Below are positions 1-64,000 of a stretch of DNA of 64,000 nt, in pieces. Under the pieces are notes generated by a model that worked only from the letters and a program-made list of their open reading frames with translations, was not told the origin of the DNA and did not search any database. The DNA is taken from assembly GCA_029245245.1 (NCBI GenBank), contig JAQWPT010000023.1, positions 1 through 64,000 of the forward strand, read 5' to 3'. Position numbers and translations under genes: made by a program. The stretch is from Phycisphaerales bacterium. Its GTDB lineage: Bacteria > Planctomycetota > Phycisphaerae > Phycisphaerales > SM1A02. Numbering within the stretch: position 1 is the stretch's first letter; the number at the start of each line of letters is the position of its first letter.

Positions 1-1
1 G

Positions 2-349
2 GACTGGTTGGGTGGACTTTCCATCATCATGAATGACAGCACTCCAGGGAACATCGCGCTGCAGGAGCAGATGATCATCGGCGTGGGTCAATTCCCACAT
101 CCACTGGTCATGTGTGATCTGAACATGGATTCAACCCCGGAGCTTATCGTTGGAAATCGTGAAGTCGAAGGCATGCGTATCGTGCATAACTTCCTTCCCG
201 TTGACGCGTGCGTGCTCGATGGGGATATCACTGGCGACGGTGCTGTAAATGTCAGCGATCTGCTCGATGTGATCGCAGGTTGGGGAGACCCATATGACGT
301 CGGCTCCCTGTTGTTGGTGATCTCCGAGTGGGGAAACACCTGCCTCTGA
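2..349 (+). CDS. C-terminal fragment of a secreted dockerin-repeat protein (truncated by window edge)
   Basis: The reading frame is open from the first bases, so the true start lies upstream and only the last 115 or so residues are visible. The early part (GVGQFPHPLVMCDLNMDS and TPELIVGN) looks like an FG-GAP/VCBS-type beta-propeller blade (DLNxDxxPELIVGN). The tail carries a dockerin-like double EF-hand repeat: DGDITGDGAVNVSDLLDVIA followed by a second, shortened DVGSLLLVISEWG. The protein is probably secreted with a propeller body, but its function cannot be told from this fragment. It converges on the SMP-30 gene at 397-1311. Confidence 0.8.
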   Translation, partial: DWLGGLSIIMNDSTPGNIALQEQMIIGVGQFPHPLVMCDLNMDSTPELIVGNREVEGMRIVHNFLPVDACVLDGDITGDGAVNVSDLLDVIAGWGDPYDVGSLLLVISEWGNTCL

Positions 350-369
350 CCCAGGTCACCCATAGATGA

Positions 370-395
370 AACCAACCCAGCCCCCCGGCATCGCC
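370..395. repeat. Short direct repeat, copy 1 (partner at 1370-1395)
   Basis: 26 bases that match 1370-1395 at 23 positions, all three differences being transitions. The core is a C6 run followed by GGC and TCGCC. The copies lie exactly 1000 bases apart and bracket the SMP-30 gene. Confidence 0.6.
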
Positions 396-396
396 C

Positions 397-1311
397 TCAG
401 GCGCCGAACTTCGGTTCGGGCAGGCCTCGTACGCCCAGCCCGTGAATTGCAAACACGCTTCCAGGCTGTGGGTGCATTGCCAACTGCTCCGGGCTCACGA
501 ACGACTGTTGTGAGGTGACGTACATCGTTTCAAGGTTGTCTCCACCAAAGGTAACGCAGGTGGGGCTGGGAATCGGCATGTCAATTTCGCGATCGAGTCG
601 ACCTTTCGGATCGATGCGCAGGATCTTGCCTCCCATGTTCAAGGCAAACCAGTAATACCCCTCGGCATCGACCGTGGCACCATCGATGATCCCCGGCTTT
701 CGATCCTCGAGCGAAAACAGAACCCTGCGATTGTCGATGCGACCTTCGTCAATATCAAGATCGAAGACATGCACCGCTGCACCCTTTGTGTCGCCGAAAT
801 ACATCAGCGTGTCATCCGGGGAAAAAGCGATCCCGTTACTGCAGGCGAAGGAAAAGTCTTCTGCGCACCTGTGGCATGTCAGATCAGGATCGAGGCGATA
901 GATGTACGACGCACGGTCCTGCAGTCGCCCATCCATGCTGCCGCACCAGTACCGCCCGCGTCGATCGATCTTTCCATCATTCAGACGGCTGTGTGGCAGG
1001 TCAGCCTCGGGATCGACGATCTGTTCGATCTTGCCGGTTTCCAGGTCGACGGTACAGAACCCCGAGTTCGTGCCTGCGATCAATCCGCCTTCTAGCCGGA
1101 AACCAAAGGAGCCAACCTGTTGAGACATCGGCCAGGTGTCCCGCTGCCCGGTCACGATGTTCAATCGCTTCATCGATGGCAGGCGCGGGCTGGCCTGCTC
1201 CATGGAAGGCCCCGCGTGATCTGACCAGTACAGGGAGGACTCATCCTGGCACCAGAGTGGAGACTCTCCAAGACCGTCATTGCATTCCCAGAGACATTCA
1301 ATATCCAACAT
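397..1311 (-). CDS. SMP-30/gluconolactonase/regucalcin-like beta-propeller lactonase
   Basis: 304 residues, the usual length for the SMP-30/gluconolactonase (regucalcin) family, which are cytosolic six-bladed propellers that hydrolyse sugar lactones with a bound divalent metal. Visible family motifs are GESPLW near the N-terminus (metal-binding Glu), SRLNDGKIDRRGRYWCGSM, CSNGIAFSPD (Asn/Asp ligands) and DGATVDAEGYYWFAL. There is no signal peptide. I chose the ATG at 1311, not the in-frame TTG at 1326, because GAGAGG lies 7 bases upstream of that ATG. The gene is monocistronic and is flanked by an imperfect direct repeat (370-395 and 1370-1395). The substrate is unknown; the family assignment is firm. 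Confidence 0.9.
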   Translation of the reverse strand: MLDIECLWECNDGLGESPLWCQDESSLYWSDHAGPSMEQASPRLPSMKRLNIVTGQRDTWPMSQQVGSFGFRLEGGLIAGTNSGFCTVDLETGKIEQIVDPEADLPHSRLNDGKIDRRGRYWCGSMDGRLQDRASYIYRLDPDLTCHRCAEDFSFACSNGIAFSPDDTLMYFGDTKGAAVHVFDLDIDEGRIDNRRVLFSLEDRKPGIIDGATVDAEGYYWFALNMGGKILRIDPKGRLDREIDMPIPSPTCVTFGGDNLETMYVTSQQSFVSPEQLAMHPQPGSVFAIHGLGVRGLPEPKFGA

Positions 1312-1369
1312 GATGTTTCCTCTCAAGCACCATTTGATCGTTGACGGCCGGCCAGGTCAACATGATGCG

Positions 1370-1395
1370 AATCAACCCAACCCCCCGGCGTCGCC
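1370..1395. repeat. Short direct repeat, copy 2 (partner at 370-395)
   Basis: Second copy of the 26-base repeat. Here the C6 run can pair with the G6 run at 1398-1403 around a GGCG-T-CGCC core. This gives a hairpin followed on the + strand by a T-rich stretch (1405-1413), so it may also work as a terminator in that direction. Confidence 0.55.
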
Positions 1396-1418
1396 TTGGG
1401 GGGGTTGTTCTTTAAAGA

Positions 1419-1470
1419 CAACACCCCCGTGAAGACGGGGGTGCTGTGGGTTTGTATAGAAGGAGTGGGG
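1419..1470 (-). repeat. Intergenic hairpin element, copy A
   Basis: A 12-base arm (1419-1430) and its partner (1435-1446) form a stem with a four-base loop and one A-C mismatch. After a 15-base spacer, the + strand carries GGAGTGGGG (1462-1470). The same arrangement recurs at 3648-3698 and, decayed, at 5504-5546. Read on the - strand it sits just downstream of the imine-reductase-like gene, so a 3'-end or terminator role is likely. Against copy B the loop-closing pair changes from C-G to T-A, a compensatory change. Confidence 0.7.
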
Positions 1471-1474
1471 CACA

Positions 1475-2374
1475 TCACGATCCGGGATCGGATGCAAATA
1501 CATCAACCAGCGCCGAGAGATCATGTTCGCCAAGACCCAGTCGCTCGCCCTCATCGAAGACGGTCTTCACTGCATCCTGGAGAACCAGGTTCGTCCCCAG
1601 TGATTGTGCAACGGAGCGGACCGCTTTTTGTCCTTCTCCCCACGAGGTGATCGACGCCTGCGTTTCCTGCGTGTTGCCATCCTGAATGGCCTCGATGAGC
1701 CTGCTCTTCTCTGCCGCCAGAATCGATCCGACGTTGTTGGCATGTTGCTTGAAGACATCGAGAGAGATGTCGCCTGCGCTGGCAAGCGCTGCGCCGTTGA
1801 CAATGCCGATCAGCGTCATCCCGACATCGACCATCAGTGCTCGGCTCAGGATCGTGGGCTTCCTGATGTCCTCGCCCAGATTCGTCCAATTCGGAGCAAG
1901 GATGCGAAGGAGTGGATCACATGCCTCGAGCACATCTGGTGCACCCGCCATGAGCAGCGATCCGGCGTCGGTGCCGAGATCCCTGGGATAACACATGACG
2001 GCGCCATCCGCGATGCGGCCACCATGCTCCTCGATGAACACCGCGTGCTCCCATACCGCGTCAATCGTGCCGGTCGTCAACTGGATGATGCAGGTTCCTT
2101 CAAAGCAGTCGTTCAGGTCATTCGCCTCGATGATCGCCTTCCATGCCGCGTAGTCAGTGAGGCAGACGACGACATGCGTGTTGGCTTTGAGCGCATCGGC
2201 CGGACTGTCACAGGCGATCGCGCCATCCGAGACCAGCGCATCGACCTTTTCGCGGGATCGGTTCCAGACCGACACCTGGCAACCAGCTTCCAGAAGCGTG
2301 CGGGCAATACCCGATCCCATGGCACCAAGCCCGATGACCGAAACAGAGGGGGTCGATGCAGTGTGCTCACTCAT
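1475..2374 (-). CDS. Imine-reductase-like NAD(P)-dependent dehydrogenase (6PGDH/beta-hydroxyacid dehydrogenase superfamily)
   Basis: 299 residues from ATG 2374, with a weak AGGA about 13 bases upstream; the longer open frame upstream lacks coding character. The N-terminal Rossmann fold has GLGAMG at residues 15-20 and VWNRSREK at 37-44, which favours NADP. The middle follows imine reductases rather than classical 3-hydroxyisobutyrate dehydrogenases: VVVCLTDYAAW, LTTGTIDA, DGAVMCYPRDLGT, then NLGEDIRKPTILSRALM. The catalytic Lys of beta-hydroxyacid dehydrogenases is absent, and the usual imine-reductase Asp position appears to be Ser177. The protein is cytosolic and its substrate unknown. The superfamily is firm; the imine-reductase branch is my reading of the motifs. 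Confidence 0.85.
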   Translation of the reverse strand: MSEHTASTPSVSVIGLGAMGSGIARTLLEAGCQVSVWNRSREKVDALVSDGAIACDSPADALKANTHVVVCLTDYAAWKAIIEANDLNDCFEGTCIIQLTTGTIDAVWEHAVFIEEHGGRIADGAVMCYPRDLGTDAGSLLMAGAPDVLEACDPLLRILAPNWTNLGEDIRKPTILSRALMVDVGMTLIGIVNGAALASAGDISLDVFKQHANNVGSILAAEKSRLIEAIQDGNTQETQASITSWGEGQKAVRSVAQSLGTNLVLQDAVKTVFDEGERLGLGEHDLSALVDVFASDPGS

Positions 2375-2643
2375 GTGCTGGTGTTCCTGTGCTGCGAGTC
2401 GAGAAAGGTGCTCGAAGGGAGGGGCATGCCAAGTCAATTCCGCGTGGATAGTCGCATTCTGATTGGAACGAAGTTTAGCAGTCTTCGAAGGCATTTACTC
2501 AAAGCAGAAATAGATTGACTTCTTCGCGATTCCGCAAATCCTTTTGGCAGCACTTTTCATGGAGGTTCAGGCACCTCTTTATGGTTGAGAGTTCTAGGAG
2601 AGCGTCGGTACGTTATTGCCGACTTAGCAAAGGAGATATCCCC

Positions 2644-3612
2644 ATGAACAAACGCAATGGATTGAAGTTGACTCTGGTCGCCGGCCTGCTTGTTGCAGGC
2701 CAATCGGCTGTTGCCAGCGAGTGCTGTCCAGCGGACATCACCGGCGACGGCATGGTCAACACGGAGGAACTGCTCGGCGTGCTCGCCGAGTGGGGCCCAT
2801 GCCAACATCCGGATCACTGTCCCGCGGACATTGACCAGTCCGGTGCCGTCGGTGTTGACGACCTGCTGGCAGTGCTGTCGGGCTGGGGCATGTGCCATGA
2901 CCATGATCACGGTGAGTACATGGATCTCACGGAGTGGGGGGACTTCCACGGTTCAAATGGCAACTCGCATGACCACGAGATGGTCGGCGGCCGGACGGCC
3001 ATCACCACCGAAGCCATGGTGGCCTACAACAACCTTCGCGCATTCCTCGATCTGCCGGCGCTGACCTATGAAGATGTCGGCCAATGGGCGTTTGATGAAG
3101 CACTGACCAACAACAGCCAGGCCTGGGGGACTGATCTGCAGGGTGTCGGGCTCTGGTATGCCATGCAGGGCGCCAAGGTCGGCTGGATCACGGACGAAGG
3201 CTACGATCCGCAGATCCTGGCTGACATCCAGCGCACCGCGCGAACCGTCTGCGATCCGGTCAAGATGGAGGCCGAGGTGATGGACATGGTCCGCCAGTTC
3301 GGCATCGACGGCTACGCCGACTATCTCGAGCAGAACGGCATGGTGGACACGTTCATCAACACGCTCAAGATGGAGCCGCACTATGGCGGCTGGATGCACG
3401 GGCGTTGCCACGGCTTCCTGTCGATCGAGGGCGTGGCCATCAACCACGACATCAATCACCTCACGGTGCTCAACTGGGCGCAGACGTTGCCCTTCTACAA
3501 CGATACGTTCGACTGGCCGCAGTGGGATGCCCTGGACGTATCCGATTCGGGCGTGATCGAGTACTACCAGAGCATGGTGATCCTCGGTGACCCGGTGGGT
3601 GACAACATGTGA
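2644..3612 (+). CDS. Secreted protein with N-terminal dockerin repeat and His-rich domain of unknown function
   Basis: 322 residues. ATG 2644 is preceded by AAAGGAG at good spacing and followed by a clear signal peptide (MNKRNGLKLTLVAGLLVAG, cleaved near AVAS). Unusually, the dockerin-like repeat comes first (CCPADITGDGMVNTEELLGV and DIDQSGAVGVDDLLAVLSGW, residues about 27-85). A His/Asp-rich linker (CHDHDHGEY) follows, then a domain of about 230 residues that I do not recognise. Its most striking stretch is GRCHGFLSIEGVAINHDINH, ahead of WAQTLPFYNDTFDWPQWDAL. The clustered His residues suggest metal binding, but no known catalytic motif is evident. It is divergent from the imine-reductase-like gene, with 269 bases between them for two promoters. 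Confidence 0.85.
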   Translation: MNKRNGLKLTLVAGLLVAGQSAVASECCPADITGDGMVNTEELLGVLAEWGPCQHPDHCPADIDQSGAVGVDDLLAVLSGWGMCHDHDHGEYMDLTEWGDFHGSNGNSHDHEMVGGRTAITTEAMVAYNNLRAFLDLPALTYEDVGQWAFDEALTNNSQAWGTDLQGVGLWYAMQGAKVGWITDEGYDPQILADIQRTARTVCDPVKMEAEVMDMVRQFGIDGYADYLEQNGMVDTFINTLKMEPHYGGWMHGRCHGFLSIEGVAINHDINHLTVLNWAQTLPFYNDTFDWPQWDALDVSDSGVIEYYQSMVILGDPVGDNM

Positions 3613-3647
3613 CGCGAGTACGATCGCAACTGCATGACGCACAATGG

Positions 3648-3698
3648 CAGCACCCCCGCGAAAGCGGGGGTGCTGTGGTTCTCTATATGGAGTGGGGG
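3648..3698 (-). repeat. Intergenic hairpin element, copy B (likely terminator)
   Basis: A perfect 12-bp stem (3648-3659 with 3664-3675) closed by a GAAA tetraloop, then a 13-base spacer and GGAGTGGGGG (3689-3698) on the + strand. It lies between the convergent genes ending at 3612 and 3721. The flanking sequence is shared with copies A and C. Confidence 0.75.
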
Positions 3699-3720
3699 AT
3701 GGTTCAGACGGTTGCGAGCC

Positions 3721-5403
3721 TCATGATCCCCAGGCGCTGATGACGGCCAGCAGATCGAAGATGTCGACATTGGCATCCTGATTGAGGTCGCCGGAGCAGA
3801 TGCTGCAGGGGCCCCATTCGTTCAGGACGACAAGCAGGTCCAGGATGTCCACGCTGCCGTCGCAGTTGCAGTCTCCGGTGGATTCTCCGGCAAGTCGGAC
3901 CTTGGCTGTGAAGGGCAGGGCGTAGCCCTCGTCATCCGATGGAAAGACCAGACACTGGACCACTGCGCCGTCGCATCCTTCCAATCGAGGAAGATGGTCG
4001 GCCTGGCCTGCCGAGATCGTGTTGCGGACGACTTGGCCGCCGATGGACCAGATGTATTGGTATCGAACGAGATCCCAGTCGAGATCATCGACTGGTTGGG
4101 CGTACACGCTGCACGTGAGGATGTCATCGGCAGTGGCGTTCAACGGGCCGATGCCTGCGATGATGGGCTCGGGGGAGCGGTTGGCGAGTGTTTCGCCGGA
4201 CTCGAGCACCTCCAGTGAGAAGTCGATGTACGGCTCGCCGTTCACGATCATGTTCACCGTCCATGTGCCGGGCATCGTGTGCAGTCCGTCCAGATCCCAC
4301 GCGAAATAGGTGTGGAAGTACCGGTAGGTGTTCCATGTGGAGTTGAACCATTGCGTGCCCGTGTCGTGGCTCAGGACTCCTAACGGGTTGTAGAACTCCA
4401 TCTGATACGTGCTGAAGGGTCCGACGTCCGTGGACTGCGTCCACATCCACAGCAGATCGTGGTCGAGCGTGATGAATCCCTCCGTCGGTGGTCGCCACGA
4501 ATAGATGTCGTTCGAGTAGAAGTCCGTCAGATTGGTCGTCGAGATTCCGAAGTCCCGACAGACGGGGTCGACCGGAATGTCGATCTGGTTCTCCCAGCCA
4601 CTGGGGCCGGGGTTGCAGTCGCCCGTATACGGCTCGAGGTAGTCCCAGCCGTCGTCTTCGTTTGGTACCCAGGTCGAGAAGGCCAGGCCGGGCCAATCGC
4701 CGCCTCCGCTCGAGGCAGCCATGGCGATCTGCTCACCGGCACGGACCTCCTGGTCGACTTCGACGATGGCGCTGTCCTGCTTCAGGCTTTGATAATAGGT
4801 GTAGCGATCTTCGCCATGATGAATGCCGATGTAGTTGGTATGAGCATTGCTCACTTCCGCATTCTGATCCGGCTCGCTGTCGACAATGTCCGTCACCGTG
4901 CCGTCGAGCACTGCGAAGACTGGCACGCCGATGAGTTGATGATTGAAACTCTTCAGAAGCCCGTTGTCCACGTAGCTGCCGTCGTAGGTGTACGACCCGC
5001 AATTCCAGTCCTGAATCCCGCCCTCGCTGGAGTCGAGATCGACGTAGTTGTTCATGATCAGATCGACCGATTCCCTGGCCCCGACGGGAAAGATCGGAAA
5101 GGGTTCAAATGTTCCGCGGGTTCCGGATTCGGAAAATGGGCCAAAGCGTCGGGAGTATTCCCTGATGCTCTGCAGGATGCGTTTCTTTGCTGCTGCACTG
5201 CGATGGGCGGTGTGTGCACGGTTTCCCAGGTCGACGGCTCCGACGAGTCCGCCCTCGGGTGGCAAGGCAGGTGTCGGCGGCAGGGGATGCGCAGTCGCCT
5301 GCTGCTCCTTCGCCTCATGCGCGCGTTCGCCGTGTCCGGCATGGGCGGCTGCAAGGCCGGTGATGGCCAGCATGGCCACGATGACGGTGCATATTGATTG
5401 CAT
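3721..5403 (-). CDS. Secreted M23 (LytM)-like protein with degenerate active site and C-terminal dockerin
   Basis: 560 residues from ATG 5403, where GGAGAG lies about 8 bases upstream and a signal peptide (MQSICTVIVAMLAITGLAAA) follows. Residues about 120-260 follow the M23 fold: WNCGSYTYDGSYVDNG, GVPVFAVLDGTVTDIVDSEP, IGIHHGEDRYTYYQSL, VRAGEQIAMAASSGG. The expected HxxxD, the Y-x-H-L and the final HLHF zinc motif are replaced (SYVDN, YYQSL, GLAFST). The middle region is unassigned. The C-terminus has two dockerin halves (GDCNCDGSVDILDLLVVL, GDLNQDANVDIFDLLAVI). M23 enzymes cut peptidoglycan; this one is probably catalytically dead and binding-only, which is inference. Pro-rich stretches near the N-terminus resemble peptides encoded by REP-type repeats. 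Confidence 0.8.
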   Translation of the reverse strand: MQSICTVIVAMLAITGLAAAHAGHGERAHEAKEQQATAHPLPPTPALPPEGGLVGAVDLGNRAHTAHRSAAAKKRILQSIREYSRRFGPFSESGTRGTFEPFPIFPVGARESVDLIMNNYVDLDSSEGGIQDWNCGSYTYDGSYVDNGLLKSFNHQLIGVPVFAVLDGTVTDIVDSEPDQNAEVSNAHTNYIGIHHGEDRYTYYQSLKQDSAIVEVDQEVRAGEQIAMAASSGGGDWPGLAFSTWVPNEDDGWDYLEPYTGDCNPGPSGWENQIDIPVDPVCRDFGISTTNLTDFYSNDIYSWRPPTEGFITLDHDLLWMWTQSTDVGPFSTYQMEFYNPLGVLSHDTGTQWFNSTWNTYRYFHTYFAWDLDGLHTMPGTWTVNMIVNGEPYIDFSLEVLESGETLANRSPEPIIAGIGPLNATADDILTCSVYAQPVDDLDWDLVRYQYIWSIGGQVVRNTISAGQADHLPRLEGCDGAVVQCLVFPSDDEGYALPFTAKVRLAGESTGDCNCDGSVDILDLLVVLNEWGPCSICSGDLNQDANVDIFDLLAVISAWGS

Positions 5404-5503
5404 TGGTTTCTCTCCCCCAACAAGTGATGGCGGCAGGGGCCGCTGAGCACCCATTAGAGCGGGTCATGCTGGCAGGTCAACAAGAAATGGACAACTCAAT
5501 GGC

Positions 5504-5546
5504 TGCAGCAGGCGTGCTGTGGTGATGTGTATATATGGAGTGGGGG
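5504..5546 (-). repeat. Intergenic hairpin element, decayed copy C
   Basis: It keeps GTGCTG, a TATATA-containing spacer of 17 bases and GGAGTGGGGG (5537-5546), but the long C5/G5 stem of copies A and B is reduced to about five pairs. It follows the fossil dockerin tail at 5549-5625 just as copy B follows an intact dockerin gene. Confidence 0.55.
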
Positions 5547-5548
5547 TC

Positions 5549-5625
5549 CAGTCGCAGCCGCCCCAGGCCTGGATGACGGCGAGGTGGTCGGCGGCGGCAT
5601 CGTCACCGCACATGCGGGGATGCTG
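5549..5625 (-). pseudogene. Fossil dockerin tail
   Basis: On the - strand this stretch aligns with the last codons of the esterase gene at 7416-8480. It shares ATCCAGGCCTGGGGC, encoding IQAWG, and upstream the GACGATGC-GCCGCCGAC block. A 33-base in-frame deletion has collapsed the second EF-hand between two GCCGAC words. There is no start and the frame runs into the hairpin element. It is a relic of a dockerin gene or of a duplicated gene end, and lies just after the stop of the gene at 5642. Confidence 0.65.
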
Positions 5626-5641
5626 GGGAGCCTTCATTCAA

Positions 5642-7339
5642 CTAGTCGGCGCCTTCGCAGTCGATGAGGAGCGTACCGGTTCCACTGCTGGCATTGTCCC
5701 AGCCACCCAGGCGGATCAGGTACTGCGTACCGGCGACGACATCCATCTGCAGCAGCGACGTGTAGCCACCGCAGTTGTCATCGTCGTCTCCGTTGCAGGC
5801 AACCTGGTTGCTGTTCGCGCAGGTTCCCTGGTACACCACGAGGTCGGTATCGAACGACGCGCTGTTGCAGGTGCTGACAGTCAGCAATCCATTGCAGGTG
5901 GATTCGTATGAGAACCAGATGTCCGCATGCATGTCGCCGAGGTAGGTTCCGGAGCACAGGGAATCGTCGTAGGCATCGCTGCTGTTTGTTGCATCGAGCG
6001 TGGAGAACGCAGTGCTGCCATCCGTGACGACAAGCGCGTCGGCGCACTCGTCGTTGTATTCAGCGTTGCAGTCCACCATGGCACAGTCCGTGCCTGGTCC
6101 ACGGAAGGAGCCGCCGCCATCGCTGCATGCATTGGAAAGAAGCACTTCACAGGTGCCGTCGCCCCAGCAGCATGCGCCGAGCTCCGGGCAGGTCGATGAG
6201 ACACAGGACGTTGCGTCGCCATTCCAGGATCCAGCAAGTTCCTTGCAGTCATCGGAATCGGTGTAGCTGCAGGAGCCGTCTGCAAGGCAGCATGCGCCGC
6301 GTATCGTGCAGGTCGAACCCCAATCACCGATGACGATCAACAGGTCATTCACGTCGTACGGGTTCTCCCAGTCGGAGATGACCAGCAGGAGGTCGCTGAC
6401 ATTCACGACTGAATCAGCATTGAGATCACCGGGCGTGCATGGCACATCGGACAGCCCGTCGAAGAAGTTCCAGGCTTCGACCGTTGCATTGATGTCCATG
6501 TTGCCCCATTGTCCGGGCCAGTCGTGGCCTCCTCCGATGACGAGGTAGTACCGGAGTTCCAGGTTGTTCTGCTGTGAACTGTAGACATCGAGCCGAACGG
6601 TGCTTCCGTCATTCGGGTCAATGTCCGGCAGGTAGGTCCGATCGAATCCGGTCGTGCCGAGGATGTTCGCCCAGAGCGCCATGGTGTCGGGGATCGAGTG
6701 GTAGGCGCCCCAGCCGCCGCTGTTGTTCATGTCGCCTTCGTACAGAGTCACATCGTCGTCAGTGCCGTTCATCGTCAGGATCGGTCGCAGGACGTCCGGG
6801 TCACAGTTGGTGAAGAGTGAATCCATCATCATGCCGATGATCGGTGCAAATGCCATGAATGTCTCCGATTCACGACATGCGAGCTGAAAGCACATCTCGG
6901 CCCCGTTGGAGAATCCGGTGACGAAGGTGCGATCCGGATCAAGGCCGTGCTTCTCCTGCAGATGGACGGCGAGTGCGGAGAGAAAACCATCATCGTCGAT
7001 GTCGAAGCTGCCGTGAAACGCGTAGTCGACGTCCCAGAACCGGTTGCCCCACTGGTCCTGTGTCCCGTTGGGGAACGCCACCACGAACCCGCGTTCGTCG
7101 GCCAGTTCGGTCCAGTCGTAGTTGTTCATCATCTCGTTGTTGTTGCCGCTGTAGCCATGCAGAGCAAGCACGAGGGCGGCGCCGTCCTGAGCCGTATCAG
7201 GAATGTGGATCCGGTACTGGCGATCAAGGCCGTCATGAGGAAAACCGATGTTCTGGGCTCCGGCCGTGGAAGCCAGAAAGATCGCAAAAATCATGGCAAT
7301 GTGCTTCATCAATGCAGCATAGGTGTTCTGCCGCTGCAT
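5642..7339 (-). CDS. Secreted PHB-depolymerase/CE1-like esterase with dockerin, GACC repeats and PPC-like domain
   Basis: 565 residues. ATG 7339 has GAAGAAG 8 bases upstream; an ATG at 7309 would give a shorter but also valid signal peptide (MKHIAMIFAIFLAS, cleaved after AGA). The first 300 residues are an alpha/beta hydrolase of the LpqC/PHB-depolymerase/feruloyl-esterase type: oxyanion region LALHGYSGNN, nucleophile GFSNGAEM, Asp in NGTDDDV, His in GGGHDWPG. Then come a dockerin (DLNADSVVNVSDLLLVIS plus a half repeat), two GACC Cys repeats (GACCLADGSC, GACCWGDGTC), and a C-terminal prepeptidase-like beta domain (ADIWFSYESTCNGLLTVSTC) that also occurs in the gene at 21238. The likely role is extracellular ester hydrolysis on plant, algal or polyester substrates. 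Confidence 0.88.
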   Translation of the reverse strand: MQRQNTYAALMKHIAMIFAIFLASTAGAQNIGFPHDGLDRQYRIHIPDTAQDGAALVLALHGYSGNNNEMMNNYDWTELADERGFVVAFPNGTQDQWGNRFWDVDYAFHGSFDIDDDGFLSALAVHLQEKHGLDPDRTFVTGFSNGAEMCFQLACRESETFMAFAPIIGMMMDSLFTNCDPDVLRPILTMNGTDDDVTLYEGDMNNSGGWGAYHSIPDTMALWANILGTTGFDRTYLPDIDPNDGSTVRLDVYSSQQNNLELRYYLVIGGGHDWPGQWGNMDINATVEAWNFFDGLSDVPCTPGDLNADSVVNVSDLLLVISDWENPYDVNDLLIVIGDWGSTCTIRGACCLADGSCSYTDSDDCKELAGSWNGDATSCVSSTCPELGACCWGDGTCEVLLSNACSDGGGSFRGPGTDCAMVDCNAEYNDECADALVVTDGSTAFSTLDATNSSDAYDDSLCSGTYLGDMHADIWFSYESTCNGLLTVSTCNSASFDTDLVVYQGTCANSNQVACNGDDDDNCGGYTSLLQMDVVAGTQYLIRLGGWDNASSGTGTLLIDCEGAD

Positions 7340-7415
7340 GCCAGTCACTTCTTCCGTATCACCAGAAAACGGGGGGATCACGGTCTATCCGTCCCTGTTA
7401 CCAGACCCGTCAGAG

Positions 7416-8480
7416 TCAGTCACAGTCGCCCCAGGCCTGGATGACGGCGAGGAGGTCGGCGACGTTTACGGTGCCATCCTGGTCGACGTCGGCGGCAGCA
7501 TCGTCGCTGCCCCATGCCGAGAGTACCGAAAGCAGATCCTTGATGTTGACGACTCCGTCGGTGCTCACATCGCCGACGCATTGCAGGTTGCCGGGCTTGC
7601 GGTGCGCCAGGAGCCAGTCGATCGCGTTGTTGGCAAACAGGTTGTCCGCCGGCGGATCACTGCCGCGGCGGAAGTTCGGAACATGTTCCGAGCCCGCCAT
7701 TGACCAGAGTTCGACCGTGACTCCGTCGTCGCAATCCTGCTGGTAGATGGTGCTTGTCGTCTCGTTGCCCCCGACGTTCCAGTCGAGATTGAAGGCTGGC
7801 CCTCCATCCACGGGCACGAAATCGCACCCGTTGTAGTCGATCCACGTCGAGACCGATTCTTCTGCGCCGGGGTAGCAGTTGAAGATGATGCAGCCCCCGT
7901 CGTATTGAATCGTCGAGTCCGCCGTGCCATGCACGTGCAGTATGTGCACTGGCTCGGAGGGGCTGCAATCCGAGTTGTCCAGGAAGGTCGTGCCCGCCAA
8001 TGGAGCAACGGATGCGACGAGATCCGCGTGCTCGCATGCCATGCGGTATGTCATGAAGCCGCCGTTTGAGATGCCCGTGAAGTGGATACTCAGTTCATCG
8101 ACGGCGTACTGGGCCTGGACGAGTTCGACGATCTCCCGGAGGTAGCCCGAGTCGTCGATATTGGTGTTGAAGAAGTCACAGCAGGCATCGGTACCGTTCC
8201 AGAAGGGGGATCCGCCCGCGTCGGTCGTGCCCAGCGGAACGCAGTACAGGAATTCCTTGTTGTCGACCTGTGGCTCGAAATCAAAGTACCCATCGACTCC
8301 TGGATCGCTGTAGCCGTGGAGGGAAACGATCAGCGGAAGGGAAGTCGAGCCGTCGTAGCTCGAGGGCAGGTACAACGGCACCGGGCCTCGCCCGTTGTCG
8401 ATGTACTCAACTGAGACACCAAACGCAGATGCAGCAAGAAACGTTGAAGCGATGAACGATAAGTGGATGGGGATATGCAT
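7416..8480 (-). CDS. Secreted PHB-depolymerase/CE1-like esterase with C-terminal dockerin
   Basis: 354 residues from ATG 8480, with a signal peptide MHIPIHLSFIASTFLAASAF. Alpha/beta-hydrolase motifs are VSLHGYSDPG (oxyanion), PFWNGTDACCDFF, FTGISNGGFMTYRMAC (Ser nucleophile), HVHGTADSTI (Asp) and MAGSEHVPNF (His). The WNGTDACCD segment recurs as WNATDACCD in the gene at 13223, marking the two as a subfamily. The C-terminus has a full dockerin: GDVSTDGVVNIKDLLSVLSA and ADVDQDGTVNVADLLAVIQA. It lies 76 bases downstream of the start of the related esterase at 5642-7339, on the same strand, so the two may be co-transcribed. The substrate is not predictable. Confidence 0.88.
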   Translation of the reverse strand: MHIPIHLSFIASTFLAASAFGVSVEYIDNGRGPVPLYLPSSYDGSTSLPLIVSLHGYSDPGVDGYFDFEPQVDNKEFLYCVPLGTTDAGGSPFWNGTDACCDFFNTNIDDSGYLREIVELVQAQYAVDELSIHFTGISNGGFMTYRMACEHADLVASVAPLAGTTFLDNSDCSPSEPVHILHVHGTADSTIQYDGGCIIFNCYPGAEESVSTWIDYNGCDFVPVDGGPAFNLDWNVGGNETTSTIYQQDCDDGVTVELWSMAGSEHVPNFRRGSDPPADNLFANNAIDWLLAHRKPGNLQCVGDVSTDGVVNIKDLLSVLSAWGSDDAAADVDQDGTVNVADLLAVIQAWGDCD

Positions 8481-8755
8481 GTACCTGAAGATACGATTGG
8501 TCTTTCGACAGGTTGCAAGCCGCTCGATTTCTTTTTCAGGCAGCATCGCGCCAGGTGGTACTGGTGGAACAAGTCAGATGATGTCGGCGACCGGCGGATT
8601 GTGAACAGACCTCATCGCATGACATGCCATTTGGAGCATCATGAGCATGCTTCGAGTTGAACATTGCCGGAGCAGGTGCCAGCGAGTCTCCCGTGCAGGC
8701 AAGACAGTCAGTGATATCCTCTAGCATTCATTCAAGCATCAGGGGAGGACGCTTC

Positions 8756-9184
8756 ATGCTCGCATTCATTCTGCTCCAACTGATCCCGGTGGCGGTGGGA
8801 GCATTCCTGCTCTTTTGCGTAGGAAAGTCCGTCGCGAAATGCTCCGGGACCGCAAGGTGCCTGGCCGTGAGCATCATCGTGTCCGTCCTGGCTCTTGCTT
8901 TGGCAGAGGGCTCGCTGCTGCTGATCGGGAACCTGTCGTCGCAAGCTCTGCAGAACTCCGTTGCCTTTGGGCTCCTCCTGTGGAGTTCGTACGGAGTCCC
9001 CAACCTGCTGGTTTCATGGTTCGGATTGCGGTGTGGGTACGCTGATGAGGCAGGCGTTCATTTGTCAGCAGTGAAGAGTCTCCTGTTCGCGATCGTGTTC
9101 GTCATCGTGCAGTCTGCGACTGCATTCGGCGCAACATTGATATGGGTCATCGATTTCATGACCTTCACCATGCACTTTTGCTGA
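8756..9184 (+). CDS. Small integral membrane protein of unknown function
   Basis: 142 residues; ATG 8756 follows GGGGAGG 8 bases upstream, a strong ribosome site. Four hydrophobic segments are visible, at roughly residues 2-22, 32-55, 67-88 and 104-130 (for example LAFILLQLIPVAVGAFLLF and SLLFAIVFVIVQSATAF). It ends in a Phe-rich tail. I do not recognise a family and see no catalytic motif. It stands alone between a divergent esterase and the GACC-repeat gene. Confidence 0.7.
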   Translation: MLAFILLQLIPVAVGAFLLFCVGKSVAKCSGTARCLAVSIIVSVLALALAEGSLLLIGNLSSQALQNSVAFGLLLWSSYGVPNLLVSWFGLRCGYADEAGVHLSAVKSLLFAIVFVIVQSATAFGATLIWVIDFMTFTMHFC

Positions 9185-9281
9185 ACCTCGACCCTGCGTC
9201 ACCTCATGGAGGCCGCGGGTCAGAATTTGCTTGTGGTGATTTCGTGCATGTGGTCTAATGGAGACCAGGAGAGGGACCAGG

Positions 9282-10283
9282 ATGCATCTGAAAATCATTG
9301 CCGCTTTTGCCGCTTTTGCAGCATCTACATCTGTTCTTGCTGACGGAGCCTGCTGTCAGGATGACGGGGCCTGTGTGGATCTCCCCGATGCGCAGCTCTG
9401 CGAGTTGATCTTCTCCGGCATCTGGCAGGGCGATGGGACCAGTTGCGCGACTGTGGACTGCACCACAGGCGCCTGCTGCATCGAAGACTTCGAGTCCATC
9501 TGCTACGAAAGCCAGACCGAGGGTGATTGCGAAGCGATGGGTGGCGACTTTCTCGGCATTCAATCCACGTGTGACAACGAGGGCGCGTATTGCAACAGTG
9601 TCTTCGGCGCCTGCTGCATGGACTGGTCCTATTGCAAGGACTGGCTCACGGAGGAGCAGTGCTGGAGCTGGGGTGGGAAGTTCATCGGTCCCGAAACCAC
9701 GTGCAGCAATGAAGGTTCATGGTGCGCCATCAACTATGGTTCCTGCTGCTACGGCGACTACTGCGAGGACTTCATCGATGAGCCCAGTTGCGAAGCAGGG
9801 GGTGGCATCTTCTGGTCCGACGAGTGCTCCCTGCTCGAGGATATTCTCGAATGCGTCGATAGTTCCGGTGCCTGCTGCTTCGGTGGGTTCTTCTGCGAAG
9901 ACGGCTGGGGCCAGGACCAGTGCGAAGGCGCCAACGGCGAGTTCATCGGAAGCTACACGACCTGCAGCGACCAGGGATCGGATTGCACCCAGGGGCCATT
10001 GGGCTCGTGCTGCCTGGAGGACGGCAGCTGCTTCATCGGACTCGAATACGAGTGCGATGACCTTCCTTTCGGCGAGTTCGAGCCCGACGTCTACTGCGAG
10101 GACAGCACCTGCGGCAGTTGCGACGGGGACACGAACGGCGACGGCTTCGTCGACGTCGAGGACCTGCTCGCGGTCATTGGCAATTGGGGTACGGAATCGC
10201 CCGAGTGCGACTTTGATGGCAGCGGGGTCGTCGACGTCAACGACCTGCTCATGGTCGTAGGTGGCTGGGGTGAGTGCGAATAG
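9282..10283 (+). CDS. Secreted GACC-repeat (Cys-rich) protein with C-terminal dockerin
   Basis: 333 residues; ATG 9282 follows GGAGAGGGACC and starts a signal peptide (MHLKIIAAFAAFAASTSVLA). The mature chain is six or so tandem Cys-rich repeats of about 45 residues with the pattern GACC-x(4-6)-C...C...GG-F-x-G-xxTTC...C: GACCQDDGAC, GACCIEDFES, GACCMDWSYC, GSCCYGDYC, GACCFGGFFC, GSCCLEDGSC. A complete dockerin closes it (GDTNGDGFVDVEDLLAVIGN, FDGSGVVDVNDLLMVVGG). No enzyme domain is present, so it is a pure repeat-plus-dockerin protein, perhaps an extracellular structural or adhesive element. Related repeats are in the genes at 5642, 27719 and 58891. Confidence 0.88.
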   Translation: MHLKIIAAFAAFAASTSVLADGACCQDDGACVDLPDAQLCELIFSGIWQGDGTSCATVDCTTGACCIEDFESICYESQTEGDCEAMGGDFLGIQSTCDNEGAYCNSVFGACCMDWSYCKDWLTEEQCWSWGGKFIGPETTCSNEGSWCAINYGSCCYGDYCEDFIDEPSCEAGGGIFWSDECSLLEDILECVDSSGACCFGGFFCEDGWGQDQCEGANGEFIGSYTTCSDQGSDCTQGPLGSCCLEDGSCFIGLEYECDDLPFGEFEPDVYCEDSTCGSCDGDTNGDGFVDVEDLLAVIGNWGTESPECDFDGSGVVDVNDLLMVVGGWGECE

Positions 10284-10286
10284 TCG

Positions 10287-10853
10287 TCAGGGCTTGAGCG
10301 CCTCGTACCGCATGTAGTCCAGTCCGACGCTGGCCCCGGCCATGAGTCCTGTCTGTGCACCCTGGTAGACCGCCACGCCATCGGTGAATGACGATGTGCC
10401 GGCTTCGCCCGCGTCGGCAGCGACGACGGTTGCGCCAACATTGCCAGTGAGCTTGTTTTTCTGGAATCGCTCCATCGTGGCCGAGTTCTGAAAGACCACA
10501 AGCATCTTGAAGCCCTGTGCCCCGATCTGGAGGCCGGCTGACGCCGTGTTGAGGTATGCCCAGCCAATCTGGTTGCCTGCGTTGTCGTATACGACGCCCC
10601 GCCCGAACCTGCCGCCGGTGATGATGATGCCGTACTGCCCGATGCCCGGGTAGACGATGTATCCGGCCGACTCCTCGAGCTGCATGCTCAGTCCGGACAC
10701 GTTGCTCGTGAACCACTCGGTAGCCGTTTGGCTGTCGGCAATGACGGTCGCCTGGTCCTTTGCGTCGGGAGCAGTTGCGCAGCCCGGGCTCAGGCAAGCA
10801 AGGCCTGCAAGTGTCACGATGATGAGTTGAGAACGAATGAGTCCATACAGCAT
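10287..10853 (-). CDS. SYLF (Ysc84-like) domain lipoprotein
   Basis: 188 residues; ATG 10853 is preceded by AAGGA 7-8 bases upstream. The N-terminus is a lipoprotein signal (LAGLACLSPGCAT, Cys about residue 25). The rest is a SYLF/Ysc84 lipid-binding domain, recognisable by SAGYIVYPGIGQYGIIITGG, GRGVVYDNAGNQIGWAYLNT, SAGLQIGAQGFKMLVVFQN and GVAVYQGAQTGLMAGASVGL. Bacterial members are envelope lipoproteins thought to bind phospholipid. The gene is convergent with the GACC-repeat gene, only 3 bases apart. Confidence 0.88.
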   Translation of the reverse strand: MLYGLIRSQLIIVTLAGLACLSPGCATAPDAKDQATVIADSQTATEWFTSNVSGLSMQLEESAGYIVYPGIGQYGIIITGGRFGRGVVYDNAGNQIGWAYLNTASAGLQIGAQGFKMLVVFQNSATMERFQKNKLTGNVGATVVAADAGEAGTSSFTDGVAVYQGAQTGLMAGASVGLDYMRYEALKP

Positions 10854-10881
10854 GTTGGATCCTTGTGTCTTTGCAGGCAGT

Positions 10882-11001
10882 TCATCGTGCGGGGTCATCA
10901 ATCGCGATGTCCGCCGCGTCAACAGGAAGGTGAGCGTACTTGATGCCGCAGAGGTGGTCAAAGGTGTGCTGGCCGACCACGAGGATGGTGCATTGAGCCA
11001 C
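10882..11001 (-). CDS. Candidate 39-residue ORF (doubtful)
   Basis: A short frame with a GTG start at 11001, preceded by AGGA 6 bases upstream, and ending at TGA 10882-10884. It would encode a soluble peptide beginning MAQCTILVVGQHTFDHL. It fits exactly in the gap between the SYLF lipoprotein and the gene at 11027. There is no recognised relative, and the frame may be chance. Confidence 0.25.
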   Translation of the reverse strand: MAQCTILVVGQHTFDHLCGIKYAHLPVDAADIAIDDPAR

Positions 11002-11026
11002 GTGTGTTCCTGTCAGGGGGGTGCGA

Positions 11027-11437
11027 TCAGTCCTTGTCGGGCTGCTGCTGAGCAGGGATCTCGGTCAGTCCGGCCCCGATGAGCATGATCCCGGCGCCGC
11101 CCTTACCGGAGCCCATGGCGATGTTCGGCGACTCGTTCTTGTCCATGATGAACATGCCGCCGTCTCCACCCGCGTCGGTCCCGATGGCGACCCGTGCCTT
11201 GCCCTGGAGATCCAGGAACCCGATGCCGACGCCACCGTCCGTGGGGTTGGTGCCCATTACGATCCGCGGCGTGCCATCCTTGGTGAGGGTCAGGCTCTCG
11301 AGCGTCATTTCCTTGGGGGACTGCTGGGCCATGCCCAGGAAGAGGGCCACGGCAAGACCAAGGCCCATGCCAGCCATGCCGAGTCGCTGGCGACGGAGGC
11401 GGGATTCGAGTGTGGCGACTTTCTCTTCAAGGGTCAT
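11027..11437 (-). CDS. Membrane-anchored protein with short Gly-rich beta repeats
   Basis: 136 residues; ATG 11437 follows AGGAGAG. A short coiled segment (MTLEEKVATLESRLRRQRLG) leads into one membrane segment (about residues 20-37). The exterior part repeats a 'I-x-M/I-G-T' beta unit: TPRIVMGTNPTDG, ARVAIGTDAGGDG, SPNIAMGSGKGG. This pattern suggests a small beta-solenoid of the type found in other planctomycete proteins with an N-terminal coiled coil. The function is unknown and no catalytic residues are apparent. Confidence 0.65.
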   Translation of the reverse strand: MTLEEKVATLESRLRRQRLGMAGMGLGLAVALFLGMAQQSPKEMTLESLTLTKDGTPRIVMGTNPTDGGVGIGFLDLQGKARVAIGTDAGGDGGMFIMDKNESPNIAMGSGKGGAGIMLIGAGLTEIPAQQQPDKD

Positions 11438-11544
11438 GTGACTCTCCTGAGTAAAGGGGTGGTATCAGGTGAACTGTGGCACGAAGAATACTGCGTCAGC
11501 CGCCTTCCTGGCAAGCGTTCCTGTTGCCCGGACAAGCGGATCAA

Positions 11545-12573
11545 TCAGGGATCGCTGAGCGATTCAATGACGAAATCATCAAACAGAACCGTCTCATCGG
11601 ACGTGGTTGCCCAGCTCGAGTTGCTGCCCCCGAAGAAGGTGCTGAAGTACATGCCGTCGATCGCGAAGTCATCCACGTCCCGGAATCGCATGTTGGCGGC
11701 GTCCAGGGCCAGTTCGCCGTCGAACCAGCACGTGATGGAACCATCATTGAGACCCGGGGTGTTCATCTTGATCTCATGTACGACTTCATGCCACTGGCCA
11801 GGTTGGAAGAGCAGGGGGCCGCCTTCACCAGTCCAGGGAAGATCCTCTCCATGGGATTCAGGCTGATCCGGGTGGTAGACGTACTGGACGACCGCGCCCT
11901 CGGTTCGCCACATCATCCGTGCACTCCAGCCGTCCGTGCCATCGGGGATGCCGCCGCCCGTGTTGCCTTCTCCTCCGATCATGCCAGGCAGTTTGCCGCC
12001 GCGGACGAAATCGAACGGTGAGACGAACTGCAGCCGGTACGACAGGCGGACGTGTTCGCAGGATCCGTCGAGCATCACCTTCCACTGCGCACCGGTCTGG
12101 GAGGTGCCGTACTCGCCCTGAGGGTAGAGCACGGAGATGGCCTTGTTCCCGCCGCCATCGGTTTCGACGATGCTGACACGCCCGTCGTCCACGCCGTTGG
12201 ACCACGTCGGCGCATTCCAGTCCTCTTCGAGCATGTCCTCGCTGTAGAGGCCGATCTCGCGTTGCTCGAGGTTCTGCTCGAACAGTACCTGCGTCTTGCC
12301 ATCATGGCAGGGCCCCCAGGACCCGATGACCAGCAGGAGATCCGGAACATCCACGTTGCCGGATGCGTCGAGGTCGGCAGGACACGGGGTGTTGCATGCT
12401 CCCCAGTTCGAGAGCACGAAAAGAAGATCATCAACATCTACCCGTTCGTCACCGTTTACATCCGGGAGGCATGATCGCTCCGCGGCGTCGGCCGAGTCGA
12501 GCACTTCGCCCGGGAGGCAGCACATGACCAGGGCCAGGGACGTTCCCGCCAGTTGGTTCATTGCGTGGTGCAT
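11545..12573 (-). CDS. PL14-like polysaccharide lyase with N-terminal dockerin
   Basis: 342 residues; ATG 12573 follows GGAGGG 5-6 bases upstream. After a signal region, residues about 34-90 form a dockerin (PDVNGDERVDVDDLLFVLSN, ADLDASGNVDVPDLLLVIGS). Residues 100-342 match the polysaccharide lyase 14 pattern (glucuronan/alginate lyases): SYRLQFVSPFDFVRGGKLPG, GIPDGTDGWSARMMWR, VQYVYH, GQWHEVVHEIKMNTPGLNDG, DGMYFSTFFGGSNSSWA. The FSTFFGGS block is very characteristic of this family. The probable role is extracellular cleavage of uronic-acid polysaccharide by beta-elimination. The dockerin in front of the catalytic domain is the less usual order, shared with the genes at 2644 and 45807. Confidence 0.85.
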   Translation of the reverse strand: MHHAMNQLAGTSLALVMCCLPGEVLDSADAAERSCLPDVNGDERVDVDDLLFVLSNWGACNTPCPADLDASGNVDVPDLLLVIGSWGPCHDGKTQVLFEQNLEQREIGLYSEDMLEEDWNAPTWSNGVDDGRVSIVETDGGGNKAISVLYPQGEYGTSQTGAQWKVMLDGSCEHVRLSYRLQFVSPFDFVRGGKLPGMIGGEGNTGGGIPDGTDGWSARMMWRTEGAVVQYVYHPDQPESHGEDLPWTGEGGPLLFQPGQWHEVVHEIKMNTPGLNDGSITCWFDGELALDAANMRFRDVDDFAIDGMYFSTFFGGSNSSWATTSDETVLFDDFVIESLSDP

Positions 12574-12709
12574 GGCATCCCTCCGCTGCCGGCACCCTAC
12601 GGTGGCAGCAGCGGCGCTCCCGAGTTGTTTCGAGATTTCGCCACACTTCACGATTTGTCGAATCGAGCCACTCCAAGCATGGGCATCTGAAGCAGCAGGT
12701 GGGGAATCT

Positions 12710-13069
12710 TCAGATCCATTCACCAGAGGTCGTGCGATCCGATTCCGGCCCGTCGCCGGTGTTGAGCAGGCCAGATGGTTCACACAGCATGACGGCACAC
12801 TCTTCCTTGGCGACCGGCCGGTGTTCAACGCCACGTGGAACGACGATCACCTGTCCCTCGTGTACGTCGACGGCGTGATCCCGGAACTCCATGGTGAACG
12901 AGCCCTTGAGCACGAGAAACAGTTCATCCGCATCGGCGTGGGCGTGCCAGTCGAAGGAGCCGGAAAACTTCGCGAGTTTGATGTCCTGCCCGTTCAGGCT
13001 CGAAATGATCCGGGGTGACCAGTGGTCGCAGAAGAGCGAGAGCTTGTGTTCGAGATCGATGCATTCCAT
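12710..13069 (-). CDS. Small cupin-fold protein
   Basis: 119 residues of single-domain cupin_2 type, close to mannose-6-phosphate-isomerase-like small cupins. The metal motif is visible as HAHADADELFLVLKGSFTME and the second motif as GQVIVVPRGVEHRP. There is no signal peptide. The start is uncertain: ATG 13069 lacks a clear ribosome site, and GTG 13090 or ATG 13084 are alternatives. It may bind or isomerise a small metabolite; no pathway partner is adjacent. Confidence 0.8.
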   Translation of the reverse strand: MECIDLEHKLSLFCDHWSPRIISSLNGQDIKLAKFSGSFDWHAHADADELFLVLKGSFTMEFRDHAVDVHEGQVIVVPRGVEHRPVAKEECAVMLCEPSGLLNTGDGPESDRTTSGEWI

Positions 13070-13222
13070 GGCGGTACAGTACATGCACACCCGGCCAGCG
13101 ACAATCGAGATCCGGTACAGGGGGTTGATAATCAGGCTGCCAGTGGCGATCGGGTCACCCGCTGCTCGATCTTGCTGGATTCAAGATTGCTCCTTGCAGC
13201 AGGAATGATACGATTGCATGTG

Positions 13223-14257
13223 ATGCGGTTGAGCCTGCCCATCCTGTTCATCTGCCTGGTGACCTCGGCGTCGTCTGCGCAGTGGCCAGGCCAGGTTCCT
13301 CCGGATGATGTGCCTGTCTACGTGCCAGAAGCATACGACCCCGATGTCGCCATGCCGCTGCTGATCTTCCTGCACGGCTATGCCCCGTTGACGACCGCCT
13401 GGTATGACATCCTGCTTCCCCTGCAGGAGGTTGCAAATTCGCGTGGCTACATCTACTCCAAGCCTGATGGGAGCCAGGATGGACTCGGAGAGTTCTACTG
13501 GAACGCAACGGATGCCTGCTGTGACATGTGGGGAAACGACCCGGATCATGTCGGCTATCTACTGGCACTGCTGGACTCCATCGAATCCAACTACAACATC
13601 GATCCCCGACGCATTCATCTCATCGGTCACTCGAATGGCGGCTTCATGTGCCACCGAATGGCATGCGAGGTGTCCGAAAGACTGGCATCGGTTGTGAGCA
13701 TCTCTGGTGCCATGTGGAATGATGAGGAGTCCTGCCAGCCTGCGGATCCGGTGCATGTACTGCAGATCCATGGAACGTTCGATCCCGTGATTCTGTGGCT
13801 CGGTGGATACATCGGGTTGACTCCGTATCCAGGGGCGAACACCACGGCCGAGTTCTGGGCCGCTCACAACGGATGCTCGGCGACTGCAACCAATGGTGGC
13901 AGTTTCGACCTTGATTGGCTGGTCTTCTTTGATGAGACGACCAGGTGGATCTACGGACAATGCACCGATTCCACGGCAGGATCATCGGAGCTGTGGGAAG
14001 TATTCGCGGGAGGACATTTGCCTTCCTTCTCGGACGAGGGCATCCAGGTGATCTTTGACTACCTGGATGCGCACGTACGCCCTCCCGGCGCATGCGTGGG
14101 AGATGCCAACGGTGACCATGCGGTTGATGTGACGGATCTTCTGCAAGTCGTCGGGGACTGGGGCGGCAGTGATTCCAGTGCTGATGTCAATGCGGATGGC
14201 GTGGTCGATGTGTCCGATCTGCTCATCGTCGTTGGCAACTGGGGAACGTGTTCCTGA
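13223..14257 (+). CDS. Secreted PHB-depolymerase/CE1-like esterase with C-terminal dockerin
   Basis: 344 residues from ATG 13223 (signal peptide MRLSLPILFICLVTSASSA); an in-frame ATG at 13205 is an alternative. Hydrolase motifs are PLLIFLHGYAP (oxyanion), FYWNATDACCDMW, LIGHSNGGFMCHRMACE (Ser nucleophile), QIHGTFDPVI (Asp) and FAGGHLPSF (His). The C-terminal dockerin is intact (GDANGDHAVDVTDLLQVVGD, ADVNADGVVDVSDLLIVVGN). It is the third such esterase in the first 15 kb and is closest in motif detail to the gene at 7416. Extracellular ester hydrolysis is expected; the substrate is open. Confidence 0.88.
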   Translation: MRLSLPILFICLVTSASSAQWPGQVPPDDVPVYVPEAYDPDVAMPLLIFLHGYAPLTTAWYDILLPLQEVANSRGYIYSKPDGSQDGLGEFYWNATDACCDMWGNDPDHVGYLLALLDSIESNYNIDPRRIHLIGHSNGGFMCHRMACEVSERLASVVSISGAMWNDEESCQPADPVHVLQIHGTFDPVILWLGGYIGLTPYPGANTTAEFWAAHNGCSATATNGGSFDLDWLVFFDETTRWIYGQCTDSTAGSSELWEVFAGGHLPSFSDEGIQVIFDYLDAHVRPPGACVGDANGDHAVDVTDLLQVVGDWGGSDSSADVNADGVVDVSDLLIVVGNWGTCS

Positions 14258-14488
14258 TTCCAGGGCACCACTTCCTGGCCTGTTTCCGGCCATATGACAT
14301 TGTTTCATGGGTACCTGCAAGCGGTTTCGGTGCAGGACTGCTCTTTCGCCATTTGGCGTTCAAGCGATGTTCCGCAAAAAATCAGAATACTGCGATGAGG
14401 TGGAATACAACCCGGATGTAATGGGCAGCCAATCGACAATGGGTGTTGGTGGCGTCTCAATCAAATCCCCTCAGAAAAGGACAGATGC

Positions 14489-15487
14489 ATGCGAACCTCA
14501 CGCGGAATCCACGGTTTGATCGTGATGATGGTGCTCCTGCTTGCCGTCGTGCCTGCAACGGCAGAGGAGTTTGGTGAACCGGTCTGGTGGCCGGAGCCGA
14601 CAGAGCTCACCATCGAGGAGTGCCAGGAATGGGCCTCGTACTACTGGGAGTGGTACGAAACGGGCATCATTCCTCCCGGGGCGGATAGGTTCGAGTTCAG
14701 CGAACCAGTCGGCAGCGGGATGAACCCACTCCAGTTTTCACTTGTCGTCTTCGAGGATCTCTATGCCGACCATTTGACCGACGACTATGAGATCTGGGAG
14801 TTCATCATGGATGAGCCGGCGATCTACGAGGCGTTCAAGCATCACAGCATCACGGGTGAACTCGATGCTCCATACGTGCTGGTCATCGGCAATGACAGCA
14901 AGGGCAAGAAGAAGAAGCCGGGCTTGAGTCCAGGTCTCGTCCCGGTGGACTCCTGCAGCAGCATTACCGACCCGATTCTCCGTGCCCTCTGTGAGCGACT
15001 GCACCGTGGTGTGGGTGATTCCAGGCTTCCGTACTCGCCGTGCTATCAGGAAGACGGAAGCTGGCCATGGAGCAGGCCGGGATTCGACTGCGATGACTAT
15101 GCCGATGCCATGCGGTGGTGGCTGCAGTACTACCTTCGGGGCGAGTTCCCCGACGTCGAGATCGGGAAACTGTCGCTCTACTACGGGCGCAGTGGTCATG
15201 TAGTGAACTACATTTACTTGAACGGTGCCTATTGGCTGGTCGATGCCCAGACCGGCGAGGTTCGCGGCCCCTACGGAAGCATGGCGGAACTCAAGGCGGG
15301 GGCCTGGCAGCTCATGCGTGATCTCTACTGGGCCCCCGATTATGACCCCTGGCTCAAGCGTACCTGGGGATGGCCGATCATGGAGCCGTCACCGTGGTAC
15401 ACGGATCCTGAGCGTCGGCAGGAGATCATCGACCGCCTCAGGCTGGTAGATCCGACCAGGTACTGGCCACCCGATTTCCAACCGTGA
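14489..15487 (+). CDS. Secreted transglutaminase-like protein with Cys-His-Asp triad
   Basis: 332 residues; ATG 14489 follows AAAAGGA 8 bases upstream and begins a signal peptide (MVLLLAVVPATA). The first 120 residues are acidic and Trp-rich with no known family. Residues 195-255 carry a plausible papain/transglutaminase-type triad: Cys201 in GFDCDDYADAMRWW, His237 in GRSGHVVNYIYL and Asp252 in YWLVDAQTG. Spacing and local sequence fit bacterial transglutaminase-like cysteine peptidases. A Lys-rich linker (KGKKKKPG) precedes the domain. The specific activity cannot be named. Confidence 0.7.
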   Translation: MRTSRGIHGLIVMMVLLLAVVPATAEEFGEPVWWPEPTELTIEECQEWASYYWEWYETGIIPPGADRFEFSEPVGSGMNPLQFSLVVFEDLYADHLTDDYEIWEFIMDEPAIYEAFKHHSITGELDAPYVLVIGNDSKGKKKKPGLSPGLVPVDSCSSITDPILRALCERLHRGVGDSRLPYSPCYQEDGSWPWSRPGFDCDDYADAMRWWLQYYLRGEFPDVEIGKLSLYYGRSGHVVNYIYLNGAYWLVDAQTGEVRGPYGSMAELKAGAWQLMRDLYWAPDYDPWLKRTWGWPIMEPSPWYTDPERRQEIIDRLRLVDPTRYWPPDFQP

Positions 15488-15528
15488 TACTGCTCACGCA
15501 ACAGGACATTGATGCACAGTCATGATTG

Positions 15529-15574
15529 CACAGCCCCCCTCGGCATGGTTTGCGTGTCGGGGGGGGCGACTGTG
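15529..15574 (+). terminator. Possible terminator hairpin
   Basis: CACAGCCCCCC (15529-15539) can pair with the G-run and CTGTG (15559-15574), with a three-base bulge and a long loop. It lies 40 bases after the stop of the transglutaminase-like gene. There is no U-tract, so the assignment is tentative. Confidence 0.35.
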
Positions 15575-15780
15575 TCAGGGAATCTCCTCCCGCAAATTTT
15601 CTGGTGGTCTGAAACAATCGGAAAGCTGGTGCGTCGTACCAACCGGTACGGTCGATTTCAGCGACTGTTACACGTCATGCTTTCGATCGCCTGCCCGGGT
15701 GGCTGGTTTGAATCGGCATGCGAACATCATCAGTTGAGGGCCGGCCTTTCCGATCTGCTCTCATGAAGGAGAACCGAGCC

Positions 15781-17475
15781 ATGCAGAAACTTCTTGCAAC
15801 GATGATCATCGTCCTGATCAGCACTATGAACGTATCCGGCCAGGATGTTGCCGCGTCGCAGCGCATCGAGATCGAGTCGCAACCGACGAAGGTCACTGCG
15901 TACCGGGGACGTGCCTGGGTGGAGCGTGCCGTGTCGCAGGCCCTGCAGCCGGGACTCTACAGGCTCGTCTTCTCCAATCTGCCACCTCGCTGGCAGCCCG
16001 AATCCGTGCAGGCCCGTGTTTCCGGGCCAGCCAAGGTGGTCGGGATCGACACGATGACGCGGCAGGTGTCGACGCCTCCGTCGAATCTGAAGGAACTTGT
16101 CGATGCCGTCAAGGTGGCGCAACGATCTGTTCAGAATGCCAGGGACGACGTTGCCGTGACGGATGCATCCATTGCCTATCTCCAGGCCATGATGAGCAAG
16201 GCGGCTTCGGGCGAGCAGCAGAACGCCGGAACCGCGAGCCTGGATATCGAGTCGGTGCAGAAGCAGATGGAGTTCTTTTCCGAGCAGATGCGGATGCGGT
16301 TGCAGGCAAGGTTGGAGGGAGCGGAGGATCTTGACGCCCGACAGCGAGCGTTGGATGTCGCCGAGTCCAACCTGGACAAGGCCGGGGGAGCAGTTCGTAC
16401 GGAGCGACTGGCAGTTGTCGAGATTGCCGTCACTGAAGCGGGGAGTGTGGACGCGACGCTTGGCTACCTGGTTTCGAACGCGAACTGGCAACCTCGCTAC
16501 GACGTGCGTGGCGATCTTGATGGCGGCACCGTTTCCGTTGAATACGGAGCCGAAGTCTTCCAGCAAAGTGGAGAGGATTGGTCGAATGTCATGCTCGTAC
16601 TGTCCACGGCCCAGCCATCCCAGGCGGCAAATCCGCCGACGATGCACCCGGTCTACGTTGATGTGCGGATTCCACCGCCACCATCGGGCCCCTCCGCAAA
16701 ACGCAGCGGGTCGAGAGGCGGGGGCGGGGCGTTCGCAGTGGATTCGATGGTCGGCAGGGGGATCACCGAAGGTGAGGCACAGGAGTGGTATGGCAGCAAT
16801 GCGCAGATACAGGGTGGCGGAAGTTCCGTGACCTTCATGCTGCCACGGCGCATGACGGTCGAAACGGACTCCGATTCAGCGCAGCGAACGCGGATCGCCG
16901 ACTTCAATGCTGAAATCGATTTCACGTTCGTGGCCATGCCGACGATGACCGAACAGGTCTACCTTCGAGGTCGCTTCGTCAATGCAAGCAAATACCAACT
17001 GCTTCCCGGATCCGCAGGCATCTTCATGGGTGGGGACTATGTCGGTCCCACGAATCTCAGCAGCACTGCGCCGGGTGCCAGGATGGAACTGTACTTCGGG
17101 GCTGATCCCTCGCTCGAGGCGACCCGATCCATGCAGGCGAAGAATACCGGTACGACCGGTGTCTTCGGAGGCTGGCTCACGACCAGTTACCAGTTTGTCA
17201 TCAAGGTGGACAACGGTTCAAGCAGACCGGTGAAGATGGAGTTGTGGGATCGACGTCCCGTGTCTCGATCGGATGAGATCGATGTTTCGCTCCTGGACGT
17301 GGTGCCCTCATTGTCGACCGATGCCCGGTACATCGCAGATGATCAGCCAAAGGGGCTTCTTCGCTGGGACCTTACGGTGCCCGCGAATCGGACCGGTGAC
17401 AACGCCTTCACCGTGACCTACGACCTCAAGGTCGAGCGCAAGGCGGATGTCGAGATGACGCCTCTCCCGGATTGA
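15781..17475 (+). CDS. MuiA-like (DUF4140/DUF4139) secreted protein
   Basis: 564 residues; ATG 15781 follows AAGGAG 9 bases upstream and begins a signal peptide (MQKLLATMIIVLISTMNVSG). It has the two-part structure of the mucoidy-inhibitor A family. The N-terminal DUF4140 domain (VTAYRGRAWVERAV, GLYRLVFSNLPP) is followed by a coiled coil (about residues 85-200) and a C-terminal DUF4139 domain (ANWQPRYDVRG, GAEVFQQSGEDWSNVMLVLS, GRFVNASKYQLLPGSAGIF, RWDLTVPANRT). A Gly-rich loop (GSRGGGGAF) interrupts the domain. Family members are envelope proteins of unclear mechanism. Confidence 0.88.
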   Translation: MQKLLATMIIVLISTMNVSGQDVAASQRIEIESQPTKVTAYRGRAWVERAVSQALQPGLYRLVFSNLPPRWQPESVQARVSGPAKVVGIDTMTRQVSTPPSNLKELVDAVKVAQRSVQNARDDVAVTDASIAYLQAMMSKAASGEQQNAGTASLDIESVQKQMEFFSEQMRMRLQARLEGAEDLDARQRALDVAESNLDKAGGAVRTERLAVVEIAVTEAGSVDATLGYLVSNANWQPRYDVRGDLDGGTVSVEYGAEVFQQSGEDWSNVMLVLSTAQPSQAANPPTMHPVYVDVRIPPPPSGPSAKRSGSRGGGGAFAVDSMVGRGITEGEAQEWYGSNAQIQGGGSSVTFMLPRRMTVETDSDSAQRTRIADFNAEIDFTFVAMPTMTEQVYLRGRFVNASKYQLLPGSAGIFMGGDYVGPTNLSSTAPGARMELYFGADPSLEATRSMQAKNTGTTGVFGGWLTTSYQFVIKVDNGSSRPVKMELWDRRPVSRSDEIDVSLLDVVPSLSTDARYIADDQPKGLLRWDLTVPANRTGDNAFTVTYDLKVERKADVEMTPLPD

Positions 17476-17649
17476 CCGCACGCTTCATGCAGAACCCGGG
17501 CGGCCGCGCCGAGGTCCGAACGCCTTTGGAGATCCTCGCCGCTCAGGCCGTATTCAAATCCGTCGAATGCAATCGATGGCTCTGTGCCGAGATGCCGTTG
17601 TGCGTGACTGGGAGTTCAGGTTCATTCATGTCTGGGCAGACAGAATGAA

Positions 17650-18612
17650 ATGCCTCCCATGGTATCCTCGGTCATGATGATTCGAATCAGGTTGATGTTG
17701 CTCGTGGTCTTCACGTGGTGTGTACTGCAGTCGCTGTGTGGATGTCGAGCCGATCACGACACCGTACTTTCCGGCGGCAAGCAGGCCGATCAGGCGTTTC
17801 TCACGGGCTACGATGCGGCCCGCCATCGTGCGCTCGATTCGATTCCGTTGGCGATCGTGGCCGTCGAAGGTGATCTGATCGTCGTTCGCCGCGGCGTGAT
17901 CGGCGAACGGTACCCGGTCATCGATCCCGTCTACACCGCACTGAAGGATGTTTCCCACGTGGTTCTTGGCGTCTGGTTGTCGGTGTGGGATGCGGGACCC
18001 GAGTCGGCGATGAGGCACAGTGCGGCATGGAGTGGGCCGATCGATTCAATCGAGCGTGGACTTTCCCGGAGTTGTATCCCACCTGATCAACAACCTCGTC
18101 AAGAGCGTCTCTTGAGTGAATCGCGTGAACTGATCCTGCTGGCTTCCGGAGGGCATGGAGTCAGCCCCGAGCAGCTTGCAGACTGGTCACGTGCCATCAA
18201 GCCTGATCTCATGATGAATGTTCAGGAGGCAGCCAGGTCCCAGTTGCTGTCAGTGAATGAGAGTGTGAAAACGATCGCAGGCACCATGAGCACGTCTGAA
18301 CGAGAGTCGTTTGTCGTCGTGGTCTGTGGTGTTCACCAGGCTCGCAAGGGAAACATCGAGATGCAGTACTTCACCAGGCTCCTTGGTCCGGAAGGAGTCG
18401 AGCACCAGAGACGCCTGCTGTTCGCCGAGTCGGTGTATGACCTCAAGGGCGCACTGAAACTGCTTGGGGCCCATCAACTGGATCGATCCATCTCGGAATC
18501 GTTCTTCGGAATTCCGGATCGAATGCAGCAGGACCTGCTGGAGGATGCGGCGAGCCGAATTCTCCCTGAACTCGGCATGCCCTCCGATCTGGGGGTGCAC
18601 CCCGGCCCATGA
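17650..18612 (+). CDS. Putative lipoprotein of unknown function
   Basis: Up to 320 residues. Start candidates at 17650, 17659, 17674 and 17677 all lack a good ribosome site. A hydrophobic stretch (RIRLMLLVVFTWCVLQSLCGC) ends in a plausible lipobox Cys. The mature part is soluble and mixed alpha/beta, with segments such as IPLAIVAVEGDLIVVRRG and SFVVVVCGVHQARKGNIEMQ. I recognise no family. The next gene starts 28 bases downstream. Confidence 0.65.
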   Translation: MPPMVSSVMMIRIRLMLLVVFTWCVLQSLCGCRADHDTVLSGGKQADQAFLTGYDAARHRALDSIPLAIVAVEGDLIVVRRGVIGERYPVIDPVYTALKDVSHVVLGVWLSVWDAGPESAMRHSAAWSGPIDSIERGLSRSCIPPDQQPRQERLLSESRELILLASGGHGVSPEQLADWSRAIKPDLMMNVQEAARSQLLSVNESVKTIAGTMSTSERESFVVVVCGVHQARKGNIEMQYFTRLLGPEGVEHQRRLLFAESVYDLKGALKLLGAHQLDRSISESFFGIPDRMQQDLLEDAASRILPELGMPSDLGVHPGP

Positions 18613-18640
18613 TCGATCAAGCGGGTAGGATGCTCCAACC

Positions 18641-18907
18641 ATGGAAATACGCAATACCGCAAAACGCCCACTGAAGATCTCCCTGCCCGGCGGCAAACGC
18701 CTGTTCCTGGGAATCGGCGGAACGGGCCAGATCGTTCCCAAGGCCGCAGAACACCCGCCAGTGAAGAAACTCATTGATGCCGGAGACATCGAGATCATCG
18801 ATGCCGGTCATGCCGGAACGGCCAAGTCCACCGGCAACGAGCAGGGCATCAAGTCCTCCTCGGCCCAGGCTGGCGGTCGAGCAAGTCGACAATCCGGCGA
18901 TCGGTGA
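18641..18907 (+). CDS. Small conserved-looking protein of unknown function
   Basis: 88 residues from ATG 18641, with GTAGGA about 11 bases upstream. The first 55 residues look like a compact beta domain (LKISLPGGKRLFLGIGGTGQ, KAAEHPPVKKLIDAGDIEII). The last 30 are a Ser/Gly/Gln-rich, probably disordered tail. It has no signal peptide or membrane segment. It is convergent with the small membrane gene at 18923. Confidence 0.6.
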   Translation: MEIRNTAKRPLKISLPGGKRLFLGIGGTGQIVPKAAEHPPVKKLIDAGDIEIIDAGHAGTAKSTGNEQGIKSSSAQAGGRASRQSGDR

Positions 18908-18922
18908 TCAGCAGGCGATGTC

Positions 18923-19105
18923 TTACTTGGACTGTGTTTGACTGAGCATGATTGCTGCGCCGAACGCAATGCCGCAGCCGATTCCGACGCCCAGGTTGTC
19001 CATCGCAGCGCCGATGCCGGTGCCGAGGGCAATCCCGATTCCCATGCTGACCATGAACGTCGATTGCTTGATCGTCACTTTATCCTTTGGCGAGTCGTTC
19101 GGCAT
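18923..19105 (-). CDS. Small glycine-zipper membrane protein
   Basis: 60 residues. A charged N-terminus (MPNDSPKDKVTIKQ) is followed by two Gly-rich hydrophobic segments: FMVSMGIGIALGTGIGAAMD and NLGVGIGCGIAFGAAIMLS. The GxxxG spacing is typical of small glycine-zipper proteins. No clear ribosome site is seen. The function is unknown. Confidence 0.55.
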   Translation of the reverse strand: MPNDSPKDKVTIKQSTFMVSMGIGIALGTGIGAAMDNLGVGIGCGIAFGAAIMLSQTQSK

Positions 19106-19177
19106 GGATCGATTATAAAGTCAGTTGATGTACGCCAGCATCGGATGATGTCGGAAGAGAACTCGACAGGACGAGTG

Positions 19178-21103
19178 CTACGGAGGACATGGGCCCCACT
19201 GGTTGATCGCGGCCAGCAGGTCCAGCACATCGGTCATTCCGTCTCCGGTGATGTCGCTGTCGGGGGTGCCCCAGTCGGAGATGATCTGCAGCAGGTCGAA
19301 GACCTCGATCACGCCATTGCCATCAAGATCCGCGGAGCATTCATCATCGATCACGTCATCGCATTCATCGGGTATTGAATCCTCATCAAGATCCTCGCAT
19401 GACTCGGTGAAGCAGTTGCCGCCGAGATCTTCCCAAGAGCCACTGATGATGGGTTCGAGTCCGCAGAACGCGCTGCTCCCGATGGACGTCGAGATGGCGG
19501 AAGTGTAGGCGATGGCGCTTCCTTCGATGGCAGCAGTGTTGTTGAAGAACAGGCACTGGTCGATGTCGATGCCGTGGTCGTACGTGTAGAAGGTGCCGAT
19601 GGCACCGCCATGGTTGGCGGTGTTGTCCTTGAAGAGGCAGTTCACAGCCACGGCTGAGTACTCGTAGATGCTCGAAGATGCTCGAAGACCGATGGCACCG
19701 CCCCGGTTGCCCGAGTTGCCAATGAACGCGCAGCCATCGAAGGTTGTTACATGGGCCGGGCCGGTCCCATGAAGCAGGACCGCGCCGCCACCGTCGTAGG
19801 CACCTTCGCCGGTTGCATGGCAGTTCTCGAACCGGCAGTTGATGAAGGTGGGGTTGCTGCGGTAGATGTACGCTCCACCGCCGTAGAGGGCATGTTGGCC
19901 AGTGATGACCAGTCGTTCAAGGATGGGGCTTTCCAGGGTTTCCACGATCGTCATCGCGCGGTCGCCGCCACCGTTGATGCTGCTGGCAAGTTGGCCAGAT
20001 TCATCGATCACACCGCGGATCGTGAAGGAGTAGTCCGGCATCACCAGCCCTCCGGAGGGTGCGGTGTAGGTGCCTGGGGCCAATTCGACGACGGTGCCGG
20101 CCCGGATGAAGTCCAGGGCGGGCTGGATCTGGGTGCCGTCGGCAACATTGAAGGTGACCGTGCCGTCCTCATGATCAACCTGGGCGCAGTCCGACCATCC
20201 GTTCAAGTCGAGGTCGAACTCCGGCCCATCGCACTGGTCGCAGTCGTCGGGTCGAAGATCACCATCGGCATCAGACCAGGCGACCGACAGGCAGTTGTGG
20301 CCAAGGTTCTCCCAGGCACCGCTGATCAGATCTGCCGGATCGGCGCCGTCAAGAACGATGCTGCAACTGTGCAGTGACGTCGACAGTTCTGAAATGCCAT
20401 GAAATGCGTGTCCGGTGTTGGTGGTGGACTGGTTGTTGATCAAGGTGCACCGATCAAGGTCGGCACCCAGCTTGCTGGAGTAGATACCACTGATCGCACC
20501 GCCAGAGTTGGCGCTATTGCCCTGGAAGTGGCAGTCAGCGAAGGTAGCCGAATACGAATAGGGCCCTGAAGCCGAGCGAAGGCCAACGGCGCCGCCCTTG
20601 TCAGCGGAGTTGTTGATGAATCTGCAGGCGTCAAAACTCGGGGTGTGACTGAGGCTTGTGCTGTAGATGTAGACCGCGCCGCCGCCGTCGTGGGTTGAGG
20701 TTCCATCTGCGTGACAGTTCTCGAATCGGCAGTTGATGAAGGAAGGATTGCTGCGGTAGATGTACACGCCGCCGCCGGTATTCGAATGTTGACCGCTGAT
20801 GACCAGGTGCTCGAACTCCACGCCCTTCATGTTGTTCTCGATCGTCATGGCCCGATCGGCACCACCGTCAACGCTGCTGGCCGGCAATCCGAGTTTGTCA
20901 ACTGCACCCCGGAGTGTGAGGACGTGGTCGGGAATGACGAGATGTTCCTGCCAGGATCCTGCAGACAGTTCGACGACATCGCCAGCAACGGCAAGATCAA
21001 TGGCAGCCTGGATGGATTCACCGGGGGCTACGGTGATCGTATCCGCCATTGCCGCCTCGGCGCTGAGCAGCACGATTGCCAGACTGGTGATGAGTTGCTT
21101 CAT
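19178..21103 (-). CDS. Secreted right-handed beta-helix protein, internally duplicated, with C-terminal dockerin
   Basis: 641 residues; ATG 21103 follows GGAGGAACACC, with signal peptide MKQLITSLAIVLLSAEAAMA. Residues about 20-300 and 325-590 are two copies of the same parallel beta-helix domain. IYRSNPSFINCRFENCHA recurs as IYRSNPTFINCRFENCHA, and the opening ITVAPGESIQAAIDLAVAGD recurs more loosely as DGTQIQPALDFIRAGTVVEL. DUF1565-type sequence (TVAPGESIQAAI, GDVVELSAGSW) marks the start of the helix. A dockerin ends the chain (ADLDGNGVIEVFDLLQIIS, SDITGDGMTDVLDLLAAIN). No catalytic residues stand out, so a polysaccharide-binding or structural role is as likely as a lyase. Confidence 0.87.
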   Translation of the reverse strand: MKQLITSLAIVLLSAEAAMADTITVAPGESIQAAIDLAVAGDVVELSAGSWQEHLVIPDHVLTLRGAVDKLGLPASSVDGGADRAMTIENNMKGVEFEHLVISGQHSNTGGGVYIYRSNPSFINCRFENCHADGTSTHDGGGAVYIYSTSLSHTPSFDACRFINNSADKGGAVGLRSASGPYSYSATFADCHFQGNSANSGGAISGIYSSKLGADLDRCTLINNQSTTNTGHAFHGISELSTSLHSCSIVLDGADPADLISGAWENLGHNCLSVAWSDADGDLRPDDCDQCDGPEFDLDLNGWSDCAQVDHEDGTVTFNVADGTQIQPALDFIRAGTVVELAPGTYTAPSGGLVMPDYSFTIRGVIDESGQLASSINGGGDRAMTIVETLESPILERLVITGQHALYGGGAYIYRSNPTFINCRFENCHATGEGAYDGGGAVLLHGTGPAHVTTFDGCAFIGNSGNRGGAIGLRASSSIYEYSAVAVNCLFKDNTANHGGAIGTFYTYDHGIDIDQCLFFNNTAAIEGSAIAYTSAISTSIGSSAFCGLEPIISGSWEDLGGNCFTESCEDLDEDSIPDECDDVIDDECSADLDGNGVIEVFDLLQIISDWGTPDSDITGDGMTDVLDLLAAINQWGPCPP

Positions 21104-21237
21104 GGTGTTCCTCCAGGCTCCATCTTTCATTAGAAATCAGTGTGACGGGCAGGTCAACGAAATGCAGTCCAGATGGTGAAAATGCGTGGCCACGGCGGAC
21201 TCAGAGCGATTGAATCATCAGTCGAATCACGTTGGTT

Positions 21238-23169
21238 TCATGGTCCGGGAGGACCCAGCGTGATCGTCGCCCGGTATCCGTACCGTTGGTACGTGGAGAA
21301 CGTGTCCGGGACCGAGACGATGACAAGGAACACCTCGTCGTCATCCGACGTCACATCGACCCAACCGCTGCCGTGCAATGCGTCGGTCATGTCGATGTTC
21401 GAGTACCTGGTGCCGCCCTCGCCCATGGCCACGATTCGGCCGCGGAATGTCGCCGGTGCGCCCTGTGTGCCGATCGGATCACCGTCCAGAGAGAAGGTCA
21501 TCCGTCCCTGGTGGCTGTTGTCGATCCGAATCACGTTGTAGGCCCAGCCCCGTGGTTCCTGGCAGTCCGGGTCCGGTCCGTCTGGTGAGCCGATGCATGG
21601 CTCGAAGGTCCATGTTTCCTCGATGTCGCTCGTGGCGATCTCCACGATGTAGGGATGGGCGGTATCCGGATCGCCGACCCACTTCGCCTCGGCAATCGCC
21701 CGTTCGACCTGCTCCGGAGTCAGGTAGTCGAGCCCGCCGGTGTTCCGGGCCGACCAGTTGGCAAACTGCTCTCGAAACGCTGCCAGGCCGATCTGCTGAG
21801 AAAGGTATTCCTGTGGACTCAGATCCGTGCCGGCGTAGAACCCGTTGGTGATGTTCGCCGGACCGACACCTTCTTCCTGCACGAGGTAGTACAGAAGGGT
21901 GTGCATGCCGTACTGGCGTACCTGGTAGTACCAGTCGATGGGGTCGCCCGGTGCTTCGTTGCTGAAGCTGTGCCACAACGCCAGCTGCGGGTTGGCGGTG
22001 ATCGCAGCAGCTTCGACGAACGCACTCACATCACCGGGCATGTTCCAGGCCATGTACCACTGGGCAGTGCTCTCGATGTACCACTGGCTGTCACCCGCGT
22101 AGGCAAAGCCTGGCGAACTCGCCTGGTACTGGAAGATGTGGAAGCCCTCGTGGAACGTGTTGGCGGGATCGGTGTTCAGTCCGGCGGGCAGCGTGAGGAA
22201 CGGCATGCCGTTGGAGTCCGTCCCCTGGCCGTTGGCCCAGCCATTGGGGTAGTCGTCGGCTTCGCCGTGGTGCACGTAGATGTTGTAGTAGAAGCACGAC
22301 TCCGGGTTCGGCGGGTCGCGCATGCCCAGGTTGTTGATGCAGTCTTCGCGGATCGCGTTGAGCTGCTCGAACATGATGGGAGTGTCGTCAAAATGGTCGA
22401 ACTGGGGTGCCCACCAGACGGCAAAGATACCGTTGGTGTCGACTTCGGCGGGAACTGGCAGTTCGAAGGTGTCGTTGAAAAGGTAGTCGGTGCTGCAGGA
22501 TCCCCAGTCGGCGATGACCATGAGCAGATCGCCAAGATCGACCGTGCCGCTGCAGTCGATGTCCGCGGGGTCGTCGGCCTGGGCCCACTGGGCGATCACC
22601 CGAAGCAGGTCATCGGTGTTGACGGCACGATCGGAGTTGATGTCGGCCGGGCAGTTGCATGGATCTTCCTGGAGCTGGATCGACATCGTCAGCGTGCCGG
22701 GTCCGCCTTCGCCGCTGGAGTACCCGCCGATTCGAAGGAGGTACTCGGTGCCGGCCGATGCGATGAAATCGACCTGGGAGTGGTAGACCTGGCAGGCTGC
22801 ATCGGGCTGGGCATCGCCGTTGCAGGCGATGTACTCGAGTTCCTCACATGAGCCGCACTCGGCCTTGTAGACCATGATGCTGGTGTCGAACGATCCTGGA
22901 TCACAGGTCGACGCGGTCACGATGCCGTCGACGGATGGTGCGTAGGTGTACCAGATGTCCCGGCTCATCTCGCCCATGTAGATGCAGTTGCCGAGTACCG
23001 GGAGTCCGCTGTCCGTATGTTCCGATGAATCGAAGATGGCGGTGCCGACTTCGCAGGGGATCGCATCGGCGCAGGTGTCTCCCAATGGTGAACCAGCCGA
23101 AACGGCTGTCACTGTCGTGAGCAGAAATACGAGAGTGGATTCGAGAGCGTGCATCGACCTTACGATCAT
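21238..23169 (-). CDS. Secreted putative zinc metallopeptidase (HEGFH) with PPC-like domain and internal dockerin
   Basis: 643 residues from ATG 23169 (signal MIVRSMHALESTLVFLLTTV, cleaved near VSA); ATG 23154 is an alternative. The order is unusual. A PPC-like beta domain (residues 30-165, DIWYTYAPSVDGIVTASTC) is followed by a dockerin (175-225, ADINSDRAVNTDDLLRVIAQ) and then the catalytic candidate (230-643). The latter has HEGFH at 340-344 (HExxH zinc motif) and Glu366 in QWYIESTAQWYM as a likely third ligand. This matches DUF6055-like gluzincins from marine bacteria. Peptidase activity is inferred from the motif only. Confidence 0.8.
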   Translation of the reverse strand: MIVRSMHALESTLVFLLTTVTAVSAGSPLGDTCADAIPCEVGTAIFDSSEHTDSGLPVLGNCIYMGEMSRDIWYTYAPSVDGIVTASTCDPGSFDTSIMVYKAECGSCEELEYIACNGDAQPDAACQVYHSQVDFIASAGTEYLLRIGGYSSGEGGPGTLTMSIQLQEDPCNCPADINSDRAVNTDDLLRVIAQWAQADDPADIDCSGTVDLGDLLMVIADWGSCSTDYLFNDTFELPVPAEVDTNGIFAVWWAPQFDHFDDTPIMFEQLNAIREDCINNLGMRDPPNPESCFYYNIYVHHGEADDYPNGWANGQGTDSNGMPFLTLPAGLNTDPANTFHEGFHIFQYQASSPGFAYAGDSQWYIESTAQWYMAWNMPGDVSAFVEAAAITANPQLALWHSFSNEAPGDPIDWYYQVRQYGMHTLLYYLVQEEGVGPANITNGFYAGTDLSPQEYLSQQIGLAAFREQFANWSARNTGGLDYLTPEQVERAIAEAKWVGDPDTAHPYIVEIATSDIEETWTFEPCIGSPDGPDPDCQEPRGWAYNVIRIDNSHQGRMTFSLDGDPIGTQGAPATFRGRIVAMGEGGTRYSNIDMTDALHGSGWVDVTSDDDEVFLVIVSVPDTFSTYQRYGYRATITLGPPGP

Positions 23170-23218
23170 ATCCCGGTGCGATTTTGAATCCATGAATGTT
23201 CCATGAATCGAGTCGCCA

Positions 23219-23515
23219 TCAGGGATTGGGGAGCATTCTCCAGCCATTCTGGTGCGTGAGGGTGTCCTCCGGAGTCGAGCCGACGGACCTGACGAGTCGC
23301 CGATCGATGCCACCATTGCTCCAGAGCCGGTAGATGACGACATTCGATCCGCTCTTGGTCTGGACACAGGAGATGCCGATCACCTTGCCAGGGTCCGGCT
23401 TTGTTCTCTCCTGCATCCCGCCGAGCATCAAGCCTGCGAAGCAGGCGGCAAGCAGGACCAGGAGGCATGCGGGCAGATTGCCATTGAACAGGCTGGGGGA
23501 TTGATTGACATTCAT
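23219..23515 (-). CDS. Small single-pass membrane protein (hypothetical)
   Basis: 98 residues from ATG 23515. One hydrophobic segment (NLPACLLVLLAACFAGLMLG, residues about 13-33) is followed by a short extracytoplasmic domain (GKVIGISCVQTKSGSNVVIY) of beta character. There is no clear ribosome site and no recognised family. It is separated from the upstream small sorting-signal gene by a 245-base divergent region. Confidence 0.5.
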   Translation of the reverse strand: MNVNQSPSLFNGNLPACLLVLLAACFAGLMLGGMQERTKPDPGKVIGISCVQTKSGSNVVIYRLWSNGGIDRRLVRSVGSTPEDTLTHQNGWRMLPNP

Positions 23516-23698
23516 GGGTTGAAATACTCCGTTGAAGTAGTGCCAGTCGTGCTGAAATGCTGGTGCAGTTGATCAAACTCTGGTTCGAGTATTTGTGGAG
23601 TGCCTCTTGATGCGACAAGTCCGTGGTTTGGGAATAATTGAAGTAACACAATATCACGGCTCCTTCCTATCAATCAGCTGCACAATGACTTAGGTTGA

Positions 23699-23721
23699 GT
23701 GGTGGCGACTTTCGCCACCAC
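23699..23721 (+). promoter_or_regulatory. 5'-UTR hairpin upstream of the small sorting-signal gene
   Basis: GTGGTGGCGA (23699-23708), loop CTT, TCGCCACCAC (23712-23721): a perfect 10-bp stem. It lies about 40 bases ahead of the start at 23761 and clear of the ribosome site (GGAGAGGAGG). It could stabilise the mRNA 5' end or act as a regulatory structure. Confidence 0.55.
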
Positions 23722-23760
23722 GAAGGGAGATCCACAAGCCACCTGGAGAGGAGGAATGCC

Positions 23761-23967
23761 ATGAACCACAATGGTATTGCGAAGGGATTGGTGCGGCTTG
23801 TGGGGGTGGGATTGATCTGCGGACTCGTGGCGACACCAGCCATGGGCACGGAATCACTGGATGATCACGTTGGACTGTGCCTCGGCTTCACCGAGGTAGC
23901 GGCTCCATCGGCACTGGCGATCCTGCTGGTTGCAGGGTGTGTGCTGCGCCGGAGACGTGATCCCTGA
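23761..23967 (+). CDS. Small secreted peptide with PEP-CTERM-like sorting signal
   Basis: 68 residues; ATG 23761 follows GGAGAGGAGG at ideal spacing. An N-terminal signal (KGLVRLVGVGLICGLVATPA) is followed by only about 20 residues of mature sequence. A C-terminal APSALAILLVAGCVLRRRRD comes next: Pro-containing motif, membrane span, Arg cluster, the plan of PEP-CTERM/exosortase-type signals. It has its own 5'-UTR hairpin and a strong terminator, so it looks like a well-expressed monocistron. It could be a nearly empty sorting-signal protein or a small structural surface peptide. Confidence 0.72.
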   Translation: MNHNGIAKGLVRLVGVGLICGLVATPAMGTESLDDHVGLCLGFTEVAAPSALAILLVAGCVLRRRRDP

Positions 23968-24015
23968 TCTCAGATACGCCCAGGGCTTCGACCACTGGGA
24001 GGTACCTCTTGTATC

Positions 24016-24053
24016 AACCGCCCCGGCACCACACGGTGCCGGGGCGGTTTTTT
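24016..24053 (+). terminator. Rho-independent terminator
   Basis: A perfect 15-bp GC-rich stem (24016-24030 with 24035-24049), four-base loop ACAC, then a T-run to 24053. It follows the small sorting-signal gene by about 50 bases. This is the clearest intrinsic terminator in the window. Confidence 0.92.
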
Positions 24054-24247
24054 ACATCCAATACAGTACTGGATCGCCTGTTTTTGTCCGAATGACATTA
24101 ACTGTTTGAACCCTGTTGGTATTGGTGATCCAATGGAATGTCCTCGTTTCAGGAGCGGTTTTGAGAGCATTTCGTTCCTGCTCATGGGGTAAGTGGGTGT
24201 TTGATGAAGAGCAGACGTGCTTTCCAGATTTGAAGAGTACAAACGGC

Positions 24248-26284
24248 ATGCACATTTCAATGATGATCACGTCGCTGCTGATGCCCAGCACCCTTGCTCT
24301 GGGCTGGGTGCCGCATGAGCCCTTGCCATCAGGCAACACCCGATCCTCAACACTCGTGTTTCAGGACGGTCTTTCCGGGTACCAGGGCACGGTCGACACC
24401 TTCATCGAAACAGGCGATCCACTGAGTCAAAACGGTGCACTTGAAGAGTTGATCTGTGATACCGACGAGCCCGATGGAACGGGGAATGACAATTATGTTC
24501 TGCTTCGATTTGAAGATCTCTTCGGGGCTGAACCGGGACGAATCCCGCTGGATGCCGGAATCGTATCGGCGACATTCTCCTTCGAAGTGCTGACGGGCTT
24601 CAACGGTGGGCCATTCCAGGAGGTTGCAGTCGACTGGAATGAGGACACGACCTGGTCCACGTTCGGCCCGACACCGGGGGTGCAATCCAGTGATCGACTT
24701 TCAACCTTGATCGGTCAGGTCTGGCTTGGCAACGGGAATGGAACGCTGGCTCCACGCGAGGTCAATGTCCGGGAGAGCATCGTGCGATGGCAGGCGGATC
24801 CATCTTCGAACCGAGGATGGATTCTGCAGGCGTACGGGGCGCCGAGTTATGGAGAAATCCTGTCGAGTGAATATCAGGCGGACCCGCTCCTTCGACCCCG
24901 ACTGACGGTGGTCGTCAATGAAAGCGGTCAGCCAGTCCTGATTCGGAGAGCCTACGTGCAGAATCCGACGCCCACGTCAATCACGATCATGTGGCAGACG
25001 GACCTGGCCTGCAGCAGTCGTGTCACGGCTGGCACAGCACCCGGTGAAGAGACCTTCGAGGTCGTCGACCCTGCGTTGGTGCGGAATCACGAGGTGGAGA
25101 TCACTGGGCTGCAGCCGGGGCAGGTGTACTACTACACCATCGGTACATCCACCGAGGTCATGGATGGTGGTGATGAAGAAGCGTTCTTCAGGACATCGCC
25201 CGTCATCGGCGAGCCATCGCCTTGCACCATCTGGGCATTCGGTGATGCCGGCAGGAACAGCCAGGGGCAATACGACGTGCGGGACACGATGATCGAGTAC
25301 CTCGGTGGCGAGTCGCCCGACATCATCCTGAACCTCGGAGATGTCGCGTACAACTTCTGCTCCGATGGCGACCTCACATCCAACATGTTTTCCGTGTACC
25401 AGGACGTGTTGAGGCGTGTGCCGATGTTGCCGACAACAGGATCGCACGAACAGCAGAACAACAACGTGTATGCCGGCCTCGGGCCGTACTTCGATGCCTT
25501 CAGCCTGCCCGCATCAGGTGGGAGCGGAGGGCATCCACCTGGCAGGGAGGCGTATTTCGCATTCAATCATGGTGATGTACACGTCATCTGCCTGACGGCC
25601 CTCGTTACCGTCTCACCGACATCACAGATGGTCCAGTGGTTGCATGATGATCTGGCGACAGCAGGGGCGGGCTGGGTCATCGTCTACTTCAACCATGGCC
25701 CGTACTCGGCCGGTCCGCACGATTCTAATCTTGACAGCAAGATGACCTCGATGCGGGAGGTCGTGATGCCGGTACTTGAGGAGTACGGAGTGGATCTCGT
25801 GCTTTCCGGCTATTCGCACAACTATGAGCGGTCGTATCTCATTGATGGAGCCTATGACACTCCGACGACGGCAGCCGGACATGTCGTCGATTCCGGTGAT
25901 GGCCATCCATCAGGTGATGGAGCCTATGAAAAAGGCATCGGGATGGTGCCGCATGATGGAACGGTGTGCGTCGTCGCCGGCCATGGAGCCGGGGGTGGCT
26001 CCAGCAATACGCACCCACTCATGGGGTTTTCGACTTCAGGCCCCGGTTCCTGCCTGATCCGTATCGAGGACAACGTGCTCGAGTTCATCAATCTCCAGGC
26101 AACGGGAGAAATCACGGACGAGTTCGTCATCGTGAAGAAAGAGCAACTTGATTGCATCGGCGATTACACGCTTGATTCGCAGGTTGATGTCGATGATCTG
26201 CTTGCCGTCATTGCCGGCTGGGGCAATCCGCACGATGTCGATGATCTACTGGACGTGATCGCCGGATGGGGGGCCTGCCAGTGA
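24248..26284 (+). CDS. Purple-acid-phosphatase-like metallophosphoesterase with altered second metal site, DNRLRE-like and dockerin domains
   Basis: 678 residues from ATG 24248. A short signal is followed by a DNRLRE/CBM-like beta domain (residues 35-220, VFQDGLSGYQGTVDTFIETG), an Fn3-like PAP N-domain (230-315) and the phosphoesterase (325-615). Metal motifs are GDAG (332-335), GDVAY (364-368), GSHE (398-401, usually GNHE), FNHGPYS (His493) and GYSHNYERS (521-529, usually GHxHxYER). The first-metal ligands Asp333, Asp365, Tyr368 and His524 remain. The Asn and one His of the second site have become Ser399 and Tyr522. A dockerin (GDYTLDSQVDVDDLLAVIAG plus a half) ends the chain. The last codons overlap the next gene. 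Extracellular phosphatase activity is uncertain given the ligand changes. Confidence 0.85.
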   Translation: MHISMMITSLLMPSTLALGWVPHEPLPSGNTRSSTLVFQDGLSGYQGTVDTFIETGDPLSQNGALEELICDTDEPDGTGNDNYVLLRFEDLFGAEPGRIPLDAGIVSATFSFEVLTGFNGGPFQEVAVDWNEDTTWSTFGPTPGVQSSDRLSTLIGQVWLGNGNGTLAPREVNVRESIVRWQADPSSNRGWILQAYGAPSYGEILSSEYQADPLLRPRLTVVVNESGQPVLIRRAYVQNPTPTSITIMWQTDLACSSRVTAGTAPGEETFEVVDPALVRNHEVEITGLQPGQVYYYTIGTSTEVMDGGDEEAFFRTSPVIGEPSPCTIWAFGDAGRNSQGQYDVRDTMIEYLGGESPDIILNLGDVAYNFCSDGDLTSNMFSVYQDVLRRVPMLPTTGSHEQQNNNVYAGLGPYFDAFSLPASGGSGGHPPGREAYFAFNHGDVHVICLTALVTVSPTSQMVQWLHDDLATAGAGWVIVYFNHGPYSAGPHDSNLDSKMTSMREVVMPVLEEYGVDLVLSGYSHNYERSYLIDGAYDTPTTAAGHVVDSGDGHPSGDGAYEKGIGMVPHDGTVCVVAGHGAGGGSSNTHPLMGFSTSGPGSCLIRIEDNVLEFINLQATGEITDEFVIVKKEQLDCIGDYTLDSQVDVDDLLAVIAGWGNPHDVDDLLDVIAGWGACQ

Positions 26285-27612
26285 ACCTGCTCCTTGCGAT
26301 TCCAGTGTTGGCGATGGGCGGTGGTGCGTACGATGGTCTCACGCTCTACAACACGATCCAGGGAACACAGACTGACCGCACGGTGTTGGTCGACAATACC
26401 GGCACCATCGTGCATCAGTGGAACTGCGTCGATACGGTTGCAAGTACGCCATACCTGTTTCCCGGTGGTGAACTTCTTCGTCCTTGCAGGGTCAGTGGTA
26501 CCCCGGCCATGAATGGCGCGGCGTGGGGTGGTCGGATCCAGCGGCTCGACATCGATGGCGGAGTGCTGTGGGAGTACATCTTCTCCGACGAGAACAATCA
26601 GCAGCACCATGATGTCTGCACCATGCCCAACGGCAACGTGTTGTTGGTGGCCTGGGAGCGCAAGACGCAGGTGGAAGGCCTTGCCGCTGGTCGCCAGAAT
26701 CTCCAGGGAGACATCTGGCCGACCCAGATCGTCGAGGTGGAACCGACGGGAACCTCCGGCGGTGAGATCGTCTGGGAGTGGCACATCTGGGACCACCTGG
26801 TGCAGGACGTGAATCCTGCACTGCCCAACCATGGCGTGGTTTCCGAGCACCCTGGTCGCATGGACATCAACAAGGGCAACATCAATCCCAACAGCAATGG
26901 CGACTGGATCCACGTCAATGCGCTGGACTACCATCCGGAACTCGACCAGATCGTCTTCAGTTCCAACAGCCTCGACGAGATCTACATCATCGATCACGGC
27001 ATCACGACCGAGGAAGCGGCCGGTCCTGCTGGCGACTTTCTCTATCGCTGGGGCAATCCCGCAAACTATGAGCGCCCCGGGGACCACGTGCTCTGGAACG
27101 TGCATGGTGTCAACTGGATCGATCCCGGAACACCCGGAGCCGAGGATCTCATCCTGTTCAACAACGGCAACGACGACAACTCATCGGATCTCATTCAGTT
27201 CACGCCACCACTGCGTGCTGACGGGACCTACGACATCACCGCTGGCCAGCCCTACGAGCCACTGCCCGGCGACTACACCTTCTTTTACGAGTCCTCCGAC
27301 TTTCATGGCGACCACCTCTGTGGGGTCTACAAGCTTCCCAACGGAAACACGATCGCCACCGACGGGCCCAATCGCGAGATCCGAGAACTTGATGCCAACG
27401 GACAGGTGGTGTGGCAGTTCATCACTCCCCAGCGTGTCATGCGTGCAAACAAGTACCCACTGGACATTCTCGATCCGCCGTGCACGGGTGATCTCAACGG
27501 GGATGGCACGGTGGGAGTCGATGATCTACTGGCTGTGATCGCGGCGTGGGGCAGTCCCTACACCGTGGATGATCTGCTGCTGGTCATTCAATCCTGGGGG
27601 GAGTGCTCCTGA
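26281..27612 (+). CDS. Arylsulfotransferase (ASST)-like propeller protein with C-terminal dockerin
   Basis: 443 residues. The GTG at 26281 overlaps the TGA of the preceding gene (GTGA), with a GGATGGGGGG tract upstream, so translation is probably coupled; an ATG at 26266 is an alternative. After a short signal (MNLLLAIPVLAMGGGA) comes a beta-propeller of the aryl-sulfate sulfotransferase family: GTIVHQWNC, QQHHDVCTMPNGNVLLVAWE, DWIHVNALDYHPELDQIVFS, HGVNWIDPG, YKLPNGNTIATDGPNREIRE. The His residues of the active-site face are present. A dockerin closes it (GDLNGDGTVGVDDLLAVIAA). ASST enzymes move sulfate between phenolic compounds; the acceptor here is unknown. Confidence 0.85.
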   Translation: MNLLLAIPVLAMGGGAYDGLTLYNTIQGTQTDRTVLVDNTGTIVHQWNCVDTVASTPYLFPGGELLRPCRVSGTPAMNGAAWGGRIQRLDIDGGVLWEYIFSDENNQQHHDVCTMPNGNVLLVAWERKTQVEGLAAGRQNLQGDIWPTQIVEVEPTGTSGGEIVWEWHIWDHLVQDVNPALPNHGVVSEHPGRMDINKGNINPNSNGDWIHVNALDYHPELDQIVFSSNSLDEIYIIDHGITTEEAAGPAGDFLYRWGNPANYERPGDHVLWNVHGVNWIDPGTPGAEDLILFNNGNDDNSSDLIQFTPPLRADGTYDITAGQPYEPLPGDYTFFYESSDFHGDHLCGVYKLPNGNTIATDGPNREIRELDANGQVVWQFITPQRVMRANKYPLDILDPPCTGDLNGDGTVGVDDLLAVIAAWGSPYTVDDLLLVIQSWGECS

Positions 27613-27718
27613 AGCCTCAAGGGCTGATTTCCGGGGCACAGTTTCATTTCGGCGGGTTTCATCTTGACTGCTGGAAACGGGCTGATTCAATGAAGTCTGG
27701 TTTCGAAGAGGAGATGCA

Positions 27719-29518
27719 ATGCGACTGATTGGATCCATATTCGTGTCGTGCATGCTGGCGGGCACCGGCTGGGCTGCAACCATCAATGTGCCGGGCGATC
27801 ACCCGACCATCCAGGATGCCGTTGATGCAGCGGTGGCTGGGGACGAAGTCGTCGTTGCTCCCGGGAACTGGACCGGTTCCGGGGACAGTGTCATCGATCT
27901 GCTCGGCAAGTCGATCACGGTTCGCTCCAGCAATGGCCCCGGTACAACCATCATCGATGGGCAGGGAGCCCGACGTGGTGTGTCCTTCTCTGGTGGCGAA
28001 ACGGCTGACACGGTACTCAAGGGGTTCACCATCACCAATGGTCTGGGGACGGGATCGTTCTTCGAGGGCGGAGGCATCCTGTGCGCTGCGAACACCTCGC
28101 CCACCATCGTCGACTGCACCGTCACCGGCAACCTGGCCTGGCGAGGCTCAGGCATGATGATCCGCGGCAGTGCGAGTATTACCGGCTGCCAGATCACGGG
28201 CAACAATACCCATGACAACACCTCACCCAACAGTTACGGCGGGGGCATCTACTGCCTTGGCGAGGCAGTGATCACAAACTGTGACATCAGCGACAACGGG
28301 AGTTACTGGGGAGCGGGTGTCACCCTCCAGGACTGCGATGCCCAGTTGGTCGACTGCACGATTTCAGGCAACAGCGCCGTACAGGGGGGTGCTGTGTATG
28401 TGCGGAACCAGTCGCCGGTCATCAGTGGGTGCAGCCTGCACGGCAACAACGCTGAGTACGGCGGTGCGACCTACCTGTTCACCGACAGCAGTCCGAGTTT
28501 TCTTGACTGCTCCATCCACTCCAATACCGCCTCGGGATTCGCCGGTGCGGTGGCGGCCTATCTCCACGGGGCTGCGATCTTCGACAACTGCAGCATCAGC
28601 AGCAACAGCAGTGCTGGCATTGGTGGTGGTTTCTGGATCTATGGTTCCAGTGCCAACATGGAGATCACCAACTGCGCCATCACGTCCAACGCATGCATCG
28701 GCACCGGGGGCGCGTTCTACAGTGATCTCGGCCTGATCACGATGACGGGCACCCTGGTCTGTGACAACACGCTGGATCAACTGGACGGTCCCTGGACCGA
28801 CGGTGGCGGGAACGACATCACGGAGTTCTGCGTGGTGGGCGCCTGTTGTGACGGTCTCGATTGCAGTCTCCTGACCCAGGTCGAGTGCGATGCCATCGCC
28901 GGCAGCACCTGGCTGGGCGATGGCTCGATCTGCGATGACTGTCTTTCCATCCAGGAGGGAGCCTGCTGCCTGGTGGAGGGATTGCGTGCCGGTGCCTGCG
29001 TGATCGCCGACCCGGTGTCCTGCGAAGATCTTGATGGTGACTGGCAGGGGGCCGATACCGATTGCACCGCCTGCATCCCACCACCGCAGTCCGGCGCATG
29101 CTGTCTCATTGGTGGCTGTATCCAGTTGTGGCAGGATGAATGCCTGGCCATCGGAGGGAATTGGCTCGGTGACAATACGGGGTGCGACACGTGCCCCGAA
29201 CCCGGTGCCTGCTGCCTGTCGACAGGGTGCCTGCAGAGTTGGGAACAGGACTGCATCGCGGCCGGTGGCGACTGGTACGTCGGCGGTGTGTGCGATGACT
29301 GTCCGCCTCCACCGGAACCTGGAACCTGTTGTCTCGGATGCGAGCTCTGCCTGGTGATGTCGATCGACGATTGCGACGGGGCCGGCGGCCAATGGCTGGG
29401 CGTCGGAGGTGATTGTGCCGACTGTCCGCCGCCGTGCATCGGTGATACCAATGGCGACGAGGTCGTCGACATCCTGGATCTGATGAATGTGATCGGCTAC
29501 TGGGGCCCATGCCCCTGA
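27719..29518 (+). CDS. Secreted beta-helix protein with GACC repeats and C-terminal dockerin
   Basis: 599 residues; ATG 27719 follows GAGGAGATGCA, with a signal MRLIGSIFVSCMLAGTGWAA. Residues 20-370 are a right-handed parallel beta-helix (INVPGDHPTIQDAVDAAVAG, GGGIYCLGEAVITNCDISDN, GGAVYVRNQSPVISGCSLHG). Residues 375-570 are five GACC Cys repeats (GACCDGLDCS, GACCLVEGLR, GACCLIGGCI, GACCLSTGCL, GTCCLGCELC). One dockerin half ends the protein (GDTNGDEVVDILDLMNVIGY). It combines the beta-helix of the gene at 19178 with the repeats of the gene at 9282. It may be an adhesin or a polysaccharide-binding protein. Confidence 0.87.
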   Translation: MRLIGSIFVSCMLAGTGWAATINVPGDHPTIQDAVDAAVAGDEVVVAPGNWTGSGDSVIDLLGKSITVRSSNGPGTTIIDGQGARRGVSFSGGETADTVLKGFTITNGLGTGSFFEGGGILCAANTSPTIVDCTVTGNLAWRGSGMMIRGSASITGCQITGNNTHDNTSPNSYGGGIYCLGEAVITNCDISDNGSYWGAGVTLQDCDAQLVDCTISGNSAVQGGAVYVRNQSPVISGCSLHGNNAEYGGATYLFTDSSPSFLDCSIHSNTASGFAGAVAAYLHGAAIFDNCSISSNSSAGIGGGFWIYGSSANMEITNCAITSNACIGTGGAFYSDLGLITMTGTLVCDNTLDQLDGPWTDGGGNDITEFCVVGACCDGLDCSLLTQVECDAIAGSTWLGDGSICDDCLSIQEGACCLVEGLRAGACVIADPVSCEDLDGDWQGADTDCTACIPPPQSGACCLIGGCIQLWQDECLAIGGNWLGDNTGCDTCPEPGACCLSTGCLQSWEQDCIAAGGDWYVGGVCDDCPPPPEPGTCCLGCELCLVMSIDDCDGAGGQWLGVGGDCADCPPPCIGDTNGDEVVDILDLMNVIGYWGPCP

Positions 29519-29526
29519 CGCGTGGC

Positions 29527-32127
29527 CTACTTCGAGTGCAGGGTCAGGGCGAGTTCGCCATCTCCATCGATGGCTTCCGCCCAGTGCATGCACAGGCCAT
29601 CGAGTTCCCTGAACTCACCCATGCGTTCAAGGGCTGCCGCGGCTGCAGTGCGATCCCCGGCTGAGACCGCCGACTGGAATGCGACGGCAGCTGCGAGGGC
29701 TTCGTCGGCGAATGAATCGTCCACGAGGGTGTGCAGCATCGTGGGCGTACTGCGGCCCACCACGATGACCGGGCCGATGGGAAGCGTCCGGATCGCATCA
29801 CCTGCCTGCCGCTTCGTTTCTTCATCAATCAGCACGTTCGTCGCAAAGGCCTTGTTGGCACCCTCGATGCGGGATGCGATGTTGACCGTGTCGCCGATGG
29901 CCGTGTAGTCGTTGAGCTCCGGTGGCGCGCCGCAGTCACCGACGATCGCCTCACCGGTGGCGATGCCGAGGCGGACGTCCAGGTCGGTGTCCGGCAGCTC
30001 ATGAATCGCCTTGGCGCAGGCGGCGGCGGCGATGCAGGCCCGGGTGGCCTGGTCCGGCTGCACTTCGAACGCTGACCAGAAGGCCATGAGGCCATCGCCG
30101 AGAAACTTGTTGACATAGCCGTCCTGCTCGACGATGTGTCCGGCAAGGGCAGACAGGGAGCGGTTGGCCAGCGCGACAGCCTCAGCGCTGTCGAGGCGTT
30201 CACTGATGGTGGTGAAGCCGGCCAGGTCGGCAAAGAGCACCGTGATCTCACGCCGCACCCCGCCCATGCTCAGGGCGGAAGGCTGCTCGATGAGGGTATC
30301 GACGAGTCGATCGGAAACCCGTGCCTTGAACTGGCGGGTGATCCGTGACTTGTCCCGCTGGATGAGGATGGCGCTGGTACTCGTACACGCGATCCAGGTG
30401 CCCAGCCCGCTTGCCGTGGGAGCGGCGATCGGGACGAAGAGATCCCACCATGCGAACGACATGAATGACGCAATGAGAATGTAGACCGCTACGAGCAACA
30501 GGCTGCAGGCGGTGGCTACCCACGGCGTCGTGGTACTCACCAGGAGCACGACGGCGATGCCCATCAGGATGACGAGGATGATGCTCCAGCCGGTAGCGTA
30601 GCCGTAGGCATGCCCGGTGAGCAGCATGTTCGCAGTCGCCGCGTGCACGACAACGCCCGGGGTCCGTGCACCGGCCACCGTCGGGACGAAGTCCGCGATC
30701 GAACCCGTTGCGCTCCAGCCGACGAAGACGAGGCGGTCATTCACCAGTGCGGCAAGAGCGGCTTCCAGGTCGGTGATCTCCTCGTCACTTGCGGCGATGG
30801 CATCGACGAGGTTCTTCCAGATGGCCAGGGCCTGGGCGTGGGCCAGGGAATCCTCGTCGGTGAAGACACTCGGCAGGTTCGTGTCCGAATCCAGTTCACC
30901 GAGCGTGAAGTCGTACTCGTCGGCAATCTCGGCCTGCATCGCGTCCGAGAGAGGATCGCTCACGACCAGTTCGGCATCCTGGCGCAACACCCGCAGGAGT
31001 TCCTCGCTCAGGACGGCGAGGGCTTCCAGGTTCTCGGCCTGCATCGCCCGACCCCGTACCAGTTCGGCGATCGTTCCGATCGAGAGGTGGCCGGTGCCTG
31101 CCGGGTCGTCGGCATCCTGGCGAAGCAGGTGCGTCCAGCCGGTACCGTGCTCGGTCACGGGCCAGGCGATGGGAAGACCACCTTCGTGCATGGGAAGGGT
31201 GGTACCGCCGGGGATCTCGAGGACCGGGTCGATCCGTGCAAAGGCACCGGCGTGCCGGGCATCGTGTCCCATGTAGTGCAGTGCGGCGGCGGCACCGAGC
31301 GAGGTCACGGCGCCGCTCCTTGAAGACTGGACGGGTTCGATCGTTCGAACCACGCCGTCGCTGTCGCGTCGTGAGATGTGCACGTAGCCGAGTCCACCGG
31401 CCCGCTCGACCAGTTGCGACATGGGCAGTCGATCCATGGCGGAACCCACCGAGCGATTCGTGGCATCGAGCAATCCGCGTTCGATGGCGATGGCCTCGGA
31501 CCGTTTTTGCTGCCGATAGGCGGCCTGCAGGGCCTGCTCGGCGATCCCATGGGATTCCAGTTCCGGGTTGGACCAGAGTACGGATCGCTTGACGGCAAGT
31601 TCATTGTTCGAGAACGCGCCTCGATTCGCGGCATCAAGCGTCGTGGCTTCTTCGGGTTCAAGGTTGATGTTGCTCGCCAGCAGCGTCTCCACACGAACAA
31701 GGCCATTCAGAGTTCCACCGGCCTCCAGCCATCGCTGTTCAAGGCCGTCATCCTGGTGCAGCAGTCCAAGCACGGTGTCGCTGTCGATCGCTCGGGCCAG
31801 TGCGGCATCTCCTGCGGGATCAAGCCCCGGTTCCGTGAGGTCCAGGTCGATGGCGATGGTGCGGGCGCCGGCTCGTCGAAGTTCCTCGATGCATCCGGCG
31901 ATCAGGGTGCGTGGCCATGGCCACCTGCCGATGCGCTGCAGGGCGCCATCGTCGATGTCCACGTGGACAATGGCGGTGGTCATGGGAACGGGGTCGCGGG
32001 AGACGTGCTGCTGTTGCAGGTCCCGGATCCGGGCCTCGATCGGGTTGAAGAGGCCGAGCAGGTAGAGAAGGATCACCACGAGGACCGAGAGGATGCCGAC
32101 CTGCTGTACCAGCCCACGATGCTTCAT
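29527..32127 (-). CDS. CHASE2-domain class III adenylate cyclase
   Basis: 866 residues from ATG 32127. One N-terminal membrane span (residues 9-29), an extracytoplasmic CHASE2 sensor domain (about 45-505, with IAIDLDLTEPG and GARTPGVVVHAATANMLLTG), three more spans (510-590), then a cyclase homology domain. The cyclase has metal Asp634 in FADLAGF and Asp678 in KFLGDGLMAFW. The adenine-specifying pair looks like Lys674 and Thr742 (YTAIGDTVN), the class IIIb pattern. Asn749 and Arg753 for catalysis are also present. It should make cAMP from ATP in response to an envelope signal. It is the last gene of a leftward set with FecR, lipoprotein and porin genes; the gap to the FecR gene is 52 bases. 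Confidence 0.92.
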   Translation of the reverse strand: MKHRGLVQQVGILSVLVVILLYLLGLFNPIEARIRDLQQQHVSRDPVPMTTAIVHVDIDDGALQRIGRWPWPRTLIAGCIEELRRAGARTIAIDLDLTEPGLDPAGDAALARAIDSDTVLGLLHQDDGLEQRWLEAGGTLNGLVRVETLLASNINLEPEEATTLDAANRGAFSNNELAVKRSVLWSNPELESHGIAEQALQAAYRQQKRSEAIAIERGLLDATNRSVGSAMDRLPMSQLVERAGGLGYVHISRRDSDGVVRTIEPVQSSRSGAVTSLGAAAALHYMGHDARHAGAFARIDPVLEIPGGTTLPMHEGGLPIAWPVTEHGTGWTHLLRQDADDPAGTGHLSIGTIAELVRGRAMQAENLEALAVLSEELLRVLRQDAELVVSDPLSDAMQAEIADEYDFTLGELDSDTNLPSVFTDEDSLAHAQALAIWKNLVDAIAASDEEITDLEAALAALVNDRLVFVGWSATGSIADFVPTVAGARTPGVVVHAATANMLLTGHAYGYATGWSIILVILMGIAVVLLVSTTTPWVATACSLLLVAVYILIASFMSFAWWDLFVPIAAPTASGLGTWIACTSTSAILIQRDKSRITRQFKARVSDRLVDTLIEQPSALSMGGVRREITVLFADLAGFTTISERLDSAEAVALANRSLSALAGHIVEQDGYVNKFLGDGLMAFWSAFEVQPDQATRACIAAAACAKAIHELPDTDLDVRLGIATGEAIVGDCGAPPELNDYTAIGDTVNIASRIEGANKAFATNVLIDEETKRQAGDAIRTLPIGPVIVVGRSTPTMLHTLVDDSFADEALAAAVAFQSAVSAGDRTAAAAALERMGEFRELDGLCMHWAEAIDGDGELALTLHSK

Positions 32128-32179
32128 GTGAGCAGTCTACGTTGTCAGTGGATGCGAGTGGGCTGGCGGGAGCCCCGGG

Positions 32180-33721
32180 TCATGGTGTGATTTCACCACC
32201 ACCGCCATCCTGTCCGTCCCCGTAGTTCTGCATGAGGTAGTCGAAGTAGGAATTTGGTTCCAGCGGACCATCGAAGAATGCCTCGTACATGGCCTGGCTG
32301 TAGCATTCTCGGCAGATCTGGATCTTGATGTCGTCGCCGGCGAATGTCGAGCGACAGAATGTGTCCACGATGGTCAGGATGAGTCGCAGGTCTTCGGGAC
32401 TTGCATCTTCTTCCCCGTGGTTGTCGCCGAAGGCGATGATCAGGTCCATTGTTCCGTTGATGGCCGTGGGATCGTAGTAATCAAGCCGCTCCAACAGCTT
32501 CTGTTCGAAGAGGTTCGGGATCAGGTACGAACCGGGATACGGAACATTTTCGTGGGTGGAATCGGTCACCAGGTCGAAGTAGATCGCAGCCGCGATCTCG
32601 CCCTTGTACATGTCAGGGATGTCGTTGAACTCGCCGAAGCCGGGAAGTTGCCAGACATCCAGGTACACATCTTCATCGTCCGTGTTGTCTTCCTCGAACT
32701 CGATGTCCTCTTCGATCTCCTCTTCGAGTTCCTCGACGATCTCCTCGATTTCCTCCTGGGTGGTGGCATCAGCCAGTGCCTGGAGGTCCTCGAGGAACTG
32801 CTCCTCGATGTAGCTGGTGATCTCGTCGTTTCGATCTTCCTGCTGGATGGCCAGGTCGATGCGGATGGTCTGGCTGATGGGGTTCGTGGTCGAAAGTGCT
32901 TCGCCAGCGGCGGTGTCGGCGTCGGCGGCATCCTGTTCCTCGGCCTTGTTCGTCGACGGCGGGGGCGCAGTCTCGAGCAGGGCGGCGAGAGTCGGGTTGG
33001 CCTGATCGGTGCTGGAAATCGCGCCACCGGACAGGTAGTAGGCGAGCTTGGTCGCGTAGTAGTGGACCTCGATCGCGTTCATCATGTTCTCGCGAGAACC
33101 GATGATCGACGTGCCGTAGGCATCGCTGCGAACGCCGAAGCCCGTCCCCTTGACGGCCAGTGCTCCGGTGGGGGTGACGACGGAGAAGTCATTGGTCAGG
33201 CCGACGCGATTGACCTTGATGTCGGCCTGTCCCCGGGTGACCTTCACGGCCGTCTCCAGGGTGTCGCCGTTGTGGAGCAGGTTCGGAAGGGTGACGCGCG
33301 AGTTGCTGTCGACGAGAATGGTCGCATTCAGGCCGACGCGGAGCGTCAGGGCGGACTTCAGGCCCGTGCGGATCATCGCCCCGGCCTTCATTTCGTGATC
33401 GACGGCGGCGCCCTGCCACGAGGCATCGGGCCCACTTCGCCACTGGACCTTGCCATGGGTGTACATGACGATGGCATTGAGTTCCTTCGTCTCACCCTCG
33501 GGCAGGGGCGCGACGGCTTCCAGCGCAGTGTCTTCGAGGGAACGGATGCGTTGCCGCACGAAGTCGATGTTCGATGACGGCATCGGCTGCAATGCCGGGG
33601 TGCCGGAGGGTTCGATCTGGCCGGTTTCCTGGGCCATCAGCGGTACCACGGTGACGAAACACACGAGGCAGAGAACGACCGTTGCAAGTCGTGCGGTATT
33701 CAGAGAAAAAAGGCGTGTCAT
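32180..33721 (-). CDS. Secreted FecR-domain protein
   Basis: 513 residues; ATG 33721 follows AAGGGGG 6 bases upstream, with a signal peptide (LATVVLCLVCFVTVVPLMA). The FecR domain spans about residues 75-225: VMYTHGKVQWRSGPDASWQG, GAMIRTGLKSALTLRVG, NSRVTLPN, VVTPTGALAVKGTGFGV. Then come a Thr/Asp-rich linker, a long acidic coiled stretch (EEIEEIVEELEEEIEEDIEF, about residues 300-345) and a C-terminal domain of unknown type with a CxxC (CRECYS). Free-standing FecR proteins often sit beside CHASE2 cyclases. It could present a periplasmic signal to the cyclase, which is inference from the neighbourhood. Confidence 0.87.
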   Translation of the reverse strand: MTRLFSLNTARLATVVLCLVCFVTVVPLMAQETGQIEPSGTPALQPMPSSNIDFVRQRIRSLEDTALEAVAPLPEGETKELNAIVMYTHGKVQWRSGPDASWQGAAVDHEMKAGAMIRTGLKSALTLRVGLNATILVDSNSRVTLPNLLHNGDTLETAVKVTRGQADIKVNRVGLTNDFSVVTPTGALAVKGTGFGVRSDAYGTSIIGSRENMMNAIEVHYYATKLAYYLSGGAISSTDQANPTLAALLETAPPPSTNKAEEQDAADADTAAGEALSTTNPISQTIRIDLAIQQEDRNDEITSYIEEQFLEDLQALADATTQEEIEEIVEELEEEIEEDIEFEEDNTDDEDVYLDVWQLPGFGEFNDIPDMYKGEIAAAIYFDLVTDSTHENVPYPGSYLIPNLFEQKLLERLDYYDPTAINGTMDLIIAFGDNHGEEDASPEDLRLILTIVDTFCRSTFAGDDIKIQICRECYSQAMYEAFFDGPLEPNSYFDYLMQNYGDGQDGGGGEITP

Positions 33722-33732
33722 GATGTCCCCCT

Positions 33733-34392
33733 TCACTTGGTGTCACTCTTGGCATCGGTGTTGGTCGTATCGGCCTTCGCCGTTTCCTTCCGATCCCATG
33801 CCCGTTGCAGACGATCACGTTCTTCCAGCGCGTCGATGAACGTGATGAACTCAAGCCCGGTGAGTGCCTCGTTGGGCGTCAAGCCCGGCAGGATGCCCAG
33901 TGCATTCAGTTCCCGGGTGCAGTACCGGGGTGAGTCACCGAAGATCATCATGGTGAGCCCGCCCTGGATCCCGAGCATCCGACATCCTGCCACGGAGAGA
34001 AGCCCCACGGACACTGATTCATTCGGATTCAAGGGGGTGGGGGTTCCCTCGAGCCAGCCTTTCTCGTTCGCAATGGCCGTACGACCCTCAAAATCGGCAC
34101 TGGGGTCCCGTCCATCCTGCATCAGGATCAAAGCATGAAGTGCGTCATCGTTGGAAACGATCGGTTCCGCGGCCAGGTCGTCCCAGAACGCGAAATCATC
34201 GAGTTCCGACGGATGCCGCTGGAGCATGCTCTGCTCGACGGTGGAACGTTGGCAGCCCGGGCCGACGGCAAGCAGGCCCATGGCCATCATCAGCACCAGT
34301 GCAAGTCCGATTCGAGTTGGACGATCAGAAGGAATAGCTGATGCCTCCGTAGACGAAGTGGCGTGCGTCGTCGAGCCCCGATGGCATCGCAT
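33733..34392 (-). CDS. Lipoprotein of unknown function in the porin-FecR-cyclase set
   Basis: Up to 219 residues. The start is uncertain: ATG 34392 overlaps the porin gene by 68 bases, and no later ATG keeps a positively charged signal. The signal region RIGLALVLMMAMGLLAVGPG ends in Cys47 as lipobox Cys. The mature part has FDDFAFW-like and LMQDGRDPSADFEGRTAIAN segments and a short helical C-terminus with Thr/Lys/Asp. No family is recognised. It ends 11 bases before the FecR start, so the genes are surely co-transcribed. Confidence 0.7.
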   Translation of the reverse strand: MRCHRGSTTHATSSTEASAIPSDRPTRIGLALVLMMAMGLLAVGPGCQRSTVEQSMLQRHPSELDDFAFWDDLAAEPIVSNDDALHALILMQDGRDPSADFEGRTAIANEKGWLEGTPTPLNPNESVSVGLLSVAGCRMLGIQGGLTMMIFGDSPRYCTRELNALGILPGLTPNEALTGLEFITFIDALEERDRLQRAWDRKETAKADTTNTDAKSDTK

Positions 34393-35800
34393 CGCCGGGG
34401 AGGAACACGCCGTAGCGGAAGTTGAGGTTCACGTCGGTCATGATGCGCCAATCAAGTTTCCAGTCCATCTCCCAGCCGATCCAGCGTTTTCCGGTGGTGG
34501 CGATCGAGTTGGGGCTGTCGGTATTGACCTTGCCGAAGAAGAAGAAGTCGGCACCGACGCGGAGCGAGTTGGGACGCTTGATGTCCAGTGGGATGGCGGT
34601 GCTTCCGCCGACGCGGAGCATCATGAGGTTGGCGATCTGCGGCGCCAGGGCCAGGCCGGTGTTGATGTAGCCGAGGCTGTTGAAGGACCTGTCGGTCGTA
34701 TTGGGGCTGTTGCCACCAATGGTGCCGGCGGACGTGAGGCGATCATCATCGCCCGAGCCCGCGGCAAGACTCATGTCGATCCTGGCGTTGGTGTCGTTTC
34801 GGAAGGTATAGGCGAGATTCAGTACCCCGGCCCAGGCATCAATCGAATCGGTGGTCTGCGGGACCGGGTTGAACGGGAGCGTGAAGGGGCTGCTGAGCGT
34901 GCTGCCGGTTTCATTCACGACTTCCAGGGTGTAGGTCAACTGGGGACCGAGCGTTCCGGAGGCTCCGAAGGACAGGTATTCCGAGTCGTAATGGAAATCG
35001 GCAGGGCCGAAGATCGTGTTGACCGTTTCATCGTTGTTGTGGTCGCGTTGGACCAGGTAGCTGACGAAGGGGGCGAACTCGGGGGCAAGATCGGCTTCGA
35101 GCTTGATGCCCCAGTACACCCGGTCCGTGCTGGAGTCGTACTGCGGCCGGGACGGGTCGAAGTCGTACAGGCCGCTGCGGGCCGTTCGCCCGAAGAGGCC
35201 GGTGAAGCCGAGTTGGCCCCAGGTCGCGGTTCCCAGCAGTGCGTACATGTCGTTGCTGAATGCCAGGCCGGAGTTCCAGTTGATGAACTGCCGCCCGACG
35301 CGAACCTTGAAGTTCAGGTCGCCGGGCGTGCCCATGGTGTGCATGTTCAGAGCGCGGGTATCCAGCTGGTACCAGTACCGGTTGCCGTAGGGGTAGAGCC
35401 AACCGTCGCCGTCGGGCGAGTCGCCGTTGTTCCAGTCGTTGTAGAGGAAGCGGAGGTTTCCGAAGAAGGTGTGTCCCGCATCGAACTTCGTGACGAGGTA
35501 CATGTTGGCTTCGTACTGCCGCAGCGTCCGGGAGTTGCCCTGGGCGTTGTCGATGCTGGCGAGACCAAATCGAAGCGAGGCACCGAAATCCAGCGTCAAT
35601 CGCTCGGTCATCGACTGGGTTTCGCTGATGGACTGGCGGTAGGCCATGTCCTGTTCCTGCAGCTCCATCTCCAGTCGATTGACGATTTCCTCCTGGCGGC
35701 TCAGTCCGCCCAAGACCTGCCCAAGAACCTCGCTGGCGAGGAGGGTGGGCAGAGACAGGGTCAGGATGAGCAGTGGTGATGTGCGGGAGAGGAGTGACAC
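34325..35800 (-). CDS. Outer-membrane beta-barrel, alginate-export-like porin
   Basis: 491 residues from GTG 35800, with GGAG 7 bases upstream. A signal peptide (SPLLILTLSLPTLLASEVLG) and a short coiled coil (QEEIVNRLEMELQEQDMAYR) precede a beta-barrel of alternating polar and aromatic strands. It starts at LTLDFGASLRFG and ends in the outer-membrane signature HFVYGGISYSF. Segments such as VRVGRQFINWNSGLAFSN and FFGNLRFLYNDWNN resemble alginate-export/AlgE-type barrels. It is first in the leftward four-gene set and probably conducts a solute or polysaccharide. The substrate is unknown; barrel identity is firm and the AlgE relation tentative. Confidence 0.8.
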   Translation of the reverse strand: MSLLSRTSPLLILTLSLPTLLASEVLGQVLGGLSRQEEIVNRLEMELQEQDMAYRQSISETQSMTERLTLDFGASLRFGLASIDNAQGNSRTLRQYEANMYLVTKFDAGHTFFGNLRFLYNDWNNGDSPDGDGWLYPYGNRYWYQLDTRALNMHTMGTPGDLNFKVRVGRQFINWNSGLAFSNDMYALLGTATWGQLGFTGLFGRTARSGLYDFDPSRPQYDSSTDRVYWGIKLEADLAPEFAPFVSYLVQRDHNNDETVNTIFGPADFHYDSEYLSFGASGTLGPQLTYTLEVVNETGSTLSSPFTLPFNPVPQTTDSIDAWAGVLNLAYTFRNDTNARIDMSLAAGSGDDDRLTSAGTIGGNSPNTTDRSFNSLGYINTGLALAPQIANLMMLRVGGSTAIPLDIKRPNSLRVGADFFFFGKVNTDSPNSIATTGKRWIGWEMDWKLDWRIMTDVNLNFRYGVFLPGDAMPSGLDDARHFVYGGISYSF

Positions 35801-36005
35801 ACGCTGGCTCCACGGGGGGTTCGGGGATGCCGAAGCAGGCCGAATCGGAGTGTACCAAGGGAATCCAGTACAGGCCTGATGAAGGCACCAATGAAATCAT
35901 CGGTTCGGACCCGCCCGGGGGATCGAGATTCGTATATGTATTCAATGGTTGATTTCACGGCCAAGATTGATGGCATGGTCACGTTGGAGATGGCATGATG
36001 TGGGC

Positions 36006-36773
36006 ATGCACCTGCTGGTTACCGGCATCGGCGACGCGTTTTCCAACCAATTTCACGGCTCATCCGGGTTGGTGAAGGTGGAGAAGGGGTGGATCGCCAT
36101 CGATTGCCCCGGCATGGTCCTGGCCATGTGGCGGAAGGCCGCGGAGCGGGCACGGATCCAATTGCCCCCTGATGACGTGGGGGACCTGGTGATCACACAC
36201 CTCCATGGTGACCATTGCGGCGGACTGGAGACCATCGGGTTCCTTCATCGCTACATGATCCCGGGTGACACTTCCAAGCCGAGGCTGCATGCCATCGAGG
36301 AGGTTCTGGATCGACTCTGGGAGCGACTCGCCCCGGCCATGGATGGACATGGTGCCGGGCTCGACGACTACTTCACGGTCTGCCCCCTGCAGATGGGCAC
36401 ACCGGTGGAGATTGCCGGTTGCCAGGTGGAATGCCGCAGGACACGGCACTCGGTTCCGACCGCGGGGCTGCTGCTGTCGGATGAAGTGGGATGCCTCGGC
36501 TGGTCGGCGGATACCGAGTTCGATCCGGATCACGTCAAGTGGCTGGAGCGGGCCGACTGCATCGTTCACGAGTGTGGAGAGGGTGGGAATCACACCACCT
36601 ACGAGCAACTGCGTTCCCTGCCCGAATCCATCCAGTCCCGCCTTCGACTGGTCCACATGCCCGATTCCTTCCAGCCCCCGGACAACGTGCTGGAGCCTCT
36701 GCGGGAAGGCGAATGGATCGAAGTTCGAGCACGAGCGGGGACCGCCCCGGTTCCAGATGGCTCTTTGGACTGA
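36006..36773 (+). CDS. MBL-fold metallo-hydrolase (RNase Z-like)
   Basis: 255 residues from ATG 36006; a longer frame exists but this start opens the first beta strand (MHLLVTGIGDAF). The zinc motif is HLHGDHCGGL (residues 67-76). Later ligands are His in RRTRHSVPT and Asp in GWSADTEF, and a His lies in VHMPDSF. It is cytosolic and close to the arylsulfatase/RNase Z branch of metallo-beta-lactamase folds. It leads a rightward group with gcvP and the esterase-like gene. The substrate is unknown. Confidence 0.85.
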   Translation: MHLLVTGIGDAFSNQFHGSSGLVKVEKGWIAIDCPGMVLAMWRKAAERARIQLPPDDVGDLVITHLHGDHCGGLETIGFLHRYMIPGDTSKPRLHAIEEVLDRLWERLAPAMDGHGAGLDDYFTVCPLQMGTPVEIAGCQVECRRTRHSVPTAGLLLSDEVGCLGWSADTEFDPDHVKWLERADCIVHECGEGGNHTTYEQLRSLPESIQSRLRLVHMPDSFQPPDNVLEPLREGEWIEVRARAGTAPVPDGSLD

Positions 36774-36816
36774 TCGATCGTTGCCCCGCTGCGCCGGGGC
36801 GAATACGATATGGTTC

Positions 36817-39750
36817 ATGTCGGAATCAGCACCAACCCACGATGCAGGCGGTCCCCCCCCCGCCACGACCGATTCCATCTTCGAGTCGTCGGACACCTTC
36901 ATTCACCGGCACATCGGGCCCGATGGAATGGAGATCGCAGCGATGCTCAAGACGATCGAGCTCGACTCGCTCGACTCGCTCGTCGACCGGGCCATGCCTG
37001 CCTCGATCAAGCACGACACCTCGTTCAAGGTCGGCGCTCCTCGCGGCGAACATGACATGCGTGGTGTCCTGAAGGAACTTGCGGCACGGAACCAGGTGCT
37101 TCGTTCCTGCATTGGAATGGGGTACCACGGCACCATCGTGCCGCCGGTCATCCAGCGGAACGTGCTTGAGAATCCCGGGTGGTACACGCAGTACACGCCG
37201 TACCAGGCGGAGATCTCCCAGGGAAGGCTCGAGGCACTCCTGAACTACCAGACGATGATCAGCGACCTCACCCGGTTGCCGATTGCCAACGCCTCGCTGC
37301 TCGACGAGGGAACGGCGGCCGCCGAAGCGATGCTGATGTGCCGGGCGATCACGAGCATGAGCGAGGGTGTCTTCTTCGTCGATGAATACTGCCACCCGCA
37401 GACCATCGCGGTCCTGCGGGGACGGGCTCGCCAGCAGGGGATCGACCTGGTCGTCGCCGACCCGGCCACCTGTGATCCATCCGAGATGTCCTGCTTCGGG
37501 GTACTGCTGCAGTATCCGGATACACGTGGGCGGATTCATGATCATGGAAGCCTCATCGAGCGTGTCCACGACCACGGCGGCCTGGTGGTCATGGCTGCGG
37601 ACCTGCTGTCGCTTGTGCTCATCAAGGCGCCCGGTGACCTCGGAGCCGACATCGCAGTTGGATCGGCCCAGCGTTTCGGCGTACCCATGGGCTACGGCGG
37701 GCCCCATGCGGCCTACATGGCCACCAAGGAGGCGTACGTTCGGAAGATGCCGGGTCGCCTCATCGGTGTCTCGGTCGATGCGACGGGTGCTCCGGCCCTG
37801 CGCATGTCGATCCAGACCCGCGAACAGCACATCAAGCGGGATCGGGCTACGAGCAACATCTGCACGGCTCAGGTTCTGCTGGCGATCATGTCCGGCTTCT
37901 ACGCGGTGTACCACGGACCAGACGGACTGACCCGCATCGCCACCCGGGTGCACTGCCTGGCCGCGGCACTGGCTTCGGGCCTGCGTCGCCTCGGTCTCGA
38001 CTGCGGCGACTGCCCATTCTTCGACACGCTGACGGTCACGGTCGATCCATCGAGGGCGGATGCGATTCATGCCGCGGCGGTCGAGCGGAGGATCAATCTT
38101 CGCCGGTTCGAAGGAGAGGCCTGCATCGGCATCAGCCTTGACGAGACATCCACTCCAGCCGACGTGCTCAACGTGCTTGCGGCGTTCAACGGCGGGACGG
38201 AGATCGACTTCGATCCACTTGCGGGTACCGAGAACGCCACGGACGCACTGCTCGGCTCGGTCGCCCGCCGCAGCGGATTTCTCGAGCACGAGGTCTTCAA
38301 CAGCCATCACTCCGAGACGGAGATGCTGCGGTACATCACCTGGCTGCAGGGCCGCGATCTTTCGCTGGCACAGTCCATGATCCCGCTGGGTTCCTGCACC
38401 ATGAAGCTCAACGGGACGACCGAGATGCTCGGTGTCACGTGGCCCGCCTTCGGAAACATGCATCCCTTCGCGCCGCTGGATCAGGCCGAGGGCTATCTGG
38501 AACTGATGCGGCAACTGGAGGAGTGGCTGGGTGAGTTGACCGGCTTCGACGCCGTGTCGCTCCAGCCCAACGCCGGTTCGCAGGGAGAATACGCGGGGCT
38601 CGTCGTGATCCGTGCCTGGCACGAGAAGCGAGGCGACTCCCAGCGGAACATCTGCCTGATCCCGGCATCCGCCCACGGCACGAACCCCGCCAGCGCCGTC
38701 ATGGCCGGCTACGAGGTCGTGCCGGTCAACTGCGACAGTGGTGACATCAACCTCGATGATCTTCGCGCCAAGGTGAGCGCCTACTCGGACCGTCTCGGGG
38801 CGATCATGGTGACGTACCCCTCGACCCACGGCGTCTTCGAGGACACCATCGAGGAGATCTGTGATCTCGTGCATGAGCACGGCGGGCAGGTCTACCTTGA
38901 TGGAGCGAACATGAACGCCATGGTGGGCATCAGCCGACCGGCGGACCTCGGGGCGGACGTCTGCCACCTGAACCTGCACAAGACCTTCTGCATTCCCCAC
39001 GGTGGTGGTGGGCCGGGCATGGGGCCCATCGCGGTGCGATCCCACCTGGCACCCTACCTTCCCGGCCATCCGGTCACTCCGCCTCCGGGCACCGGCCCCG
39101 ATGCGGTGGAGCCGATTTCCGCAGCCCCATGGGGCAGCCCCAGCATCCTGCCCATCTCCTGGATGTACATCGCGTTGATGGGTTCGGTGGGACTCAAGCG
39201 GGCAACCCAGGTGGCGATCCTCAATGCCAACTACATGCAGAATCGTCTGCGTGATCACTACGACATTCTCTTCACGAACGAAGCGGGATTCTGCGCCCAC
39301 GAGTTCATCCTCGACTGCCGGAGCTTCGAGAAGAGTGCCGGCCTGCGCATCGACGACATCGCCAAGCGATTGATGGATTACGGCTTCCACGCTCCGACGA
39401 TGTCCTGGCCGATTCCCGGAACGCTCATGGTCGAACCGACCGAGAGCGAGTCCCGCGCGGAACTCGATCGGTTCTGCGACGCCATGATCTCCATTCGAGC
39501 CGAGATCAAGGCCATCGAGGAGGGGACGGCCGACCGTGGTGACAACGTGCTCAAGAACGCGCCGCATACGATGGACATGATCGGGGTCGACGACTGGTCT
39601 CATCCCTATACGAGGGAGCAGGCCGCCTGGCCCCGCCCCTGGTTGCGTGGACACAAGTTCTGGACGGCCGTGGCCCGGGTGGACAACCCCCACGGCGATC
39701 GGAACCTGGTGTGCACCTGCCTCCCGATCGAAGCCTACGGAAAGGGCTGA
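36817..39750 (+). CDS. gcvP: Glycine dehydrogenase (decarboxylating), single-chain P-protein
   Basis: 977 residues from ATG 36817 (MSESAPTHD); the long upstream extension of the frame lies over the MBL gene and is not coding. It is the full-length P-protein of the glycine cleavage system, which decarboxylates glycine on PLP and passes aminomethyl to the H-protein lipoyl arm. It is recognisable by FIHRHIGPDGMEIAAML at the N-terminus, ASLLDEGTAAAEAM, GYGGPHAAYMATKEAYVRKM, SMIPLGSCTMKLN and the PLP-lysine segment NLHKTFCIPHGGGGPGMGPI. Both halves (alpha-like and beta-like) are fused, as in E. coli. gcvT and gcvH are not in the window. A small GC hairpin (36783-36800) precedes the gene. Confidence 0.97.
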   Translation: MSESAPTHDAGGPPPATTDSIFESSDTFIHRHIGPDGMEIAAMLKTIELDSLDSLVDRAMPASIKHDTSFKVGAPRGEHDMRGVLKELAARNQVLRSCIGMGYHGTIVPPVIQRNVLENPGWYTQYTPYQAEISQGRLEALLNYQTMISDLTRLPIANASLLDEGTAAAEAMLMCRAITSMSEGVFFVDEYCHPQTIAVLRGRARQQGIDLVVADPATCDPSEMSCFGVLLQYPDTRGRIHDHGSLIERVHDHGGLVVMAADLLSLVLIKAPGDLGADIAVGSAQRFGVPMGYGGPHAAYMATKEAYVRKMPGRLIGVSVDATGAPALRMSIQTREQHIKRDRATSNICTAQVLLAIMSGFYAVYHGPDGLTRIATRVHCLAAALASGLRRLGLDCGDCPFFDTLTVTVDPSRADAIHAAAVERRINLRRFEGEACIGISLDETSTPADVLNVLAAFNGGTEIDFDPLAGTENATDALLGSVARRSGFLEHEVFNSHHSETEMLRYITWLQGRDLSLAQSMIPLGSCTMKLNGTTEMLGVTWPAFGNMHPFAPLDQAEGYLELMRQLEEWLGELTGFDAVSLQPNAGSQGEYAGLVVIRAWHEKRGDSQRNICLIPASAHGTNPASAVMAGYEVVPVNCDSGDINLDDLRAKVSAYSDRLGAIMVTYPSTHGVFEDTIEEICDLVHEHGGQVYLDGANMNAMVGISRPADLGADVCHLNLHKTFCIPHGGGGPGMGPIAVRSHLAPYLPGHPVTPPPGTGPDAVEPISAAPWGSPSILPISWMYIALMGSVGLKRATQVAILNANYMQNRLRDHYDILFTNEAGFCAHEFILDCRSFEKSAGLRIDDIAKRLMDYGFHAPTMSWPIPGTLMVEPTESESRAELDRFCDAMISIRAEIKAIEEGTADRGDNVLKNAPHTMDMIGVDDWSHPYTREQAAWPRPWLRGHKFWTAVARVDNPHGDRNLVCTCLPIEAYGKG

Positions 39751-39779
39751 TCCTGGCGATCGGCTCCAAGGAGCATCCC

Positions 39780-41690
39780 ATGCGCATCCGCCACGCCGTT
39801 CTCATCTGCGTTTCATTCCTGCTTGCGCCGACTGCGTGGGCGGAGCTGCGTGTTCCGTCGATCTTTTCCGATCACATGGTTCTCCAGCGGGGACAGGAGG
39901 TGCCGATCTGGGGATGGGCCCACCCGCGTGAGCATGTGCAGGTGACACTGCAGGGCGTCGATGGCGCATCGCAACGGGTGCGTGCGGATGCCGAGGGTCG
40001 GTGGATGGTCCGCCTGGGTTCGATGCCCGCCTCCGCGACGCCGCGCGATGTGGTCATTCGGACCATGCCGGAATCGGCCAACGTGCAGCAGGAGGAGGTC
40101 GTCATTCACGACGTGCTCGTTGGTGAGGTCTGGGTCTGCTCGGGACAGTCCAACATGCAGTGGACACTCGCCTGGTGCGAGCAGGACGACATCGACATGG
40201 CCACGGCTGATCACGATCAACTCCGCATGTTCACGGCGACGCGAGCGAGCCTGCCCGAGCCCCAGGATGATCTCACCGGCAGCTGGGTCCCCTGCAACAG
40301 GGAGACCGCGCCGGAACTCTCCGCCGTCGCCTACTACTTCGGTCGGGAACTGCAGCGAGAACTCGATGTCCCCGTCGGCCTCATCCACACGTCCTGGGGT
40401 GGCTCCACCGCGGAAGCATGGACGACACGACCCAGTCTCGAGGCCATGGAGGAAACCCGTCCGATTCTCGATCGATTCAAGGGGGTGGACCGGGAGGATC
40501 CGGATACGGAGGCGTTCAGTTCCATCACCTTCGACGATACGAAGTGGCGCACGGTGAACCTGCCGTCGTTGTTTGCCGACCAGGGGCACGACATCGATGG
40601 TTCCATCTGGTACCGGCGCCACCTCGATCTGCCTGCATCCTGGGTCGGCAGGGACATCCAGGTCTCACTGGGGCCCATCGATGATGCGGATCGAACCTGG
40701 TTTGATGGCCTGCTCATCGGGGAGACCGGAAACTGGCAGGCGCCACGGAACTACGTGGTGCCCGCTTCAGTCGTCAAGGCCGGCCCCACCATCCTCACGG
40801 TTCGGGTCACTGACTACCAGGGACCCGGAGGCTTCAAGGGGAAGGCCGACCAGATGCACATCGGACCGGTCGATGACCCCGAGGATCGCCGCTCGCTGGC
40901 CGGTCCCTGGCTGATGAAGGTGTCGGAGCGTCCCCTTGCACGCCCGATGCCGGAGAACCACCGGCCTGCACATCTCTACAACGCGATGATTCATCCGATC
41001 GTGCCCTATGGCATCCAGGGCGCCATCTGGTATCAGGGCGAATCAAACGTCAGCCGGGCCGACCAGTATTCCACGCTGTTTCCCGCCATGATTGAGGATT
41101 GGCGCCGGGTGTGGGGGGAAGGGGACTTCGCGTTCTACTTCGTGCAGATTGCTCCCTACAACTACGGCCGTCCACTGGAATGCGCCGAACTTCGTGAAGC
41201 CCAGGCCGATGCGCTGCGGCTCCCGGCTACCGGGATGGTGGTCACGATGGACGTCGGGAACCCAAAGGACATCCACCCCAGGGCCAAGGAGCCGGTCGGG
41301 CATCGGCTGGCCCTGCTTGCCCGCAAGGATGTCTATGGGCACGACGTGGAGGCCCGCGCACCGACGCTGCTCGAGGCGAAGACCATCCGCAATGGGACCG
41401 GTGCGGTGATGGTCCTGGAGTTTCATGGTGGCTGCATGCCGCTGAAGACACTCGACGGTGGGGCACCGACTCATTTCCAGATCGCGGGCGAGGACCGCGT
41501 CTTCCATCCCGCGCAGGTGACGATCGAGGGAGACCGGGTTCTGCTGACCAGCGATCAGGTCGCCGCTCCGGTCGCTGCTCGCCATGGTTGGGATGATGAT
41601 GCGGAACCGAACCTCGCCGGGGCCTGCGGTCTGCCCGTCGGTCCGTTCAGGACCGATTCGTGGCCGCGGGTCACCAAAGACAGGTGGTAG
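39780..41690 (+). CDS. Secreted sialate-O-acetylesterase-like SGNH hydrolase
   Basis: 636 residues; ATG 39780 follows AAGGAG 6 bases upstream, signal peptide MRIRHAVLICVSFLLAPTAW. It has the domain plan of planctomycete and Bacteroidetes SASA-type esterases: N-terminal beta domain (FSDHMVLQRGQEVPIWGWA), SGNH block with the Ser in WVCSGQSNMQW, an inserted jelly-roll (DGSIWYRRHLDLPASW), a second block GAIWYQGESNVSRA, and the Asp/His pair in NPKDIHPRAKEPVGHRLALL. It probably removes acetyl groups from extracellular carbohydrate. It starts 29 bases after gcvP and may be co-transcribed. Confidence 0.9.
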   Translation: MRIRHAVLICVSFLLAPTAWAELRVPSIFSDHMVLQRGQEVPIWGWAHPREHVQVTLQGVDGASQRVRADAEGRWMVRLGSMPASATPRDVVIRTMPESANVQQEEVVIHDVLVGEVWVCSGQSNMQWTLAWCEQDDIDMATADHDQLRMFTATRASLPEPQDDLTGSWVPCNRETAPELSAVAYYFGRELQRELDVPVGLIHTSWGGSTAEAWTTRPSLEAMEETRPILDRFKGVDREDPDTEAFSSITFDDTKWRTVNLPSLFADQGHDIDGSIWYRRHLDLPASWVGRDIQVSLGPIDDADRTWFDGLLIGETGNWQAPRNYVVPASVVKAGPTILTVRVTDYQGPGGFKGKADQMHIGPVDDPEDRRSLAGPWLMKVSERPLARPMPENHRPAHLYNAMIHPIVPYGIQGAIWYQGESNVSRADQYSTLFPAMIEDWRRVWGEGDFAFYFVQIAPYNYGRPLECAELREAQADALRLPATGMVVTMDVGNPKDIHPRAKEPVGHRLALLARKDVYGHDVEARAPTLLEAKTIRNGTGAVMVLEFHGGCMPLKTLDGGAPTHFQIAGEDRVFHPAQVTIEGDRVLLTSDQVAAPVAARHGWDDDAEPNLAGACGLPVGPFRTDSWPRVTKDRW

Positions 41691-41693
41691 CGA

Positions 41694-42914
41694 TCACTCT
41701 GGGCGCAGGACGCGCATCCGGATCGTCTCGTCAAGTGATTCCAGTCGCTGGAGGGCATCAGTGCCCTTGAGTCGGCCGCAGTCCATGATCAGGTAACTCA
41801 GCGAACCGGTGGATCGCAGGTACTCGGCGGTGATGTTGACTTCATGCTCGGCGATGATCGCATGCATCTTGCTGAGCACGCCAGGTACGTTGCGATGGAA
41901 GTGAAGAATCCGAACCTGGTCGGCCGGCCGCACCGGCAGTTCCACTTCCGGAACATTCACGGCGGCGGTCGTGGTGCCGGTGTGGTCGAATCGGGAGATC
42001 TTGACTGCGACCTCGGCCGCGATCTGCTCCTGCGCCTCCTCGGTGCTCCCGCCGATGTGCGGGGTGAGAATCACGTTGTCGAGGCCGGCGAGGGGACAGG
42101 CGAACTCCACCGAGTTCGACCGCGGTTCCTCAGGGAACACGTCGATGGCGGCGCCGGCGATCGAGCCGGACTCGAGGGCGGTGCGGAGTGCATCGAGATC
42201 CACCACGCTGCCGCGGGCATTGTTGATCAGGGCCGCGGACGACTTCATGCGTTCGAGTTGCGCCGCTCCGATGAGGTTGCGGGTTCCCTCGGTCTCCGGC
42301 ACATGGATGGTCACGACATCCGCGACTTCCAGGAGTGCATCGAGACTCTTGCAGGGGCGTGCATTGCCCATGGGCATCACCGGAAGGATGTCATGGAAGA
42401 CGACACGCATGCCCAGCGACTCGGCCAGTACCGAGATCTGCGATCCGATGTGGCCGTAGCCGACGATGCCGAGTGTCCGGCCGCGTACTTCGTGAGCGGC
42501 GGTCGCCGACTTGTCCCACCGTCCCTGGTGCAGGCGCATGCTGCGATCGAAGAGGCGGCGGTGCAGGGAGATGATCTCCGCGAGGGTCATCTCCGCCACG
42601 GACCGCGTATTGGAAAATGGCGAGTTGAAGACGGTGACGCCGTGATCTGCGGCGGCCTCGAGATCCACCTGGTTCGTGCCGATGCAGAAGCAGCCGATCG
42701 CCTGCAGGTGCGTGGATCGCTCGATGATTTCCCTGGTGATACGGGTCTTGGATCGAATGCCGAGCATCCTGGTGGTGGCGATTCGATTCACGAGGTCGTC
42801 ACCTTCGAGCGAGCCGTCGACCCGGCTGATGCGCAGCCCCTCCTGGATCAGTACCTCGTCGGCGGCGGGGTGGATCGATTCAAGCAGGAGGATGTCACTG
42901 TCAATGGTTGCCAT
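41694..42914 (-). CDS. serA: D-3-phosphoglycerate dehydrogenase
   Basis: 406 residues from ATG 42914, the length of the E. coli-type enzyme. It oxidises 3-phosphoglycerate with NAD in the first step of serine synthesis. Motifs are the substrate region IGCFCIGTNQVDL and SPFSNTRSVAEM, Rossmann GIVGYGHIGSQI, catalytic Arg in INNARGSVVD, Glu in DVFPEEP and His in LTPHIGGSTEEAQ. A C-terminal ACT domain (FHRNVPGVLSKMHAIIAEHE) suggests serine feedback. It starts 15 bases after the stop of the M3-like peptidase gene, so they form an operon. Confidence 0.95.
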   Translation of the reverse strand: MATIDSDILLLESIHPAADEVLIQEGLRISRVDGSLEGDDLVNRIATTRMLGIRSKTRITREIIERSTHLQAIGCFCIGTNQVDLEAAADHGVTVFNSPFSNTRSVAEMTLAEIISLHRRLFDRSMRLHQGRWDKSATAAHEVRGRTLGIVGYGHIGSQISVLAESLGMRVVFHDILPVMPMGNARPCKSLDALLEVADVVTIHVPETEGTRNLIGAAQLERMKSSAALINNARGSVVDLDALRTALESGSIAGAAIDVFPEEPRSNSVEFACPLAGLDNVILTPHIGGSTEEAQEQIAAEVAVKISRFDHTGTTTAAVNVPEVELPVRPADQVRILHFHRNVPGVLSKMHAIIAEHEVNITAEYLRSTGSLSYLIMDCGRLKGTDALQRLESLDETIRMRVLRPE

Positions 42915-42929
42915 GGGGATCGCTCGACT

Positions 42930-44903
42930 TCAGTTTGAGGCCAGTGCTTCGAGGGCGGCCTCGACATCCTTGATCATCGGCTCGACGCTGATGGGCGATC
43001 CAACCGCAGTGCGGGTCCACAGGTCAGGGGTCAGCCGACCGATGCTGCAGATGCGCCGGGTTTCGGCCGCCAGGTCACGTCCACGCATGTGGACGCGGAT
43101 CTGCTGGCTCTGGACATGTCCGATCACGTAGTCCGGAAGATACAGGGCGTGGGCCACCATGTGCTGGTAGGCGGCGAGGATGTGATATGGGTCCTCTCCG
43201 AAGTCCTCGGCATAGAACCGGTCCCAGAGTTCAGCCGCGATGGAGATCACCTGGTCCCTGAACTCGGAGGGCGTGCAGTCCGGGTTCGCGTAGAGCCACC
43301 GCCAGGCGTAGAGATCGACGAGGGCGGGTCCGGCGATCTGGCATGCCGACAGCATCGCCTGGATCGCGTCGACGGCCCAGGGCTCAGGATCACCCGGCTC
43401 CGGCTGCAGGCCGATGACTTCTGCGGCCTTGGACTGGTAGAGAAAGGCGAAGGCCTCGGTGCATGCGGTGTTGGGAACATTCCGCAGAGCCGGGCGCGGG
43501 ACCCAGTGGGTCGAGATCAGCTGCTCGAGGTTGTGGCCGAGTTCGTGCATCGCGGTGTCGAACCCGTCCCACCCAAGTTCGTCGGGCAGGCTGTTGGTGC
43601 GAAGCCATGCGGCGTACTCGGGCATGGCCGGTCGCATTGCATGTCCGGATCCACGTGCGATTTCCACCTGCACCCGCCGACCGAGAAAGTCCGCATCGTC
43701 GTCGGGGAATCCCAGTTGGCGGAGGATGTCCGGCAGTTTCTCCTGCATGCCTTCGTGATTTCCGATGCGTTCGCGAACCAGTCGGTTCAGTTCCTCGGCA
43801 GACTGCCCGGAGGTGATTTCGTCGAAGTAGATGTCATGGGCCTCGAGTGGTCGGCCGAGGATCGAGCGAAGCAGCTCGGCCAGTTGTCGACGCACGGGTG
43901 CATCGAGCAACTCGACCATGAGTGCCTCGACTTCCTCCTCCGGCATCTCCCGGGCCAGTTCAAACTTGCGAGCGATCGCCGTGGGGTGCTCGGGATGGTG
44001 CGCGTCGTACGCCTTGGCCACGCGGAAGTTGTCAAGCCAGCGTTCGTAGCGTACCGGTCCCACCAGCGGGCCCGGGTCGTTTCCATCGAGCGTGTTTGCC
44101 CGCGGATCCCAGGCGGAGGTGCTGCCATCCATGACGGCGGCGGGAATCGTGCCGTCGATCTGCCGTTTCATCACCCACATGAGGGCTCGCTGGCAGGGCA
44201 GGCCTTCCGCGTCGTGGAAGTGGGAACGGACTTCCTCCCGAATCAGCCAGTGGGCCAGCAGCCGGCGATCGTCCTCGAACCATGTTCGACCGTTCTCGTC
44301 GACCATGTGCCCGACTGGAACATGAAATCCTGCAACCCACTGGTTGGCTCGATGTCCGAGTTCACGGCCAAGATCGTTGACCTCCACGGGAATCCGGGGA
44401 CCGAAGGCCTTGCCGATGCGGACCGATGCCCACTGGTCGACGGTCCAGTCGCCGCCATCACGGATCATGGTCGCCAGGTCCGGCCGGGGAAAGTTCAGCA
44501 GGGCGACGAACGCCAGTTTCTGCCGGTAGAACTGGTCTGAAAGATCCGGTGAAGGATCGAAGGTCGCCATGAGATCATCGAGTCCTGCGAAGTCATCGCC
44601 TCGCAGATCGCTCCAGCGACGCAGGTCGCGGCGAATCTCACCGAGGTGGCCGCCGACGGAAGAGAGCATGATCTCGAATCGATCGAGCAGCCGGGTCCGA
44701 TCCGACGTGTCCGAGATGTACCACTCTGTACAGAAGCCGTCGAAGGCGGCCTGGTCTCCGTCGTCGGGGCACCAGCGCATCGCCACGCGGGTCACGCCCT
44801 CGCGGATGCTGGATTCCTGCTCTGGACCATGTTGTTGGACCAGGGCGGCGATGATGGAATCCGTTTCCAGGTTGGCCGTGGAATCAAGGGTTGTCGTAGT
44901 CAT
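42930..44903 (-). CDS. M3-like zinc oligopeptidase
   Basis: 657 residues from ATG 44903, with GGGAG about 10 bases upstream. It is mostly helical with no signal peptide. The zinc site is HELGH (453-457) with Glu483 in CTEAFAFLYQ, the M3/M32 gluzincin arrangement. Ahead of it GWDGFDTAM and a His/Tyr-rich end (DPYHILAAYQHMVAHALYLP) also fit oligopeptidase F-type enzymes. It is likely a cytosolic peptidase of short peptides, but divergent from well-known PepF. It is upstream of serA in the same operon. Confidence 0.8.
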   Translation of the reverse strand: MTTTTLDSTANLETDSIIAALVQQHGPEQESSIREGVTRVAMRWCPDDGDQAAFDGFCTEWYISDTSDRTRLLDRFEIMLSSVGGHLGEIRRDLRRWSDLRGDDFAGLDDLMATFDPSPDLSDQFYRQKLAFVALLNFPRPDLATMIRDGGDWTVDQWASVRIGKAFGPRIPVEVNDLGRELGHRANQWVAGFHVPVGHMVDENGRTWFEDDRRLLAHWLIREEVRSHFHDAEGLPCQRALMWVMKRQIDGTIPAAVMDGSTSAWDPRANTLDGNDPGPLVGPVRYERWLDNFRVAKAYDAHHPEHPTAIARKFELAREMPEEEVEALMVELLDAPVRRQLAELLRSILGRPLEAHDIYFDEITSGQSAEELNRLVRERIGNHEGMQEKLPDILRQLGFPDDDADFLGRRVQVEIARGSGHAMRPAMPEYAAWLRTNSLPDELGWDGFDTAMHELGHNLEQLISTHWVPRPALRNVPNTACTEAFAFLYQSKAAEVIGLQPEPGDPEPWAVDAIQAMLSACQIAGPALVDLYAWRWLYANPDCTPSEFRDQVISIAAELWDRFYAEDFGEDPYHILAAYQHMVAHALYLPDYVIGHVQSQQIRVHMRGRDLAAETRRICSIGRLTPDLWTRTAVGSPISVEPMIKDVEAALEALASN

Positions 44904-44967
44904 CGATCTGGGCTCCCGCTTCGTGCCGCCATGGCTGAAAGGTCGCCATCATAGGTCAACCGGGTGC

Positions 44968-45237
44968 TCAGGAATGGGGGGTCGGGTCGCTTGATCCTTC
45001 GGAGGAGTCGGCCTGGACGCCCAGTATTCGTCCCACGGTCCGCTCAAGCATGCCCAGCATGGATTTCACGACACCTGAGCAGAGCAGGGTCAGCAGTCCG
45101 ATGAACACCATGGCCAGAGAGCCGGGGGGGAAGATGAACATCAGGCACAGGCCTACCCATCCCTCGAGAATGAGCAGTCCCATCAGCCAGTAGGGGAAGG
45201 ATTCCCGGGTGGATCGGATCAACTGGTAGAGCCACAT
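44968..45237 (-). CDS. Small membrane protein of unknown function
   Basis: 89 residues from ATG 45237. Two hydrophobic segments (YWLMGLLILEGWVGLCLMFI, LAMVFIGLLTLLCSGVVKSM) are followed by an acidic C-terminal tail. The gene is divergent from the PspC gene with about 100 bases between, and 64 bases before the peptidase gene on the same strand. No family is recognised. Confidence 0.65.
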   Translation of the reverse strand: MWLYQLIRSTRESFPYWLMGLLILEGWVGLCLMFIFPPGSLAMVFIGLLTLLCSGVVKSMLGMLERTVGRILGVQADSSEGSSDPTPHS

Positions 45238-45337
45238 GCTCACAGTGTAGAGAGCCGGTGCCCGATGCAGGCGGAAATGTGCGGGATCCGCTAGCATCTC
45301 TCACGGCCCCAGGAGGCCGACTTCAGGAGGCACGGAT

Positions 45338-45523
45338 ATGGCTCTCAGTCGTAACAACTCGAACAAGATGATCGCCGGTGTCTGCAGTGGGATCGCTCAG
45401 GAATACGGTTGGGACCCGACCATCGTCCGGCTTCTCACGGTCATCCTGGCACTGGTGACGGCTCTCTTTCCGTTTCTGGTCGCCTACGTGATTCTCTGGA
45501 TCGTCATGCCAGAGGCGGGCTGA
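45338..45523 (+). CDS. PspC-domain membrane protein
   Basis: 61 residues; ATG 45338 follows AGGAGG. The whole protein is a PspC domain: SRNNSNKMIAGVCSGIAQEY, a Trp-Asp-Pro turn, and one span (LLTVILALVTALFPFLVAYV). PspC proteins act with the phage-shock system at the inner membrane in other bacteria. Here it stands alone without pspA/B in view. Confidence 0.9.
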   Translation: MALSRNNSNKMIAGVCSGIAQEYGWDPTIVRLLTVILALVTALFPFLVAYVILWIVMPEAG

Positions 45524-45806
45524 GCCTCACCCACATCCTCACCGGCACCAAGCGCATGCTGCGGTCTGTGCCGGTTGTCGCATGCGCGATTTAACGGGTT
45601 TCCACTTCTGCATGAATGAGAACATCGCAGTTGTGGATTGACCTGTGTGAGAGGCCGGAGTGGGCACGGACGCCCCTCTCTGGCCGGGCTCATCGAGATG
45701 GCCGCTCAGCGGATCTCAGGAGCGAGAAAACGAGTGAGTTCTGCGGAAATGGTGAGGGCGAACGCCCTCGACTTTCGAACCCCTCAGACTCCCGAAGGAC
45801 AAACGA

Positions 45807-47183
45807 ATGAACAGCTTGAAGACCGGCGCCCCAGTCGCCGCCGTGATCTCTGTCGCCATGCTTGGTGCCCACGCAGCCGCCATCGGACAGGTGAATTCCC
45901 AGGATGCCGACGTGAACCAGGACGGCATCATCGATATTCTCGACCTCATCCAGGTCGTTTCATCCATCAACGTGCTCTGTGAAGGCGAGTGCCCGACGGA
46001 CGTGGACGGAGACGGGACGACCAACGTCACCGACCTTCGCCAGGTCGTCATGTTCTGGGGCGAAATGGTGTCCCATGACGAGCCGGAGATCGACGACACG
46101 GACTCGCCCGAGGAACCACAGGAACCAGCCGATCCGGTCTATGCGGGACCGAATCCCATCGTGCTCGATGGTGTGTACTACGACGCCAACTCCCGGCATG
46201 TCTCCAGGGCGCAGTTGGGGGTTGCACTTGACCAGGGATGGCGCACACGCTCCCAGAACCAGCAGGACGGCATCGATGTTCTGCCCTATGCCTACGGTGG
46301 AGGCGTGGATTACAACGCCGACATGCTGTACACGTCCGAGGACCTCGCGAGTTTCGAGGCCTGGCTCGATGAGAACGTGCCGGAGGACTACACGGGCCCG
46401 GTCGTGCTCGACATGGAGGGGGCCTGGTGGGCTCAGATGTCCGTGGCATCGACCGCGGAGATGGAAGACATCATGGATTTCTACATCCAGGGGATCGAGT
46501 ACGCCAAGGTGATGCGTCCCAATGCGAAGTTCGGTTACTGGGGCCTGCCCAAGAAGCACATGACGACCGATCACTACACCGGCCCATCCATGGCGAGACT
46601 GTTGCAGGCCTCGGGAGCGATCTTCCCCGACAGCTACGAGACCAACCCCGATTACAACGACAGCGTTCGGCTTCGTCGACACGTGGAGCGGTGCATCGAA
46701 CTCGTTCAAGGCGAGGTTCCGGTCTACGTTCAGATGTGCCCTCGCTTTCGGGACGAGGAGACGGGTCAGTGGCGGTACTACTTCCATGACGAGGAGTTTC
46801 TCCGCGACCAGGGAGAGGCCTCGCTTGATGCCCGGTGGGTGGATGCGTCGGGTCGAACGCATCGAGTGGCCGGAATCGCCATCTGGGACTGCTACAACTA
46901 CGCCAAGCTCTATCACGATGACTGGTCCAGTCTCAATGACGATGAGATCATCGAACTCTGGGACGAGATCGACTTCATTCATGCCGACCTCTATCGCTCG
47001 CTGAAGGATCTGTCCACGGAGTACGCGGTGGCAGGTGCTCCCGAGGCCCCCGCAAAGCAGTTGACTCCTGTCAGTACTCGTTCATCGCGCCAATCGAAGA
47101 AACCCATCGTGAAGAAGAATCCCGTGGGCAAGCCCCGGGCAAGCAAGGCGTCCTCTTCGGGACTGGGTTCTGGTCGCAGGTAA
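45807..47183 (+). CDS. GH56-like (hyaluronidase-type) TIM-barrel protein with N-terminal dockerin
   Basis: 458 residues; ATG 45807 follows AAGGA 7 bases upstream. A signal (VAAVISVAMLGAHAAA) precedes a dockerin (residues 30-90, ADVNQDGIIDILDLIQVVSS) and an acidic Pro-rich linker. The barrel (115-400) has features of hyaluronidases: GPVVLDMEGAWW with a D-x-E pair (Asp202, Glu204), RPNAKFGYWGLP (compare GYYGFP), LLQASGAIFPDSYE (compare the LW-SxALFPSIY box), and VPVYVQMCPRF ending at VAGIAIWDCYNY. The C-terminus is a basic Ser/Lys tail. It is likely a secreted glycosidase on a uronic-acid glycan, but I base this on motifs alone. Confidence 0.75.
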   Translation: MNSLKTGAPVAAVISVAMLGAHAAAIGQVNSQDADVNQDGIIDILDLIQVVSSINVLCEGECPTDVDGDGTTNVTDLRQVVMFWGEMVSHDEPEIDDTDSPEEPQEPADPVYAGPNPIVLDGVYYDANSRHVSRAQLGVALDQGWRTRSQNQQDGIDVLPYAYGGGVDYNADMLYTSEDLASFEAWLDENVPEDYTGPVVLDMEGAWWAQMSVASTAEMEDIMDFYIQGIEYAKVMRPNAKFGYWGLPKKHMTTDHYTGPSMARLLQASGAIFPDSYETNPDYNDSVRLRRHVERCIELVQGEVPVYVQMCPRFRDEETGQWRYYFHDEEFLRDQGEASLDARWVDASGRTHRVAGIAIWDCYNYAKLYHDDWSSLNDDEIIELWDEIDFIHADLYRSLKDLSTEYAVAGAPEAPAKQLTPVSTRSSRQSKKPIVKKNPVGKPRASKASSSGLGSGRR

Positions 47184-47225
47184 CGCTGAGCCTGTGTCCA
47201 TGGCCTGACGCGGGGCGGCTGGAAG

Positions 47226-47990
47226 TCAGTGGGGGCTTCCAGCCGCCTTGCACATCCGGGCAAGGTGTGCATGGCGCTGGTAGGTGGCGGAGGCCACGTC
47301 GATGGAGAGGGTCAAGCCCTTCCAGCCGTCGAGGAGACCGCCCTTGAGCAGGAATGAACGAGTGAAGGCCCATGCGCCACGGCCCGCCGCGGAGGCCCGG
47401 GTTGCACGCTTGCCCGACTTGAAGGCTGCCTCCGCTCCAAGTTGTGCATACCGGCGCGACTTCTCATGCATCTCCGAGCGGGTTCGAACCGAGTAGTGGA
47501 GGATGCGCCCGCGCAACCGGCCGATCCTTCCCTCCATACGGATTCGTTCATGCACCGGGACATCATCGAACCGCCCGGCTTCGCGACGGAACAGTCGCAG
47601 TTTGCGTTCCCCACTCCACTCGCCGAATCGCATGAACCGGCCGCAGTAGCTGGATCTGAACGGGATGAGGAACGCGGCACAGTCGGTTGAAGGCAGGGTC
47701 GTGGTCAGCTCCTCCCGGAGTTCGTCGGAGACCCGCTCATCGCAGTCCAGGGAGAGGACCCAGTCCTTGGTCGCCAGGTCCAGGGCGTGGTTCTTCTGCG
47801 GTCCGAATCCCTTCCAGGAAACCTCGTGGACCTTGTCGGTCCAGTTGGCTGCGATGTCCCGGGTTCCATCCGTACTGCCCGAGTCGACGACCACGATCTC
47901 ATCCGCCCAGGACACGCTTCGAAGGCACGCCTCGATGTCCCGTGCCTCGTTGTGGCTGATGATGATGATGCTGATCGTGGCTGCGGTCAT
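47226..47990 (-). CDS. Family 2 glycosyltransferase (WaaE/KdtX-like)
   Basis: 254 residues from ATG 47990. The GT2 fold opens with SIIIISHNEARDIEACLRSV, VVVDSGSTDGTRDIA and the DxD-like LSLDCDERVSDEL, followed by YCGRFMRFGEWSGERKLRLF. The KGFGPQKNHALDLA block is typical of the short GT2 enzymes that act on LPS core or similar glycans. A helical C-terminus with AWAFTRSFLLKGGLLDGWKG probably attaches to the membrane. The acceptor is unknown. Confidence 0.9.
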   Translation of the reverse strand: MTAATISIIIISHNEARDIEACLRSVSWADEIVVVDSGSTDGTRDIAANWTDKVHEVSWKGFGPQKNHALDLATKDWVLSLDCDERVSDELREELTTTLPSTDCAAFLIPFRSSYCGRFMRFGEWSGERKLRLFRREAGRFDDVPVHERIRMEGRIGRLRGRILHYSVRTRSEMHEKSRRYAQLGAEAAFKSGKRATRASAAGRGAWAFTRSFLLKGGLLDGWKGLTLSIDVASATYQRHAHLARMCKAAGSPH

Positions 47991-48086
47991 GGCTTTGATT
48001 CCGCCCGAAGTGTCCTGTGGGTGGGAGGCAGTGTCAAAACAGACGAAAAGCCCTGTATCATGCCAGCCCAGATCCAGGAGAGCCTC

Positions 48087-48530
48087 ATGTTGAAAAAGAC
48101 CCTTTGTACGTTGATCACGACCAGCCTCCTGATGTTGGGAGCCTGCCAATCTGCCCCGAAGGGGCCCCAGCCGGCTCCCCCGGCAGGGCGTGATACCGTC
48201 ACCATCAACCAGGACAGCAATGGTGGGCAGGTCGCACTCAAGCAGGGACAGACCCTCGTGGTGCAACTGCCCAAGTCGACACCACGCGGCATGGTCTGGG
48301 AGATGGATTCCATGCCGGACCAGGGCGTGATCATGCCCGATGGGCAGCGGCGGGTTCGCACTGGCGAACAGATCAAGTACGACAGCCTGCTGTCGTACCA
48401 GGAGCTCCGTTTCCAGACAGTTGCTCCGGGCATGACGACACTGAACCTCGCCTACGACCGCCCTGGTGGCGGTGAAGGCGAGGTCCAGTCGAGGTTCACG
48501 GTCGATGTGATCGTCGAACCATCTCCGTGA
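48087..48530 (+). CDS. Chagasin-like (I42) lipoprotein, divergent
   Basis: 147 residues; ATG 48087 follows AGGAG 6 bases upstream. The lipoprotein signal is TLITTSLLMLGACQS (Cys about residue 20). The beta domain (VALKQGQTLVVQLPKSTPRG, MVWEMDSMPDQGV, YQELRFQTVAPGMTTLNLAY) follows the chagasin/inhibitor I42 layout. The family NPTTGxxW loop is STPRGMVW and the GxGG loop is missing. It converges on a better-conserved paralogue at 48543. It may no longer inhibit C1 cysteine peptidases. Confidence 0.7.
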   Translation: MLKKTLCTLITTSLLMLGACQSAPKGPQPAPPAGRDTVTINQDSNGGQVALKQGQTLVVQLPKSTPRGMVWEMDSMPDQGVIMPDGQRRVRTGEQIKYDSLLSYQELRFQTVAPGMTTLNLAYDRPGGGEGEVQSRFTVDVIVEPSP

Positions 48531-48542
48531 TTCCTGATTGAA

Positions 48543-48965
48543 TCAGCTGCTGACTTCAATCGTGATCGTGTAGCTCTTGTTCGAAGCAGATGGTTTCTGC
48601 CCTGGGGGAACGAGCACGTACTGCAGGGTGCAGATGCCCTTGGTGATGGCGTGGTATCGGAAGATCCGCATGCCGCCGACGCCAACGGCGCCCTTGGGGT
48701 TGTCATTGCCTTCGTAGGTGCTGCTGACCTTTGCAATGACGTTCAGGCCCAGATCACTTGTACGCTGCCAGGTGTATCCGGTGCTCGGATTTTCCGGCAG
48801 TTTGACTTCGACATCACTGCCTCGCTGCACGGTGATGCTTCCCTTGTTCATGGACTCGGTGGCGACGCCGCCGATCTTGCCCGAGGGCTGGCAACCGATC
48901 GTGGTCATGGCGCCTACCGCCAGTGTTGCTGCAAGCAGCAGGACTCGTGTTGAATGCTTGAACAT
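48543..48965 (-). CDS. Chagasin-family (I42) cysteine-peptidase inhibitor, lipoprotein
   Basis: 140 residues; ATG 48965 follows AGGAG 7 bases upstream. The signal (VLLLAATLAVGAMTTIGCQP) ends in a lipobox Cys at residue 25. The three inhibitor loops are visible: NPSTGYTWQ (NPTTGxxW loop), GAVGVGGMRIFRY (GxGG loop) and the C-terminal strand region. Chagasins block papain-type peptidases. It is convergent with the divergent copy at 48087, 12 bases apart. Confidence 0.85.
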   Translation of the reverse strand: MFKHSTRVLLLAATLAVGAMTTIGCQPSGKIGGVATESMNKGSITVQRGSDVEVKLPENPSTGYTWQRTSDLGLNVIAKVSSTYEGNDNPKGAVGVGGMRIFRYHAITKGICTLQYVLVPPGQKPSASNKSYTITIEVSS

Positions 48966-49044
48966 GTAGGTTCTCCTGTAGAGGGATGTGGCAAGCACGC
49001 CACTCTACAGGAACGCCCCTTCCCGGTGAAGAACGAGAGGTCGT

Positions 49045-49971
49045 TCAGGGGGCCTGCAGTTCCAGGACCCAGTCGGGCTTCCATGCTTGGTTGGACCATC
49101 GCCGCATGTCCGAGAGGTCCTGGAGCCGTTCGAGGTCCGTATGGCCATCGAGCATGGCCGTGGCCGCCTGTCCCCGGTGCCGAGCCGACACGAAGCCGTT
49201 CCTGGAGGGCTCCGTGGATGTTTCGTGGAGTGGCTCGTCGGAATCATCGGTGTTCCATCGCCAGCCAGTGGTGTGGTAGTGGGGGCTCAGCAGGTAGAAG
49301 TAGCCTTCGACCGTGCCGGGGCCTTCCAATTCCGGACCTCGGGAGGAGGCGAAGACCAGTTGGTCGGCTGGTCGCCGGACATCGGCAAGGCGCTGGGTGT
49401 AGTAGCAGTCACCGGTGAACTTGCCCAGCGTGTGGAGGTCTGCGTAGGTCGCCCCCTTCATGCCACCAAGCCATTCGGCATTGAGCCCAAATGAGGGGTA
49501 GACGCTTGCAATGTAGGCATAGTCATCGTCGCCACGGAACCGGTCGATGTACTCGTTTCCCTGGTTGACGAAGAGGGAATCGACGCTGTTGCCCAGGTAG
49601 GGCAGGAGCCGCCAGGTCCACCGGCGTTTTTCCCGGCCCTCGAGCAGGGAGCCATCGGGGCCCTGGACCGTGTACTGATCCTCGTGGTCTTCGTCGGTTG
49701 GATCCTGGGACAGGTACCCGGTCATCAGTTGGCCGTTGTTGTCCGTGGAATGGCTGACATAGCCCACGGTGAGTTGCCGGGCGGCAGCGAGTTCCGTGGC
49801 AGCATCGGCCTGATCCATGGTGGAGCTCAGGGTCGGCAGCAGGACCGCAAGGAGTACGCCTACGACAGCAACAACCGCCATGACCTCCACAAGGGTAAAG
49901 CCGCGTTGAAATGGCGATCCAGCAGGGTTTCCTAGGATCCGCCGAGATGGTTTGGGAGTACTACTTGTCAT
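49045..49971 (-). CDS. Type II pseudopilin-like protein (prepilin N-methylation motif)
   Basis: 308 residues from ATG 49971; the in-frame GTG 49980 is less likely. After a basic leader the prepilin peptidase site and helix are clear: QRGFTLVEVMAVVAVVGVLL with Glu at +5. The globular part ends with a Trp/Asp-rich domain typical of the DUF1559-like secretion proteins that are numerous in planctomycetes (CYYTQRLADVRRPADQLVFA, SARHRGQAATAMLDGHTD). It is probably processed and assembled in a type II secretion or pilus-like structure. Confidence 0.85.
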   Translation of the reverse strand: MTSSTPKPSRRILGNPAGSPFQRGFTLVEVMAVVAVVGVLLAVLLPTLSSTMDQADAATELAAARQLTVGYVSHSTDNNGQLMTGYLSQDPTDEDHEDQYTVQGPDGSLLEGREKRRWTWRLLPYLGNSVDSLFVNQGNEYIDRFRGDDDYAYIASVYPSFGLNAEWLGGMKGATYADLHTLGKFTGDCYYTQRLADVRRPADQLVFASSRGPELEGPGTVEGYFYLLSPHYHTTGWRWNTDDSDEPLHETSTEPSRNGFVSARHRGQAATAMLDGHTDLERLQDLSDMRRWSNQAWKPDWVLELQAP

Positions 49972-50047
49972 GGGCAGCACGAGAAATTACATCAAATGTC
50001 TGGATCAGTCGTTGAAATTGGGTCTCAATTACAATAAAAGGTTGTCT

Positions 50048-51085
50048 ATGGAAGCCCAGCTATCCAACAGTACGCACCTTCTGGCGGTAGTGATCCCCGT
50101 GTTCTGCATGGGAGGCCAAGTCCTTTCCGGGCAGTCCATTACAGCCCAGTTGGATGCCCCCCTGTACGACCGATGGGTGTACCCATTCAACAGTGTGCCG
50201 GGTGAGCGGGCCATTGCATCAAGTTTCACGGCCTACAACTCGGAGTACGACTTCTTTGATGACCGTGATGGCCAGATCCTGCTGGGATTCGAAACCCAGC
50301 AGGTCATCCCCTCGGGGATGGGTGCCGGTGCCTACCAAGTGAACTCCGGTCGCCTGACCCTCGTGATCGAGAGCGATGACATCGTGTATGACTCGACTCC
50401 TGATCCCTGGCAGACATTTCTCCTCGATGGCCCTGCTGACGAAGATCCGGGCCGGGCGACCATCGTCTCGGGTGGGGCATTCCGGGGCGGATTCGACGGC
50501 TGGAGTTTCGGCGAAACAGGCGAGTTCGGTGCGGTAGAGATCAGAGGGCGGAACGTCTACCCAATCGATTTCGATGCCCAGGGCATGCCATTGGACATCT
50601 CCAACAACATCACCGAGGGATTCGATCCAAGACCATTCGGCATCGGACGGACCACCGAAGTCCTTGAGGGCGAACTCATGCCCTCGTTGACGACGTTGAC
50701 CTTCGAGTTGGATGTCAATGATCCGGACATCCAGTGCTACCTGCGGGGCGCACTCGAGGAGGGACTGCTCAGCCTGGTGGTGACATCGCTGCATCCGGCC
50801 AGCGAGCAGGGCAGTGGTGGCGAGCCCTACGCGGATTGGGTCATGAAGGAAAACTCGCTGGTCTTCTTCGGGTACGCCGAAGCGTCCGGGCTCGAACTCG
50901 ATGTCGACATCGCAGATCCCTCTGGATCCACCGGGGATATCAATGGCGATGGCAGCGTTGATGTGACGGATCTGCTCATGGTGCTCAACGACTGGGGATG
51001 TACGTGCTGTCTTTCGGACATCAATGCTGATGGTCTGACCGACGTGGCGGACCTGCTGGCAGTCATCGGGAACTGGGGCAGCTGA
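50048..51085 (+). CDS. Secreted beta-domain protein with C-terminal dockerin
   Basis: 345 residues; ATG 50048 follows AAAAGG 6-7 bases upstream, with a long signal region (HLLAVVIPVFCMGGQVLSGQ). The main domain (about 30-285) is all-beta with DRWVYPFN, RDGQILLGFETQQV and RLTLVIESDDIVYD, reminiscent of carbohydrate-binding jelly-rolls, but I cannot name the family. A complete dockerin ends it (GDINGDGSVDVTDLLMVLND, SDINADGLTDVADLLAVIGN). It is divergent from the pseudopilin gene and 61 bases upstream of the PEP-CTERM-like gene, so the two may form a unit. Confidence 0.8.
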   Translation: MEAQLSNSTHLLAVVIPVFCMGGQVLSGQSITAQLDAPLYDRWVYPFNSVPGERAIASSFTAYNSEYDFFDDRDGQILLGFETQQVIPSGMGAGAYQVNSGRLTLVIESDDIVYDSTPDPWQTFLLDGPADEDPGRATIVSGGAFRGGFDGWSFGETGEFGAVEIRGRNVYPIDFDAQGMPLDISNNITEGFDPRPFGIGRTTEVLEGELMPSLTTLTFELDVNDPDIQCYLRGALEEGLLSLVVTSLHPASEQGSGGEPYADWVMKENSLVFFGYAEASGLELDVDIADPSGSTGDINGDGSVDVTDLLMVLNDWGCTCCLSDINADGLTDVADLLAVIGNWGS

Positions 51086-51146
51086 ACAACTACTACATGT
51101 GCAGGCCAACGTGGCTTGTGTTTCAAGTACAGGAAAGGGAAGAAGA

Positions 51147-51833
51147 ATGAAGATCAAGTGTGCACTCGCCGTTCTGGCGGCGTTCTCGGTTTCATCGATC
51201 GCCATGGGCGATTTCACGGTGGAAGACATTCCCACATGGCGTGGCGATGCCAACACATCTCACTTCGAGTGGCAAAGCTTCGAGCATGCTGGTGGCTCGG
51301 ATCCGGTGAATTTCGCATTCCCCAACATGCCCACTTCGTCGTCCGGCGCCGGCTCCGCCGTCCTCTACAACTTCGCTGATGGCGCCATGATCGCAGGCGA
51401 TGGCAACATCTATGGGTTCGGTGGTCCACTGGACATCCATACCTACGCGTACACCGCTGCGGATGCACAGGACGCCGTCATCAACATCTCGATGGCTGGC
51501 TCTCCCATGAACTACGAGGGCCTCTACCTCGCCTGGAACGGAGCAGATGGGGAGTCCGGACTGATTGCCAACGACGGCTTTGCGATGAATTACCTGGAGG
51601 AAGCCGACTTCGGCGGATTCCCCGGTGTCTTTGCCAACGTCAGCTACAGTTTCGATCTTTCTGCCATCGAAGCGGATGTCCGTGAAGTGGGCATCATCTT
51701 TGGAGGGTTCGCCCCGCACATGAGTCTTGATGCGGTTTCACTTGATATTCGAACCGCCGCCATTCCCGCTCCGGGCGTCCTCGCCCTGCTGGGTATCGCC
51801 GGTGCGGCTCGCCGTCGACGGCGTCGCAACTGA
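51147..51833 (+). CDS. Secreted protein with PEP-CTERM-like sorting signal
   Basis: 228 residues; ATG 51147 follows AGGAAAGGG. Signal peptide (IKCALAVLAAFSVSSIAMG), a Gly/Ala-rich beta domain (residues 25-200; YEGLYLAWNGADGESGLIAN), and a C-terminal IPAPGVLALLGIAGAARRRR, the Phycisphaerae version of the Pro-x-Pro, span, Arg-cluster signal read by exosortase systems. No enzyme motif is visible. It is followed by a hairpin at 51864. Confidence 0.82.
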   Translation: MKIKCALAVLAAFSVSSIAMGDFTVEDIPTWRGDANTSHFEWQSFEHAGGSDPVNFAFPNMPTSSSGAGSAVLYNFADGAMIAGDGNIYGFGGPLDIHTYAYTAADAQDAVINISMAGSPMNYEGLYLAWNGADGESGLIANDGFAMNYLEEADFGGFPGVFANVSYSFDLSAIEADVREVGIIFGGFAPHMSLDAVSLDIRTAAIPAPGVLALLGIAGAARRRRRRN

Positions 51834-51863
51834 GGCCCGGTTCCGCGTCATGAGAGTACTTCT

Positions 51864-51899
51864 CGACGCCTCGATCACCCCCCGGTGGTCGAGGCGTCG
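51864..51899. terminator. Bidirectional terminator overlapping the kinase gene end
   Basis: CGACGCCTCGA (51864-51874) and TCGAGGCGTCG (51889-51899) are a perfect 11-bp inverted repeat around a 14-base loop. On the + strand TTCTTT follows. The loop holds the stop codon and the right arm holds the last codons of the kinase-like gene, so the stem is partly coding. Confidence 0.7.
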
Positions 51900-53140
51900 T
51901 TCTTTGGCACGCTGAGTTCCGCCTCGCCACCCGTGAGCGTTCCCAGCAGGAAGCAGCACACCATGATGAGAATGGCCGCAACAATCGCGGTGGCGATCAT
52001 CGCGGGGTGCCGAGCAGCCAGGGCCCGCGCATCGGTCATGAGGTCCGGGTTGCGGGCATCAACCGGTTCGCCATTGCGAGCCCGCAGCAGATCGTCGGCG
52101 AAGGCCGTGGGCGAGTCGTAGCGGCGATTGGGATCCAGTGCGACTGCCTTCAACAGCACGGCATCCATATCGGTACCAAGTTCGGAGTCGACCGGAGCCG
52201 AGGCGGCTCGTGCCAGCATGGCTTCCTTTGCGGAATCCAGGGTGTCTGTTTCGCATCGCCAGGGAAGTTGTCCCCACAACATCAGGCAGGCCAGCATGCC
52301 CAGGGCGAAGACATCGTTGCGGGTGTCGACGGGACCCTCGTGGGATTCCGGACTTCGGAACATCGAAGCCGCGATTCCTTCGGACATCCCGGATGATCCG
52401 GCGATGCTGCGCTGCAGTCCGATCGTCCGTGCCACTGCAAAATCAAGCAGGCGAAGGTTGCCTGATGTATCGACAAGGACCGTGCCGGGTCGCAGGTCGC
52501 CGTGGATGATGCCTCGGTGGTGTGCGTGGGTGATGATGTCGCACATCTCAAGGAGCAGAGCGATCTTCTCGTCCCGTGTTCGTGGAGTCCGGTGCAATGA
52601 ATCCAGCAGTGGGGTGCCGTCCACGTATTCGGCGACCACGAAGTGCTGCATGCCCTTGCCGGTGTTGGCGGTTCCGGTTTCGACGAGCTCGACCACGCCA
52701 GGGTGGTCCAATGCGTCGATCTGGTCACGAAGGTGCTGGAATCGGAGGCTGCGTTCATCGCTGCGACTTGTCGGGGTGTAGATATCCAGGCAGAGTCGTT
52801 GTGGTGGATCATCCTGCTGCACGAGGTAGATGGCTCCACGATCCGATTCCTGGAGGACCTGCAGGATCCGGAAGGATCCGATGAGGGTTCCCGGCCCTTC
52901 GCTGGCGATGGACAGGTTCAGGGCATCGTCCGGCCCGGTCGTGATTGCGTGGGACACCGTGGTGGATTGGTTGAGCATGCCCTCGGCCGTCTCGTAGTGG
53001 GCGATGAGGGATTCGACTTCATCACGGAGTTCCGTGTCGGCGCGGCAGACGTCATCGAGGTACAGCCCCCGGGCGGAGCTCGGTCGCTCGATCGCCTCGT
53101 TGAAGATCACCTCGGCCTGTTGATGCAGATCACTGCTCAT
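51875..53140 (-). CDS. Membrane-bound Ser/Thr protein kinase homologue, probable pseudokinase
   Basis: 421 residues; ATG 53140 follows GGGAG. The N-terminal helical region (FNEAIERPSSARGLYLDDVC) and the kinase plan are those of planctomycete Ser/Thr kinases. Key residues are lost. The Gly-rich loop reads LQESDRGAIYLV. The VAIK Lys is Asp119 (RLCLDIYT). HRDLKPxN is HGDLRPGT (213-220), keeping Asp215 but not the Arg or the metal-binding Asn. DFG is DFA (233-235). A C-terminal span (MIATAIVAAILIMVCCFLLG) anchors it. I infer a signalling scaffold or ATP-independent role. Confidence 0.88.
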   Translation of the reverse strand: MSSDLHQQAEVIFNEAIERPSSARGLYLDDVCRADTELRDEVESLIAHYETAEGMLNQSTTVSHAITTGPDDALNLSIASEGPGTLIGSFRILQVLQESDRGAIYLVQQDDPPQRLCLDIYTPTSRSDERSLRFQHLRDQIDALDHPGVVELVETGTANTGKGMQHFVVAEYVDGTPLLDSLHRTPRTRDEKIALLLEMCDIITHAHHRGIIHGDLRPGTVLVDTSGNLRLLDFAVARTIGLQRSIAGSSGMSEGIAASMFRSPESHEGPVDTRNDVFALGMLACLMLWGQLPWRCETDTLDSAKEAMLARAASAPVDSELGTDMDAVLLKAVALDPNRRYDSPTAFADDLLRARNGEPVDARNPDLMTDARALAARHPAMIATAIVAAILIMVCCFLLGTLTGGEAELSVPKNDASTTGG

Positions 53141-53242
53141 GTTGGCTCCCGCTCACGTCCCGACTGCTGATGATCCCGCTCCGGCGAGGGCGAGTCAAGG
53201 AACAACACCAGGATCGGCTCCTGCAGGGATGCGGTGGGGGTG

Positions 53243-54112
53243 TCAGTAGGGAAGCGGGGGGACTTCAGTGCTGCCAGTGGGTACCGAGAGATATGCCCAG
53301 ACCAGGGCGACCAGGCAGCACAGGGCGACAAACCCGAAGGCGACGAAACTGTGTCCCTTGTGCCGCAGGTCGGACAGCAGGGCTCGGATGATCGCCGCCG
53401 CCGGCAGTGCGAGCACGGGGAGGAACCAGCATGTCATGGGGATATTCCGGTCGATGTCGTAGGCACTGCCGCAGGCCGCCAGGATGACGGCGAGAAATCC
53501 GATGACGTTGGAACTTCCAGCACTGATGGTCGCGGGCCGGCGTACCAGGACGCAGACGGCGATGGTTGCAGCCATCATCGAGGCGGCGCCGGCAATGACG
53601 GTCAACTTCGCAAAGTGGGTCTGGAAGATCAGCAGCGACAGGGTTGCGAAGATCAGCCAGGCCATCGATGGCAGCAGGACCGATGGGCGGCGCAGCAGGA
53701 AGGTTCGTCCCGCCATCGTGGCCAGGAGGGTGGCCACGCCGATCACGAGGCGTGATTCCAGGCTGTCCTGCCCGGGAAACTGGATTGCGAAGGCGGCGAT
53801 GAAGGCCGTGGCCAGCTCGGGAATGAACCGAAGGCTCCGGCGGCGGGGAAATGCCCGGTGAGTCGCCCCGATGATGGTGACCGCGAAGGTCGTCGGCAGG
53901 AGCCAGTGCCACTTGGAAGAGAGTGGCATGGAAGGCCAGCCTTCCTGTATCAGGAATGCGAGGCAGACGCCGAGCCCGAGGGCAACGGGTGGTGGCCAGT
54001 AGGGCGGCTTGGCGTGCCGGGGCTTCTCCCAGAGTTTCCAGCCGATCACGAGCACGACCACTGCCAGCAGCAGCGGAAGGCCGAAACTCAGGATGAGCAT
54101 CCCCGGGCTCAT
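53243..54112 (-). CDS. Polytopic membrane protein of unknown function
   Basis: 289 residues from ATG 54112, 7 bases after the YceI stop; GTG 54139 would overlap. Eight or so hydrophobic segments are visible, such as LILSFGLPLLLAVVVLVIGW, VIGVATLLATMAGRTFLL and FVAFGFVALCCLVALVWAYL. No family is recognised. It is third in the leftward Tricorn-YceI operon. Confidence 0.7.
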   Translation of the reverse strand: MSPGMLILSFGLPLLLAVVVLVIGWKLWEKPRHAKPPYWPPPVALGLGVCLAFLIQEGWPSMPLSSKWHWLLPTTFAVTIIGATHRAFPRRRSLRFIPELATAFIAAFAIQFPGQDSLESRLVIGVATLLATMAGRTFLLRRPSVLLPSMAWLIFATLSLLIFQTHFAKLTVIAGAASMMAATIAVCVLVRRPATISAGSSNVIGFLAVILAACGSAYDIDRNIPMTCWFLPVLALPAAAIIRALLSDLRHKGHSFVAFGFVALCCLVALVWAYLSVPTGSTEVPPLPY

Positions 54113-54119
54113 GGTGCTC

Positions 54120-54758
54120 TTATCGGGCCGCTGCCTCAAGGCTCACGATGATCTGTACCGAGTTGCCGAGGGCGCCACCCTCAACACCATAGGGCATGTC
54201 GAATTCGCTTCGCTTGATGGTGAAGACGCATTCAAAGCCGATCCGTTCGCCGCGACGGGTCACTTCGTGTCCGACGTGCACGACCTCGACCGAGATCTTC
54301 TTCGTGACACCATGGATCGTCAGATCGCCTTCCACCTTGTAGACGTCACCATCAGCATGTTTGGTGTCCGGCTCGAGCGTTGCACTGGTGCTCTTGAAGG
54401 TCATCTTCGGGAACTCGACGGCGTTGAAGAAGTCCGGGCTCTTGAGATGCCCGTCGAGTCTCTCGTTGCCGGAATCCACGCTGTTGACGTCGACCACGAG
54501 GTCCAGTGCGAGCCCCTTCTTCGTCGATGTGTCGTACTCGATGGTGCCCCCGACATCGTTGAACCGGCCGTAGAACATGCCGGCACCCATGTGGTGGACC
54601 CGGAAGATGGTTGTCGAATGGACAGCATCCACGTCAAACGTGTGCACCCCGGTCTTGTCCGTGGCTTCACTCGTCGTTTCCTGGGCTCCTGCGGACAGTG
54701 CAAGGGTTCCCGCCATTGCGATCAGCAGGCTGGTCATCATCAGTCGAAAGGTGGTCAT
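54120..54758 (-). CDS. YceI-family periplasmic lipid-binding protein
   Basis: 212 residues; ATG 54758 follows GGAG 7 bases upstream, signal peptide LMMTSLLIAMAGTLALSAGA. The YceI lipocalin-like barrel is clear: FDVDAVHSTTIFRVHHMGAG, FYGRFNDVGGTIEYD, HLKSPDFFNAVEFPKMTFKS, GDLTIHGVTKKISVEV, ECVFTIKRSEFDM. It binds isoprenoid-type lipids in known members. It lies between a Tricorn protease (16 bases upstream) and a membrane protein (7 bases downstream). Confidence 0.95.
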   Translation of the reverse strand: MTTFRLMMTSLLIAMAGTLALSAGAQETTSEATDKTGVHTFDVDAVHSTTIFRVHHMGAGMFYGRFNDVGGTIEYDTSTKKGLALDLVVDVNSVDSGNERLDGHLKSPDFFNAVEFPKMTFKSTSATLEPDTKHADGDVYKVEGDLTIHGVTKKISVEVVHVGHEVTRRGERIGFECVFTIKRSEFDMPYGVEGGALGNSVQIIVSLEAAAR

Positions 54759-54773
54759 TGTGAACTCCATCAA

Positions 54774-57700
54774 TCAATATTCGTCCAGTGGAAGACCCAT
54801 TCCACTTCGATCAGGATCAGCAGGTCGTACTGCAGGCACGAATGGCTGGTCTTCGATGGCCTGCAACATTTCAGCGATGGCGCGATCAAGCTGCGGGTCG
54901 CCACCATCGATCATCAAGGATGGATCGGCGATGACCTCGATGTCCGGGTCGACACCGTGCCCTTCGACGCCCCATGTGCCGTCATTTTCATAGAAACCGA
55001 AGCGGGGGACCGCGATGAAGCCGCCGTCGATCGGGCTGGGATTGCCCGAGATTCCGACAAGTCCACCCCAGGTCCGTGTACCGATGAGTGGCCCGAGTTC
55101 CGCCTGGCGGAACAGCCAGGGGAACATGTCACCGCCGGATCCAGCTCGGCCATTGATCAGCATGCACTTGGGACCGGAGTGACTTGCCTGCGGCACTTTC
55201 CAGTCCTTTCCATCACGCAGTGCAAACCAGTTGGTGATCGGTCGGTTGAGCAGTTCGATGAATCGGTTCGGCAATTGACCGCCGCCATTCCATCGCTCGT
55301 CGATGATGAGGGCGTCCTTGCCGCTCTGGCCGTAGAACTGACGGTAGAGGTCGTTCTGCCCGTTGACTCCGGTATCGGGAACGTAGATGTACCCGACCCG
55401 GCCACCGGAGGCTTCGTCGACATACGCGCGATTCTGCTCGATCCAGGCGCGATACCTGATCTGTCCGTCATTGCGAATCGGCTTGATGATCACCCGTCGT
55501 GCATCATCATCAAGAACCGGGTTCGCACTCACCGTGAGCTCGGTGTGCTGTCCGGCGGTGCCGATGAATGCATGGTGCGGATCCACCGTGGTATCGACCG
55601 CAATGCCATTGACTTCAAGGAGGAAGTCGCCTTCCTGCACATCCACGCCCGGCATGCTCAGCGGGCCGCGGGCATCCGAATCCCATGGGCCGCCGGTGTG
55701 AATGACCTTGAATCGATAGGCGCCATCGGCGAGTTCGAAGTCTGCCGCCAGCAGCCCGACCAGAACGGTGTCTCCGCCAGGTTCCATGTCGCCGCCACCA
55801 CGGTAGGCGTGGCCGACATTGAGCTCTGCGATCATTTCACCGATGACATGGTTGAGGTCGGCGCGACTCATCACATCGGGCAGCATGGCTGCGTACTGGA
55901 CCCGTACGGCATCCCAGTCCACGCCATGCATGTTCTCGACGTAGAAGTAGTCCCGGAACGTGCGCCAGACATCGTTGTAGATCTGCATCCACTCTTCGCG
56001 TGGATCGATGACGACGACCATGCCTTTCGTCCTGGCGCTCTTGGAACTTCCGCCCGATCCTGCGTTTCGAATGGCAACGGAGCCTCCCCGTCGATGCGCG
56101 ATCTTCTTGCCATCGGCGGACAGTTCGAATGAGCCCATCGAGGCATTGGCGGACGATCCCTTGTCCTCACTGTCGGTGATGTCATAGGTGTGGAGTTCGC
56201 CGTTCTTGAGGTACAGCAGCTCGTTCGAGTTGTTGACGGCCAGGTTTCCGTATGAACCGACTCCCGTCGGCAGGAGAATGGCACGTGACTCGATGCCGTC
56301 GAAATGGATCTCGAGTGGCTCGTCCTCTTCCTTCTCGTCGTCCTTCTTCTCGTCCTTGCCGCCTGCGTCGCTGCTGCCTGCGGAGTCCGTGCCGCCGGCA
56401 CGAGTGGCGGTCATGATCATGGTCATGCCTTGCTCGCTGCGCTCACCGACCATCGTGTTGCCGTCGACTTCGAAGACGGTCTGTTCATCCGTGTCATCAC
56501 TCGACAAGGTCAGCTCACTTGCCGATGGATCCCATGTGCCCTCGAGATCGTGGTTGCCGACCATGTCGATTTCAATCTCGCCGGTGACCGTGAGATCTTC
56601 GGACATCTTGAGCGTCATGGTGAAGCTGATCTGGGGAACTTCGCCCGGTGCGCCGATGACTTCGACACTTCCGTTCCAGGTTCCACTGATGGGATCATCG
56701 AAGAGCAGGAACAGCGAATCGAACACCGGGGTGTCCCGCATCAGCTTGAAGCGAGTCGATTCCTCGTCTCCATCGTCATCCTTCTTCTCCTCGTCGTCCT
56801 TCTGCTGCTCGTCGTCCTTCTTTCCATCGTCGTCCTGCTGCTCCTCGTCGTCCTTCTTTCCGTCGTCGTCCTTGGAATCTTCTTCCGCGTGTTCATCGGA
56901 CGATTCCTCGCCATCAGCGTCTTCATCACCGTCCGTATCTTCTTCTTCCTCTTCCTCTTCTTCTTCCCATTCAACCTCGTCAAACTCGACCGTCCAGAGC
57001 GCATCCATGTCGTTTCGCAGCGGGATGGCGTAGAGGTTGCCGGGCTCCGTGTAGATGAAGGTGCCGTCGACGGGAGAATATTCAGGACGGAACGTCCGAC
57101 CGCTCGTGAAGTAGAGGTAATCACCTTCGCGATCGAAGGCGGGAGACGTATCGTTGAACATCTGACTGGTAATTCGATGATGCTCGTCAGCATCCAGGTC
57201 GTAGATCCAGATCGAGGACATGCCATTGTCATCCAGGCGATCGTAGGCCAGCCACTTCGAATCATGGGACCAGCTGGTTGACGGTCGCTGCGCATAGGTG
57301 TCCGTGACGACATGCCGCCGATCACCGGATTCGACATCGACCAGGTGGACATCCCCCCCCTTGCCTGTGTACAGCAGTTTCGTGGAGTCGGGGCTCCATT
57401 CGGTCGCGTGCTTGAAGGGTGACCCGTCGGCGGTCAACTGCCGGCGTTCGCCCTTGCCATCAGATTGAACAATGTAGAGTTCGTATTCGTCGGTTTCGTC
57501 GCTGAAATACGTGATCCACTTCCCATCAGGGCTCCACATCGGATCGCGCTCCGCGATTCCAGCCGTATTCGTCATGTTCCTTGCCACGCCCGTTTCGCTG
57601 GGCAGCGACCAGATGTCGCCGCGGGCTTCGACCGACACCCGCTTTCCACCAGGAGAGATCGCGTAGTTGCTGATGCTGTCACCCGTATCAATGCGGCGGG

Positions 57701-58616
57701 TGCGGACACTCGGCCGATCACCTGGGATAGTGACTTCAACGGTTCGCATGTCGCCCGTGCTCAGATCGAGCACGAGCAGATCAGCGCCGTTCTGGAAGAT
57801 GATTTCCCCGTTGCCGTCCAGCCCGGGTCCGTTCGATGGCCAGAGGACATCGAATTCCTCGAAGTTCGTCATCTGCGTTCGAGTGTCAGCGGCGAGGTCG
57901 TATTTCCACAGGTTCAGTCGGTGATTCGGCCCTGCATCCGACAGGTAATACAGCGAGTCGCCATGCCACATCGGTTGCGTATCGGTGCCTTCCCAGTCGG
58001 TGATCTGCTTCGCCTCGAGGCCGTTAAGATCCATGATCCACAGATCCGATGCCATGCCGCCGCGGTAGCGTTTCCATGTCCGGCCATCCCGGGAATGTGG
58101 GGTATAGGCCAGCAGTGAACCATTGCCGTGGATTGCACCGGCTGCGCCGTACGGGACGGGCAGTTCGGTCGGCAGTCCACCTTCGGCGCTGACGGTGTAG
58201 AGCTTCTGATCCTGGCCGAGTCCCTGGTAGTTGTAGCCGGCAAACAGCAGACGATCTCCAGACCAGTCGCAGAACACTTCACGATTGGGATGGTGGGTGA
58301 CTCGAAACGGCTGTCCGCCACTCGTCGGGATCACATACAGATCCTGGCCGCCGTCGTAGTTTCCGGTGAAGGCGATGTGCGAGCCGTCGGCATTGAAGCG
58401 GGGGCGTCCTTCGCGACCCGCGGGGCTGGCCAATGGGCGGGCTTCACCACCCTCGCGAGGCACGGTCCACAGGTCGTTGGCATAGGAGAAGACGATGCGA
58501 TCCTGAGAAATATCAGGGTATCGAAGCATGCCCGCATGGGGCTGGACATCTGCAGAGGCAATGGCTGCCGGGAGCAGGGCACAGAGAATCACCAGGGCGG
58601 ATCGATGCGTGGGCAT
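54774..58616 (-). CDS. Tricorn-type protease with acidic linker and inserted beta domain
   Basis: 1280 residues; ATG 58616 follows GAAGGAAG, with a signal peptide (ALVILCALLPAAIASA). Two WD/TolB-like propellers span about 25-540 and, after the insert, 765-860. Then come the core helix domain with His897 in YFYVENMHGVDWDAVR, a PDZ domain (about 945-1045) and the S41-type catalytic domain with Ser1160 in LINGRAGSGGDMFPW and LGPLIGTRTWGGLVG. The Asp that normally follows the Ser is Gly1161. Residues 545-620 are almost all Asp/Glu/Lys/Gln; 622-742 form an extra beta-rich domain (SGTWNGSVEVIGAPGE, LEGTWDPSASELTL); a second charged linker follows (743-768). It is first in the operon with yceI. Confidence 0.92.
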   Translation of the reverse strand: MPTHRSALVILCALLPAAIASADVQPHAGMLRYPDISQDRIVFSYANDLWTVPREGGEARPLASPAGREGRPRFNADGSHIAFTGNYDGGQDLYVIPTSGGQPFRVTHHPNREVFCDWSGDRLLFAGYNYQGLGQDQKLYTVSAEGGLPTELPVPYGAAGAIHGNGSLLAYTPHSRDGRTWKRYRGGMASDLWIMDLNGLEAKQITDWEGTDTQPMWHGDSLYYLSDAGPNHRLNLWKYDLAADTRTQMTNFEEFDVLWPSNGPGLDGNGEIIFQNGADLLVLDLSTGDMRTVEVTIPGDRPSVRTRRIDTGDSISNYAISPGGKRVSVEARGDIWSLPSETGVARNMTNTAGIAERDPMWSPDGKWITYFSDETDEYELYIVQSDGKGERRQLTADGSPFKHATEWSPDSTKLLYTGKGGDVHLVDVESGDRRHVVTDTYAQRPSTSWSHDSKWLAYDRLDDNGMSSIWIYDLDADEHHRITSQMFNDTSPAFDREGDYLYFTSGRTFRPEYSPVDGTFIYTEPGNLYAIPLRNDMDALWTVEFDEVEWEEEEEEEEEDTDGDEDADGEESSDEHAEEDSKDDDGKKDDEEQQDDDGKKDDEQQKDDEEKKDDDGDEESTRFKLMRDTPVFDSLFLLFDDPISGTWNGSVEVIGAPGEVPQISFTMTLKMSEDLTVTGEIEIDMVGNHDLEGTWDPSASELTLSSDDTDEQTVFEVDGNTMVGERSEQGMTMIMTATRAGGTDSAGSSDAGGKDEKKDDEKEEDEPLEIHFDGIESRAILLPTGVGSYGNLAVNNSNELLYLKNGELHTYDITDSEDKGSSANASMGSFELSADGKKIAHRRGGSVAIRNAGSGGSSKSARTKGMVVVIDPREEWMQIYNDVWRTFRDYFYVENMHGVDWDAVRVQYAAMLPDVMSRADLNHVIGEMIAELNVGHAYRGGGDMEPGGDTVLVGLLAADFELADGAYRFKVIHTGGPWDSDARGPLSMPGVDVQEGDFLLEVNGIAVDTTVDPHHAFIGTAGQHTELTVSANPVLDDDARRVIIKPIRNDGQIRYRAWIEQNRAYVDEASGGRVGYIYVPDTGVNGQNDLYRQFYGQSGKDALIIDERWNGGGQLPNRFIELLNRPITNWFALRDGKDWKVPQASHSGPKCMLINGRAGSGGDMFPWLFRQAELGPLIGTRTWGGLVGISGNPSPIDGGFIAVPRFGFYENDGTWGVEGHGVDPDIEVIADPSLMIDGGDPQLDRAIAEMLQAIEDQPFVPAVRPADPDRSGMGLPLDEY

Positions 58617-58688
58617 TGTCTTGCTTCCTTCTTCCTTCGTGGTTGGGTGAACACCACTACCTGATGTTCCGAGAAGAGGCAGGATAGG

Positions 58689-58844
58689 TCACAGCTGCGG
58701 TGGTTTGCATCGTGTGAAGCCATCTTCCTGCTCGGATTCGATGATTCTCGGACCAGTCTTGCCGTCCTTCCCCCTGTACAGGTGGACCAGCCGGCCCAGC
58801 CCGAACTTCAGGATCCTCGGATGCAGCCATTTCAAAGTCGGCAC
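58689..58844 (-). CDS. Candidate 51-residue protein (non-ATG start)
   Basis: A short frame from GTG 58844 (or TTG 58835) to TGA at 58689-58691. It would encode a basic peptide with LKWLHPRILKFGLGRLVHLY, KDGKTGPRIIESEQEDG and a Cys near the end. Codon use looks like neighbouring genes and the frame fits the gap between two divergent genes. No ribosome site is clear. Confidence 0.4.
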   Translation of the reverse strand: MPTLKWLHPRILKFGLGRLVHLYRGKDGKTGPRIIESEQEDGFTRCKPPQL

Positions 58845-58890
58845 TCGACATCTGCCGTGCCGGAGGCAGCCTGTGGTGGCTTCAGTTTGA

Positions 58891-60000
58891 ATGCCGACGG
58901 ATCTCCTCTCCATGCAAAAAAAACGAAGACCGCGACGAAATGCTTTGCTCACCATGCTCCTGCTGGCCGGTTGTGCCCAGGGGGTGGCGGCGGCAGTCAT
59001 CGGCGTTCCCTCGGATGTCTCGACGATTCAGGCCGCCATCGATGCTGCCAAACCGGGAGACATGGTGCTCGTGGCCGCCGGGACCTGGAATGAAACGATC
59101 AATGTGAGAGGAAAGTCCATCGTGCTGCGCGGCGCCGCGGGCTCGCGAGCGACGACGCTTGATGGACGTGGATTGAAGGGGAGTGTCATCCGCTGTGTCG
59201 GGGTAGAGACAGCGGAGACCCGGATCGAGGGATTCACCATCACCAGGGGGAGCGGTGATGTGAATGACTACGGTCCGGATTCGACGATTGGTGGTGGGCT
59301 GCTGGTTGTGGGCAGCAGTCCCACCATCCTCGACTGCGTGTTTCGGGAGAACAGGGTGACGCTGCATGGCGGAGCCGCGTACTGCGGAGAGAATGCGAAC
59401 GCGACGTTCCAGGACTGCGTGTTCCAATCCAATGTCGGGGAGAAGGGTGGTGCGGTCTTCAACATTCGCAGCAATCCTCGCTTCTCGAAGTGTTCCTTCA
59501 TCGGAAACCTGGCGGGTTACGGTGGAGGTGGGATCTACAACGATCGGCAATGCTCGCCATCCCTCATCGGGTGCCATTTTGATTCGAACGAGGCGATCTA
59601 CAACGGCGGAGCGATCTACGACTACGAGAGCAGTGGCAGCATCTCGGAGTGCTCATTCGCCCGCAACACGGCCGCGTTCAAGGGTGGAGCCATCTACATC
59701 GGCTATCGGAGCGACTCGGTCATGGCCAACTGCCGGTTCCTGACCCAGACCGACGATGTCGCGGGGCGACGCGGGATCATTTCCATCGCCTCGTCGGTTC
59801 ACGGTGCCTGCTGCATCGGTGGCGGATGCATCATCGCCTCGGAGGCGGATTGCGTGAAGGCGGGTGGTGCATTCTCCGGTGTCGGCAGCACGTGCGACGT
59901 CAGCGTGACGCGATGCTTGAAAGACGTTCGTGGCGACTTGAACCAGGATGGCGAGGTCAACCACGCCGACATGGCCGTACTGATGCTGCTCTGGAAGTAG
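58891..60000 (+). CDS. Secreted beta-helix protein with one GACC repeat and a dockerin half
   Basis: 369 residues from ATG 58891; ATG 58912 (MQKKRRPRR, within an A8 run) is an alternative with a better signal (NALLTMLLLAGCAQGVAAA). The beta-helix spans about 35-300 (VSTIQAAIDAAKPGDMVLVA, RIEGFTITRGSG, GGAVFNIRSNPRFSKCSFIG). One GACC repeat (GACCIGGGCIIASEADC) and a single, shortened EF-hand (GDLNQDGEVNHADMAVLMLL) end it. It shares the plan of the gene at 27719 with fewer repeats. It is convergent with the ebo genes, 6 bases apart. Confidence 0.82.
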   Translation: MPTDLLSMQKKRRPRRNALLTMLLLAGCAQGVAAAVIGVPSDVSTIQAAIDAAKPGDMVLVAAGTWNETINVRGKSIVLRGAAGSRATTLDGRGLKGSVIRCVGVETAETRIEGFTITRGSGDVNDYGPDSTIGGGLLVVGSSPTILDCVFRENRVTLHGGAAYCGENANATFQDCVFQSNVGEKGGAVFNIRSNPRFSKCSFIGNLAGYGGGGIYNDRQCSPSLIGCHFDSNEAIYNGGAIYDYESSGSISECSFARNTAAFKGGAIYIGYRSDSVMANCRFLTQTDDVAGRRGIISIASSVHGACCIGGGCIIASEADCVKAGGAFSGVGSTCDVSVTRCLKDVRGDLNQDGEVNHADMAVLMLLWK

Positions 60001-60006
60001 CGTCGA

Positions 60007-61383
60007 TCAGTCCAGCAACAATCGAAGCATCAGATCCCGGATTGCCGTGGCCGGTACGGTTTCAGGCAGGTCGTCGAGGGATTCCGTCGACAGGAGCACC
60101 GGAGTGCGGTCCGCACCAAGGTCGGTTCGTCCGTGAGAACCGCGGACCAGGGACGTATCCAGCGGGATGACGTCCATGAGTGTCCGGAACCCCAGTTTCT
60201 TCTTCAGCAGTTTCCAGCCGATGCGGAGTCGCGGCAGGGTGCGCTTCGGGTCGAGAAAAAGTTCTCTCGGGTCGTAGCCGGGCTTGCGATGGATATCCAC
60301 GGTTCGCGCGAAGTCGGGAGCTCTGCGATCATCGTTCCAGTAGTCCCAGGTGAACCAGCGTTGCGGTTCACTGGTGCACAGAAGGTCACCTCCACGCTCA
60401 TGCCGCGCGCCGCGTGCCGATTGACCGGCTTCGTCGAGCACCTCGTCGATGCCATCGGCTTCAAGGAGCAGCGTGCGGACCGTGGCGTGATCCGTACCCG
60501 GAGCCAGGTAGACGTGGGCGATCTGGTGATCGGTGACGGCGAAGGCTCTTGAGGCCCCCGGGTCGAGCAGTTCGCGGCCGAGTTCCTCCCGCACCGCCAG
60601 CAGGCCGGCGTTGCGCAGAATGCGATTGATCTCGACGGCATCCTCGACGGGGCCGATCCCGTATTCACTGACCACCAGGACCCGGCAGCCGTGTTGCCGG
60701 TAGTGATCCACGAGGTCACCGGCGAGGTCGTCGATCTCACGCACGTATCCGGCGATGGCCGGATCGTCGGGTCCCAACTGCTGCAGGGCGTAGTCCAGGT
60801 GGGGAAGGTAGATCAGCTGGAGATCGGGTGCGTGTGATTCGTGCACGATACGGCTGGCGTCGGCGATCCAGCGGCTGGATCGGATGTCCGAGGCCGGTCC
60901 CCAGAAGTGGAACAGGGGGAACGGCCCCAGTTCCCGCTGCAGGCGATCACGCAGATCCGGGGGGTGCGTCCAGATGTCGGGAATCTTGCGCCCATCGGCC
61001 GGGTACATCGGTCGCGGCGTCACCGCGATGTCCGCACTGGAGTACATGTTGTACCACCAGAACATGTTGCAGCAGGTGAAGTCGGGATCTCGCTGCTTGG
61101 CGACATCCCAGACCTTCTCTCCCTGCACGAGTTGGTTGGCCTGTTTCCAGAACCGGATTTCGCCGGACTCCCGGTCGTACCAACCGTTGCCGATGATGCC
61201 GTGATCGCCAGGGGTGAGGCCCGTGAGCATGCTCGACTGGGCGCTGCAGGTCAGAGCTGGGAACACGGGTTCGATGGTCCGTTGTGTTCCCTCCTTCGCC
61301 ATGGATCGCAGCCGAGGAGCGTGGTTGCGCAGCAGCCCCGCATCGAGGCCGACCACGTTCAGGACCACCGTTGGATGCGCCAT
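60007..61383 (-). CDS. Alkaline-phosphatase-superfamily phosphodiesterase of the ebo cluster (EboF-like)
   Basis: 458 residues from ATG 61383. It belongs to the nucleotide pyrophosphatase/phosphodiesterase branch of the AP superfamily. The metal Asp is in VVLNVVGLDAGLL, the Thr nucleophile in FPALTCSAQSSMLTG, and the later ligands are in YLPHLDYALQQ, VVSEYGIG and VTDHQIAHVY. There is no signal peptide. It starts 3 bases after the stop of the UbiA gene. This position beside eboC and eboE matches the phosphatase gene of described ebo operons, so it is probably eboF. The substrate is unknown. Confidence 0.85.
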   Translation of the reverse strand: MAHPTVVLNVVGLDAGLLRNHAPRLRSMAKEGTQRTIEPVFPALTCSAQSSMLTGLTPGDHGIIGNGWYDRESGEIRFWKQANQLVQGEKVWDVAKQRDPDFTCCNMFWWYNMYSSADIAVTPRPMYPADGRKIPDIWTHPPDLRDRLQRELGPFPLFHFWGPASDIRSSRWIADASRIVHESHAPDLQLIYLPHLDYALQQLGPDDPAIAGYVREIDDLAGDLVDHYRQHGCRVLVVSEYGIGPVEDAVEINRILRNAGLLAVREELGRELLDPGASRAFAVTDHQIAHVYLAPGTDHATVRTLLLEADGIDEVLDEAGQSARGARHERGGDLLCTSEPQRWFTWDYWNDDRRAPDFARTVDIHRKPGYDPRELFLDPKRTLPRLRIGWKLLKKKLGFRTLMDVIPLDTSLVRGSHGRTDLGADRTPVLLSTESLDDLPETVPATAIRDLMLRLLLD

Positions 61384-61386
61384 GGT

Positions 61387-62298
61387 TCAGGTTCCGGAAA
61401 TCGACTGGTGGAGCAGGGACACGATCGCGAAGCAGGCGAAGGCCAACAGGGCCAGGGCCACCCATCCGAGCATCGCGAGAAAGAAGGCGTCCAGCAAGGC
61501 CATTCCAGCCAGGAGCCCCAGAACGCTTCCCATGACTCGTGGAGGTGTCCTGGTCAGCAACGTGAGGCTTCGGGCGATCCAGATGCCCAGCAGGATCCCG
61601 GTGACCAGGAAGGCCAGCCAGGGAAGCACGCTCCACTCCAGGGGATGGTCGGCCGCGAGGATGCACGCAGGACCGAGCACGCCGACCCCGATGACAACGG
61701 TGGGCCAGTTTCCACCGCGGGCATTGGAGTCTTCGCCCCGAGCGATCCCGGTGACACCGGCCGTGTACAGCCCGAGTCCCGCGGCGAGGGAGATCAACAG
61801 CAACGGTTCCGGAGCACTGGTCACGGCGAATGCCGCGACCACGTAGACCAGCGCCCGGCAGAGCCCCATCAGGATGATGGCGGGCCAGGTCGCACCATGA
61901 AGCAGTTCGTACAGCAGGATGGAGGCCAGCAGGGCGGTCGCCGCGATGCCACCGTGCCATCCCCCGCCCAGGGTGCAGCCGACCCAACCGATGATGAGCA
62001 GTGCGCCCGCAACGATGCCGGCGACCCGTCGATCGATGCGACCGGCGGGAATGGGGCGATGGGGAGAGTCCTTGAGATCACGTGTCGCATCGACCACGTC
62101 ATTGAGCACCATGCCGCCGAGGTAGAACCCGAACACCCCCACGAGCACCAGCACGAAGCGTGCCGGGTCGATCCATGGTCCGGGATCGTCAGCGGGCAGC
62201 GAGATGATCCCGATCGCACAACCGGTCATCACGTTCGTGACGCAGGTCGGCAGGTTCGAGATCCGCATCAGGCGGAGCCAGTCATTGAGCATGCTCAT
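61387..62298 (-). CDS. eboC: UbiA-family prenyltransferase EboC
   Basis: 303 residues from ATG 62298, overlapping the eboE stop (ATGA). A polytopic membrane protein with the UbiA first Asp motif NDVVDATRDLKDSPHRPI (NDxxDxxxD). Eight or nine spans are visible (for example FVLVLVGVFGFYLGGMVLND, ALVYVVAAFAVTSAPEPLLL). UbiA enzymes attach prenyl groups to aromatic or other acceptors. The best support for EboC is its place between eboE and the AP-family gene in one overlapping operon. Confidence 0.9.
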   Translation of the reverse strand: MSMLNDWLRLMRISNLPTCVTNVMTGCAIGIISLPADDPGPWIDPARFVLVLVGVFGFYLGGMVLNDVVDATRDLKDSPHRPIPAGRIDRRVAGIVAGALLIIGWVGCTLGGGWHGGIAATALLASILLYELLHGATWPAIILMGLCRALVYVVAAFAVTSAPEPLLLISLAAGLGLYTAGVTGIARGEDSNARGGNWPTVVIGVGVLGPACILAADHPLEWSVLPWLAFLVTGILLGIWIARSLTLLTRTPPRVMGSVLGLLAGMALLDAFFLAMLGWVALALLAFACFAIVSLLHQSISGT

Positions 62299-63422
62299 CG
62301 AGTTCCTTCATCGGCCAGTCGTGACCGGGCCCATTGCAGTTCCGAGGCGATGCCCTCGGCCAGGTTGTCCGGCTGCAGAGAGGCCGGCAATGCCGACCAG
62401 GCGTAGGTCTCGACCTCCCAGTCCAGTGGTTCACCACGGGATCGGAGCAGGTTGATCGCATCCTCCAGCAGTTCCTGGGTCGTTCCCAGGGGTCCGATGC
62501 GATCGACGTGGACCGGGACGTGGAAGTGAATTCGCCATCGTCCGCCCGACTCGGCATCCATCGCGAGACCGAGGTCCTCGTGAAAGCGTGTTCCGGATTC
62601 GTCACGCACCATGACCTGGTGCAGCCAGCGTGGATCGCGGAAGTCCTCCAGCGCCGTGCGGGCGGCTTCCGGATCGGTGGTCATGTCCACGTCCAGCGCG
62701 TTGGAGACCTGGACCTTGCCGATGCCGATTCCTCGATCGTCGAGGGCGGCCAGTCCATCGGCGAACTCCTCATACATCACCGCGGCGTGGCAGCAGTCCA
62801 CGCAGGCCCGCAGGTATCGGCGGATACGGTCGGCATCGTCACCACCGAGCAGGTGGGTTTCGAAGAAGGTTGCAAGCCCGTCCAGTCGCTCGATGGCGCA
62901 GCCGGGCTCGGGTTCGATGTCGACATGGATGCAGCGGCCGGTCCGTTCTTCGAGCATCTCCAGTTCGGCGGCAAGCGAGCGAAGTCGTCCTGCGGCGGTG
63001 GTGACCGCATCGGCATCCATGGCCGGCCCCCATCCCAGTGGAACGGTGGAGACGCCACCGGATCGTCCCGGTTCAATCAGGTCGGCCAGCAGTTCGGCAA
63101 GGGTGAGCGTGTACTCCATGCGTCGCGAGTCGGTCCAGTCCGGCTGGTAGACGGCGTGCTTGACCACGTCTCCGTGGAAGTCGCCGAACGGAAATCCGTT
63201 GATCGTGAAGACCTGCAGGCCCCGCGCATCGAGCCAGCCTTTCAGTTCACTACTGCCGGATGCACGCACCGATTCCAGTGCCGAGGCGGGCAGCCACAGT
63301 CCCAGTGGGAGGTTGCCGTCGATACCAAGTCGTTCACGGATGGCGACGGCGTGGGTCGACAGCGCAGTTCGCACCTGTTCGAGTGTCGTGGCGGCGTGGA
63401 CGTTGCTGCAGTAGCCGAGCAT
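62295..63422 (-). CDS. eboE: EboE, TIM-barrel 'metabolite traffic' protein
   Basis: 375 residues from ATG 63422, whose first base is shared with the eboB stop. It is a xylose-isomerase-like TIM barrel with the EboE signature: MLGYCSNVHAATTLEQV, GLWLPASALESV, FTINGFPFGDFHGDVVKHAV, VYQPDWTDSRRMEYTLTLAE, VSTVPLGWGP, HVDIEPEPGCAIERLDGLA, CVDCCHAAVMYEEF, GIGKVQVSNALDVD. In cyanobacteria the ebo genes are linked to movement of scytonemin monomers to the periplasm. The reaction catalysed by EboE is not known. Confidence 0.92.
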   Translation of the reverse strand: MLGYCSNVHAATTLEQVRTALSTHAVAIRERLGIDGNLPLGLWLPASALESVRASGSSELKGWLDARGLQVFTINGFPFGDFHGDVVKHAVYQPDWTDSRRMEYTLTLAELLADLIEPGRSGGVSTVPLGWGPAMDADAVTTAAGRLRSLAAELEMLEERTGRCIHVDIEPEPGCAIERLDGLATFFETHLLGGDDADRIRRYLRACVDCCHAAVMYEEFADGLAALDDRGIGIGKVQVSNALDVDMTTDPEAARTALEDFRDPRWLHQVMVRDESGTRFHEDLGLAMDAESGGRWRIHFHVPVHVDRIGPLGTTQELLEDAINLLRSRGEPLDWEVETYAWSALPASLQPDNLAEGIASELQWARSRLADEGTR

Positions 63423-64000
63423 CACTCGCCGGCGTCGAATCGCGGGCACTGCCCGAGGAAGGCCACGGGGTTGCCCCAACTCACCTGCTCGATGGAAGCG
63501 GTGTCGTGTCCACGGCGACGCATCTCCACGATGGCCTTGGGTACTGCCAGGGGATCGCTGTCACCCCAGTCGCCCGCGGAGTTCATCCACAATCGCTCCG
63601 TGCCGTGCATCTCGATGATGTCTGCGGCCCGCTGCGGCGTGCACTTGGTATCCGGGTACAGGGTCATCCCGGCCCAGAATCCACGATCAAGTACTTCCCG
63701 AACCGTGTGTTCTTCGACGTGATCGATGAGGACGCGCCCGGGATCCAGTGACGTGTTCGCCTTGATGGCGTCCATGATCAGCCGGGTTCCCTTGAGCTTG
63801 TCCTCGAGGTGGGGGGTGTGCACCAGGACGAGTTGATCATGCTGTTCGGCCAGGGCGAGGTGCTCTTCGAGAATCACCAGTTCGTTACGGCTGTTCTTGT
63901 TCAGCCCGATCTCGCCCACGCCCAGGACGTTCTCCTTCTGGAGGAACTCGGGAATGAGGCTCATCACCTCCCTGGCGAACCCGGCGTCTTCCGCCTCCTT
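63422..64000 (-). CDS. eboB: EboB, TatD-family metal hydrolase (truncated by window edge)
   Basis: The visible C-terminal 192 residues run off the right edge. TatD-family metal ligands are seen in GVGEIGLNKNSRNELV (Glu), VHTPHLEDKLKGTR (His), IDHVEEHTVREV (His) and MNSAGDWGDSDPLAVPKA (Asp). The exact wording GFWAGMTLYPDTKCTP and MRRRGHDTASIEQVSWGNP distinguishes EboB from housekeeping TatD nucleases. It is first of the visible ebo genes; eboA and eboD, if present, would lie beyond base 64000. Confidence 0.92.
   Translation of the reverse strand, partial: KEAEDAGFAREVMSLIPEFLQKENVLGVGEIGLNKNSRNELVILEEHLALAEQHDQLVLVHTPHLEDKLKGTRLIMDAIKANTSLDPGRVLIDHVEEHTVREVLDRGFWAGMTLYPDTKCTPQRAADIIEMHGTERLWMNSAGDWGDSDPLAVPKAIVEMRRRGHDTASIEQVSWGNPVAFLGQCPRFDAGE

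Follow-up and report, generated by a model that had tools for sequence, protein, structure and literature searches.

Extent and layout of the cluster

The right end of the window raises the question whether a planctomycete carries a complete ebo operon and, if so, what such an operon would make. The window is the whole stretch of DNA analysed, 64,000 nucleotides of a Phycisphaerales genome, and corresponds to bases 1-64000 of contig C14 (75770 bases); the continuation of the contig beyond 64000 was also read. The ebo operon is a widespread gene set, spread across many phyla and some plastids, and is believed to make a prenylated, sugar-like product that aids the movement of small molecules across the cell membrane. 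In Nostoc punctiforme, the scytonemin monomer stays cytoplasmic when ebo genes are deleted (PMC6282210), and Pseudomonas fluorescens needs an ebo-containing cluster to deter nematode grazing.

A first-pass annotation had described four tightly overlapping leftward genes at 60007-64000, and the reading frames and junction overlaps were found as described. All lie on the minus strand. The last gene, eboF (60007-61383), encodes an AP-superfamily (type I phosphodiesterase/NPP) protein of 458 amino acids. It is preceded by eboC (61387-62298), encoding a UbiA-superfamily membrane prenyltransferase of 303 amino acids with an NDxxDxxxD motif, and by eboE (62295-63422), encoding a xylose-isomerase-like TIM-barrel protein of 375 amino acids and starting with an ATG inside TGATG. 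The window edge cuts the cluster inside eboB, which encodes a TatD-like metallo-dependent hydrolase and occupies 63422-64000 of the window; reading of the open reading frames located the rest on the same contig, with the full gene reaching contig position 64228. To the right of the window, on the same strand, a 101-residue ORF (eboG, 64225-64530) lies directly upstream of eboB, and an AroB-related gene (eboD, 64569-65786) lies upstream of eboG. The eboB and eboE genes share 1 base and eboE and eboC share 4, while a gap of 3 bases separates eboC from eboF; eboB and eboG overlap by 4 bases and eboG is 38 bases from eboD.

The six genes, in the order eboD-G-B-E-C-F, are thus tightly packed on a single strand and, judged from their layout, look like one putative operon, with clustered homologues of EboB, EboC, EboD, EboE and EboF as in other ebo operons. 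Because a plus-strand ORF that converges on eboF stops at 60000, eboF is the final gene of the leftward run. The annotation was right that neither eboD nor eboA lies downstream, and had concluded that either the order differs or the set is reduced. The order does differ; the set is not reduced, because the contig continuation, with eboG and eboD upstream of eboB, makes the cluster six genes long, a complete EboG-variant set. The finding of an ebo cluster in a planctomycete is supported in substance; its closest relatives that bear a name belong to Phycisphaerales and other Planctomycetota.

Family assignment of EboB, EboC, EboD and EboE

Profile searches bore out the identities proposed for the four window genes as EboB, EboE, EboC and an AP-superfamily enzyme. 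EboE scored 398.7 bits against the NCBIfam equivalog NF035939, 'metabolite traffic protein EboE' (cut-off 250), and its residues E169, E171, D208, H211, H298, H300, E335 and E337 (aligned-domain numbering) are invariant. The UbiA-family protein matched PF01040 (2.8e-17) and had EboC (NF035940) as its best NCBIfam match (9.3e-29), with 100.7 bits, under the cut-off of 250. Since the EboC proteins of Deinococcus and Azospirillum ebo clusters also fall under this cut-off (106.9 and 89.1 bits), NF035940 does not cover this EboC branch. The predicted EboC identity rests on the best match, the motif and the place in the cluster; residues N61, D62, D65, D69 and R143 (aligned-domain numbering) are conserved. 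The full-length EboB is TatD-like (PF01026, 1e-8), with AF_1765 (3guw, E 3e-39) as its closest solved relative, and its H7, H9, E106, H137, H170 and D220 are invariant in 112 EboB sequences. No EboB was found in IMG/VR viral contigs.

EboD is a DHQ-synthase homologue. It scored 494 bits against PRK06203 (cut-off 333) and 197.7 bits against the AroB equivalog, under the cut-off of 305, and a separate aroB on contig C6 reached 325.7 bits, over that same AroB cut-off. On these grounds the AroB-related gene of the cluster was assigned as eboD.

The altered metal site of EboF

EboF matched PF01663 (9.1e-66) and is 46-61% identical to the EboF proteins of other ebo clusters. In a Foldseek comparison its AlphaFold model (pLDDT 93.7) matched phosphonoacetate hydrolase as well as NPPs. 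The metal ligands of Xanthomonas NPP (XaNPP), which we take to be D54, D210, H214, D257, H258 and H363, with Thr90 as the nucleophile, were mapped onto EboF by alignment to structure 2gsn, where a construct numbering offset of 39 fits the ligands assumed. EboF keeps the nucleophile Thr90 (T45) and Asp210 (D197), whereas V11 stands for Asp54, Q201 for His214, E240 for Asp257 and Y241 for His258. The alignment does not reach XaNPP His363, and pairing it with H365 of EboF is a guess. Four of the five alignable ligands are replaced in 45/45 EboF sequences, A-type and G-type alike; at the Asp54 position five of them have Ala, and at the Asp257 position two keep Asp.

EboF consequently does not carry the XaNPP ligand set that characterizes two-metal NPPs and alkaline phosphatases. 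Canonical phosphodiesterase chemistry appears doubtful given these replacements, and the protein may still bind a single metal or function differently. The EboF section of the 2016 paper (PMC5133447) makes no mention of the ligand loss.

EboG and its relation to EboA

The product of the 101-residue ORF is, by profile comparison, EboG, the short protein that replaces EboA in Deinococcales and others according to Yurchenko et al. 2016 (PMC5133447). It has no match in Pfam or NCBIfam. A profile of planctomycete and verrucomicrobial EboG matched short Deinococcus proteins encoded in the same slot (E 3e-26 and 2e-21), and the Deinococcus plasmids NZ_CP097151 and NZ_CP140100 annotate this slot as a short 'hypothetical protein'. 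All six genes of these plasmids are homologous to those of the window cluster and have the same D-G-B-E-C-F order, with EboG replacing EboA. The window cluster differs from this EboG-type operon, and from the eboG variant described in PMC5133447, in its planctomycete host. Arg, Asp and Ser-Asp are the invariant positions of EboG, and its model is all helical with three main helices (pLDDT 84). Comparison of the model with the PDB by Foldseek and VIA-align gave no match, which does not make the fold new, and PDB sequences gave weak matches only.

EboA had no match in the window's genome. With EboG present and EboA absent, the cluster is of the EboG variant and not of the EboA (ABCDEF) variant. 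The ABCDEF-type clusters of cyanobacteria, Bacteroidetes, Leptospira and eustigmatophyte plastids share homologous B, C, D, E and F genes with the window cluster, but their gene order differs and they fall on the opposite side of the A/G tree split. EboG was found directly upstream of eboB in 81/81 loci, a biased sample since most loci were fetched by EboB similarity, and EboA, where present, occupies the same slot in 18/19 loci. A comparison of EboG and EboA profiles lent no support to homology between the two, at an hhalign probability of about 1% with a shallow EboA profile (15 sequences).

To survey the phylum, 294 planctomycete genomes were searched for EboE, EboA and EboG. EboE was present in 218 (176 over its cut-off), EboA exceeded its cut-off in 74, and 41 had an EboG match with an E-value no higher than 1e-4. 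The single genome with both EboA and EboG (G282) is 54% complete, and its EboG match is one of 26 bits in a 2371-aa frame; EboA and EboG did not convincingly co-occur in the 294 genomes. The Fisher test for the two gave p 2.9e-6, a value that overstates the strength of the exclusion because related genomes were counted as independent. Many EboE-bearing planctomycete genomes have neither EboA nor EboG, so that a further ebo form besides the A-type and the G-type may exist.

Proposed product and function

An isoprenoid-cyclitol product has been proposed for ebo (PMC5133447). The best mechanism that we can infer for the window cluster, and to which we give an even chance, is that eboD-G-B-E-C-F makes a prenyl-cyclitol that assists export. 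EboD, as a sugar phosphate cyclase distinct from the AroB of the genome, would close a sugar phosphate, probably sedoheptulose 7-phosphate, to a cyclitol. The cyclitol would be tailored by EboE, as a TIM-barrel metal enzyme, and by the metallo-hydrolase EboB with EboG as its small helical partner, a partnership suggested by gene adjacency; EboG would serve EboB here as EboA does elsewhere. In the membrane, EboC would use a prenyl diphosphate to attach a prenyl chain to the cyclitol, and EboF, with its AP fold and altered metal site, might act non-canonically on a phosphate-bearing intermediate or bind it. The prenyl-cyclitol would remain in the membrane and help to export a small molecule into the periplasm, in the way that ebo genes act on the scytonemin monomer in N. 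punctiforme. The MFS transporter and the peptidase C26 protein found between eboB and eboE in some relatives suit such an export role. That the same metabolite pathway operates in this planctomycete, as the annotation supposed, is an extrapolation.

Support for a cyclitol comes from the ebo-like clusters of Streptomyces with an SCO3242-family prenyltransferase. These have EboB, EboE, EboF and an EboC relative in common with the window, but they are of the EboA type and, in the stretches read, encode an inositol-phosphate synthase homologue while eboD is absent. In four Streptomyces plasmid clusters (L165, L168, L169 and L170) an annotated inositol-3-phosphate synthase adjoins the EboC-like prenyltransferase in 4/4 and eboD is present in 0/4; for L165 the synthase was confirmed by Pfam (PF07994 and PF01658). 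The sugar phosphate cyclase and inositol-phosphate synthase families both build rings from sugar phosphates. A cyclitol product fits clusters that have a myo-inositol-phosphate synthase homologue but lack eboD.

Against a prenyl-cyclitol stand the acceptors used by EboC homologues in vitro, which are aromatic quinolines: 8-hydroxyquinoline-2-carboxylic acid is farnesylated by the enzymes of the marine bacteria Maribacter, Zobellia and Algoriphagus (PMC9235831), although prenyl transfer by these homologues itself counts in favour of the model. Against its role in export, the window cluster has no transporter gene (nor a peptidase C26 gene). The doubtful phosphodiesterase chemistry of EboF also weighs against the model, and no ebo product was found in the literature on ebo, EboE, SCO3242 and the Pseudomonas EDB cluster. 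The farnesylation results and the homology of EboD to DHQ synthase would also agree with a cluster that makes a prenylated aromatic metabolite, for example of the quinoline type, in which EboD feeds a shikimate-like branch and the export effects in Nostoc are secondary. We consider this unlikely, since EboD falls under the AroB equivalog cut-off in a genome with a separate aroB, the cluster lacks an aromatic-modifying enzyme, and the Streptomyces synthase in clusters without eboD fits a cyclitol better.

Returning to the prenyl-cyclitol, we tentatively suggest a more specific combination, in which the metal-altered EboF is not a two-metal phosphodiesterase, the prenylated cyclitol ring comes from EboD or from inositol-phosphate synthase, and EboA and EboG are interchangeable partners of EboB. 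The exclusivity of EboA and EboG, the lost EboF ligands and the Streptomyces inositol-phosphate synthase are testable constraints on the product of the pathway.

Conservation of gene order and history of the cluster

Conservation of the gene order in related genomes, on which the annotation had made its proposal depend, was found. In a locus of the same genus (L173) the D-G-B-E-C-F arrangement is equal within two bases between matched domains. Among 20 loci of the window's family, chosen for having EboG, EboG adjoins EboB in 20/20, and all six genes occur in D-G-B-E-C-F order in 11 (L173 and 10 more), some with insertions, which lie mostly between B and E. Overall this order was found in 24 loci: the window, the two Deinococcus plasmids and 21 others.

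Individual loci showed further variation. Insertions between eboB and eboE were seen in L101, L104, L110, L117 and L087; Pfam identified an MFS transporter at this place in L101, L087 and L117 and a peptidase C26-like gene in L101, with similar ORFs in others, and some loci have a thioredoxin-like gene. In the Verrucomicrobiota loci L129, L134, L145, L148, L150 and L158 the order is G-B-E-C-D-F, with eboD between eboC and eboF. Neither EboA nor EboG was recognised in the planctomycete loci L046 and L055, which have the order B-C-F-D-E, or in L056, where an SDR-type ORF lies between eboB and eboC.

The EboB tree separated G-type from A-type sequences with high support and placed EboB of the window with that of G-type clusters. 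A concatenated B-D-E-F tree gave the same split (SH-aLRT 100), with roots chosen for drawing only. In its G-type part Deinococcus, Verrucomicrobiota and Planctomycetota form separate branches and the window is nested among the planctomycetes. Such trees had been suggested as a means to distinguish an old resident cluster from transfer, and since the G-type branches are separate and the window falls within the planctomycetes, a long-resident cluster looks like the better fit. Recent acquisition, for example from a Deinococcus-like donor, would account for the identical gene order on the Deinococcus plasmids and for the absence of the cluster from some families of the same order; the tree positions, together with the presence of EboG in 28/29 genomes of the window's family among those listed, make it very improbable. 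That the genes are chance neighbours, housekeeping enzymes with no functional tie (TatD DNase, xylose isomerase-like protein, UbiA, alkaline phosphatase and AroB) as superfamily-level Pfam matches alone would permit, can practically be dismissed in view of the EboE equivalog match, the grouping of EboB with its G-type counterparts, the aroB elsewhere, and the recurrence of gene order and overlaps in relatives, with two Deinococcus plasmids and 21 other loci sharing the order of all six genes and conservation across phyla.

The window cluster is of a known operon kind, and its clustering in a planctomycete is new with respect to the 2016 survey, which reported no ebo clustering in three planctomycetes examined (PMC5133447). 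That paper was the only one found to join ebo, scytonemin and Planctomycetes, in a search mostly outside subscription literature. Complete, conserved planctomycete clusters thus extend the published survey.

Flanking regions

The annotation had proposed reading to the right of base 64000 for eboA, eboD or scytonemin-like genes. This part of the contig yielded eboD, together with eboG, but not eboA. Over the 11.8 kb that follow the window, nothing resembling a scytonemin gene was recognised, and the local sequence thus lends no support to a scytonemin link. The larger ORFs right of the cluster encode a SpoIIE-type phosphatase, an aminotransferase, FolE2, a glucose/sorbosone dehydrogenase and a GNAT protein. 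On the left, the convergent plus-strand ORF (58891-60000) stops 7 bases from eboF, and its product resembles a secreted protein with repeats and a C-terminal end like a dockerin; elsewhere in the genome, contigs C9, C27 and C32 have spots whose DNA is similar to this stretch. Further left, a minus-strand ORF (54774-58616, 1280 amino acids) contains a long acidic, lysine-containing low-complexity stretch.
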